Source: a virus
IMG/VR virus record: IMGVR_UViG_3300036985_004952
Coordinates: 1 to 35,367 of that record
Direction: 5' to 3' (one strand)
Length of the DNA: 35,367 nucleotides
Part shown: positions 1-35,367 of the stretch, one piece after another
Numbering within the stretch: the first letter of the stretch is position 1
How the letters are laid out: every line of letters begins with the position of its first letter
The notes under the pieces: model-generated
What the model was told of the DNA's origin: nothing
The model's database searches: none
The model's input: only the letters and a program-made list of their open reading frames with translations
Position numbers and translations under genes: made by a program

Positions 1-42
1 TTAAAAAAAATATTGCAAATAGAAATTAATCTATCTGCAATA
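1..42 (-). terminator. Rho-independent terminator of the recombination operon
   Basis: Bases 11-22 pair with 31-42 (12 bp, one mismatch) around an 8-base AT loop. On the minus strand the stem is followed directly by eight T residues (bases 10-3). It sits just downstream of the gene at 53-298 and, across the circle join, just upstream of the gene starting at 35222. The same element appears at 35241-35282 because of the terminal overlap. Confidence 0.8.
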
Positions 43-127
43 TGTTAATTTTTTAGAATGTTAAATCATCTTCTGCGTTTACTTCTTTTGGCTTTGGCAC
101 ATAAGTATTTTCAACAACAGATAAATC
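1..127. repeat. Terminal direct repeat, copy 1
   Basis: These 127 bases recur without a mismatch at the other end of the window (35241-35367). The repeat cuts through the gene at 53-298 instead of lying between genes. An overlap of exactly 127 bases is what a de Bruijn assembler with k=127 leaves on a circular contig, so I read it as an assembly overlap showing a circular or circularly permuted genome, not as a biological terminal repeat. Confidence 0.93.
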
Positions 128-298
128 GTTGCCAAATTTGTCCGGCGATTTGCGTTTCATAACATCAATTTTGATATTACCATATTTATCAACCGGCAAT
201 TGCATAATCTTTTCACGATTAAGATTTAATGCTTCTTTCGTTCCCCAAGAAAATTCCATTGTCTTTCCTTGTCCTACATAGTTTGTTTCTTTTGTCAT
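53..298 (-). CDS. Small protein with SSB-like acidic C-terminal tail
   Basis: 81 aa, family not recognised. It ends in NAEDDLTF, which resembles the acidic, Phe-terminated tail of bacterial single-strand binding proteins (DDIPF in E. coli, often EDDLPF in Bacteroidota). In SSB that tail recruits repair and replication enzymes. The rest is short, polar and lacks an obvious OB fold. It is the last gene of the operon with the ERF annealing protein and RecE-like exonuclease, so a role at single-stranded DNA during recombination is a reasonable inference. The start has an A-rich leader, and a rho-independent terminator follows. Confidence 0.75.
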   Translation of the reverse strand: MTKETNYVGQGKTMEFSWGTKEALNLNREKIMQLPVDKYGNIKIDVMKRKSPDKFGNDLSVVENTYVPKPKEVNAEDDLTF

Positions 299-318
299 TT
301 TTCTTTTTTTTTAAATTG

Positions 319-1158
319 TTAGATATTAAGATATTTTGGTAATTCAAATTCGTATGCGCCATCGCTTCTTGTTGAATAAAATTCATAAGACTGCAACCAT
401 GCATCTTCTAAAATACAGCGATTAAAATTTTCTAATAGATTATTTATTTCCTGCATGCCATGCGCAATTAATTCATCGGATAATTTATTTACCGATACGC
501 CGCCATTTCTATCAAGAGCAATTAAATAATAATCCCTTTTGCCGCCTGCCAATTCATACATCGCAGCTTGCATGTGGTATCCGTATGCAATAGCATCGCG
601 TTGGAATTTTTTTGGCTCTGCGTTTTGCACAATTTTTAAATCTAATCTTATATTGCTATCTTCTGCATCTATAAAACTTTTAAATGAAAAATTGTCATGC
701 TTGAAATTATATTCTTTTTCAAAATCCTTGCATTTAATTATTAAATGCATGGCCGCAGCATTTTTAAAAAGTGAATTTGAAAGTTTTTCTAATTCTTTTA
801 AATCATTTTGCGTAATTAATTTCTTATCGCCTGCTTCTTGTTCTAATTTATCCCAATACATAATCGCAGCCAATGTATCAACGCTTGGGTTTTTTGCATT
901 GTATTGCGCGCTTGTTGGTTTTTTTGGTGCATCACTATCTATTACATAATAATTCCAAAAGAATGTATGATATTCTAAAATAAAATTATGCGCCATTGAG
1001 CCAAACGCCATCGCAGGCGTTTGCTCTCTTTGCTGAAATTTATAATGCAAGAATTCCAATGGCGATTTTTTAAATGCAGATAGCGAAGAATAGCTTAAAT
1101 GCTTTTCTTGATTTAATAAACCATTTATCAAATCATGGGTTTGTTGCTGACTATACAT
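319..1158 (-). CDS. RecE/PD-(D/E)XK-like exonuclease
   Basis: 279 aa. It resembles the PD-(D/E)XK exonuclease domain of phage exodeoxyribonuclease VIII (RecE-like) proteins. Features seen: an N-terminal SYSSLSAFKKSP helix, an FGSMAHNFILE segment (about residues 52-62) typical of the family's first active-site helix, an RLDLKIV strand (about 171-177) that fits the D-x-K position, and a following helix with YHMQAAMYEL. Such enzymes resect double-stranded ends to give the single strand used by an annealing protein. That partner (ERF) is encoded immediately upstream with an 8-nt overlap, so the two form a phage recombination pair. Confidence 0.82.
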   Translation of the reverse strand: MYSQQQTHDLINGLLNQEKHLSYSSLSAFKKSPLEFLHYKFQQREQTPAMAFGSMAHNFILEYHTFFWNYYVIDSDAPKKPTSAQYNAKNPSVDTLAAIMYWDKLEQEAGDKKLITQNDLKELEKLSNSLFKNAAAMHLIIKCKDFEKEYNFKHDNFSFKSFIDAEDSNIRLDLKIVQNAEPKKFQRDAIAYGYHMQAAMYELAGGKRDYYLIALDRNGGVSVNKLSDELIAHGMQEINNLLENFNRCILEDAWLQSYEFYSTRSDGAYEFELPKYLNI

Positions 1159-1714
1159 TTTTAATATCGTTTTGAATTTGTTTTAATACCGCAGCCGAAA
1201 CATTTACTTTTTGGTAAACATCATCAATCGTAATTTCGCCGCTCTTTAATTTTAAAACGCATTGAATGTATGCCGGCGTTCCATGTATTAAATCTTGTTT
1301 TGGTTTTGGCGCAGGCTGCGCATCTTTGCCATGCGTATTTGTAGTATCGGCATCTTTTGCATCATCTAATAAAAATAAATTTCCTAATGCGCGTTTCAAT
1401 GCGTAGCTACTTGATGCGCCAAACGATTGTGACAAATCCATTCCTTTGCGGTTTAATTCAATACCGGCGTTTCCTTTTGCGCTAATTGGTGCCGGCCAAT
1501 CTTTATGCGTGATAGTACATGTTGATTGGATAAATAATACGCCTGCCAATTCCAAGACTTCATCATTGTTTGTTAATAAACAACCATGCGCAGCGCAGAT
1601 AGGTTTTAATGCTTCCAAAATATCTTCCGCAACTCTGTGATAATAATTGCCAAATTTATTGAATTGATTTTTTGGTGCTTTTAATTCGTTTTGAATTTCA
1701 ATTAATTGTTTCAT
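1151..1714 (-). CDS. ERF-family single-strand annealing protein
   Basis: 187 aa, close to the usual ERF length. Matching features are the N-terminal LKAPKNQFNKFGNYYHRVAEDILEA pattern in shortened form (NKFGNYYHR then an amphipathic helix), the GASSSYALKRAL motif around residues 107-118, and the acidic LFLLDDAKDAD stretch after it. ERF proteins anneal complementary single strands in phage recombination and genome circularisation. The C-terminal third is Pro/Lys-rich linker followed by a short helical tail, probably for partner contacts. The gene overlaps the exonuclease downstream by 8 nt. Confidence 0.87.
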   Translation of the reverse strand: MKQLIEIQNELKAPKNQFNKFGNYYHRVAEDILEALKPICAAHGCLLTNNDEVLELAGVLFIQSTCTITHKDWPAPISAKGNAGIELNRKGMDLSQSFGASSSYALKRALGNLFLLDDAKDADTTNTHGKDAQPAPKPKQDLIHGTPAYIQCVLKLKSGEITIDDVYQKVNVSAAVLKQIQNDIKNV

Positions 1715-1733
1715 AATGTTTGATTTGTTTTTT

Positions 1734-1949
1734 TTAGTGGTTAAATAGTAAATAATTATCTCTTTTTTCTAATTTGCTAATCTTCTTTTCAAGCATTTGC
1801 AATTGGCACCTAATTGATAGGCCCCATTGATAAATTGAAATGTTTCTTTCTTGCGGCGAAAGGCCAACAGAAGATTGCACATTTATTTTTTTTACCACCG
1901 GTAAGCCTTGCTCATCAAAATGGTTATTGTATTTTATTTCTATCTGCAT
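1734..1949 (-). CDS. Hypothetical protein, 71 aa
   Basis: Not recognised. The N-terminal half (MQIEIKYNNHFDEQGLPVVKKINV) is strand-like and the C-terminal half (LQMLEKKISKLEKRDNYLLF) could form a short coiled coil. It overlaps the upstream gene by 10 nt and lies just before the ERF gene, which places it in the early recombination operon. No catalytic motif is seen. Confidence 0.65.
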   Translation of the reverse strand: MQIEIKYNNHFDEQGLPVVKKINVQSSVGLSPQERNISIYQWGLSIRCQLQMLEKKISKLEKRDNYLLFNH

Positions 1950-2329
1950 CTTGTAATCTCATAAGATTTAATCCCATCTTTTATAATGGTTTCAATTGTG
2001 AATAGTTTGTTGTATGTTTTTTTGTAATAAGAAATTAATGGTCTTACTTTATAAATCTCATCATCGCTTATAATTAAGGTGTCATCAATTGCTAACTTTG
2101 CAATCTTATGCGATTGCGTTTGTTTATACTGCGCAGCTTTTGGCAATTGCAATTCATTTATCGCGCGTATTGCAGCCATTGCATGCATAAGTGTTAAATG
2201 AATTTCTGTTTCCCTTGTCATGTGGTTTACAAAAGTAAATACATCATGGCCGGCTTGAACAATACTATATTCTAATCCGTTGATTGTTGTATGGCATTGC
2301 CCTGCCAAATTAAATTTTAATCTTTTCAT
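1940..2329 (-). CDS. Hypothetical protein, 129 aa
   Basis: Not recognised. The N-terminal part (LKFNLAGQCHTTINGLEYSI) looks like beta strands and the C-terminal part contains DDTLIISDDEIYKVRPLISY. No signal peptide or membrane segment. It is packed tightly in the early operon, one base after the stop of the upstream gene and with a 10-nt overlap into the next. Codon usage (GAT for Asp, A/T third positions) matches its neighbours. Confidence 0.65.
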   Translation of the reverse strand: MKRLKFNLAGQCHTTINGLEYSIVQAGHDVFTFVNHMTRETEIHLTLMHAMAAIRAINELQLPKAAQYKQTQSHKIAKLAIDDTLIISDDEIYKVRPLISYYKKTYNKLFTIETIIKDGIKSYEITRCR

Positions 2330-2330
2330 T

Positions 2331-2681
2331 TTATTTTAGAATTAAAGTTAATAAATCTTTTACAATTAATAAAGAATTTTCCGCAAAATATTCATCTATT
2401 GGAATGCAATATATTTCATCTCCCTCATCATCCGTTTCAATAATGCAGGTATATTCTTCTCCCCAATATTTTGCAATTCTTGTTGGATAATTTTTTTCAA
2501 TATAATTAACCACATGCGAATAAGAAAATAATACATCTAAATTTTTATAAGCGATATCAATATTAGCCATGTAGTTTGCGCCATTGTGCATTGATAAAAC
2601 TTCATAAACTTCTAATTGCTCAATATCTTCACTTTGAAAATTTTGCGCCATGCGTTTTAAATCTGTAATTAATACTTCCAT
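2331..2681 (-). CDS. Hypothetical acidic protein, 116 aa
   Basis: Not recognised. Acidic and mixed helix/strand, with IIETDDEGDEIYCIPIDEYF in the C-terminal half and a hydrophobic last helix (LLIVKDLLTLILK) that is too short and charged to be a clear membrane anchor. It begins 2 nt after the stop of the 59-aa gene and ends 1 nt before the next start, so it belongs to the same early transcript. Confidence 0.65.
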   Translation of the reverse strand: MEVLITDLKRMAQNFQSEDIEQLEVYEVLSMHNGANYMANIDIAYKNLDVLFSYSHVVNYIEKNYPTRIAKYWGEEYTCIIETDDEGDEIYCIPIDEYFAENSLLIVKDLLTLILK

Positions 2682-2683
2682 GA

Positions 2684-2863
2684 TTAATAGTTTTTAATAA
2701 TTGTTAGACCATATTCTTTAGCTACATAATTAATGTGCTTTTGCGTAGTTACTGACCACCAACCCAATTGGATTAAGTTCTCTCCGTCAATGGTTGCTAC
2801 ATGCGTAGTATAAGAGATAACCTTGTTACCCTCTACTCTTAAATTTTGTTGATACCTTTTCAT
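2684..2863 (-). CDS. Small hypothetical protein, 59 aa
   Basis: An intact ATG-TAA frame beginning MKRYQQNLRVEGNKVISYT and ending LTIIKNY. It fills the gap between the 39-aa membrane protein (its stop ends 2 nt upstream) and the 116-aa gene (which starts 2 nt downstream), so the tiling fits the operon. The sequence alternates strand-like segments with a central GWWSVTTQKHINYVAKEYG that could be a compact fold. Function unknown. Usual gene callers may drop it for length. Confidence 0.62.
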   Translation of the reverse strand: MKRYQQNLRVEGNKVISYTTHVATIDGENLIQLGWWSVTTQKHINYVAKEYGLTIIKNY

Positions 2864-2865
2864 GA

Positions 2866-2985
2866 TTAGAAATTTCTTAATAAGAATAAAATTATCATTG
2901 TTGAAAATGATAAAATAATAAGAATAACTAAACTTAAGATTGTTTCGTTGTCAATGTAATCGTGTTTGTTTTTTAGCTTGTTCAT
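2866..2985 (-). CDS. Tiny single-pass membrane protein, 39 aa
   Basis: An ATG-TAA frame with a charged N-terminus (MNKLKNKHDYIDNE) and then about 22 hydrophobic residues (ILSLVILIILSFSTMIILF) ending LLRNF. That is the layout of a small inner-membrane protein with a short cytoplasmic or periplasmic head. An A-rich leader precedes the ATG and the next gene starts 2 nt after its stop. It lies in the early operon, so it might be a host-takeover or exclusion peptide, but that is only inference. Confidence 0.55.
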   Translation of the reverse strand: MNKLKNKHDYIDNETILSLVILIILSFSTMIILFLLRNF

Positions 2986-3002
2986 TTTTTTTGTTTTTAA
3001 GT

Positions 3003-3030
3003 TTTAAAAATGCACCGGCCGAAACCGGTG
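3003..3030 (-). terminator. Hairpin terminator after the 72-aa gene
   Basis: GCACCGG pairs with CCGGTGC around TTTCGG (bases 3011-3030). On the minus strand the stem is followed by ATTTTTAAAAC. It lies directly downstream of the gene at 3038-3256. The T run is short, so it may only partly stop transcription and act as an attenuator inside the early operon. Confidence 0.7.
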
Positions 3031-3037
3031 CTGTTGA

Positions 3038-3256
3038 TTAGAATGTTAATGTAATTTCGATGCCATCTTTTTTAGATACTAAATAGGTGCCATCATAAGT
3101 GAATACAAAACCTGCGGCTTCGCATTCGTTTTTAATTAATCTTGTACATAGGCCCTGCAATTGAATATCATCTGAATAAATTCTAATTGCATAAAAATTT
3201 TCTAAATCTAATTTTGTAGATAAAACTTTTTCGATTTGTTTTTGATTTTGTGACAT
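3038..3256 (-). CDS. Hypothetical protein, 72 aa
   Basis: Not recognised. N-terminal helix (SQNQKQIEKVLSTKLDLENF) followed by alternating strand segments (YAIRIYSDDIQL, FVFTYDGTYLV, GIEITLTF). It starts after an A-rich leader (aaaacaaaATG) without a Shine-Dalgarno site and is followed by a GC-rich hairpin terminator. Part of the early small-gene set transcribed from the promoter at 4597-4568. Confidence 0.68.
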   Translation of the reverse strand: MSQNQKQIEKVLSTKLDLENFYAIRIYSDDIQLQGLCTRLIKNECEAAGFVFTYDGTYLVSKKDGIEITLTF

Positions 3257-3310
3257 TTTGTTTTGTTTTATTTTTTTTTGCAGTTATGGATGCTGCGCCC
3301 CTTTTTAAAA

Positions 3311-3859
3311 TTAACTATTTTGTTGGAATAACCAAAGTGATGTGTCTGCTCCGATATTATAATCAACCTTGTCTTGCATGTTTTCAGATAAAGAAATTAA
3401 TTCAACAGAACGATTGGCAAATTTTGAATTTAATGTGCCGGAATAAATAACTTTAAATTCATAGGTTTTTGTAATAACCTTGAAACCCTTTTTTGCAAAG
3501 GTTGATTGGTTTTTTGTTGCACCAACAAAAGATACATTGTGTTCTGAATGTTGAATAATAAAACACAATCCGAATTTGCCCTTAACTAATCTTGTAGAGA
3601 GGACATTGCCATCCATGTCATGTAACTCGTAAGCATGTGCAATCTCCTTGCAAAATCCGCCATTCTCCTCCTGCTCTAAAACATTATACAGCATACCCCT
3701 CATCCTTGACATTTCAAAGTCTTGCGCTTGGTCGCACCTGCCGCCCCATGAATAATCATCTACGCAGTTATAATAATTCTGCATTCTGTAATCTGTGTTT
3801 TTAGTGTGCTCAATTTTTAATGCACTAATTTTGTTTTGGATTTTTTCTGATAATTTCAT
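3311..3859 (-). CDS. Hypothetical protein, 182 aa
   Basis: Not recognised. The N-terminal 60 residues are helical and polar (MKLSEKIQNKISALKIEHT...), with a DDYSWGGRCDQAQDFEMSRMRGM stretch, and the rest is strand-rich (GLCFIIQHSEHNVSFVGATKNQ, KTYEFKVIYSGTL). Four cysteines are spread through the protein without a CxxC pair. The A-rich leader aacgaaaATG precedes the start. Its position in the early operon suggests a host-interaction or early regulatory role, with no direct evidence. Confidence 0.7.
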   Translation of the reverse strand: MKLSEKIQNKISALKIEHTKNTDYRMQNYYNCVDDYSWGGRCDQAQDFEMSRMRGMLYNVLEQEENGGFCKEIAHAYELHDMDGNVLSTRLVKGKFGLCFIIQHSEHNVSFVGATKNQSTFAKKGFKVITKTYEFKVIYSGTLNSKFANRSVELISLSENMQDKVDYNIGADTSLWLFQQNS

Positions 3860-3894
3860 TTTCGTTTTGTTTTGAGGTTTAAAAATTTGGTTAA

Positions 3895-4269
3895 TTATTT
3901 AATTAGATTTACAAAGAATTTTTTTAATTCTAAAATTGATTGATATTTCCATGTTGATGTTTCGCGATGCAATGTTCCCGAACTATTGTTGCGTACATTA
4001 TATTCAGAATCTAAAAAATGTTGATAAGATTTAATTATCATTTTGCATTCTTCAATTACCAATAATTCATTATCAATATTTAATATAAATTCTAATTTGA
4101 ATTGCAATTCATTGATTTGAAATTTGTACATAAATAATTCTTCAGATACCCATGCAAAATAATAAAGGAAATCTTGATTTAATTTTGTTTCTGCCTCAAC
4201 TATTTTTGTTTTTAAATAATTGATTTGACTTGCAATTTCTGATTGAATTGTAATAGCTTGATTTTTCAT
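3895..4269 (-). CDS. Hypothetical coiled-coil protein, 124 aa
   Basis: Not recognised. The first 90 residues are almost entirely helical with heptad-like spacing (IASQINYLKTKIVEAETKLNQ, FQINELQFKLEFILNIDNEL), so a coiled-coil dimer is likely. The C-terminal part (SSGTLHRETSTWKYQSILELKKFF) resembles an extended strand and helix. It starts after an A-rich leader and lies behind a hairpin that separates it from the gene at 4332-4529. Confidence 0.65.
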   Translation of the reverse strand: MKNQAITIQSEIASQINYLKTKIVEAETKLNQDFLYYFAWVSEELFMYKFQINELQFKLEFILNIDNELLVIEECKMIIKSYQHFLDSEYNVRNNSSGTLHRETSTWKYQSILELKKFFVNLIK

Positions 4270-4291
4270 TTTGTTTTGTTTTTGGTTTTGG

Positions 4292-4322
4292 TTTAAAAAT
4301 ATGCGCCGGCATTTTACCGGCG
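4292..4322 (-). terminator. GC-rich hairpin between early genes
   Basis: GCGCCGG pairs with CCGGCGC around a 7-base loop (bases 4302-4322). On the minus strand the stem is followed by ATATTTTT. It lies between the first gene of the early operon and the second, so it may be an attenuator that sets the ratio between them rather than a complete stop. Confidence 0.65.
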
Positions 4323-4331
4323 CAGGCTAAA

Positions 4332-4529
4332 TTATGCTAATCTAAAAGATTGATTATCAATAGAAACATAATAAGTTTCAGATGTATAAGAACCAAAGAT
4401 TGCAGAACCATCTTGTAATGCTACTATCAAAAAGATTGGCCCTCTATTTTTTCTTACATTTTTTAATTGTGTAAAATTACCATTCTTGATAATTTCATTT
4501 GCTTTGGTGATAATGTTTTGTAAGTTCAT
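4332..4529 (-). CDS. First gene of the early operon, 65-aa hypothetical
   Basis: Not recognised. Begins MNLQNIITKANEIIKNGNF and ends with strands (IFLIVALQDGSAIFGSYTSETYYVSI). I chose the ATG at 4529 because it follows the A-rich leader shared by neighbouring genes (aaaacaaaacgaaATG) and lies about 32 nt below the predicted transcription start. A longer in-frame start at 4634 would begin upstream of the promoter and place the -7 and -33 boxes inside the gene, so I reject it. Short basic N-terminus, no membrane segment. Confidence 0.7.
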   Translation of the reverse strand: MNLQNIITKANEIIKNGNFTQLKNVRKNRGPIFLIVALQDGSAIFGSYTSETYYVSIDNQSFRLA

Positions 4530-4567
4530 TTCGTTTTGTTTTGGTTTTGTATGCAATAGCGCATGAC

Positions 4568-4597
4568 CAAATATAATCGTATTTATTAAAATACAAA
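4568..4597 (-). promoter_or_regulatory. Bacteroidota-type promoter for the early operon
   Basis: On the minus strand TTTG (4597-4594), an 18-nt spacer, then TATATTTG (4575-4568), matching the Bacteroidota -33/-7 form TTTG and TAnnTTTG. Transcription should start near 4561, about 30 nt above the ATG at 4529. A terminator for the preceding operon lies just upstream. The promoter upstream of the glycan island (14375-14346) has the same boxes and the same 18-nt spacing. Confidence 0.7.
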
Positions 4598-4662
4598 ACT
4601 TTTTTTTATTATTTTTTAAAAAGCGAGCTGACAATCATAAAATCGCAGAAAATAATTAGCTA

Positions 4663-4693
4663 TAAAAAACAAAAGGCCGGTATAAAACCGGCC
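4663..4693 (-). terminator. Terminator of the lysis/late operon
   Basis: GGCCGG pairs with CCGGCC (bases 4674-4693) around a TTTTATA-type loop. On the minus strand the stem is followed by TTTTGTTTTTT. It lies downstream of the spanin-like gene (4743-5180) and immediately upstream of the early promoter, so it insulates the late transcript from the early one. Confidence 0.75.
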
Positions 4694-4742
4694 CATTGCA
4701 CCTATCAAAACTAAAAAACACTATGAATAATCAAATATAAGA

Positions 4743-5180
4743 TTATTTTAAATAAAGAAATAGTATGAATAACAACAATAGAGATATAATTATAATAACA
4801 ATAAACCATTTGAATTGGAATGCAGTCTTTTCTACGCGCTGTGCTTTAACTTCTTTCTTTGTTACTACCATTTGCTCCGCTTTAATTTGTTGTCTTTCTG
4901 CGGCTCTTATTTGGCTTTTATATTTATGCCATTTCTTTTTTACTTTTTTAATTGGAATGCTTGTTTTGGTACCGGCACTATCTGTTGAAATTTGGTAATC
5001 TGTTGTTTCTTCTTCAACAATTAAACCGGTATCAGTTTGCAAAGTTAAAATTTGAATATCTTTTTTAATTTCAACATGGCTGCTGCTATCCGTTTCAATT
5101 TTATTAATTGTTTTTATCTCTTTGGTTTTGCATCCAATTAAAAAAATAAGACATGCTGCTATTACTATTTTTAATTTCAT
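4743..5180 (-). CDS. Candidate unimolecular spanin (lipoprotein with C-terminal TM)
   Basis: 145 aa. The N-terminus is a lipoprotein signal (MKLKIVIAACLIFLIGC) with lipobox L-I-G-C and lipidation at Cys17. The middle is polar, Thr/Lys/Glu-rich and partly coiled. The last 22 residues (WFIVIIIISLLLLFILFLYLK) form a transmembrane helix. An outer-membrane lipid anchor at one end and an inner-membrane helix at the other is the defining layout of u-spanins such as phage T1 gp11, which fuse the two membranes in the last step of lysis. It lies in the lysis region with holin and endolysin. Function is inferred from topology, not sequence similarity. Confidence 0.75.
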   Translation of the reverse strand: MKLKIVIAACLIFLIGCKTKEIKTINKIETDSSSHVEIKKDIQILTLQTDTGLIVEEETTDYQISTDSAGTKTSIPIKKVKKKWHKYKSQIRAAERQQIKAEQMVVTKKEVKAQRVEKTAFQFKWFIVIIIISLLLLFILFLYLK

Positions 5181-5265
5181 CTAATTTCTTTTTTTTGTTA
5201 TTTAATATTTCTTCTAATTGTTCAACCTCTTTTTCTAATGCTATTAATTCTTCCTCTTTACTCAT
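5104..5265 (-). CDS. Short coiled-coil protein, 53 aa
   Basis: An ATG-TAA frame beginning MSKEEELIALEKEVEQLEE, with a nearly perfect amphipathic heptad helix over the first 33 residues, then NSNSSMSYFFNWMQNQRDKNN. Its start overlaps the stop of the upstream acidic gene by 8 nt. Its last 77 nt overlap the spanin-like gene in another frame. The regular heptads and tight coupling argue it is real, while the long overlap argues for caution. It could contribute to the lysis set, but nothing shows that directly. Confidence 0.45.
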   Translation of the reverse strand: MSKEEELIALEKEVEQLEEILNNKKKKLDEIKNSNSSMSYFFNWMQNQRDKNN

Positions 5266-5485
5266 CTTCTTCTTCAAAATTTAACCATTTTAATCTTTGG
5301 TCAATTAACTTTATTAATTCTGTTTGCCATTCTACTTTCTTATTTGGAAAATATAGTAATTGATTTTCTTCAACTTCCCACAAAAATTCTTTTAAAAAAT
5401 ATAACTCTTTGTAGATATCTTCTTCTGACATATCTTCAATGTCATCAAGATTTAAATCTTCCGGCTCATCTGATTTATTTTTCAT
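5258..5485 (-). CDS. Hypothetical acidic protein, 75 aa
   Basis: Not recognised. Strongly acidic (MKNKSDEPEDLNLDDIEDMSEED) then helical with Trp and Leu (YKELYFLKEFLWEVEENQLLYF). I chose the ATG at 5485 because it leaves an 11-nt overlap with the phosphoesterase, like other junctions here. An in-frame ATG at 5527 would give 89 aa and a 53-nt overlap. Lies between the phosphoesterase and the spanin-like gene. Confidence 0.6.
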   Translation of the reverse strand: MKNKSDEPEDLNLDDIEDMSEEDIYKELYFLKEFLWEVEENQLLYFPNKKVEWQTELIKLIDQRLKWLNFEEEDE

Positions 5486-6695
5486 CTCCAAAAATTGGTA
5501 TCTTAATTGTAAATCCTCTTTTCTCATCTAATAATGTAAACGCCTGCGCCGGTCGCTCCGGTTTAAATCCAATCTTATATCCGTATGCGCTTAATCCAAT
5601 TAAACTTCCGTTCACACAGCTTGCATGTGTTGGATATAACAATTGATGGAAATGGCCAAGAAAATTAAAATCCGCTTTGCGCTGCTCATCTTTTCTATGC
5701 AGGTATTTAATTAATGGAATAGATAATCCGCCTATGCCGCCGCCATACTTTAAAGCATCTCCATGAAAGAAACGCAATGTTTTGCCGAATGCTTCAAGAT
5801 AGCAATCATCTGAAATTGGTATGTGGAATTTAATACGCTTCTCTCTTTTAAAATAATCTTGCAAATCGCAGTACATTCCAAATTCATAATTGTTTTTATA
5901 ACCGGTTGATGCCATCATCTTCTTTGTGGTGCGGCCATGATTGCCGACAGAACATGGTAATATCAAATTTAATTTAGAATGCTTTAATATAAATTCAATT
6001 CCGCTAATTAATAAACGCTTTGCAAATCTTGTCGCTTCAATTGGCGATAGGTTATTGCTTTCAATTAATTCATCGTGGATATAACCGGATATAAAATCCC
6101 CTCCAAGCCAAATAATACAATCATCTATCTGAACATCTTTGCTTTCTTTCTTAATACATTTTAAAATGTTTTGAAAAATCGTGAAGGCCCTGCGTTCTGC
6201 TATCTTTAAATTGTATTCATTAAATCCGCTAACTTGGCCGGCATAAACATTTTCTTCTAAATGCCAATCTGATAAACTTATAATAGGTATCGCGCGATTA
6301 ATTTTGCATTCTTTCCCGATTGGTATTTCAAAAACTTCAATCGGCTCTTTTATACTTAATAAATCATCGTATAATTTTTCTTGCGCAGTTAGTTTTTCTA
6401 ATAAATAAATATTCTTTTTTGTTATGTCTTGCAATTTTGAATTTATTGCGCGTAACTTTCTGTCTTCTTGTATGGATTCTTCAATATTTATTTCTTTTTT
6501 TATTGGCTCTGTTTTTTCAAATCCATTTCCGCTATAATATTGTTTCAAAAACCAATGCAGGCCGCCAAAATCTGTCTTCTTTAATTCCGGATACGCATCA
6601 ATGATTGCATTTGCAAAATGCGTTTTATTCCCTTTTAATTTTTTGTAAAGACTTTTATTTGGCTCTACATATTTTAACCATTTTGATTGTTTCAT
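5475..6695 (-). CDS. Calcineurin-like metallophosphoesterase with helical N-terminus
   Basis: 406 aa. Residues 1-130 are helical and coiled-coil-like. The catalytic domain follows with the full metal-binding set: SDWH (Asp143, His145), GGDF (Asp200), GNHGR (Asn252, His253), FHGD (His311) and GHFHQ (His348, His350). These bind two metals and hydrolyse phosphoesters. Substrates in the family range from nucleic acids to nucleotides and phosphoproteins. The gene overlaps the endolysin by 4 nt and sits in the lysis region, not with replication genes, so a DNA-repair role cannot be assumed. The N-terminal extension is unusual and may bind a partner. Confidence 0.82.
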   Translation of the reverse strand: MKQSKWLKYVEPNKSLYKKLKGNKTHFANAIIDAYPELKKTDFGGLHWFLKQYYSGNGFEKTEPIKKEINIEESIQEDRKLRAINSKLQDITKKNIYLLEKLTAQEKLYDDLLSIKEPIEVFEIPIGKECKINRAIPIISLSDWHLEENVYAGQVSGFNEYNLKIAERRAFTIFQNILKCIKKESKDVQIDDCIIWLGGDFISGYIHDELIESNNLSPIEATRFAKRLLISGIEFILKHSKLNLILPCSVGNHGRTTKKMMASTGYKNNYEFGMYCDLQDYFKREKRIKFHIPISDDCYLEAFGKTLRFFHGDALKYGGGIGGLSIPLIKYLHRKDEQRKADFNFLGHFHQLLYPTHASCVNGSLIGLSAYGYKIGFKPERPAQAFTLLDEKRGFTIKIPIFGDEK

Positions 6696-7120
6696 TTTAC
6701 GCGCAGTATTTGTTTTCTATTCTTTCCAATTCTTTTTAATGATACATGCACCCATGCCGGATTATTATTATCCCCGAACTCCCAAATTAATTGGTCAAAT
6801 TCAAGATTGTCTTTTACAAAATCATAAATAATTTTGTTTGTCAAATCTCCGAATATATCTGCATCAATATCTATTGCTTCGCCGGACATGTGCTGCGAAT
6901 TTTTGGCACCGCCTATTTTCTTATTCAATAATTCACAACGATAAAAAGATGAGATACCAATGGGCCGGTTGAAATGCTTTCTAATTGGCTCAAAAACATT
7001 TTCTGCGACATGTTTCATGTTCGCTAATATTTCTGCATCTGTTGTTTTGTTTTTTATGCCATGCCTAATGGCTGATTGGCTTTTAAATGCTTCTTCTTCT
7101 GATATGTGTTTACTTATCAT
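6692..7120 (-). CDS. Peptidase M15 endolysin
   Basis: 142 aa, the usual size for M15_3-type phage endolysins (D-Ala-D-Ala carboxypeptidase or L-Ala-D-Glu endopeptidase fold). Motifs: SFYRCELLNKKIGG, SQHMSGEAIDID with zinc ligands His77 and Asp84, and WVHVS with His125. It cleaves peptide cross-links of peptidoglycan. There is no signal peptide, so it needs the holin encoded just upstream. Stop and next start overlap as ATGA with the phosphoesterase. Confidence 0.88.
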   Translation of the reverse strand: MISKHISEEEAFKSQSAIRHGIKNKTTDAEILANMKHVAENVFEPIRKHFNRPIGISSFYRCELLNKKIGGAKNSQHMSGEAIDIDADIFGDLTNKIIYDFVKDNLEFDQLIWEFGDNNNPAWVHVSLKRIGKNRKQILRVK

Positions 7121-7150
7121 GGCTTTAAGGTTTAAAACAAAGGTAAGATT

Positions 7151-7522
7151 TTATTTATCTTTTAAGAATTGTTTGAAAATACTTTTGCCGGTAATAGCTG
7201 TTAAATTTTCATCTAAAGATTTTAACTCAATCATGGCAACCAATCCACTAACTATTTTCATGACTTCCATATCTGTTAAAAAAATATTTTGCATCACAAA
7301 TGCAATTAAGATTGCGGCCATGTATCCAAATCCTTTCATGATTGTTGGTCGCATCTTCTTGGATGTTATTTCTTCGCCGCGTTTTCTTGCTGCCAAAATA
7401 CCGGTAACAAAATCCATCGTAACCAAAAAACCAATTCCAATCATAATTGGATATGCAGGTGCAAAATAAACTACTAAAAATGTTAAAATCAAATTGATAT
7501 TATTTAAAAGATAATTTTTCAT
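7151..7522 (-). CDS. Phage holin
   Basis: 123 aa with three hydrophobic segments: INLILTFLVVYFAPAYPIMI, IGIGFLVTMDFVTGILAA and MAAILIAFVMQNIFL. The layout and the DFVTGILAARKRGE loop resemble the toxin-secretion/phage-lysis holin family, which makes inner-membrane lesions to release endolysin. The start is the ATG at 7522 (MKNYLLNNIN), which shares a base with the upstream stop (TAATG). A longer in-frame start at 7570 would add 16 basic residues inside the upstream gene. Confidence 0.85.
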   Translation of the reverse strand: MKNYLLNNINLILTFLVVYFAPAYPIMIGIGFLVTMDFVTGILAARKRGEEITSKKMRPTIMKGFGYMAAILIAFVMQNIFLTDMEVMKIVSGLVAMIELKSLDENLTAITGKSIFKQFLKDK

Positions 7523-7881
7523 TACTCTAATATTATGTATTCTCCTGCTTCTGTTAAAATGTATTTGCAATCCTGCGTAATTAAAAAATTACCGCCTGCA
7601 TCTTCAATACTATTTACGCGTAAATTATCTTCAAAAACTAATATTGCATTTTCCGGATTATAATTTGAATAATTATCTTGTCCGTAAATTTTTAAAATCC
7701 ATGTGCCAACTTCTAAATCTTCATTAACAATAAAAGAAAAGAAATCACATTCTATGGCTGTGTAAATATTTTTAACTTCTGTGCAACCATTATTCTTTGT
7801 AAAGACAAACAAATAATAATCATGCGTTTCTTCAAGAAATAATGTTAATTTGGTATCAAGATTTTGGTAAATGTTAATCAT
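7522..7881 (-). CDS. Hypothetical protein, possible minor structural protein, 119 aa
   Basis: Not recognised. Mostly beta (LTLFLEETHDYYLFVFTKN, GTWILKIYGQDNY) and ends LTEAGEYIILE. A related end, LITEAGDDILTENNF, closes the 736-aa tail hub protein (21833-24043). This repeated E-A-G-(D/E) strand motif recurs in Bacteroidota phage structural proteins in my experience of the families, so a virion role is possible. It is adjacent to the connector gene with no gap and shares a base with the holin start. Confidence 0.65.
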   Translation of the reverse strand: MINIYQNLDTKLTLFLEETHDYYLFVFTKNNGCTEVKNIYTAIECDFFSFIVNEDLEVGTWILKIYGQDNYSNYNPENAILVFEDNLRVNSIEDAGGNFLITQDCKYILTEAGEYIILE

Positions 7882-8388
7882 TTAGCTAATCCCCCATGTG
7901 CTTCTTGAATTCTCTGTGTGGTCTTCGCAATCGTTACAATTTGATTGGTCAAATAAAGGATTTAAATCAATATTTAATTTCATCCATTCAAACATTTCGT
8001 TTGCATAGTTTCGCGCCATGTTTGTCCAATAATCTGCTTGCTTTGCGTTCGTATCAAAATCAATAAATTCTGATTCATCAGTAAATTTACGGACAACGCT
8101 TTCTTTGGTAACTTGCACAGAATGAAAAAATAATAAATCTGCGTAAGCATAGCAAACATGTACTCGCTGTAAATAGCAAAGCAATGCTTCGTTCGCTGCG
8201 GTTAATTCATCATCTTCAATCTGTTGGCACAATTCATCAAATAAATCTTGGCACAGCAAAGGATTAATATATTTTACCTGCGTATTATTTATCGCAATAT
8301 CTATATTTTGACTTTCAACATTTCTTGATAATGGAACTACGCCATAGAAATTTTCTTGTTGGATAAATTGGCATTTGCAACAACTCAT
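7882..8388 (-). CDS. Head-tail connector-like protein (DUF6712-like)
   Basis: 168 aa. The helical core INPLLCQDLFDELCQQIEDDELTAANEALLCYLQ followed by a Tyr/Ala-rich helix (VHVCYAYADLLFFHSVQV) resembles DUF6712, common next to portal genes in Bacteroidota phages and thought to be a gp6-like adaptor. It starts in ATGA overlap with the portal gene. It is unusually rich in cysteine: MSCCKC at the N-terminus and CNDC near the C-terminus, about nine in all, which might bind metal or form disulfides in the virion. Confidence 0.72.
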   Translation of the reverse strand: MSCCKCQFIQQENFYGVVPLSRNVESQNIDIAINNTQVKYINPLLCQDLFDELCQQIEDDELTAANEALLCYLQRVHVCYAYADLLFFHSVQVTKESVVRKFTDESEFIDFDTNAKQADYWTNMARNYANEMFEWMKLNIDLNPLFDQSNCNDCEDHTENSRSTWGIS

Positions 8389-9815
8389 GGAAGTGGATTT
8401 ATAGGTGTAACAATATCTGATGGTTTCTTACCGAGCAAACCTGCAAGGCTTCTTATTTCTTCTTGCGACATACTTTCTAAAACTTTGTTTGCAACCAATG
8501 GCGATAATGCATTGATGTTGTCAATTATGTTTGTAGCTTTTGTATTTAATTGAACTTCTTTGGCACCATATCCAAACGCGCTTCTAATTTCTTCTTCTGT
8601 GAAAGATGTTGCAAACGCATCTGCGATAAAACCTAATGGAATTGAATTTGAAACTGAAATAATGGTACCATCGTAATCTTCCATCATCTTTGCTAAATTA
8701 TTTAATTCAAACATCAAAAGGTTTTGGTCATGTTTGATAATTGCGTTCTGATAGTATAATGTAGCATCTGCCAATTCTTTTGCTGTGCCTAATTTGCCGG
8801 AAACTTGTATGCCTGCCAATACCGGCGGAACTTGGAATGCGGTTGCAATGTGGTCGCGAATTAAATTTGATAATGCAATGTACATTTCATGCGATGTGCT
8901 TTGCGAGAAAGGAACAATCTGTATGCTGCCTTCTTTAGCTGCGCCATCTAATATTGCAAACTTTCCGCCATTGTCTGCGCCGGTTAATCTATCTTCAATA
9001 TAGTTACGCAAACTATCTTTCATTGGAACGCCATTTTCATCAACGCCATCTAATTTCCAAGGGACATAAACGATAAATGCCGGTGCAAATGAATTATCTA
9101 TATTGTTTGCATGGAAGTTTTGAATTTGTGCATCTGCATAAATCCATTTCAATGCCGATGCGTATTTCGGTTGAGAATAATATACTTGTCCCGGTTTATA
9201 TCGTCTAATGTATTTTAATGCGCCATTCCATTTTTGAAAATCATCGTATAAACCATTAAGACTAAAATTATAAATTTTAGATTTAGTTTGGATATCGTTG
9301 AATAAATCAATTGCAATAGCTTTGTATCTTTTTAATTTATTTTCTTGCTGCCAATTACTTGATAATTTTGCATAAGTAATTTCGCTGTCTTTGTCATTTG
9401 GAACGCCTAATCTTATGGTTGAAAAATCTTGACTTTTAACTTTAGTTAAAAAACCATTAATATTGAATTCCAAAATTAATCCTAAACTTTCAAAATATGC
9501 CATGTCATAGCAAACTCTTTGATAGAAAGAATCATTAAAAACCAATTTTAATTTTTCTGCGAATGCGCTCGGCTGATTATTTGGCGTTTCAAAATTCAAT
9601 CCATCTCCATACAAAAATTTTGCATGCGTTTCAACGCAAGAATTTGCAATCGGCGATGTCTGAACTGATTTTATTATCTCTTGTGGAAAATTATTGTTTA
9701 ATCCAAAACGAATTATCCCCCTTGAAACATCATCTGTTTGATTAAAGATAGTTAAATCGGCCGGTGCTTTGGCTTGAAATAAAAAATAATTATCTGATAT
9801 TTGCGTTAGTTCCAT
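8385..9815 (-). CDS. Portal protein
   Basis: 476 aa, a normal length for HK97-type portals. The diagnostic region is the helix and turn LIRDHIATAFQVPPVLAGI (about residues 336-354) followed by LGTAKELADATLYYQNAI, which matches the portal stem/crown pattern around the conserved VPP. The portal forms the dodecameric gate for DNA entry at the capsid vertex. It is encoded about 17 kb downstream of the large terminase, behind the tail, capsid and glycan modules, rather than next to terminase. A TAAATTTG box lies 7 nt upstream of the start but no -33 box is seen. Confidence 0.88.
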   Translation of the reverse strand: MELTQISDNYFLFQAKAPADLTIFNQTDDVSRGIIRFGLNNNFPQEIIKSVQTSPIANSCVETHAKFLYGDGLNFETPNNQPSAFAEKLKLVFNDSFYQRVCYDMAYFESLGLILEFNINGFLTKVKSQDFSTIRLGVPNDKDSEITYAKLSSNWQQENKLKRYKAIAIDLFNDIQTKSKIYNFSLNGLYDDFQKWNGALKYIRRYKPGQVYYSQPKYASALKWIYADAQIQNFHANNIDNSFAPAFIVYVPWKLDGVDENGVPMKDSLRNYIEDRLTGADNGGKFAILDGAAKEGSIQIVPFSQSTSHEMYIALSNLIRDHIATAFQVPPVLAGIQVSGKLGTAKELADATLYYQNAIIKHDQNLLMFELNNLAKMMEDYDGTIISVSNSIPLGFIADAFATSFTEEEIRSAFGYGAKEVQLNTKATNIIDNINALSPLVANKVLESMSQEEIRSLAGLLGKKPSDIVTPINPLP

Positions 9816-9862
9816 ATTGTTACAAATTTATTGATATTTAAGTCTAAACTTTTGCAATTTTT

Positions 9863-10588
9863 TTACAAATTAAAATGGTTTGGAACATCTATTGTGCTGT
9901 GGTTTTTAAAATGTATCATCTCGCCGGTTGTTTCAAATTTATCCCACAAATGATGTTGCCCTGCAAATGCAGATGCCGAACTTGAATTGCGTAATTTACG
10001 CGCAATGCTTTCGCGGACAAAAGAATAATGATGCATGCGCAGCCAATCAATTTCTTCATGAACTTCAAATGTGTTTGTTCTTCTTGTCGGGTCAGCAAAT
10101 GCAGGGTATCTTCTGTCAAAACACATTATTGTTTCCGGATAAATTTTGTGAATAAATGGCACAAAATAATCCTCATCCGGAACGATTTGTTTTGTTGGAT
10201 ATTTATAATATGTTTTCAACTTGCAATAAGAAGCATCTAAATCTTTTTCATAGACAATTTGTTTTGCTGCTTCAAAATGATGTGGAAAATACATTTCATC
10301 GCAATCCATTTGGATAAAATGTGTGCAACCAATCATTCTTGCTAACTGCAATCCTCTATTCCTTTTGTAAGTTTCATTCCATTGCGCAGATGCATCTAAT
10401 TTTGGAATATAAAATTCATTAAAATCTAATATCTCAAATGGTATATTCGGCTCGTATATCTCGCCTATGTTACTCATGTTCTGATAGATAACAATTACCG
10501 CATCTAAATGCGGTTTAATTAATTCAATAGAGCGGCGCAAATGCTCATCGCCATCCCAAACATTCCAAATGCCGGCTAACTTATTCAT
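9863..10588 (-). CDS. GT-A family glycosyltransferase
   Basis: 241 aa. Begins with a strand and helix (KLAGIWNVWDGDEHLRRSI), then DAVIVIYQN, then FIQMDCDEMYFPHHF (about residues 91-105), where DCDE fits the metal-binding DxD of GT-A enzymes. A following HEEIDWLRMHHYSFVRESI region resembles acceptor-side segments in GT2/GT92-like proteins of phage and capsule clusters. It would transfer a sugar from a nucleotide donor, acceptor unknown. It is the last gene of the glycan island and overlaps the membrane protein gene by 8 nt. Confidence 0.8.
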   Translation of the reverse strand: MNKLAGIWNVWDGDEHLRRSIELIKPHLDAVIVIYQNMSNIGEIYEPNIPFEILDFNEFYIPKLDASAQWNETYKRNRGLQLARMIGCTHFIQMDCDEMYFPHHFEAAKQIVYEKDLDASYCKLKTYYKYPTKQIVPDEDYFVPFIHKIYPETIMCFDRRYPAFADPTRRTNTFEVHEEIDWLRMHHYSFVRESIARKLRNSSSASAFAGQHHLWDKFETTGEMIHFKNHSTIDVPNHFNL

Positions 10589-10856
10589 AATGAGAAGATA
10601 AAATTCCTATTAAATAATTTAATCCGGCTGCTATAATTGCCACCGGTATTAATTGTGAATTAAAACCATAAAATATTGGATACCAAAATAAAGTATGGAA
10701 CGATGCCATACATGTAAGACACAAACAAATAGGCTTCCCTAATATTGCAGGCAATTTAGCTGCGGCCCTTTGTATGAAAAACATTATTTGTCCAAATCTT
10801 GTAACTTGATAAAATCCAAAACAAAGTAAACTGATAATAAATGCTTTTTCTATCAT
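10581..10856 (-). CDS. Small membrane protein with Cys pair (DUF1360-like)
   Basis: 91 aa with three hydrophobic segments: IEKAFIISLLCFGFYQV, PICLCLTCMASFHTLFWYPIF and LIPVAIIAAGLNYLIGIL. The centre has PICLCLTCMASFHT, resembling the Cys-containing segment of DUF1360-type membrane proteins. It lies inside the glycan island with an ATGA overlap to the glycosyltransferase before it. A membrane partner suggests that at least part of the island acts at the host envelope. Confidence 0.7.
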   Translation of the reverse strand: MIEKAFIISLLCFGFYQVTRFGQIMFFIQRAAAKLPAILGKPICLCLTCMASFHTLFWYPIFYGFNSQLIPVAIIAAGLNYLIGILSSHYE

Positions 10857-11482
10857 AATAAAATTCCTTTCATTTCATTTGGCACATACTGCGGAAAGAT
10901 AAATTCATGCGGATGCTTTTTCATAAGGTATAAAATGTTTCTTTTTTGCTGTTCCCATTTTTTTTCGCCTTTATAATTGCGCAACCTTTCAAAATCATTG
11001 TGCATTATGTAATTAAAATTAAATAATTGTTTTTTAATTAACTTCTTTCTTGTCAATCCAATGTATAAATCTACATCTTCGCCGCCATATCCAATAAAGT
11101 TTTCATCGTATCCAATAAAATCTTCTCTTTTAACTATGCAATTCCCGCTGCAATGTGGCTCGCCGGTATAATAGCAACCGGCTTCTAAATTTAATTCATC
11201 AAAAAAGTTACTTTCAAAAATAGTATCTGCATCTGCAAACAATATCCAATCTGATTTGCATTGCGCTGCTCCAATATTCCGCGCCGCAGAAAGATTAAAA
11301 CCTTTAGCTTCAACCATTATCCCGATAGCATTGTTTTTAGCCCATCTGTAAGCTAATATATCTCCATAGGCAACAATTATAACGCGGATATCCTTTCGTT
11401 GCCCTATCGCCTTTAATAGAGTTACATAAGATTTGCGCAAATGCGGCAATCTATCTTTGCAAGTAATTACAATATCTATCAT
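10853..11482 (-). CDS. GT2/GT27-like glycosyltransferase
   Basis: 209 aa. Begins IDIVITCKDRLPHLRKSY, then RVIIVAYGD, then FNLSAARNIGAAQCKSDWILFADADTIF (about residues 63-90), where DAD is the metal-binding motif, and later IGYGGEDVDLYIGLTRKKL, the acceptor-side ED motif of galactosyltransferase-like GT-A enzymes. I chose the ATG at 11482 since it overlaps the methyltransferase stop as ATGA. The longer start at 11512 would overlap by 34 nt. Confidence 0.85.
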   Translation of the reverse strand: MIDIVITCKDRLPHLRKSYVTLLKAIGQRKDIRVIIVAYGDILAYRWAKNNAIGIMVEAKGFNLSAARNIGAAQCKSDWILFADADTIFESNFFDELNLEAGCYYTGEPHCSGNCIVKREDFIGYDENFIGYGGEDVDLYIGLTRKKLIKKQLFNFNYIMHNDFERLRNYKGEKKWEQQKRNILYLMKKHPHEFIFPQYVPNEMKGILL

Positions 11483-12018
11483 TTTACTACTAAAATTCCA
11501 ATGCCGCCCCATGCGCCATCGCCATCAATTATTTCGTATGCTTCAAATCTTTCATCTTTATTAATTTCATCCCAAAATAAATCCACTCTGCAAAACAATT
11601 CGCGATGCAATGGCGTATCTAAAATATCATGGAAAGCAATTACGCCGCCTTTCCTAACTAATTTATGATATAATTGAAAATCTGCTTTTACGCCTGCGTA
11701 ACTATGGTCGCCATCTATCATTAAAAAATCAATCTTTGTATTTTTACCGCCGATTCCGTCTTTTAATATTGGCAATGCTTTTTGACTATCTTCAATTATG
11801 TAAGTTACACCTTCCAATCCCGAACGCTCTTCTAAATCAATTGAAAAAACTTGTTCAAATATTTCTTTATAAGCATACAAGCATCCGCCATCGTAGCTGC
11901 CTATTTCAACTGCAATTTTTTTGCTCTGCATGCTATCTAAAAATATTAATAGCTTTTCTAATTCTTTTGGATGTTGCTGTGCTTTGTTTTCTAATGCTAA
12001 TTTTACTAATTTTTTCAT
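11479..12018 (-). CDS. SAM-dependent class I methyltransferase
   Basis: 179 aa. Motif I is VEIGSYDGG (about residues 37-45), an acidic residue ends the second strand (FSIDLEE, Asp61), and the later DFLMIDGDHSYAGVKADF and GGVIAFHDI segments match the Methyltransf_24 / cephalosporin-hydroxylase-like group, often found in glycan clusters. No DNA-methyltransferase motif (PCQ, DPPY) is present, so it more likely methylates a sugar or small molecule than DNA bases. It lies between glycosyltransferases, 2 nt after the upstream stop. Confidence 0.82.
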   Translation of the reverse strand: MKKLVKLALENKAQQHPKELEKLLIFLDSMQSKKIAVEIGSYDGGCLYAYKEIFEQVFSIDLEERSGLEGVTYIIEDSQKALPILKDGIGGKNTKIDFLMIDGDHSYAGVKADFQLYHKLVRKGGVIAFHDILDTPLHRELFCRVDLFWDEINKDERFEAYEIIDGDGAWGGIGILVVK

Positions 12019-12020
12019 TT

Positions 12021-12674
12021 TTAAATTGTTCTATGATGGTTAAAATATGCGTTCCCTTTGCTTCCCCATTGACATGGAGATGGTTTTAATTGTATGCCGG
12101 CTTCAATTGCTAAATTTGTCAAGATAGATTGGTCATGTCTATGGGCCTTAAATTTTGATATTTGAATTTCTTTTTTATATTCATCATTCACAAACATAAG
12201 ATTTGAGCAATTATAAAAATAATCTGTCAAAAATGTTTGTGTCGCTTCTGTGTTTTTATAAATTTGGATTGCTGCATTGGCTTGCAATTGGTCTAATCCG
12301 GAATAAATTCCCATGCCATAATAGCATTCTGACTTGCAATATTCGTGATGCGATTGCCCATTATTATAAAGAATAATATCTTCATTACTTTTAATTAATT
12401 CTAATGGATTTTTCAAGACTTCAATTGTTGCATCCAAATAAATTAAATAATCATCGGCCGGCATTGCATCCAATGTCTTTGAAATTAAATAAGGTTTCCA
12501 CAGCCACCATCCAAATCCTTTGCTATTTAAAAAATGCTGCGGATATAATTCTATTACATTGAGAATATGAAATTCATTGTATGTAATAACGCTCGCATAA
12601 TCCTGCGCAGATGCGCGGAGCCGGCCCATTGCATTGACATATTCTTTTGTTCCAAATGTTATTATCTTTGGCAT
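12021..12674 (-). CDS. Putative glycosyltransferase
   Basis: 217 aa. Key features are GFGWWLWKPYLISKTLDAM (about residues 53-71), DDYLIYLDATIEV (about 74-86, a DxD-like position), and a C-terminal FKAHRHDQSILTNLAIEAG that resembles the acceptor loop in capsule glycosyltransferases. This W-W-W-K-P pattern is common in phage and giant-virus glycosyltransferase-like proteins. Donor and acceptor are unknown. It overlaps the GT10-like gene by 13 nt. Confidence 0.75.
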   Translation of the reverse strand: MPKIITFGTKEYVNAMGRLRASAQDYASVITYNEFHILNVIELYPQHFLNSKGFGWWLWKPYLISKTLDAMPADDYLIYLDATIEVLKNPLELIKSNEDIILYNNGQSHHEYCKSECYYGMGIYSGLDQLQANAAIQIYKNTEATQTFLTDYFYNCSNLMFVNDEYKKEIQISKFKAHRHDQSILTNLAIEAGIQLKPSPCQWGSKGNAYFNHHRTI

Positions 12675-13441
12675 TTGCTTAAAATATAATTCAATATATT
12701 TAATTCATCAAAATAAAAATCTTTTTGCTCTTGGACTAAACTTGCGCCATCTCCTAAAGTAAATAATTCAATAAATGCTGTTAGATTATCAATTGTGTTT
12801 TCTTTTATAGCATGATATGGAATTGGTACCGCGCCGCAAATAATTATATCCCAAAACTTTTCTGAAACATAAAATTCCTGCTCGCAATTTTCAATCGCGA
12901 TAGAAGTATGGTATTCTAATAATCCTTGACTTTTATTTTCAATTGCGCCTTTCCACCTGCTATCAAATACATTCCAATCTTTTCCGTAAATATCAATCGG
13001 CAAATTGGTATCTAAAATCTGATGCACTAAATTATTTCTGAACTCGTATAATGTGCCATCTTGCGCTTGATGCTGTGCCACAATGAAGCTGCATGGTTTT
13101 TTCTTTTCAACTTTTAAATTAATTGCTTCTTCGTAATCTAATCCCGTCCAATTGAACATCATTGGCAATTGGTTATTCGTTGGCGAAATAAATTCCGCAC
13201 ATTTACCATTCCAATCAAAAAAATTTGTACTCCATGCCGGCTCTTGCGCCAATACAAAAATATTTTCTTTGCTTACTTTAATATCGCCATCCCAATTATT
13301 GAAAATAAATAGCATGTCGTAGCTATCATCGTAAACAAATTCAAAATTAATGGCAAATTCTTTTGGTGCAAATTGCCTAATGACCTCACTTGTCAATCTT
13401 TTACTATCAGCGTAATTGCTGACTAACCTAATTTTTAACAT
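12662..13441 (-). CDS. GT10-like (fucosyltransferase family) glycosyltransferase
   Basis: 259 aa. The C-terminal domain carries the alpha-1,3-fucosyltransferase signature: SIAIENCEQEF then YVSEKFWDIIICGAVPI (residues 180-207), corresponding to the F-x-N-S/C...Y-V-T-E-K...G-x-V-P block that binds GDP-fucose. The N-terminal half has the strand/helix pattern of a GT-B fold (DMLFIFNNWDGD, IFVLAQEPAW). It would add fucose or a related sugar. Human and bacterial GT10 enzymes are longer, so this is a compact version. Confidence 0.82.
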   Translation of the reverse strand: MLKIRLVSNYADSKRLTSEVIRQFAPKEFAINFEFVYDDSYDMLFIFNNWDGDIKVSKENIFVLAQEPAWSTNFFDWNGKCAEFISPTNNQLPMMFNWTGLDYEEAINLKVEKKKPCSFIVAQHQAQDGTLYEFRNNLVHQILDTNLPIDIYGKDWNVFDSRWKGAIENKSQGLLEYHTSIAIENCEQEFYVSEKFWDIIICGAVPIPYHAIKENTIDNLTAFIELFTLGDGASLVQEQKDFYFDELNILNYILSKCQR

Positions 13442-14121
13442 AGATGCTTGATTTTAATTTTTTTAGCTGCGCAATATGTAGCGAAAAACCTTTCACAGAT
13501 GAATGAATGCATCGGATAATAAGGAACGCCGGTAACATTTTGCAATTTAGTTTTGTTTAATGAATAGGATTTGTATTTGGTATCAGAATATAATCTTTCT
13601 TGCAACCAAACATCTTCTGTGTCGGCCATTATTTCCATTAATGGTTGCAACCATGTTTGCACATAATCTTCATAGATGTCAGATTTGCTTACATGCGCAT
13701 TCTGATAGATTGTAGGCATATCAATTTGGCTTATTTTAAAGCCATTAAAACGATTAAAAATATGCTGCGCAGTTTGTATTATGCCGGCATGCCATTGCTC
13801 TGCTACGCGCCACAAATTCGCCTGCGTATGCGCTTTATAGAATGTGTATGTTTCTACATTTGGAAACTTTTGCATATCATCAAAAATGTTTTTTAACCAA
13901 TAAGAATTCTTTTTTTCAAATTGCCATGATAAAACGCCAAAATAATCACAATCTTTGTGCGCGCCTGCGCTTATTAAATCTGAAATGATATGGTTTTCAA
14001 ACGCCGGTTGTTTCGGTTTGCTTTCATACCATGTATTATCGTAAGGAATAGCAAATTCTTGTAGATACTTTTTGCTATTATCATCAAAATATATTTGATG
14101 GATTATTGTTTTTGCAGCCAT
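13435..14121 (-). CDS. Glycan-island protein, possible glycosyltransferase
   Basis: 228 aa. Begins MAAKTIIHQIYFDDN, like the first strand of many capsule glycosyltransferases (I-I-H-Q-I-W/Y). It has GVLSWQFEKKN, and ends YYPMHSFICERFFATYCAAKK, which resembles the C-terminal acceptor segment (F-x-E-R-x-F) of GT32/DUF4422-like enzymes. A clear DxD is not seen. I chose the ATG at 14121. In-frame ATGs at 14127 and 14151 lie deeper in the upstream 58-aa gene. The assignment as a sugar transferase rests mostly on context. Confidence 0.6.
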   Translation of the reverse strand: MAAKTIIHQIYFDDNSKKYLQEFAIPYDNTWYESKPKQPAFENHIISDLISAGAHKDCDYFGVLSWQFEKKNSYWLKNIFDDMQKFPNVETYTFYKAHTQANLWRVAEQWHAGIIQTAQHIFNRFNGFKISQIDMPTIYQNAHVSKSDIYEDYVQTWLQPLMEIMADTEDVWLQERLYSDTKYKSYSLNKTKLQNVTGVPYYPMHSFICERFFATYCAAKKIKIKHLC

Positions 14122-14279
14122 CTCCATGCTTTTGCGTAACAACTTCCGCATCCAACGATTAATTTATTGCCGGTCTGCTTGCGATAGGTATCAAATAAGA
14201 TTTGCCAATTTGGATTATTCTTTGCAAGCTGCATTCCGCCATTACTTACAAAATAATTTTTTAATTCTTGGATATCCAT
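14103..14279 (-). CDS. Small protein opening the glycan island, 58 aa
   Basis: An ATG-TAA frame beginning MDIQELKNYFVSNGGMQLA and ending CYAKAWRWLQKQ. It is the first open frame below the promoter at 14375-14346, and its start lies about 10 nt below a leader hairpin. The middle has VGCGSCYAKAW, a Cys-Gly-Ser-Cys pair. It overlaps the next gene by 19 nt. Codon choice matches neighbours. Function unknown. It is short enough to be missed by gene callers. Confidence 0.62.
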   Translation of the reverse strand: MDIQELKNYFVSNGGMQLAKNNPNWQILFDTYRKQTGNKLIVGCGSCYAKAWRWLQKQ

Positions 14280-14288
14280 TGGTTAAAT

Positions 14289-14341
14289 GGCTGCGGCTTT
14301 TTCCCCAAAATTTTTTTTAATGTTAATTTATAACCGCAGCC
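14289..14341 (-). promoter_or_regulatory. 5' leader hairpin of the glycan-island transcript
   Basis: CCGCAGCC (14334-14341) and GGCTGCGG (14289-14296) are perfect inverted repeats, 8 bp, with a 37-base AT-rich loop. The predicted transcription start is near 14340, so the mRNA would begin in this stem, and the stem ends 9 nt before the ATG at 14279. It is not followed by a T run, so it is not a terminator. Protection of the 5' end or translational control is a reasonable inference. Confidence 0.5.
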
Positions 14342-14345
14342 GAAA

Positions 14346-14375
14346 CAAATGTAATGATAATATTTGAAATGCAAA
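14346..14375 (-). promoter_or_regulatory. Bacteroidota-type promoter for the glycan/portal/lysis operon
   Basis: On the minus strand TTTG (14375-14372), an 18-nt spacer, then TACATTTG (14353-14346), an exact match to TTTG and TAnnTTTG. It starts directly below the terminator of the capsid operon. The transcript would cover the glycan island, portal, connectors and lysis genes down to the terminator at 4693-4663. Confidence 0.72.
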
Positions 14376-14382
14376 ATTTTTA

Positions 14383-14411
14383 CAAAAAAAAAGAGGGTCA
14401 CTGACCCTCCT
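14383..14411 (-). terminator. Strong terminator after capsid/tail-tube operon
   Basis: GAGGGTCA pairs with TGACCCTC (bases 14394-14410) with almost no loop, and the minus strand continues with nine or more T residues. This is the clearest intrinsic terminator in the genome. It ends the transcript that carries the protease, major capsid and tail-tube genes and the candidate structured RNA. Confidence 0.85.
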
Positions 14412-14590
14412 TAATCGTATTGCTACTTTCCGCCTTCAGCACTTCCATCCTTCGATGCTTATGCTCCGTTGCCTTTACTCCGCAATCCCAAGTTATATTC
14501 CTCTATAATGTCTTAACTTCTTGTCTGCCAAAGACGGCCTACATATTAAAACTTCTTTCCTTGAAACTACTTCTCTGCGAAATATTTTTA
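14412..14590 (-). ncRNA. Candidate structured RNA between tail-tube gene and terminator
   Basis: About 180 nt with no open frame longer than roughly 35 codons from an ATG. On the minus strand it is purine-rich and richer in G+C than its surroundings (for example GCGGAGTAAAGGCAACGG, GTGCTGAAGGCGGAAAG). Local pairings visible by eye include AAGUUA with UAACUU (near 14517-14492), UUGC with GCAA around GGAGUAAAG (near 14483-14470), GUCU with AGAC (near 14536-14523), and GCUG with UAGC (near 14440-14422). It ends in the strong terminator at 14411-14383. No known RNA family was recognised. Confidence 0.45.
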
Positions 14591-14597
14591 TTAGAAA

Positions 14598-15164
14598 TTA
14601 AACTAATTTACTTTCTAAATATGCTTTTGTTGCTGCGTAACTTGTTACAAAGAAATCCGGTGCTAACAATTGCTCGCCGCCCATCGGTTGTGACAAAGTT
14701 ACATTATAACTATTGTCATCTCCAATCAATACACCGGTTGCTTTTGTTAATGCAGTAATTTCTAAACCTGCTGCTTCGCCATACAATTCAAATGTTCCAT
14801 TTGTTTTTTCAATTACAACAAACATATCATCTAATAATTTCAAGTTATCCCAAACATTTTTAGCGTCTTGGGTCTGTTGTTGAAATTTACCGGTAATTGT
14901 TTGCGTAAATGATTTGATGTTATTTTCGCCGGTTACTAATTCTTGCGATGCTCCTGCGCTTTTTGTTTTCGCACAGAATTTATACAAGTAATTGTAAGGC
15001 TGTAATCCAATTGCAGTAACAACACCTTCAACATCTTTTGTAAATCCACTATCTGTTAAATCAGATAGTGAACCTACATAAATATTTTTTGCTTTAATAC
15101 CGCCAACTGATTGTAAATCTTCGCAGGTAGCACATGCTAATCCGCTAACTATTCCACATGGCAT
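14598..15164 (-). CDS. Putative major tail tube protein
   Basis: 188 aa. Strand-rich with a central KSFTQTITGKFQQQTQDAKNVW and later MFVVIEKTNGTFELYGEAAGLE, then VTLSQPMGGEQLLAPDF. The size, the beta-rich pattern and the place directly after the major capsid gene fit a tail tube or capsid-associated structural protein. The N-terminus has four cysteines in 15 residues region (MPCGIVSGLACATC), echoing other Cys-rich virion proteins here. Gene ends before a candidate structured RNA and a strong terminator, as expected for a highly expressed virion gene. Confidence 0.62.
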   Translation of the reverse strand: MPCGIVSGLACATCEDLQSVGGIKAKNIYVGSLSDLTDSGFTKDVEGVVTAIGLQPYNYLYKFCAKTKSAGASQELVTGENNIKSFTQTITGKFQQQTQDAKNVWDNLKLLDDMFVVIEKTNGTFELYGEAAGLEITALTKATGVLIGDDNSYNVTLSQPMGGEQLLAPDFFVTSYAATKAYLESKLV

Positions 15165-15194
15165 ATCTTTATCTCCTTTTTTTTAAATTAATAA

Positions 15195-16169
15195 TTATGA
15201 TAATGCAATTACAGATAATTCTCCGTAAACATATTGCGTTCCCATTTTAAATTCTGCATCAATGTAATTCATTTTATCTTGCTTTACATAGTAGAAATCT
15301 AATGTGTTAGTATCAGAAATTGCATCCGTACCAATTACTAAATTTTGATTGTATGTATAAACCGCACGATGTGTATGATTTAAGCTATTTGCAGAAATAA
15401 TTTGTGACCATCTTGATTTTTTGTAAACCACAATGCCTCTAAACATTAACATTCTTGCACCTGCTTCAATCATATCCCATGACTTATCGCCGCAGCATGC
15501 ATCTTCTCTACATGTTAAATAGTTATTGTATAACTCACGAGTCAATGCAAAGTATTTATCGCCCTCCGGCATTTGGTCTAATAAATCAGAAGCTGCATCG
15601 TACATCGCGCGCATTGTATCTAATGCTGTGCAATCTACTAATGTAGTTGGGATTGTAACTTTCTCAATTTCGTATGCGTTTGCACCGGCAACCAATCTTG
15701 TCCAAATACCATTACATGAAGCCAATGTATCGTTCGTTGAATTTACATCTCCAAACCATGCGATGTCATAAACATCTAAACGCAATGCGTTTTTAACTTT
15801 GTCTAAAATATAACTTTCAACTTCAGTACCGGTTAAATCAGTTAATGCGTTTCCGGTCTTTAACCATTCTTCCATGAATGTGTTTGCTAAATTTTTAGCA
15901 CATTGATTTAAATTTACTTTCAAATCACAAACAGCAAGTTCTTTGTCAAATACATTGACTACATTTCCTGCAACATCGCGACCACATCCAACATCCGGTC
16001 TAACTACGCCCGAAAGAATATTATCTAATGCTAATTGTCTTTTTGATTTGATATCTAATATAATACGGAATTCGCTTGTCAATTCCGGTGTGTTGAATGT
16101 TGGAATTACCAACACTTCGTTCGCTTGTTGTCCGCACCAAGCGACATCTACATTTAATACATCTGCCAT
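15195..16169 (-). CDS. Major capsid protein
   Basis: 324 aa, the usual HK97-fold size. The evidence is position directly after the ClpP-like protease/scaffold gene and features such as the E-loop-like N-terminal half, the long spine helix region ALDTMRAMYDAASDLLDQM, and YVYGELSVIALS at the C-terminus typical of the last beta strand of the P domain. About nine cysteines are present, including CREDACCGD (about residues 228-236), many for a cytoplasm-assembled capsid. A poly-T tract lies just upstream of the start and the protease stop is 25 nt above. Confidence 0.82.
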   Translation of the reverse strand: MADVLNVDVAWCGQQANEVLVIPTFNTPELTSEFRIILDIKSKRQLALDNILSGVVRPDVGCGRDVAGNVVNVFDKELAVCDLKVNLNQCAKNLANTFMEEWLKTGNALTDLTGTEVESYILDKVKNALRLDVYDIAWFGDVNSTNDTLASCNGIWTRLVAGANAYEIEKVTIPTTLVDCTALDTMRAMYDAASDLLDQMPEGDKYFALTRELYNNYLTCREDACCGDKSWDMIEAGARMLMFRGIVVYKKSRWSQIISANSLNHTHRAVYTYNQNLVIGTDAISDTNTLDFYYVKQDKMNYIDAEFKMGTQYVYGELSVIALS

Positions 16170-16194
16170 TTTATTTTTTTTTTATGTTTTTAAA

Positions 16195-17307
16195 TTATTT
16201 GTAATCGTTTCTTTTCTTTTCTGCAAAGCTATCAAATGCAGAAATACTTTTTTTATTGTGTGCCGGTGCCTTATCTGTAATAGATACGCCTGCATTTGTG
16301 ATTGTTGATTTTAATGCTTTAAATTCTTTTTCCATTTTGGCTTTGAATTCTGCGCTTGCTGTTTCAACAATTTCTTTTTCTTCTTTTAATGCTGTAATCT
16401 CTGCAACTAATGCTTCAACTTGCGCAGTTAATTCTGCAACCTTTGCTTCTGCTTCTGTTGGCTCTGTTGGCTCTGTTGGTGCCGCTGCTTCAATATCGCG
16501 TATTTCAATAATTACGCCTGCTGCATCTACAACAATAATCTTTCCTGCTGCTAATGCATGTTCGCCCTCCGGCGCATGCTCTTGCATAGCTTCATCAAGA
16601 TATGCTTCTTTGCCTACTTCTAATTCGCCCTCTCCGTAAACAATTGTCATTCCATCTGCTAATGGTTCAACAAAGTTTTTTGGCTCTGTGCCGGTTAATG
16701 CTTCTTCTATTGCTTTGAATGCAGAAGCTAACTTTGCATTGAAGCCGATATTATTTTTTTTCATGTTTATATTTGGATTAAAATTTCCGAATGCTGCTAC
16801 CGGCATTCTAACCGCATCTACAAATCCTAAAGATTTTGCTTCTTGCGGTGTCATGTAGGTTGTCTTGTCCATTAATACTTTAATTTCCTCAACACTTCTG
16901 CCGGTTTTGTTTGAATAATTTTGTGCAAGGATTGCATCAATTTGTTTTAATGCTTCTGCTGTGCTTTCAATTTCACTTGCTGTGCCTTGCGCGCCGCCGC
17001 TTGCATTGTGTATCATGTATTGCGCTGTTTCTGACATCTCAACATATCCTGCTGATGATGCAATTAATGTAGCGATGCTTCCACAAAATCCATGAATGTA
17101 TGCAGTAACTTTTATGCCGGCATCTTTCAAATCATTATAGATTGAAAATCCTTCATAAACGCTTCCGCCGCGCGAATTTATAATTAATTTTAACTCTGCT
17201 GCGTTTGCTTTCTTTGCAGCATCAATTTGACTGCGAACATACTCGGCTGAAATTTCGCCTTTGTCTGTACCGATATCTTTATTGATTAGTAAATTATAAA
17301 TTTCCAT
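16195..17307 (-). CDS. ClpP-like head maturation protease fused to scaffold domain
   Basis: 370 aa. Residues 1-170 are a ClpP-like (S14) protease with the catalytic triad Ser77 (GFCGSIAT), His100 (YMIHNASGG) and Asp147 (VLMDKTTYMT). Residues 215-272 form a small beta module (ADGMTIVYGEGELEVGKEAY). Then a Pro-Thr-Glu linker and a long coiled coil (AEAKVAELTAQVEALVAEI) act as scaffold. Proteases of this type degrade the scaffold and trim capsid protein during prohead maturation, so fusion of protease and scaffold is functional. An A-rich leader precedes the ATG. Confidence 0.88.
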   Translation of the reverse strand: MEIYNLLINKDIGTDKGEISAEYVRSQIDAAKKANAAELKLIINSRGGSVYEGFSIYNDLKDAGIKVTAYIHGFCGSIATLIASSAGYVEMSETAQYMIHNASGGAQGTASEIESTAEALKQIDAILAQNYSNKTGRSVEEIKVLMDKTTYMTPQEAKSLGFVDAVRMPVAAFGNFNPNINMKKNNIGFNAKLASAFKAIEEALTGTEPKNFVEPLADGMTIVYGEGELEVGKEAYLDEAMQEHAPEGEHALAAGKIIVVDAAGVIIEIRDIEAAAPTEPTEPTEAEAKVAELTAQVEALVAEITALKEEKEIVETASAEFKAKMEKEFKALKSTITNAGVSITDKAPAHNKKSISAFDSFAEKKRNDYK

Positions 17308-17357
17308 AAAACAAAAATAGAATTAATGTTAAATGGTTTTTTGTAAAGTTTTTACAA

Positions 17358-17612
17358 TTAAATTTTTTTTATAATATAGATAATCGCATGTATGCTCTTG
17401 CTATATTTTTCAGCTAAATCAGAATAGACCATCATTAATGGCTTTTTGTTGCGGCCCTTAATATTTTTTTGTTCTTCATATTCGCATTTAATTAAATATC
17501 GTTCCATATCGCCGGTTGTTAATGCGCATTTTTCTGCTAAATGATATGCAACTTCTTTGCATTCGCCAAAGGTTGTATCTATTCTTGTATAAAATTCTTT
17601 TTCAATATTCAT
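17358..17612 (-). CDS. Hypothetical protein, 84 aa
   Basis: Not recognised. Helical, with ECKEVAYHLAEKCALTTGDMERYLIKCEYEEQ and a C-terminal YSDLAEKYSKSIHAIIYIIKK that reads like a helix-turn-helix second half. A small DNA-binding protein is possible. It starts in ATGA overlap with the 39-aa basic gene and ends 50 nt above the protease start. The gap to the protease is AT-rich and has no convincing promoter. Confidence 0.65.
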   Translation of the reverse strand: MNIEKEFYTRIDTTFGECKEVAYHLAEKCALTTGDMERYLIKCEYEEQKNIKGRNKKPLMMVYSDLAEKYSKSIHAIIYIIKKI

Positions 17613-17728
17613 CTTCCTTGACCTTTATATTTTTTTGGTTGAAATTTTTTTGCTTTTGCTGCTCTACCGGTTTTTCTTTTGCCGAAATTAACTTTTATTT
17701 TCTGCGCTGTTGCTTTTGCCTTTGCCAT
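17609..17728 (-). CDS. Tiny basic protein, 39 aa
   Basis: An ATG-TGA frame beginning MAKAKATAQKIKVNFGKRKTG and ending KKYKGQGR, about 40% Lys+Arg. It overlaps the tape-measure stop (TAATG) and the next start (ATGA), so it fits perfectly between its neighbours. Lys-rich peptides ending K-K-Y-(R/K)-G-Q-G-(R/K) recur in virion gene clusters of Bacteroidota phages in my recollection. A nucleic-acid-binding or virion-associated role is likely but unproven. Length makes it easy to miss. Confidence 0.65.
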   Translation of the reverse strand: MAKAKATAQKIKVNFGKRKTGRAAKAKKFQPKKYKGQGR

Positions 17729-20346
17729 TATAATGATGTCGCTGTTTCTATTGCTTGTATTCTATTTTGTACGGATGTAATTTCTGAAACAGAAACTACT
17801 AAATTAAGATTCTTAATTGCTTCAACAACTCTGTCGCTTTCGTTTGATATGCTATTGGCACCAACCATGCCGCCATCTGCAAATCCCGGAACACCTATTC
17901 TTTTGAATGTCCTTGCGCCGCCTAATGCTGCCTGCTGATGCTGATTTAAAATCACTTCGCCGGTTTTTATTGTTGCTAATAAGTTATCTCCATTGCTGCG
18001 CTTAATTGGCATCCCCATGCCTTTGCTTATTTTGGTGCCGGATAATCCGCCGCCTGCAAATCCTTCAACCAATCCGCCCTCTGCAAAGGCCGGCGTAAAT
18101 TCTTGACCTTTAATTGCTGACAATTGAATTGCACCTTGTGCGGCGGCAACAATCATTGCAAAAAGATTTGGAAACGCTTTTATAACATTCAATGCGGTTG
18201 TTATAATTGTTTGAGCAATTGCATATCTTTTATCTGTTTCAAATTGTTTGCGTTTAATTTCGTTTTCTTGTCTTAAAGCATCTTTCTCAATTTGAATTTG
18301 CCTTGCATCTGCTTTCTCTTGCAGCTTTGCTTCTTGCGCATCGCCTTGCTCTTTAGTGATTAAACCTTTTGCAATATTATCTTTGATTGCGGTTAAATCT
18401 TTATTCAATTGGCTTTTTAATGCTTCGCTTTTTGCTTTTGTTGTTTGCTCTAATGTATTTAATTCTTTTTCTGCTGCGGCATTATTTGCATCTTGCAATG
18501 CACCCAAAACCATTTGGCTAACTTGCGCAACTTGTTCAGCGCGTTTTTGAAACCTTTCTAATCCTTCTTGTTCTGATTTTTGTGTAGCTGCATCAATTTC
18601 ATTTATGCTTTTAATTCCGTTTTCTGTAACTAAATTTTGATATGCGATTCGCATCTTTGCAATTTCTGCGGCGTTTGTTGTTGCGTTTGCGGTATCTGCT
18701 TCTAATAATGCGATTTGCTTATTCAAGGTATCTATTTGAATTGCATAAACTTCATCTGCATATCTTTGCTGCGCTGCTAATTTAGCATCTGCATTACCAT
18801 TCGCGGCATCCAATTCAACCATATATCTTGTCTTTGCATCTGCCATTAATTTATCATTGACATTTACAATATTTGTTTGCGCTTTTTGTCTTATTTCATT
18901 TTCGTTTGCTTCTAATTTTTTATTTTGCTCAATTTGCCCATCAATTTCCATAGTCTTTTTTTGAATGCGCAGCTTTGCAATTGCATCATCCAATTTTGTC
19001 AATTTATTATTTCTTAATGTTAAATCTACAATTTGTTCTTCTATGTTTGCTAATGCTTGTTGTCTTGCTTGCGTATCATATTGTTCTTGCGTGATTTTTT
19101 TATCAGCAAGATTTTGTTTTAATTTATTTAATCCTTCTGCGTATGCTTGCGCAGTATCTTCTTGTTCCGCTTTTAATGCATCTAATTCCCTTCTTGTTCT
19201 ATCTTCAATTGCTTTTTTTCTTGCATCTTCCCTTTTTTGCCTTTCTGCTGCGGCATCATCTTCTAATTGATTAACTCTATTTAAAATTCTTTCTTCAACT
19301 TCTGCACTCTGCGAAGCTATTTCAACCAATTTTAATTTCGCATCAACTTCTTTTTGTCTGATAGCATCTTTAGCTGTGCCATTATCTATTGCTAATTTTA
19401 ATTCACGCGCAGCAATTGCATATTCTTGTTTCGCAATACCTACTTTGCTCTCAAAATTTTTCCTTTCAATATCTCCTGCTTGATTTAATATTGCAATCCT
19501 TTCGGCATCTGTTTTTGTTCTGTCTTTTGAACTGATAATTAATTTTTTTACTTGCGCATCGCCGATTGCTTGTTGGACTTGCAAATCTCTTTCTGCATCT
19601 TCTAAATCTTGCGTAGCTTGCGCGAGGTTATAACTTTCTGATGCTGAATTTGCAATACCTTCGGCAAATCCACTAAAATCCCCCTGCAATAATTTACCAA
19701 GATTTCCAATGACACCTTCAAATGCGCCGGATATGCCGGCCAATCCTCTTTCAAAAAAATCAAATACTGCTTCAAACTTTTGCATGTAAACAAATAACGC
19801 ACCGAGCGCAGCAATTAGAATTCCTATTGGATTTGTTTTTAATTTGTTACCAAGTTTATCCAATCCAACACCGAAGATTGAAACGCCACCTAATGCTTCT
19901 TTGAACGCATCTTTATAATTACCTACATTCCGCACATTGTTTCCAATGGCTGCTTCTTGCTCTTTTAATGTGTCGGTTAATTTTTTTAGCTTTTCTGTTT
20001 GTGCTTTTGTTGGATTTTGAATGCGGATATATTCCGCAGTCATTTCCTTTAACAATGCGCGATTTTGAGCGATTGAATTATTATTAAAATTTATGCTATC
20101 CGTATTTCCTTTTTCGGCTGTTGTTAAATCATTTAACGCTTTCTGATTTGTTTTATACTGCGTATTCAATGCAGATAGCGAAGCGGTATTCTCGCGAATA
20201 GCTTTCTGCCCCTCTTTTGTGGTTGCATCTAATTTGCTTTGCTCGTTGCGTAATTCAACAATCCTTTTTTGTATATCTTCTTGCGATTGTTTTAATGCGC
20301 CATACTCAATGGACACATTATAAACAACTGATTTTTCATCTGCCAT
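17728..20346 (-). CDS. Tail tape measure protein
   Basis: 872 aa, the largest gene. Residues 1-140 are coiled coil, followed by hydrophobic helices near 170-190 (NPIGILIAALGALFVYM), then about 400 residues of coiled coil (RNEQSKLDATTKEGQKA and similar). A C-terminal membrane-active region (YAIAQTIITTALNVIKAFPNLFAMIVAAA) and the closing LLATIKTGEVILNQHQQAAL plus Gly-rich turns (AEGGLVEGFAGGG) are hallmarks of tape measures. It fixes tail length, roughly 0.15 nm per residue, so about 130 nm, and probably helps DNA cross the inner membrane. A long tail implies a siphovirus. Confidence 0.92.
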   Translation of the reverse strand: MADEKSVVYNVSIEYGALKQSQEDIQKRIVELRNEQSKLDATTKEGQKAIRENTASLSALNTQYKTNQKALNDLTTAEKGNTDSINFNNNSIAQNRALLKEMTAEYIRIQNPTKAQTEKLKKLTDTLKEQEAAIGNNVRNVGNYKDAFKEALGGVSIFGVGLDKLGNKLKTNPIGILIAALGALFVYMQKFEAVFDFFERGLAGISGAFEGVIGNLGKLLQGDFSGFAEGIANSASESYNLAQATQDLEDAERDLQVQQAIGDAQVKKLIISSKDRTKTDAERIAILNQAGDIERKNFESKVGIAKQEYAIAARELKLAIDNGTAKDAIRQKEVDAKLKLVEIASQSAEVEERILNRVNQLEDDAAAERQKREDARKKAIEDRTRRELDALKAEQEDTAQAYAEGLNKLKQNLADKKITQEQYDTQARQQALANIEEQIVDLTLRNNKLTKLDDAIAKLRIQKKTMEIDGQIEQNKKLEANENEIRQKAQTNIVNVNDKLMADAKTRYMVELDAANGNADAKLAAQQRYADEVYAIQIDTLNKQIALLEADTANATTNAAEIAKMRIAYQNLVTENGIKSINEIDAATQKSEQEGLERFQKRAEQVAQVSQMVLGALQDANNAAAEKELNTLEQTTKAKSEALKSQLNKDLTAIKDNIAKGLITKEQGDAQEAKLQEKADARQIQIEKDALRQENEIKRKQFETDKRYAIAQTIITTALNVIKAFPNLFAMIVAAAQGAIQLSAIKGQEFTPAFAEGGLVEGFAGGGLSGTKISKGMGMPIKRSNGDNLLATIKTGEVILNQHQQAALGGARTFKRIGVPGFADGGMVGANSISNESDRVVEAIKNLNLVVSVSEITSVQNRIQAIETATSL

Positions 20347-20352
20347 TTTTTA

Positions 20353-20610
20353 TTAACCTTCTAATGTTGTCCATTCACTATTAGCACCATTTTGTTTTGT
20401 TCTATTCTTTGCCCTGCCTAATGCCCATTTGATATGCCTTACATTCATTGATGTCATTTCATTAAATGGAATATTATGAAAAACTTTTTTGTTTTCATAA
20501 TCTACAAAACCAATTGTGTTTCCATAACTAATTATGTTTTCGTTTTGATTGTCTGAATTTCCTTCAAATTGCAAATGCTTTTTATACCTTACTTTATTTC
20601 CTCTTTTCAT
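20353..20610 (-). CDS. Small protein upstream of tape measure, possible chaperone extension, 85 aa
   Basis: Begins MKRGNKVRYKKHLQFEGNSDN and contains NIPFNEMTSMNVRHIKWAL. Basic N-terminus, then mixed strand and helix. Its reading frame stays open upstream to 20667, within the preceding small gene. Since paired overlapping frames just before a tape measure usually encode the tail assembly chaperones, it could be the frameshift extension. A plain separate gene from the ATG at 20610 with a 17-nt overlap is equally possible. Confidence 0.6.
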   Translation of the reverse strand: MKRGNKVRYKKHLQFEGNSDNQNENIISYGNTIGFVDYENKKVFHNIPFNEMTSMNVRHIKWALGRAKNRTKQNGANSEWTTLEG

Positions 20611-20779
20611 TTTCTTTTTCTTTAATGTTTTCACTTTCTTTTTCTTCTTCTGCAATATCATTTGCAAATGCTTTTAACGCATCTAATATTGCTTCGCATT
20701 CGCTTAATTTGAATGCTCCTTTTTGTACTGCCAAATCAAATGCACCATGCAAGATTTGTAATTGTTGAACTTTATCCAT
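20594..20779 (-). CDS. Small protein upstream of tape measure, possible tail chaperone, 61 aa
   Basis: Helical (LQILHGAFDLAVQKGAFKLSECEAILDALKAFANDIAEEE) with a Lys/Glu-rich end. The Leu/Ala helix-turn-helix pattern resembles a small assembly factor. It follows the tail-fibre gene and precedes the tape measure, where tail assembly chaperones are normally encoded. The 3' end is A-rich (AAAGAAAAAGAAA) and overlaps the next gene in the +1/-2 frame. A normal chaperone G protein is about twice as long, so this assignment is tentative. Confidence 0.6.
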   Translation of the reverse strand: MDKVQQLQILHGAFDLAVQKGAFKLSECEAILDALKAFANDIAEEEKESENIKEKENEKRK

Positions 20780-20795
20780 ATTTTTTTTTAATTAA

Positions 20796-21821
20796 TTACA
20801 TTGGAGAATGTGAGAATTTAACCCATGCGCCACTTTGATAACAACACAAATGATTTAATGTGGTATTGTATAATAGCAATCCATTTGCCGGTGTTGTAAT
20901 TGCATTGATTTGTGTGGTTGTTAATCTTGGTAACAATGCGCCTTTTGTTGTTGAAGACATGTGTAATTGAGCAGTCGCATCAATCGTTGTCAATCCAATA
21001 CCAACTGCGCCGCCTGCGGTTGTTGCAAGATACGCACTATTCGCATTTCTGAATGTACCACTAACATCAAATTTATATCCTGCTGATGTAATTCTATTTA
21101 CAACAACATCGCCGCCTTGCGGATTCAATGCAATGACACCAAAAATACTATCATCTGTTGAATTATAATTTTGAAACCATGCTGCGCCTGCGGTATTAAT
21201 ACCGGCATCTAAAACTTGCGTTTGAACTAAATTACCAAATCTTGAAACCCAATTGACCGGCGCGCCGCCGCCCGATGAAGATGGACTAATGCCTAAATTC
21301 GTATAAAATTTTGTACTCGCATTGCTAAATGTTTTTGTGCCGGTAATTGATTGCGTTCCTGCTAAAGAAACATAGTTTGCTAATGTGCTACTTAATGTAG
21401 TTGTTAAAACATAATTTGCCAACTGCGAAGATAAACTTCCGGTTGTAACATATCCTGCCAATGTTGAACTTAAAGAAGCATTCGTTACATAGTTTGCTAA
21501 TGTAGATGATAAACTTGCGCTTGTTACATAAGAAGATAATGTTGATGCTAAAGAAGCATTTGTAACATAATTTGCCAATGTGCCGGTAGTAACATATCCG
21601 GCCAATGTTGATGCTAAAGATGCATTTGTAACATACGAAGCCAATGTACTCGCTAACGAAGCATTTGTTACATATTGACTTAAATTTAATGCGGTCTGCA
21701 TAAAGGTTGCCATCTGATTTGGCGTAGCTTTTAAAGTTACGCCGCCCTGCACTAATGGAATTTGTTCTGTCCCACCTAATGCTGCGGCGTTTGTTAATTG
21801 TGATATTTTTTTCGTTGCCAT
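20796..21821 (-). CDS. Repeat-rich tail fibre protein
   Basis: 341 aa. Residues 50-149 consist of about eight units of a 13-residue repeat with the pattern YVTNASLxSTLAx, one unit shortened to nine residues. Such Tyr-Val-Thr repeats form beta-helical or trimeric fibre shafts. The rest carries Gly/Ser-rich segments (SSSGGGAPVNWVSRFG), AVGIGLTTIDATAQLHMSS and TTQINAITTPANGLLLYNTT, a head-like pattern common in Bacteroidota tail fibres and pyocin-like proteins. It probably binds the host surface. The start (MATKKISQLTNAAALGGTE) matches phage-fibre N-termini of the K-I-S-x-L type. Confidence 0.8.
   Translation of the reverse strand: MATKKISQLTNAAALGGTEQIPLVQGGVTLKATPNQMATFMQTALNLSQYVTNASLASTLASYVTNASLASTLAGYVTTGTLANYVTNASLASTLSSYVTSASLSSTLANYVTNASLSSTLAGYVTTGSLSSQLANYVLTTTLSSTLANYVSLAGTQSITGTKTFSNASTKFYTNLGISPSSSGGGAPVNWVSRFGNLVQTQVLDAGINTAGAAWFQNYNSTDDSIFGVIALNPQGGDVVVNRITSAGYKFDVSGTFRNANSAYLATTAGGAVGIGLTTIDATAQLHMSSTTKGALLPRLTTTQINAITTPANGLLLYNTTLNHLCCYQSGAWVKFSHSPM
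21375..21674 (-). repeat. Tandem 39-bp repeats in the tail-fibre gene
   Basis: About 300 bp coding residues 50-149 of the fibre. Units are 39 bp (13 residues, YVTNASLASTLAx), one 27 bp unit interrupts the series. Recombination between units could change shaft length. Third positions vary between units, so the array is old rather than freshly duplicated. Confidence 0.8.
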
Positions 21822-21832
21822 GTTATTTATTT

Positions 21833-24043
21833 TTACTCTATTATTATATTAAAATTGTTTTCCGTTAAAATGTCATCTCCTGCTTCTGTTATTAAGTATC
21901 CAAAGGTAGGAACATTTGGATAAAGTTTTGCAAACTCATCTCCATAATCGTATTTCACCCCTACATTTATCAACTCTACTTTGGTTAATCCTTTGCCATT
22001 TGGCTCAAAATCAATTATTTTGTTTAATCTAAACACAGCATTGAAATATTCTATGTACCATAGCTGTGAAAAATCTAATTCCGCAATATCTCTTGCAGAT
22101 AAATTAAAATACGCAACTAAAGATGCGCTAATATTCAATTGGTCTATTGGATTTTTGTAATAAGTATCAACCAAATTTTTTGGCATAAAGCCAATTCCTA
22201 ATGGCGTATTGAAAGAAAGGTTTAAATCAAACGCATCTATTGCAAAATCATTATATTGAACCTTTTGAAAATAACATAAAGGAATTTGAGATACAACACA
22301 TGTGGCACCTTCTGTTGATAATTGCGTATAAACATCGGATAATTTTGATATATCAATTAATCCTGCATTAATTAATATTCTTGGCATCCTTTGCGTAGTC
22401 CATACCGCAGGTCTTGTATCTTCCCACATCGTAGGAAGATAAATGTAATTCGGTGCGGTGCCATTAAATGTTTTTTCAATTATCGTTGGCGAAAATCCAA
22501 CTTCGCCAATGGTTTTTGCTTCGCCATCCTGCGTTAAATAATATTTGCCATCTCCAAACGGATAGGGCCTTGCTAATGTTTGTCTTTGATTGTATTGCAA
22601 CAGCCAAAAATCTTTGTCATCTCCTTTGTATTTAAAATCATATTTACGATTAAAATTAGTTTGCAAATAACTGATTGATGGATTTGGTTTTAAAGATATT
22701 TTTTTACTGAAATCTTTTTGGCCGCCATTCCTATAATAGTTTTCGTATGTGTCAATATTCACTACGCCGGTAATATCATCAACCAATACCACCCAATTGA
22801 ACATCTGATAGCAATACTTAAATAAATCTTGCTGTTTTATTGGCGGTAAATTTGGGGCCAATTGCACATACTCGCCGACTTCAATTGTCTTTCCGCCTGC
22901 GCTTGTATCAAATGTCAAACGCTGCATCTTGAAACTTATATTTATTGTTTCTTGTTGCTTGTTAAATTTAAAACGCAATCCTTCGCCGATACCAAATGTT
23001 TGCGTTCCGGTATATTGCGCTTGAAATTTAAATCTTGAATTTGGTCTAACGATTTGAAATTGTTGTATCTGTGTCCAACTAAAACCATCGTATCTTTCTA
23101 CAATAAAATATCCTTCTTCCGGCGCAACAAAGGTGCTGCTTGGAGTGTCAAAAATAACTTCAAAACTTGCTGACCATTTGGTTGTCTGATTTGTTGCTGC
23201 AATATATTCGTATAAAGAATTATCCCATTGATTTAATGGGTCAAAAACTTCTATGTCTGTTGGAATAATAAAAACGCCATCTGTGCCGGCCGGTATATTT
23301 GTTTCGGCTGCGGCATATCCCCAAAAACCATCTATCTCAATACCACCTTCAACAGAATGAATAAATTCATTATTCGTAAAAGGTATCATTAATTTTTCTA
23401 AAGTCGGATTATCAAAAAAACTTGTTTGCAATGTGTATCCACTATCGTAAACCATTTGCTTGATGATGCGCTTCAAATAAACCGCAGGACGCAAATCAGT
23501 AATCTTTACATCTTGCGCGCCTGCTTCACAATCAACAACCGGTGTCTTTCCATCAAATTTTCCGTAATCAATTAGCGGATAAAAATAATCTTCATTTGCA
23601 ACCGGATAAATTCCGTTCCATGTATCAAAAATTGTTGCATCGTATAAATGGTCTAAATCTGAAAGGTTTAATTCATTTAAAGTTCTTTCGCCAAATAATT
23701 CTTTCAGCTTGCTTAATTCCGCAAACGCATAAAGATTAATAGTATCAATTGTAATATCTGTCAGTTTAAATAAACCATCAAAAACCACATAAGAATTTTT
23801 CTTTATTGTAATTTTTCTGCTGCTAAATTTATCAAATTGATTATTTGCCGCAAGGTTATAAGGGATGCCAAATATTTTATCGTTTATTTTTGTTCTTGGT
23901 ATGGTAATCGTTTTTGTTTTGCTTCCGCTACGCCTATTTAAATTTGTAATATCAATCAATTCATAGGTTGTTGGAATGCTAATATTAGCACCCGATAATT
24001 CTATTGTAAATTGACCATCAATTATAATTTCTGCGTAATCCAT
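21833..24043 (-). CDS. Tail hub/baseplate structural protein
   Basis: 736 aa. Mostly beta strands with long Asn/Tyr/Phe-rich loops, no enzymatic motif. The N-terminus (MDYAEIIIDGQFTIELSGANISIPTTYELIDI) and the repeated KTKTITIPRTKINDKIFGI region resemble tail-tip proteins of Bacteroidota siphophages. It ends LITEAGDDILTENNFNIIIE, an E-A-G-D strand motif shared with the gene at 7522-7881. Position between the fibre and minor tail genes supports a hub or distal tail role. It shares one base with the next upstream stop (TAATG). Confidence 0.72.
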   Translation of the reverse strand: MDYAEIIIDGQFTIELSGANISIPTTYELIDITNLNRRSGSKTKTITIPRTKINDKIFGIPYNLAANNQFDKFSSRKITIKKNSYVVFDGLFKLTDITIDTINLYAFAELSKLKELFGERTLNELNLSDLDHLYDATIFDTWNGIYPVANEDYFYPLIDYGKFDGKTPVVDCEAGAQDVKITDLRPAVYLKRIIKQMVYDSGYTLQTSFFDNPTLEKLMIPFTNNEFIHSVEGGIEIDGFWGYAAAETNIPAGTDGVFIIPTDIEVFDPLNQWDNSLYEYIAATNQTTKWSASFEVIFDTPSSTFVAPEEGYFIVERYDGFSWTQIQQFQIVRPNSRFKFQAQYTGTQTFGIGEGLRFKFNKQQETINISFKMQRLTFDTSAGGKTIEVGEYVQLAPNLPPIKQQDLFKYCYQMFNWVVLVDDITGVVNIDTYENYYRNGGQKDFSKKISLKPNPSISYLQTNFNRKYDFKYKGDDKDFWLLQYNQRQTLARPYPFGDGKYYLTQDGEAKTIGEVGFSPTIIEKTFNGTAPNYIYLPTMWEDTRPAVWTTQRMPRILINAGLIDISKLSDVYTQLSTEGATCVVSQIPLCYFQKVQYNDFAIDAFDLNLSFNTPLGIGFMPKNLVDTYYKNPIDQLNISASLVAYFNLSARDIAELDFSQLWYIEYFNAVFRLNKIIDFEPNGKGLTKVELINVGVKYDYGDEFAKLYPNVPTFGYLITEAGDDILTENNFNIIIE

Positions 24044-24831
24044 TATCTTGTTTGAATATTAATAGGGTAAGCGTATTTTAAATTGAATGTTACTATAAAT
24101 TCTTTTGAATAAGAATTGTATCCCACATTTGCATCCTGCATTAATACCGGTTTATAAACCAAATCTTCAACGATATAAATATCAGATGAATTAATTAATT
24201 CATTTTTTAACCATTGCGCAGTTTCATTATTAGCGCAGCGATGCGCAATCTTAATCTGCTTGCTTGAATTTATTGAACGATAAGATGTAATTGCGTAAGG
24301 CGATAAAAAATTTGTATTAAATGGATTTTCAATTTCTGTTTCTTTTGTTGCAGTAATCGAACTTTCTAATCCGCCGGTAAACATAAAGCTATCGTATCCG
24401 CCTAATTTATTAAGCCATACAATTTGATTTTCAATGCATGTACTTTCTGCTTTTATAAAATATCTTATTTCCGAAAGCTCATCTCCGCCTATTTCAAAAA
24501 TTTGAACTGCAATTTTATTTGCATTTGCAGGCGCTCCGCTCCAATTTATTGTTATTGCATTATGATATTCTAAACTTGCTTCAAAATAATTAATATTAGT
24601 ATTAGAAATAAAAGTATTATTTTCATAATAAGAATAACGAACAAAAATATCTTGTATAAAAATTAAAAAATACAATGCAGATAATTCATTTTCTGCTAAT
24701 ATTCTTGTGATTGGACTTTCTGTTAAAAATTTTGCAAGCGGCGGCGTATTATTATCTAAATAATAATCAACCATATCATTTGTTTGATTGTATTGCAATG
24801 CTGCGTTTGATGTATAATAAATAGTAGGCAT
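24043..24831 (-). CDS. Hypothetical tail-associated protein, 262 aa
   Basis: Not recognised. Beta-rich with IAVQIFEIGGDELSEIRYFIKAES and a NPFNTNFLSPYAITSYRSINS region. I chose the ATG at 24831, one base after the upstream stop. An in-frame ATG at 24903 would extend it by 24 residues into the upstream gene. It lies between two structural genes, so a minor tail or baseplate role is likely. Confidence 0.65.
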   Translation of the reverse strand: MPTIYYTSNAALQYNQTNDMVDYYLDNNTPPLAKFLTESPITRILAENELSALYFLIFIQDIFVRYSYYENNTFISNTNINYFEASLEYHNAITINWSGAPANANKIAVQIFEIGGDELSEIRYFIKAESTCIENQIVWLNKLGGYDSFMFTGGLESSITATKETEIENPFNTNFLSPYAITSYRSINSSKQIKIAHRCANNETAQWLKNELINSSDIYIVEDLVYKPVLMQDANVGYNSYSKEFIVTFNLKYAYPINIQTR

Positions 24832-24832
24832 G

Positions 24833-25498
24833 TTATAAATCTGTTGGAGGTGTTTCAATATATTCTGCATCTGTTCCAACCGGATTATCAAATCCTTCGG
24901 CATACGAAATGTAAAATTTTAAAAATGATTGTTCGTTATTTTGCAAAGTTAATGTTGAAGACAATAAATATAAATCTGAAGATATTCCGCCGGCTGCGGT
25001 ATTGCAATCCGAATTAAAATCTTTCAAAATATCTGCAATGTCAATATAGAAATTACAAAACCCATTATCAAAAAATGGTCTTAATTGTATTTTAGCTAAT
25101 AATCCGTAATCTGCAATGCAATCAAAATAACCATAGACACGAATAATAGCATTGTAATTATTATAATATTTATAGAATAAAACATTTGCACTATTTGTAA
25201 TTGTAAATGGAATATTTGTTACAAATGTATTCACATCAATTAATTGCGTAATATAAACAACTCCAAGCAAGTTTGTTAAATCTGCTTGGTCTGTTACTAA
25301 AATAAAATCGCCTTGCAATAATCCATGAGCTGCCGAAAAGAATGTAACATATCCTGCGGTGTTTGTAATATTTCCTGCTCCAACTGATAATTGCGCGCCA
25401 ATGGTATAATCATCTCTTACATCTGAAGAAAATAAATATGTGATTGGATTATAAACCGCAGTTTGAAATGCCGGCTGTGCTTCTAATGTTAAACTCAT
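24833..25498 (-). CDS. Hypothetical tail-associated protein, 221 aa
   Basis: Not recognised. Beta-rich with Asn/Tyr/Phe loops (NVLFYKYYNNYNAIIRVYGYF) and LYLLSSTLTLQNNEQSFLKFY. Starts in ATGA overlap with the 152-aa gene. The composition resembles other proteins of the tail module. No catalytic motif is present. Confidence 0.65.
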   Translation of the reverse strand: MSLTLEAQPAFQTAVYNPITYLFSSDVRDDYTIGAQLSVGAGNITNTAGYVTFFSAAHGLLQGDFILVTDQADLTNLLGVVYITQLIDVNTFVTNIPFTITNSANVLFYKYYNNYNAIIRVYGYFDCIADYGLLAKIQLRPFFDNGFCNFYIDIADILKDFNSDCNTAAGGISSDLYLLSSTLTLQNNEQSFLKFYISYAEGFDNPVGTDAEYIETPPTDL

Positions 25499-25953
25499 TT
25501 GTCAAATTCGTTATTAAAATAATTTTGAATGTCTTGCAATACTGCTTCATTAATTAATGTTTCAAATTGCGGTATGGTATTATCAACATAGAAATTTCCT
25601 TTAAATCCATCGCGATGTATTTTACGCGTAATCAAAAAAGCCTGCTCATCTTTTGTTAATGCTTTGCCTTTTGAGCCATCTTTTTTATCCGGCCCATACC
25701 ATGTCGGCAACTTTTGCACCCAATCATCAATCTTGGGCCGCAACAATGCAGGATAATTTCCTACTTTGGTAATTCCTCTACCTGCGTTTTGCCAAAACCA
25801 ATAATCATTCGCAACAATATTTATATCTGTAAATGTGGTTTCTTGATTTGTAACAACTTCATGAGAATCAGATAATGAGCCTGCCTTATTTAATGCTTTA
25901 ACCAAAGCATCATTCAAATTATTTACAACTTGCGTAGTTAATTTAAAATCCAT
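25495..25953 (-). CDS. Putative tail completion protein (HK97 gp10-like)
   Basis: 152 aa. Begins with a helix (LTTQVVNNLNDALVKALNKAG), then VVTNQETTFTDINIVANDYWFWQNAGRGI, and later FLITRKIHRDGFKGNFYVDN. The size and the helix-beta-helix plan with a central Y-W-x-x-x-x-G-R-G-I and a C-terminal R-K-I-H-x-x-G resemble gp10/virion-morphogenesis proteins, which join head and tail. Overlaps both neighbours. Confidence 0.6.
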   Translation of the reverse strand: MDFKLTTQVVNNLNDALVKALNKAGSLSDSHEVVTNQETTFTDINIVANDYWFWQNAGRGITKVGNYPALLRPKIDDWVQKLPTWYGPDKKDGSKGKALTKDEQAFLITRKIHRDGFKGNFYVDNTIPQFETLINEAVLQDIQNYFNNEFDK

Positions 25954-26396
25954 TATTCAAACATATTACAACAAAGTGAACTATCAATTGGCAGCGTAAC
26001 ATTGACCGGCACCGACCAACCGAAATGAACATTGTCTTGCTTTTTGTTAATCATTGAAGCTTGCCCAAATGTCATTAGATTGCGTTCCAAATCTTCATTA
26101 TCAATTTGCATAGATTGGATATATCCAACCATAATATTATTCATATCATCAAACGATTTATTCATCGTTGATTGTTTATCTGTTGTATGGCCGGATTGCA
26201 AAAACAATAAATTGAAATTGTATGTTTGCGATACGATAAAATTGTTTGTGCTGTTATTGGTAATCGTTACCGGAAAGAGCATCCAAATCAATGGATACTT
26301 TGCATCCGACTGCGCATTTAATTCAATCATGGTACCATTACCAAAGTAAAATGATTTATCTGCTTTAATCTTGAATATTTCTATTAGCTTTTTCAC
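25953..26396 (-). CDS. Putative tail terminator or minor tail protein, 147 aa
   Basis: Not firmly recognised. Strand-rich (FYFGNGTMIELNAQSDAKYPLIWM, YNFNLLFLQSGHTTD, HFGWSVPVNVTLP). Its place directly before the gp10-like gene and beta-rich size fit a tail terminator, which caps the tail tube, but the sequence alone does not prove it. It overlaps the 244-aa gene by 32 nt and the next gene by one base. Confidence 0.55.
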   Translation of the reverse strand: MKKLIEIFKIKADKSFYFGNGTMIELNAQSDAKYPLIWMLFPVTITNNSTNNFIVSQTYNFNLLFLQSGHTTDKQSTMNKSFDDMNNIMVGYIQSMQIDNEDLERNLMTFGQASMINKKQDNVHFGWSVPVNVTLPIDSSLCCNMFE

Positions 26397-27099
26397 TTAA
26401 TAATTTTTGTAAGTTTTTTTCATATTGCCTTTCTATGTGCTTATAAGTTAAAAATGTATAGGCTTCTCCAACTGATGTTTTTGAAACAGCATCTATGTCC
26501 TTATAAACTCCCCCTGCCAATTGCACCAAAGTTAAATATCCCCCAAATTGTTGCAGCGTTTGTAAACCTGCTTCTAATTGTATATCTTCAACTTCGTTTT
26601 CAAACAAAGGTAGGAATTTGTTTTTAATATCTTCAAATTCTTGGTTGATAATGTTTTGGTAAAAAAGTGCAACAGATGCCGGCATATCCAACCAAACATT
26701 TAATCGGTCTTTAATCCTGCTATCAAAATTGTAATCGCCTGCTTCTAAAATGCATAAGTATGGCAGCGCATTCCATGCATTATCTTTCTGCTGCATTAAC
26801 ATTGCTTTCCAATCTTCAAATTGGCCAATCGGGCAATCTATTAATAAATTTAAATCAATACCTTTTTGCTCATGCAAAAATTCGCCATCCATTAAAATTT
26901 CAATTAGCTGTATAATTTTAAACCGGCCCTCTATGCTTATGTTAAAAAAAACTTCTTCCGGCACCGGTATTAAATCAAAAACTATATTGTCATAATCTTT
27001 TTCATTTATTTTTTCAGATATGGCTATAAATTGGCGCAGCGTAATTTCATTCAATTGCGTTGGAAATTGGTATTCTTTGTCTATTGTTATTAAAACCAT
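26365..27099 (-). CDS. Hypothetical protein after terminase, 244 aa
   Basis: Not recognised. Helical, with several Leu/Ile-rich helices (FKIIQLIEILMDGEFLHEQ, TLQQFGGYLTLVQLAGGVY) and a basic C-terminus (EKNLQKLLSEKANRN). It overlaps the large terminase by 10 nt. In many Bacteroidota phages an unannotated helical protein occupies this slot and could be a tail assembly chaperone or head-tail adaptor. Confidence 0.6.
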   Translation of the reverse strand: MVLITIDKEYQFPTQLNEITLRQFIAISEKINEKDYDNIVFDLIPVPEEVFFNISIEGRFKIIQLIEILMDGEFLHEQKGIDLNLLIDCPIGQFEDWKAMLMQQKDNAWNALPYLCILEAGDYNFDSRIKDRLNVWLDMPASVALFYQNIINQEFEDIKNKFLPLFENEVEDIQLEAGLQTLQQFGGYLTLVQLAGGVYKDIDAVSKTSVGEAYTFLTYKHIERQYEKNLQKLLSEKANRNIQD

Positions 27100-28226
27100 G
27101 ATATCTTTTTGTTTGCAGCTTTAAAGCCATTATAAAATCCGTAACGCATTGCGTCCATTCCATCATCATTAAATTTAACCGGCTCATCTAAAGGTTTATT
27201 GTTCTTATCTACCTTCCATTTGTATGTGCGCAACTCTTTTACCAAATTCGGACTATCTATTATGAATAAAGGTTTTGATTTTATAGCATTGATGCCATCC
27301 TTTACCGGCTTCTCTGCGGAGAAAACATTTAATCCGGACTGATATAGTTCTTCTATTGTATCCGGTCGCGCTGCGTCGCCGTAAATCTGTATGCTGCCTA
27401 AATTTAAACTGCGCATCTTTTCAATTAGTGCTGCGGTTGTTAATCCGCTTTCATAGATTAATTCCTGCGCGTATAATGTGGTGTCGCTCCAACCGGTTTT
27501 GATTAATGCTGTTGGATGGTTATAACCAAAGTCTAATCCATAAACAAACGGAATGTCCGCAGGAAATTCATTTGCTGTGCTCCAATGCCTATAAATCAAT
27601 CCTTCTATGCGGCCGGTAACTCCGCGCGCATAAACTTTCCACAATTCAAAATCTATATTTTTTAATCCCTCTATTTCATCTATAATGCTTTGCGGCACAT
27701 AAGGATTATTTCTATAATCTGAATATAAAAATGTAGCAATTGGATTATTCAAATATTCTTCATGCACCCAAAACTCTGCATCCGGATTGTAATCAATAAA
27801 AACTTTTTTCTTCGTTCTGATTATTAGCTGTTTGCAAATATTAACATCAATACCATTGGCTTCATTAATAAAAAGGTAATCGCGCTTTCCGGATTTGGCA
27901 TCTTGCGCATTATCGTAAGATTGGAATTCAATTGTGCTGCCATTACGGAATACAAATGTGCGTTCTGATTTATTGAAACTAAATATTTCTGCTTCAATTA
28001 ATGGCGTATCTAAATAAATGTTTTGGAAATCGCGCAGCGCGCCGCGTTTTAAGTTTGGAATATCTTGTCCAACTATGGTAATCAAACAACCGGCATCCGT
28101 TAATGCAATGTAAGATAGCACCTGCAAGATAGAATAAGTTTTTGATGACCATGTGCCGCCTTGATTGATAACAATTTTTGTATCAGCCTGCAAATTTTCA
28201 TCAAAGAGTTCTGTTGTTTCAAACAT
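27090..28226 (-). CDS. terL: Terminase large subunit
   Basis: 378 aa. ATPase: Walker A-like GGTWSSKT (residues 23-30), Walker B DYLFINEAN (116-124). Nuclease of the RNase-H fold: LDFGYNHPTAL with Asp232, IYGDAARPD with Asp284, and NDDGMDAMRYG with Asp354/355/358. It cuts concatemers and pumps DNA into the prohead. The length is short for terL (usually 400-450) but all motifs are present, so it seems complete. Confidence 0.93.
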   Translation of the reverse strand: MFETTELFDENLQADTKIVINQGGTWSSKTYSILQVLSYIALTDAGCLITIVGQDIPNLKRGALRDFQNIYLDTPLIEAEIFSFNKSERTFVFRNGSTIEFQSYDNAQDAKSGKRDYLFINEANGIDVNICKQLIIRTKKKVFIDYNPDAEFWVHEEYLNNPIATFLYSDYRNNPYVPQSIIDEIEGLKNIDFELWKVYARGVTGRIEGLIYRHWSTANEFPADIPFVYGLDFGYNHPTALIKTGWSDTTLYAQELIYESGLTTAALIEKMRSLNLGSIQIYGDAARPDTIEELYQSGLNVFSAEKPVKDGINAIKSKPLFIIDSPNLVKELRTYKWKVDKNNKPLDEPVKFNDDGMDAMRYGFYNGFKAANKKISWF

Positions 28227-28227
28227 G

Positions 28228-28602
28228 CTATTCTAAATCTATTTCGTTTTCCGCTTTCTTAATTCTGTGGTCTGTCCTTATAATTGATATCTGTAAATGG
28301 TTGTCCATGGTACCGGTAACTTCCTGCTCTACGCGTTCAATATATCCGCGTTTCTTGCCTTTTGTCTTTAAGAAAAATATTGTGGCTGTGGTATCGCCAT
28401 CTCTAATCTTATTGTGCAACCGGCTTTCTGCAAAGTCTAAAGTCAAATTTTCAATTTCTTCAACTGCTGTTTTGTATTCTGTATCATTGCCCATCCACAA
28501 ATAATGCGTAGACCTTGCAATGCCAACTTGCATGCATGCGCCGGTAACTATTCCCAAGTTCTTTTCCAATGCTTCAAGCATTGCCTTTTTTTGTATGTCC
28601 AT
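28228..28602 (-). CDS. terS: Terminase small subunit
   Basis: 124 aa. N-terminal helix-turn-helix (ALEKNLGIVTGACMQVGIARSTHYLW) with the G-x-x-T-x-A-C x-x-x-G-x-x-R-x-T pattern of small terminases, followed by oligomerisation helices (TAVEEIENLTLDFAESRLHNKIRDGD) and KTKGKKRGYIERVEQEV. It recognises packaging DNA and loads the large subunit. It is one base upstream of terL and 10 bp downstream of the TET-like dioxygenase, so the modification genes and the packaging genes share one transcript. Confidence 0.88.
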   Translation of the reverse strand: MDIQKKAMLEALEKNLGIVTGACMQVGIARSTHYLWMGNDTEYKTAVEEIENLTLDFAESRLHNKIRDGDTTATIFFLKTKGKKRGYIERVEQEVTGTMDNHLQISIIRTDHRIKKAENEIDLE

Positions 28603-28612
28603 TTTCGTAGTC

Positions 28613-29410
28613 TTAAATGCCTTTAAATGCTTTCAGAGGATAAAATATTAAACTATTGCGGTATCCGCCATCATGTATTGGAATAATTGGCGTTACTCCA
28701 TGCAGGTTGCGCCATGCAGGATAAACCAAAATTGAATTATCGCATTGGTCAATCGTGGCATTGTAATCCGGCACATTAAGGTTTCCGCCAATAGAATTCA
28801 AACGCTTTGTGATTATAACATTTACTGCGCCAACTATATTGCCGGCATCTCTATGGTAATCCGCATTGATATTATAGTTTGAAATGCTACTTGTAAACAA
28901 ATTGCCAAATCGCCATTCTTTTTTCACATCTTTAAATAATTCTTGCTGCGCTGCATATTGCTGCGGCAAAATGTCTTGGATTAAATCTTCTGCTTCTTTG
29001 GCTAATAATAGCATCGCTTTAATGAACATTCCGGCCGATTTAACGGAGTGAACGCTGCTGATGGTAGGATAAGGCCTGCGCATGTGTGGTTTCGGTGCCA
29101 CAGAGCCTAAAATGGTGCTGAACTGCGTTACTAAATTCTTACCGGCTGCGGCCCTTGCTGCCTTGTCCGCTTTATTGCCTTGCGGCCCTCGGCTCATTTC
29201 TTGCTTTGGTACATTCTTTGAAAGTAATTCCGCATTCGCTAAATCTGCTAACTTACTTGCTTTCGTTGGCATGCTGCGCAAAAAGAAACCAATCGGATTG
29301 CCATCTGCGCCATAGAATATGCAATCTTCTGTAATATTTGGCTCTACATAAATACATTTATCGCCAATCTTATTTGCATGCGGCTGCTCAATTAAATCTA
29401 TTCTTTTCAT
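28613..29410 (-). CDS. TET/JBP-like 2OG-Fe(II) DNA dioxygenase
   Basis: 265 aa. The double-stranded beta helix is in the C-terminal 100 residues: NADYHRDAGN gives the iron ligands His186 and Asp188, then GAVNVII, RLNSIGGNLNVPDY, then the second His237 in WRNLHGVTP, and Arg251 in YRNSLIFYPL as the 2-oxoglutarate anchor. The HRDAGN and GGNL-x-VPDY-pattern match the TET/JBP family, which hydroxylates methyl groups on DNA bases (5-methylcytosine in TET, thymine in JBP). The N-terminal 110 residues are basic and helical and may bind DNA. It overlaps the glycosyltransferase as ATGA. Substrate base is not fixed by sequence. Confidence 0.85.
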   Translation of the reverse strand: MKRIDLIEQPHANKIGDKCIYVEPNITEDCIFYGADGNPIGFFLRSMPTKASKLADLANAELLSKNVPKQEMSRGPQGNKADKAARAAAGKNLVTQFSTILGSVAPKPHMRRPYPTISSVHSVKSAGMFIKAMLLLAKEAEDLIQDILPQQYAAQQELFKDVKKEWRFGNLFTSSISNYNINADYHRDAGNIVGAVNVIITKRLNSIGGNLNVPDYNATIDQCDNSILVYPAWRNLHGVTPIIPIHDGGYRNSLIFYPLKAFKGI

Positions 29411-30135
29411 ATTGTTTGTTTTTTAACATTCTTATTCATTTTCAATTCCGTATATTTTGATTTTCTTTTTGTGTTTATGCTGTAAACTTCCGGATACATT
29501 TTGCACAGCATTAATGATGCTTCTTTTTCTATGGCTTCTCTATTTGCCATTTCTTGCATGCCGCCGGCATTGCTATAATTGTTTGTCAGACAAGATATAA
29601 AATTAAACCTTGCAATATCTCCAAGAATATTATAGTACAAAACGCTTCTTTCATAATCTGTCTTTGAACGCATCTTGCACATTAACCGGCTATCTTGCTG
29701 CGCCTTAAATCCAAATAGGTTTGCAACAATATAAGTCAATCCAATATCTATTGTCTTGCTCATAAAAAACTTATTTGAACTTGGATATACGCCAAATGAA
29801 TTAATATTATGCCCCAAACAATAGCTTTCTATAAACTTGAATAGCTTTGCGATGTCGCTTGTTACTAAAGATTGAATTTTTTTAATGTCATCTTCAATAA
29901 CAAATATAAAATCGTTGCCATCAAAATAGCTTTGTATGAAATTAAACTTATCTGTCGCATTATCTGTATTGCATTGGATTAGATTATAACCGGCGCATTC
30001 TTTTTGATATAATGGCATATCCTGCGCATCGCTTACAAAAATATAGATATCCGCTTTATTGAATTGTTGCAAAAGGTTTAATGTCAATTTGTTAATTACA
30101 TTTGCCCTGCGGTGTGTGGGTATTGCTATCTTCAT
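29407..30135 (-). CDS. TET-associated glycosyltransferase (TAGT-like)
   Basis: 242 aa. N-terminus IAIPTHRRANVINKLTLNLLQQF matches the I-P-S/T-x-x-R-A-N-x-x-x-x-x-T start of TAGT-type GT-A enzymes, then the GYN-x-L strand, NATDKFNFIQSYF helix and FIFVIEDDI (residues 75-84), whose EDD fits the metal site. This family sits beside TET/JBP dioxygenases in phage genomes and transfers sugar to oxidised bases. I chose the ATG at 30135, which overlaps the kinase stop as ATGA. The longer frame from 30189 adds 18 residues inside that gene. It is the strongest sign that the dioxygenase product is glycosylated. Confidence 0.82.
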   Translation of the reverse strand: MKIAIPTHRRANVINKLTLNLLQQFNKADIYIFVSDAQDMPLYQKECAGYNLIQCNTDNATDKFNFIQSYFDGNDFIFVIEDDIKKIQSLVTSDIAKLFKFIESYCLGHNINSFGVYPSSNKFFMSKTIDIGLTYIVANLFGFKAQQDSRLMCKMRSKTDYERSVLYYNILGDIARFNFISCLTNNYSNAGGMQEMANREAIEKEASLMLCKMYPEVYSINTKRKSKYTELKMNKNVKKQTI

Positions 30136-31064
30136 ATCAAATCTGCGATATTGTTTACTATTGAAATATATTTTTCTTGGTATTTGCAAACGCGCAATCC
30201 TTCAGCGACTGCAAATTTTATAACATCCGGCCCAAATGCCTGCGCAATCTTTTCTGCTTCCGCGTAATTTTGCTCAAATGCTATTAAACTGAAATACGCT
30301 TTGCCGGCATCTGTTAAATAGCTGCCAAATATATTGCGGCTGTTTGCATCAATGCAGTATATCTTATCTGCGACTAAAATATTTGTTGTTGATAAATCTC
30401 CATGGAAGAATGTAGCATCGTGCTGCGGCAATTGTAAATCTGCAACCGCCTGCGTTGAATGTTTTATTGGTTTTATGTTTTCTAAATATGTTTCAAATGG
30501 TACCGGCTTCCCATCTATTGTGCGCATTTTATTAATTACCTCAATAAAATCCTGCGCCATTGGCTTTCTATGGTCTTTTATGCGTTCTGTAATAATCAAT
30601 TCATCGTTGCAAAATAAAACCTTTGGAATATCTAAATGCGCTGCGGCTATTTTATACCATTCAAATTCAAATAATGCGCTTTGCGTTTGTTTGATTATGG
30701 TATCCGGCGTGAATATTATTTTATTTTTTGTGAACGGACTTAATAAACCGGCAAATGCTGCATCTTGGTTTATTGTCATATCATCAATGTACATTGTTGC
30801 GTATTCTTTGTTGAAACTTATGCAATCAAATGGCACATTGTATTTATTTAACCAATCTGATATTAATTTTTGGTATCTGATTTGTTTTTCTTCTGCGGAA
30901 AGATTTGATTTTGAGCCCCTTGCTGTTACAATTTTTATCGTTGGATTAATTTCCGCGCGCAGCAATTGCAATCTTTTTATCAATAAAAGATTTGGCTCTA
31001 ATATGCTGATGTGGCTTTTGTTGCCTAATGCCAATGTCCCATCAAAATCAACTGCTATAATCAT
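30132..31064 (-). CDS. HAD phosphatase - APH-type kinase fusion
   Basis: 310 aa. N-terminal HAD-like domain: DFDGT (Asp6, Asp8), TARG (residues 47-50) and DDM (Asp94/95), the three usual motifs. C-terminal APH/choline-kinase-like domain: HGDLSTTNIL (residues 221-230, catalytic Asp223 and metal-binding Asn228) and IDANSRNIFG (Asp239). Together they could dephosphorylate and phosphorylate a small alcohol or sugar. With the nucleotidyltransferase upstream they look like the activation steps of a nucleotide donor. It starts and ends with 4-nt overlaps. The substrate is unknown, and a role for this pair in the base-modification operon is inferred from context. Confidence 0.8.
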   Translation of the reverse strand: MIIAVDFDGTLALGNKSHISILEPNLLLIKRLQLLRAEINPTIKIVTARGSKSNLSAEEKQIRYQKLISDWLNKYNVPFDCISFNKEYATMYIDDMTINQDAAFAGLLSPFTKNKIIFTPDTIIKQTQSALFEFEWYKIAAAHLDIPKVLFCNDELIITERIKDHRKPMAQDFIEVINKMRTIDGKPVPFETYLENIKPIKHSTQAVADLQLPQHDATFFHGDLSTTNILVADKIYCIDANSRNIFGSYLTDAGKAYFSLIAFEQNYAEAEKIAQAFGPDVIKFAVAEGLRVCKYQEKYISIVNNIADLI

Positions 31065-31582
31065 AATGCTTCAAAATAATCTTCTATATCGCCTAATCTT
31101 ATAAATGTATTTTCTTTAATTGTTTTGGCACCAATCATTCCGGACGCTATGCTATTGTCATCTGTCATGTTTTGCAATAAAGCTGCAATTGATTTAACAA
31201 AATACGCGCCGCTGCATTTTATGTTTGATATATTTTCTTTTTCCGATACCGCAATTACTCTATCGCCAATTAAATTCAAAGAGCCATATTTATTCTTATC
31301 GCTTTCAAAAACAAATATTGTATCTTCTTGGAAATCAATTTCTTGCTCTAATAAAGGTATAATATCACAATCAATAATTAAACAATCTATTTCATTTTCA
31401 ATCTCTTTTAATGTTTCTTTGCGGCTGTTTGTTTTTTTATTGCCAATCAAAATTGCTTGCGGATATAATTCTAATATCAAATCTATAATCCGATGCCCTT
31501 TATAATACAGCAAATGTTTTTCTTGCGGACTAATTGCTTTCATCCGCGTTCCATTGCCACCAATTGTTATAAAGACTTTCAT
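31061..31582 (-). CDS. Sugar-type nucleotidyltransferase
   Basis: 173 aa. N-terminus VFITIGGNGTRMKAISPQEKHLL carries the G-G-x-G-T-R-M...P-x-K signature of NDP-sugar pyrophosphorylases. The rest (IDCLIIDCDIIPLLEQEI, TIFVFESDKNKYGSLN) has the usual acidic strand end for metal. It is shorter than typical 230-300 aa members, so the C-terminal sugar-binding part is reduced. It would join NTP with a phosphorylated sugar or polyol. It lies between the ParB-like gene and the HAD-kinase, in ATGA overlap with both, and thus probably makes the donor for the glycosyltransferase downstream. Confidence 0.82.
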   Translation of the reverse strand: MKVFITIGGNGTRMKAISPQEKHLLYYKGHRIIDLILELYPQAILIGNKKTNSRKETLKEIENEIDCLIIDCDIIPLLEQEIDFQEDTIFVFESDKNKYGSLNLIGDRVIAVSEKENISNIKCSGAYFVKSIAALLQNMTDDNSIASGMIGAKTIKENTFIRLGDIEDYFEAL

Positions 31583-32181
31583 TTTAGCTTATTTTTTTCT
31601 TCTTTAAGTTTTTCAATAATCACGCCGCCGATATACATCTTTTGTTCGCGCCAAAATTTTATTAATGCCTGCGCTTCTTCGTAATGTTCTGCTTCAAATT
31701 CAATCTGAATTGCTTTCTTTACGCCATCCGCCATATCAGAAACCAAATTATCTAATCCGCCGCTTGCATCATCTAATAAACTATAATCAACATCGGCCGG
31801 CTGTTGCCATAAATCTAATCCGGATGCATCTATTAATTCACTATCCCAATTGTTTGCAAGCATATCGTAATCCCAATCTCCAAATGAAACATTATCCGTT
31901 ATTACAAATCTATCAATTTGTTCTTGGCTTAATTCGCTCACTAAAATAATTGGAACATCTTTTAAACCTACTTCTTGACATGCTCGATATCTTTGGTTGC
32001 CGCCAAGAATTACCATATCATTACTAACAACAATTGGCCGCAGCATTAACATCTCCGGAAATTCTCTTATACTTTTTAAAAGTTTTTTGTATTTATAATC
32101 CTTTATTACTCTTGGATTGCTTGGATTGATTTTTATTATATCAATCTTTACCATTTTTGTTGGCATTAGTTTAATTTCCAT
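31579..32181 (-). CDS. ParB-like domain protein
   Basis: 200 aa. The ParB/sulfiredoxin-superfamily domain covers residues 12-110: IIKINPSNPRVIKD, then LRPIVVSNDMVILGGNQRYRA with the GGNQRYRA box (60-67), and LSQEQIDRFVITDN. Many phage proteins join this domain to a DNA methyltransferase. Here the methyltransferase is missing and a 90-residue acidic/Gln-rich helical tail follows. Members bind nucleotide and DNA. Which role this one has (DNA recognition, nuclease or kinase) is not evident. It opens the modification operon and overlaps RusA by 11 nt. Confidence 0.8.
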   Translation of the reverse strand: MEIKLMPTKMVKIDIIKINPSNPRVIKDYKYKKLLKSIREFPEMLMLRPIVVSNDMVILGGNQRYRACQEVGLKDVPIILVSELSQEQIDRFVITDNVSFGDWDYDMLANNWDSELIDASGLDLWQQPADVDYSLLDDASGGLDNLVSDMADGVKKAIQIEFEAEHYEEAQALIKFWREQKMYIGGVIIEKLKEEKNKLK

Positions 32182-32506
32182 ATTTATTTATTTTAAATGC
32201 TATGTATTCCTTTCCTTTACTAACTATTTTTTTAACAATGTAAAGTTCATAAATTTGTTTATCGTCAAATCTATATCTTTTTTGTAAAATATCCAAAAAA
32301 GGTTTGACCGGATTGTCTATATCTTTGGCTGCATTGCTAAATCCAAACTCAATTTCTATGGTTAATGCGCCGGCCGGTATTTGCAGCGCAGGCAAAATGC
32401 AAAGCAATTCTGTTTCATAACTTTTATATTTCTTACTCTTGTATCTGCGCCCCTGCCATGCTTCGTTTACCGAGAGAGGTTGTATTTGTGCAATTCCTTT
32501 AACCAT
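32171..32506 (-). CDS. rusA: RusA-like Holliday junction resolvase
   Basis: 111 aa. N-terminal LSVNEAWQGRRYKSKKYKSYE matches the RusA start (P-L-S-x-N-x-x-W-x-G-R-x-x-K). The catalytic acidic site is KDIDNPVKPFLDIL (residues 66-79, with Asp67, Asp69 and Asp76), followed by DDKQIYELY. RusA cleaves four-way junctions, useful before packaging of recombined DNA. The first 40 nt overlap the HNH gene in another frame. The N-terminal match supports the start. Confidence 0.9.
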   Translation of the reverse strand: MVKGIAQIQPLSVNEAWQGRRYKSKKYKSYETELLCILPALQIPAGALTIEIEFGFSNAAKDIDNPVKPFLDILQKRYRFDDKQIYELYIVKKIVSKGKEYIAFKINKYGN

Positions 32507-32715
32507 TCTTTCTTTTCTTTTATATCTCCATATCTAATGTGGCATTCCCTGCATAATGCCATCAAGTTTTCAATACTATCTTTGTTGGTGCCGCCCATTC
32601 CGCGCGCATCTATGTGATGGATATCAACCGCTTTGCCGCCGCATGTTTCACATGGAACAAAATCTGAAACATCAAATCCAAAATAATCAAGATAAATTTT
32701 AGTATGCTTTTGCAT
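32467..32715 (-). CDS. HNH endonuclease
   Basis: 82 aa. PCETCGGKAVDIHHIDARGMGGTN carries the first Cys pair and the HH motif (about residues 22-46), then NLMALCRECHIRYGD with the second Cys-x-x-Cys. This is a compact HNH with a zinc-stabilised fold. Small HNH proteins in this position can nick DNA for packaging or replication. The gene overlaps RusA by 40 nt. Confidence 0.82.
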   Translation of the reverse strand: MQKHTKIYLDYFGFDVSDFVPCETCGGKAVDIHHIDARGMGGTNKDSIENLMALCRECHIRYGDIKEKKEWLKELHKYNLSR

Positions 32716-32783
32716 AATTTTTTATTAAAATTTCATGCGTTTTAAGTTCCCAATTTGGTAACTTTTAAAGCTCATTATTCGTA

Positions 32784-32867
32784 TTAATGCGTATCAATAC
32801 GGCTAACTTTTGAGCCACAAAGATATTTTTTTCCATCATAAGCATAAAATTGGATATTATTTTCCAT
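32784..32867 (-). CDS. Possible short peptide gene, 27 aa
   Basis: An ATG-TAA frame starting MENNIQFYAYDGKKYLCG and ending SRIDTH. An ATG one codon upstream (32870) would add one Met. It lies in an otherwise empty 204-bp gap (32716-32919) next to a direct repeat. A further frame of 16 codons follows (32775-32725). Length makes either frame weak evidence, and the gap may simply be regulatory. Confidence 0.28.
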   Translation of the reverse strand: MENNIQFYAYDGKKYLCGSKVSRIDTH

Positions 32868-32870
32868 CAT

Positions 32871-32905
32871 TTGTTAAATGTTTTTTTGGTGCTTGTTAAA
32901 TGTTT
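32871..32905. repeat. Short direct repeat in a gene-free gap
   Basis: TTGTTAAATGTTT occurs at 32871-32883 and again at 32893-32905, 22 bp apart, about two helical turns. The gap has no clear promoter. A 22-bp spacing fits a site bound by a dimeric protein on one face of DNA, so an operator or replication-related site is possible. Confidence 0.45.
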
Positions 32906-32919
32906 GCATAAATTTTTAA

Positions 32920-33141
32920 TCAATTTTCATGGACATTTAATCCTAAATTTTCTTTCAATAGTTTGATATTCAATATCTTATAAGGTTTTGCGGTACCTTT
33001 GCCAAATAACTCTCTGTTAATTCTTCTGCTATAATGCGCATCAAATAATTCAAAATTATTACAATCCATTTCTTTTGTCACAATTTTTATTTTTTTTGTG
33101 ACAGAAGATACGCCAATGGTTAATTCATAATAGTTTTGCAT
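32920..33141 (-). CDS. Hypothetical protein, 73 aa
   Basis: Not recognised. Strand-rich N-terminus (MQNYYELTIGVSSVTKKIKIVTKEMD) then FGKGTAKPYKILNIKLLKENL. It sits alone between a terminator (33194-33154) and the gene-free gap, so it may have its own weak promoter. Confidence 0.62.
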   Translation of the reverse strand: MQNYYELTIGVSSVTKKIKIVTKEMDCNNFELFDAHYSRRINRELFGKGTAKPYKILNIKLLKENLGLNVHEN

Positions 33142-33153
33142 GCAGCAAATTAA

Positions 33154-33194
33154 AGAAAAAAAAACCGCAGCACCAAATCAATGGATACTGCGGT
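33154..33194 (-). terminator. Terminator after the helicase-loader gene
   Basis: ACCGCAG pairs with CTGCGGT (bases 33163-33194, 7 bp with a 17-base loop). On the minus strand nine T residues follow. It lies just below the helicase-loader-like gene, so replication genes are separated from HNH/RusA and the modification operon by at least a partial stop. Confidence 0.75.
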
Positions 33195-33226
33195 AGAACC
33201 TAAAACAAAACAATCAAAGATAATAA

Positions 33227-33937
33227 TTATTTTTGTATTTCAATTAATCTATGTACTAAATAACCTTGTCTGTCCATTACTAATCCATTAATCTTTATGT
33301 ATTTAATGCCTGCCCTTGTTTCTCCCTGCTCTTTATAAATTGTATTGAAATCATCAAACCATTCTTTTGTTTGATTCCATTCTTGCGGATGTGGCGCATT
33401 GCTCACGAATGCAGGTTTTGCAAACTTTTTTTTCAGTTTATCTAATTCTTCGCGCACATTATCCGGCATTGGTACCGCATTATCCTCCCATTGTTTTTGC
33501 TGCGCCTGCAATTTTTCTTGCTCAACTTTTGTGCGCATTTCTTTTAACTCTAAATCAAATTTTTCAATAATAGCAAAAACAATACTCAAATCAAACCGGT
33601 CATAAATTTTAATATCCGGATATTTATTCATTTTAAACCTATTGAACGCGGTTGTAAAATGGTTTACGCTAAAATGATAATAATTTTGATAGAGCAAATT
33701 TGCACATTCTTGGATTTGATTTACATCCATATTCTTTGCTACATTGTAGCTGCTGCATAATCCTTCAACTAATCTGATTAACAATGCATTAACTAATTCA
33801 TTTCCTTCTGTTTTGCCAATTACAGCCAAAGATACCGGCTGCGTTTCAATTAATTGTCTAACTGCCGAATAACTTGTTGGCAATAAATTGTTCGGCTCTG
33901 TTGCGTAATTCATCACGCTGTTGTTTTCCTGCTTCAT
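33227..33937 (-). CDS. Helicase-loader-like replication protein (DUF6633-like)
   Basis: 236 aa. Core segments are NELVNALLIRLVEGLCSSYNVAKNMDVNQIQECANLLYQ and FTTAFNRFKMNKYPDIKIYDRFDLSIVFAIIEKF, which resemble the helical repeats of DUF6633-type phage proteins placed after initiators. I infer a loader of host DnaB. A coiled-coil/Gln-rich linker and a C-terminal beta-type domain (IKYIKINGLVMDRQGYL) follow. It overlaps the initiator gene by 80 nt, the longest overlap in this operon, so a shorter start is possible. No ATPase motif. Confidence 0.65.
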   Translation of the reverse strand: MKQENNSVMNYATEPNNLLPTSYSAVRQLIETQPVSLAVIGKTEGNELVNALLIRLVEGLCSSYNVAKNMDVNQIQECANLLYQNYYHFSVNHFTTAFNRFKMNKYPDIKIYDRFDLSIVFAIIEKFDLELKEMRTKVEQEKLQAQQKQWEDNAVPMPDNVREELDKLKKKFAKPAFVSNAPHPQEWNQTKEWFDDFNTIYKEQGETRAGIKYIKINGLVMDRQGYLVHRLIEIQK

Positions 33938-34574
33938 AATTGTTTTTTATTTTTGTGTAAGGTTGTTTTCTATCCCAATTTTTAACTGCTGCAATCCAAT
34001 CTAAATATTTTGCGCCTTTGCTTTCTGAATAACCAATTGCGGCATCGTGGTAAAATTTACATTTATCATTTGACCAATCCGGTAATTTTAAACAAAATTT
34101 TTCAAAATCAAAATATTCACTATCAGAAAAAAGGTGCAAGGTTTTTTTATCCTTTATTTTATTATCCTTTATTTTAATATCCTTTACTTTATTATCCTTT
34201 ATAGCATTGCGTTCGCTATGCGATGGCATTGCGTTTGCATCATTCCATCGTTTAGATGCATTGGAACGCGCTTTTTCTGATTTTTCATTTCTTGCATTTA
34301 ATCTTTTTTCAATTGATATGCTGCTAAAATAACCATCATAGATTTCAAATAAATCAAAATCCATAACAACTTTTAAAATGGTACCGGCATCAACGCGTAA
34401 ATCGTAAGCAATTAAATCGTAATCGCAGGCCATCTTATTTTCGTTATTGTATAAATCTTCAATTAAGGCCCAATAAATTCCGTATCCCTCTATTCCTAAA
34501 GAATAAATTAATCTTTTGATTTTTGTATCGCTGCGCGCATTGTAATCATGCGAAAAATAAAATGTTTCTTTCAT
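33858..34574 (-). CDS. DUF4373-type replication initiator-like protein
   Basis: 238 aa. Residues 1-110 match the Lin1244/Lin1753 (DUF4373) N-terminal domain: FYFSHDYNARSDTKIKRLIYSLGIEGYGIYWALIEDLY then ACDYDLIAYDLRVD and FEIYDGYFSSISIEKRL. These winged-helix proteins resemble DnaD/RepA-type initiators. The middle is Lys/Asp-rich repeat (KDNKVKDIKIKDNKIKDKK) and the C-terminal helical domain (FEKFCLKLPDWSNDKCKFYHDAA) contacts the next protein. The start follows aaaacacaATG. It probably binds the replication origin and passes the host helicase to the loader. Confidence 0.82.
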   Translation of the reverse strand: MKETFYFSHDYNARSDTKIKRLIYSLGIEGYGIYWALIEDLYNNENKMACDYDLIAYDLRVDAGTILKVVMDFDLFEIYDGYFSSISIEKRLNARNEKSEKARSNASKRWNDANAMPSHSERNAIKDNKVKDIKIKDNKIKDKKTLHLFSDSEYFDFEKFCLKLPDWSNDKCKFYHDAAIGYSESKGAKYLDWIAAVKNWDRKQPYTKIKNNYEAGKQQRDELRNRAEQFIANKLFGS

Positions 34575-34608
34575 TGTGTTTTGTTTTTTGGTAAAATTAA
34601 TAAATTAA

Positions 34609-34863
34609 TTACAGCACTATGGTACCGGCTTCCGCTTCAATTAATGATAGATTATTATTTAAGTATTGTCCAATGTCTATATCTTCTTCTCTAAACTCAC
34701 TTTTAAGCGATTTTAAAGAGTTATCGCCTACTCCGTAGTACATTAGCATCAATTTATAAACAAACTCCGTAGGGACGCCCATTTCTCTCCCTATCTGCAA
34801 ATATGTTTTATCGCTGCATTTAATGGCTTCTGCAACCTTTCCGATTAAAGTTAAATTTATCAT
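34609..34863 (-). CDS. Helix-turn-helix-like small protein, 84 aa
   Basis: Residues 5-40 (LIGKVAEAIKCSDKTYLQIGREMGVPTEFVYKLMLMYYG) read as helix-turn-helix of the Q-I-G-x-x-x-G-V-x-x-x-x-V-Y type, so DNA binding is likely. The rest is acidic (FREEDIDIGQYLNNN). It starts in ATGA overlap with the gene above, and could be a transcription switch between early and replication genes. Confidence 0.65.
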   Translation of the reverse strand: MINLTLIGKVAEAIKCSDKTYLQIGREMGVPTEFVYKLMLMYYGVGDNSLKSLKSEFREEDIDIGQYLNNNLSLIEAEAGTIVL

Positions 34864-35222
34864 TTTGTTTTTTTAATATAGAATGCTACTTGGTCAGCAA
34901 TTACCTGCATGGCACCAATTCTATCAAGTAACGATTGTTCGTATTTAATTAATTCCGCTGTGTCTTCTGTAATTTTATAACCAAATGAATTCGCGACTAT
35001 ATTTGGTGCTGATGTGCGGCGTAAGTAATTAATGATGCTGCGTATGCGGCTGTCTGCAAATTTGTATTCTTTTGATTGGCCGGAACGCTGATAAATTTTT
35101 TCTGCTAATTCTCTATTTGAATAAATTGCGCCGGTGTGGCGTAGCAATGCTTCAATATATTTTGATGCCCTTTGTTCAATTGAATTTAATTCAAAAGTAT
35201 ATTCTTCAAAATTTGTTATCAT
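34860..35222 (-). CDS. Winged-helix-like protein, 120 aa
   Basis: The pattern SNRELAEKIYQRSGQ, then SRIRSIINYLRRTS, then NSFGYKIT resembles a winged helix: recognition helix followed by a wing. A C-terminal helix (DTAELIKYEQSLLDRIGAMQVIADQ) could dimerise. First gene after the terminator at 42-1 on the circle, with an A-rich leader (aaaacaaaacacATG). Likely a DNA-binding regulator of replication genes. No specific family was named. Confidence 0.68.
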   Translation of the reverse strand: MITNFEEYTFELNSIEQRASKYIEALLRHTGAIYSNRELAEKIYQRSGQSKEYKFADSRIRSIINYLRRTSAPNIVANSFGYKITEDTAELIKYEQSLLDRIGAMQVIADQVAFYIKKTK

Positions 35223-35240
35223 GTGTTTTGTTTTATAGGT

Positions 35241-35367
35241 TTAAAAAAAATATTGCAAATAGAAATTAATCTATCTGCAATATGTTAATTTTTTAGAATG
35301 TTAAATCATCTTCTGCGTTTACTTCTTTTGGCTTTGGCACATAAGTATTTTCAACAACAGATAAATC
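35241..35367. repeat. Terminal direct repeat, copy 2
   Basis: This is an exact copy of bases 1-127. It carries a second image of the terminator at 1-42 and of the 3' end of the gene at 53-298. Joining the two copies gives a unique circle of 35,240 bp in which the last gene of the recombination operon, its terminator, and the first replication gene (start at 35222) are neighbours. Confidence 0.93.

Follow-up and report, generated by a model that had tools for sequence, protein, structure and literature searches.

Gene Content and Organization of the Locus

The window, i.e., the whole stretch of 35,367 nt that was analysed (IMG/VR record IMGVR_UViG_3300036985_004952), represents the complete circular genome of a tailed phage of approximately 35.2 kb, as indicated by an exact terminal repeat of 127 bp. 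The related viral contig L006 crosses the junction formed by this repeat. No tRNA gene was found in the window. The features relevant to this study are compiled in Table 1.

Table 1. Features of the putative base modification locus and its surroundings.
Feature	Position	Strand	Evidence and remarks
Direct terminal repeat, copy 1	1-127	.	exact; shows closed, circular assembly
Terminase large subunit (TerL)	27090-28226	-	Terminase_3, 8e-11
Terminase small subunit (TerS)	28228-28602	-	phrog_309, 5e-9; 10 nt downstream of TET gene
TET/JBP 2OG-Fe(II) dioxygenase, 265 aa	28613-29410	-	PF12851; HxD...H + R; TET-family fold (model)
TET-associated glycosyltransferase (TAGT), 242 aa	29407-30135	-	PF20691, 5.5e-8, above cut-off; GT-A fold
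APH/choline-kinase-like small-molecule kinase domain of HAD-APH fusion	30132-30746	-	RIO1, 1e-3; APH, 0.013
HAD phosphatase domain, residues ~1-106 of the 310-aa HAD-APH fusion	30747-31064	-	TIGR01689, 1.4e-7
Compact sugar-nucleotidyltransferase-like protein (NTase), 173 aa	31061-31582	-	TIGR03992, 2e-4; GGxGTRM motif
ParB N-terminal-domain protein, 200 aa	31579-32181	-	Pfam ParB_N, 8.9e-11; upstream of TET in ~65 related loci
RusA-like resolvase	32171-32506	-	RusA, 2.6e-7; 11-nt overlap with ParB; flank of exchanged interval
Direct terminal repeat, copy 2	35241-35367	.	exact

All five genes of the operon described in the initial annotation were recovered, with position and strand as given there, and so was its location just ahead of the terminase genes, TerS being followed by TerL. 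The 4-nt overlaps reported between consecutive genes are indeed exactly ATGA at each of the four junctions (ParB/NTase, NTase/HAD-APH, HAD-APH/TAGT, and TAGT/TET). In case of the HAD-APH/TAGT junction, this requires an internal ATG as start of the TAGT gene and not the upstream TTG of the mechanically predicted ORF; TAGT homologues begin at the same internal ATG. A search for the gene arrangement elsewhere, as suggested earlier, revealed that it recurs in independent viral contigs, and thus it is beyond chance.

Dioxygenase and Glycosyltransferase

In a single-protein scan the dioxygenase matched the Tet_JBP family (PF12851) with E=2e-8 and 34.1 bits, just below the cut-off of 34.9 bits, and in the genome search it exceeded this cut-off with 35.2 bits. 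It carries the HxD...H metal triad and the 2OG-binding arginine, and no variation of H186, D188, H237, or R251 occurs among 36 close and 11 diverse homologues. The previous assignment of H237 and R251 to the 2OG-Fe(II) motif is therefore borne out; the “HRD” noted at residues 186-188 is a real site, but the motif is HxD. Due to the failure of sequence searches against the PDB (no match with phmmer, and TET2 at E=0.16 only with a profile), a comparison of folds was needed. The first 26 PDB fold matches of the structural model (pLDDT 77) all belong to the TET family, CcTet, human TET2, NgTET1, and CMD1 being among them, and other 2OG oxygenases rank below. This comparison had been set in advance as the test of membership in the TET/JBP group, and both profile and modelled fold place the dioxygenase closest to TET/JBP among the 2OG oxygenases. 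The PHROG and GenBank names attached to such proteins (queuine tRNA-ribosyltransferase, DpdA-like transglycosylase, and SNF2 repair protein) were rejected.

The classification of the transferase as TAGT likewise holds, since it scored 33.4 bits against PF20691 (curated cut-off 27.5 bits) and its structural model (pLDDT 86) matched GT-A glycosyltransferases. Of the EDD motif located near residues 81-83, D82 and D83 are invariant in 18 homologues.

Enzymes Predicted to Synthesize the Sugar Donor

Searched alone, the NTase matched weakly and below the family cut-offs, and no match was obtained with it among annotated phages. Of the NDP-sugar pyrophosphorylase signature claimed for this protein, the GGxGTRM motif is present, while the family profiles match weakly. 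A profile of the NTase family matched glucose-1-phosphate thymidylyltransferase (9e-4), and relatives in the contigs L086 and L125 are 60-69% identical. The assignment gains weight from the counterparts in L006, L086, L125, and the cultured Synechococcus cyanophage S-CBWM1, and not from the protein alone. The S-CBWM1 NTase as query matched S-CBWM1 alone.

The HAD-APH protein also gave weak matches when searched alone. Its HAD profile matched PDB entry 1xpj (1.8e-12), and the HAD motifs I-IV (DFDGT/TARG/K/DD, following DxD..TARG..K..DD) are kept, as are the kinase motifs HGD...ID; together with the profile matches of both domains (Table 1) this confirms the proposed HAD/APH fusion. The APH domain profile was related to methylthioribose and choline kinases (0.02). 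The kinase (51% identity over 61 aa) and the phosphatase (36%) are related to a module in the T4-like Acinetobacter phage Mokit, and a 597-aa NTase-HAD-APH fusion of L006 is homologous to Mokit proteins. This homology, the L006 fusion itself, and the S-CBWM1 genes strengthen the earlier proposal that the small-molecule enzymes make the donor. With the 597-aa trifusion as query, no relative was found in a scan of bacterial genomes, and the scan of IMG/VR returned the trifusion itself only; thus, these scans revealed no cellular origin of the trio. An isomerase was not detected in the window.

A Constant ParB/TET Frame with an Exchanged Interval

In approximately 65 related viral loci the ParB and TET genes are constant, and the interval between them is swapped as a unit. 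It contains TAGT-like glycosyltransferases of ten subfamilies, an FkbM methyltransferase (as in the cultured phages MED4-184 and P-HS2, which carry ParB, FkbM, and TET), a kinase together with an amino-acid:DNA transferase (ADDT, PF18724), or the donor set of the window. The exchange is most evident in L006, whose flanks are 92-94% identical to the window DNA and in which the whole interval from the ParB stop to the TET start differs, being occupied by a different TAGT and the trifusion. TET proteins 93-95% identical to each other are paired either with a glycosyltransferase or with an ADDT-family protein and a P-loop kinase; ADDT occurs in five related TET records and was not detected in the window operon.

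The trio together with TAGT and TET was found in three configurations, i.e., that of the window and the related loci L005 and L007, the trifusion of L006, and the arrangement of S-CBWM1. L086 groups with the first of these, and its contig ends before the TET gene.

Relation to Known Systems

According to the initial annotation, the five-gene combination could not be named as described. This is too strong, since ParB/TET operons situated ahead of terminase and joined by 4-bp overlaps have been published before (PMC9302106; see also PMC11955845), the catalytic set recurs in S-CBWM1, and a donor module of related type is present in RB69-type phages. Phage TET/JBP-TAGT operons follow the line of Iyer et al. 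2013 (NAR 41:7635), which is cited in the CaiB paper (PMC9302106). In Gordonia phage CaiB (PMC9302106) and Rhodococcus phage Tonitrus (PMC11955845), ParB, TET, and finishing enzymes occur together as in the window, and the overlapping CaiB genes 1-5 likewise precede the terminase; the finishers, however, are a pyrophosphorylase/aGPT-PPlase2 and a kinase instead of a glycosyltransferase and donor enzymes.

Mycobacteriophage PRodriguez (Acadian-type) and Arthrobacter phage Altadena, two examples of the TET/JBP-TAGT line, share with the window the close association of ParB, TET, and TAGT, in PRodriguez also ahead of the terminase. In both, however, the ParB-TET interval contains neither NTase nor HAD-APH donor enzymes, and TAGT is followed by a glucosaminyl deacetylase (and adenylate kinase). 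The catalytic set of the window is matched by S-CBWM1 gp8-gp12, which encode TET, TAGT, HAD, NTase, and APH kinase consecutively. Here, no ParB is annotated in the block, the gene order is different, HAD and APH are separate, and the phage is far larger; gp8, the TET, went unrecognised and is annotated as SNF2 repair protein. In the kinetoplastid base J pathway (JBP and a glucosyltransferase), a base is hydroxylated in DNA by a TET/JBP enzyme and subsequently glycosylated, as proposed for the window. That pathway draws on host UDP-glucose, is not known to include ParB or donor genes, and uses a transferase unrelated to that of the window.

The module of RB69 (ORF055c, ORF53_52c), proposed to make UDP-arabinose for the arabinosylated DNA of this phage, comprises a related APH kinase, HAD phosphatase, and NTP-transferase, apparently dedicated to a DNA-sugar donor (PMC6024577, PMC13390438); TH1_060/063 of Thanatos (PMC12838424) and the Mokit module, to which an arabinose-5-phosphate isomerase and a thymidylate-synthase homologue belong as well, are grouped with it. 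All three enzyme types occur together in the window, and its cassette may work like such a module. In RB69-type phages, however, the base handle is introduced at the nucleotide level by a thymidylate-synthase homologue and not by TET in DNA, and the module includes a SIS isomerase and different transferases. As neither the SIS arabinose-5-phosphate isomerase nor a thymidylate-synthase-family enzyme was matched among the window ORFs scanned, an assignment of the window to the RB69-type modules was rejected.

Proposed Pathway and Target Base

With a probability of about 0.78, the operon is a cassette for post-replicative DNA base hypermodification. ParB, which forms the constant frame together with TET, is probably a DNA-binding clamp or tether. 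TET would act on a pyrimidine of the phage DNA and hydroxylate its 5-methyl group; this base is more probably thymine, which would yield 5-hydroxymethyluracil, than 5-methylcytosine (5mC). The HAD phosphatase may strip the phosphate from one end of a sugar phosphate, the APH kinase may phosphorylate the anomeric end, and the NTP-transferase would nucleotidylate the sugar phosphate to an NDP-sugar, from which TAGT would move the sugar onto the hydroxymethyl base. Virion DNA decorated in this way before packaging would be shielded from nucleases.

Thymine is favoured due to the fact that neither the complete genome of the window nor the four complete cultured phages MED4-184, Altadena, PRodriguez, and S-CBWM1 yielded a C5-methyltransferase, and that no thymidylate-synthase-family hydroxymethylase (PF00303) was matched in 27 related or comparison records. 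Moreover, the near-identical TETs paired with ADDT and kinase point to thymidine hypermodification, from which these finishing enzymes are known (Lee et al. 2018, 2022, as cited in PMC11955845). A cytosine target, for which the C5-methyltransferase of the host (or occasionally of the phage) would provide 5mC for oxidation by TET to 5hmC and glycosylation by TAGT, is the less probable variant. It keeps some weight because 3 of 23 related viral records contain a C5-methyltransferase match and phage TETs are reported to be active on 5mC (Burke et al. 2021). In addition, most of the TET-family structures matched by the model are 5mC enzymes, and the TAGT of T-even phages is thought to use glucosylated 5hmC (PMC13390438).

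It is improbable that the trio serves another acceptor, such as a host surface glycan or a tail protein, with ParB, TAGT, and TET alone acting on DNA with a host donor, e.g., UDP-glucose. In most relatives TAGT occurs without the trio and thus TAGTs often use a host donor, and relatives of the HAD domain bear capsule-enzyme annotations. In the phage contig L125, where neither TET nor TAGT was matched, the NTase and HAD-APH pair is situated next to a GDP-mannose dehydratase; therefore, the trio is not confined to the modification of DNA. Nevertheless, within the swapped ParB-TET interval the trio is translationally coupled and occurs in two gene orders as well as in the trifusion form, every time with a TAGT, and the run of TET, TAGT, HAD, NTase, and APH is repeated in S-CBWM1. 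Somewhat less likely still, a nucleotide-activated alcohol or phospho-compound (choline- or polyol-like) would be the donor of a phosphoryl-linked group. This might be read from the likeness of the APH domain to choline as well as methylthioribose kinases and from phage AB434P2, in which a HAD-APH fusion is paired with a cytidylyltransferase-like protein next to a deoxyuridylate hydroxymethyltransferase. However, the NTase profile matches glucose-1-phosphate thymidylyltransferase and other sugar pyrophosphorylases, the enzyme for the transfer belongs to the GT-A/TAGT glycosyltransferases, and related kinases and phosphatases occur in an arabinosylation-type module.

Returning to the glycosylation of thymine, it is tempting to speculate, at somewhat less than even odds, that a widespread phage lineage installs 5-hydroxymethyluracil in finished DNA by ParB/TET and exchanges whole finishing cassettes, at near gene-exact boundaries, in a hot spot between both genes. 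The cassette of the window might then make its own uncommon sugar donor, and the resulting nucleoside would resemble base J but bear a sugar so far not observed on hydroxymethyluracil. Cassette swaps in close relatives would probably change the DNA disguise of each virus. If so, phages alter this disguise by replacing the genes that finish one common chemical handle, which may be likened to bacterial swaps of capsule or restriction-specificity genes. Near-identical backbones with different finishing cassettes represent natural experiments on the relation of finishing enzymes to base chemistry and host-nuclease resistance, and the cassettes would be a source of new DNA-glycosylating enzymes. 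In the cultured phages S-CBWM1, MED4-184, and P-HS2, TET-based hypermodification is measurable at once.

Operon layout and protein families

The five ORFs lie at the coordinates and on the strand proposed in the initial annotation, and all four internal junctions are the 4-nt ATGA overlaps that it had described. Families were assigned with Pfam, NCBIfam and PHROGs; the HAD match is to the EcbF/BcbF subfamily model and is below threshold. That the block is a real five-gene operon, predicted to modify DNA, is well supported.

Genes of the block, which is read on the minus strand in the order RusA, ParB, NTase (sugar-nucleotidyltransferase-like), HAD-APH (phosphatase-kinase), TAGT (TET-associated glycosyltransferase), TET (TET/JBP dioxygenase), TerS, TerL
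Gene	Position	Strand	Family match
ParB	31579-32181	minus	ParB_N
NTase	31061-31582	minus	NTase, weak
HAD-APH	30132-31064	minus	HAD; kinase, weak
TAGT	29407-30135 (from its ATG)	minus	TAGT model, over cut-off
TET	28613-29410	minus	Tet_JBP, at its cut-off

The proposed dioxygenase residues H186, D188, H237, and R251 are kept in 36 close and 11 diverse homologues, the latter including those of phages PRodriguez, Altadena, and S-CBWM1; likewise, the HAD and kinase motifs are unbroken in four relatives. Structural comparison upheld the TET/JBP class, as the first 26 PDB matches of an AlphaFold2 model (alignment of 36 relatives, mean pLDDT 77) are CcTet, TET2, NgTET1, and CMD1, followed by other 2OG oxygenases. 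The presumed transferase fold was also recovered, with the TAGT model (18 sequences, pLDDT 86) matching GT-A glycosyltransferases. Profiles of the HAD part, the NTase, and the kinase part matched PDB entry 1xpj (1.8e-12), glucose-1-phosphate thymidylyltransferase (9e-4), and methylthioribose and choline kinases (~0.02), respectively. Elsewhere in the window, a weak glycosyltransferase-like match (phrog_13126, 2.6e-4) is situated among structural genes at 10853-11512.

Exchange of genes between ParB and TET

A single IMG/VR scan yielded 364 TET relatives, 80 of which were kept for locus comparison by clustering of the genes upstream of TET. ParB and TET are constant in the approximately 65 loci showing both ends, and ParB is the most constant partner with the exception of TET itself. 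Between them lies a single TAGT-like glycosyltransferase in 34 loci, an FkbM methyltransferase in 20, and an unrelated 301-aa protein in 2; several loci have a P-loop kinase, alone or accompanied by an ADDT-family protein (amino-acid:DNA transferase), GNAT, and amidotransferase, and the window-type gene set is a further class. In glycosyltransferase loci, TETs have a median pairwise identity of 76% and ParBs one of 62%, as against 21% for the glycosyltransferases, which a 45% identity threshold divides into ten subfamilies. Parsimony on a TET tree built by maximum likelihood, a quick tree with many weak forks, gives a minimum of 17 changes of finishing class and 33 of the finer finishing type. 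In six DNA comparisons of related backbones, flank homology breaks off at the ParB stop or no more than ~15 bases from it, and returns within ~16 bases of the TET start. As judged from these sequences, the ParB-TET cassette is a fixed frame with an exchangeable middle. Since phage ParB-CTPase folds bind various NTPs and are often fused to DNA methyltransferase domains (PMC12704722), it is plausible that ParB acts in DNA loading or tethering.

The 301-aa finishing gene (L040 2358-3263, likewise L041) has no PHROG match. In L072 (4655-8768), ParB, FkbM methyltransferase, ADDT, an FAD-oxidoreductase-like protein, P-loop kinase, and TET form a single run, a thymidine-hypermodification-like finishing set plus a stacked methyltransferase. 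The ParB-TET frame with a different finishing gene recurs in L131 (4461-7174), a contig binned as uncultured beta-proteobacterium, as ParB, a 309-aa gene, TET, and a TerS-like gene.

Probable donor genes and the sugar

The near-identical relative L006 shares 92% DNA identity with the window across RusA-ParB and 94% from TET onward (TET protein, 97%). Except for a 70-base match inside both TAGT genes, its interval DNA is unlike that of the window and encodes a 249-aa TAGT and, after it, a 597-aa trifusion of NTase, HAD, and APH domains. The HAD-APH parts of the two are homologous (24% over 271 residues); the trio of activities and TAGT thus come in two separate builds. The more distant phage L086 carries ParB-NTase-HAD/APH-TAGT up to the contig end, and Synechococcus phage S-CBWM1 carries TET, TAGT, HAD, NTase, and APH as gp8 to gp12. 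This recurrence of the trio with TAGT argues that it would produce the donor for TAGT.

Acinetobacter phage Mokit (T4-like) groups genes for arabinose-5-phosphate isomerase, an NTase-APH fusion, a HAD phosphatase, and a thymidylate-synthase homologue; its kinase and HAD are 51% (61 residues) and 36% (104 residues) identical to the L006 trifusion. For a set similar to Mokit's, RB69 ORF055c and ORF53_52c, synthesis of the UDP-arabinose used in DNA arabinosylation has been proposed (PMC6024577, with a revision of the chemistry in PMC13390438). A homologue of ORF53_52c also occurs in Shewanella phage Thanatos, which in addition encodes a demonstrated UDP-xylose pyrophosphorylase (PMC12838424). The most specific guess, albeit a doubtful one, is a pentose donor derived from arabinose-5-phosphate. 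The donor may instead be a heptose or hexose. In L125 (2846-7465), a 56-kb phage contig with no TET or TAGT match, an NTase (61% identical) and HAD-APH pair adjoins a GDP-mannose 4,6-dehydratase homologue.

In Agathobaculum phage AB434P2 (L128, 416-5582), an HAD-APH fusion and a cytidylyltransferase-like gene adjoin genes for deoxyuridylate hydroxymethyltransferase, dUTPase, and a thymidylate-kinase-like protein; this is probably another phage with decorated hydroxymethyluracil.

The probable target base

The window is a whole IMG/VR virus record with an exact 127-bp direct terminal repeat (1-127 and 35241-35367), and L006 continues across the end junction. The best interpretation is therefore a closed circular genome of ~35,240 bp, so that gene absences carry meaning. 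We favour thymine as the TET substrate (probability roughly 0.65), since it is already methylated and the complete genome has no C5-methyltransferase match. Moreover, the 95%-identical TETs of L034 and L042 are partnered by a kinase and ADDT-family protein and by a glycosyltransferase, respectively. According to Lee et al. (2018, 2022; cited in PMC11955845), ADDT (aGPT-PPlase2) and 5-hmU kinase act in thymidine hypermodification. ADDT is present in five records (PF18724, E 1e-11 to 1e-15); the L034 assignment comes via its gene cluster, a direct Pfam search giving no match. The main rival is 5mC supplied by the host. C5-methyltransferase matches occur in 3 of 23 related viral records and in none of four cultured TET phages with deposited genomes (MED4-184, Altadena, PRodriguez, S-CBWM1). 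The thymidylate-synthase family had no match among 27 related or comparison records.

Relation to known systems

ParB-TET-finishing enzyme operons are known from Gordonia phage CaiB (PMC9302106, citing Iyer et al. 2013), where, as in the window, the operon precedes terminase with 4-bp overlaps, and from Rhodococcus phage Tonitrus (PMC11955845). PRodriguez and Altadena share ParB, TET, and TAGT with the window and add a deacetylase. Between T4 and T6, the swapping of finishing glycosyltransferases at a single site has been described (PMC13390438). As far as could be checked, new features are the dedicated NTase/HAD/APH donor set lying within a ParB-TET-TAGT operon, the reappearance of that set as a trifusion on a near-identical backbone, the exchange of finishing cassettes between ParB and TET with near gene-exact boundaries in a large sample, and the previously unrecognised S-CBWM1 operon.

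S-CBWM1 gp8 (3729-5165) is annotated as a putative SNF2 DNA repair protein, a label overruled by its TET/JBP Pfam match (4e-18). The TET/JBP homologues of PRodriguez (813-1691) and PHROG 6059 are labelled queuine tRNA-ribosyltransferase or DpdA-like tRNA-guanine transglycosylase, probably mistakenly.
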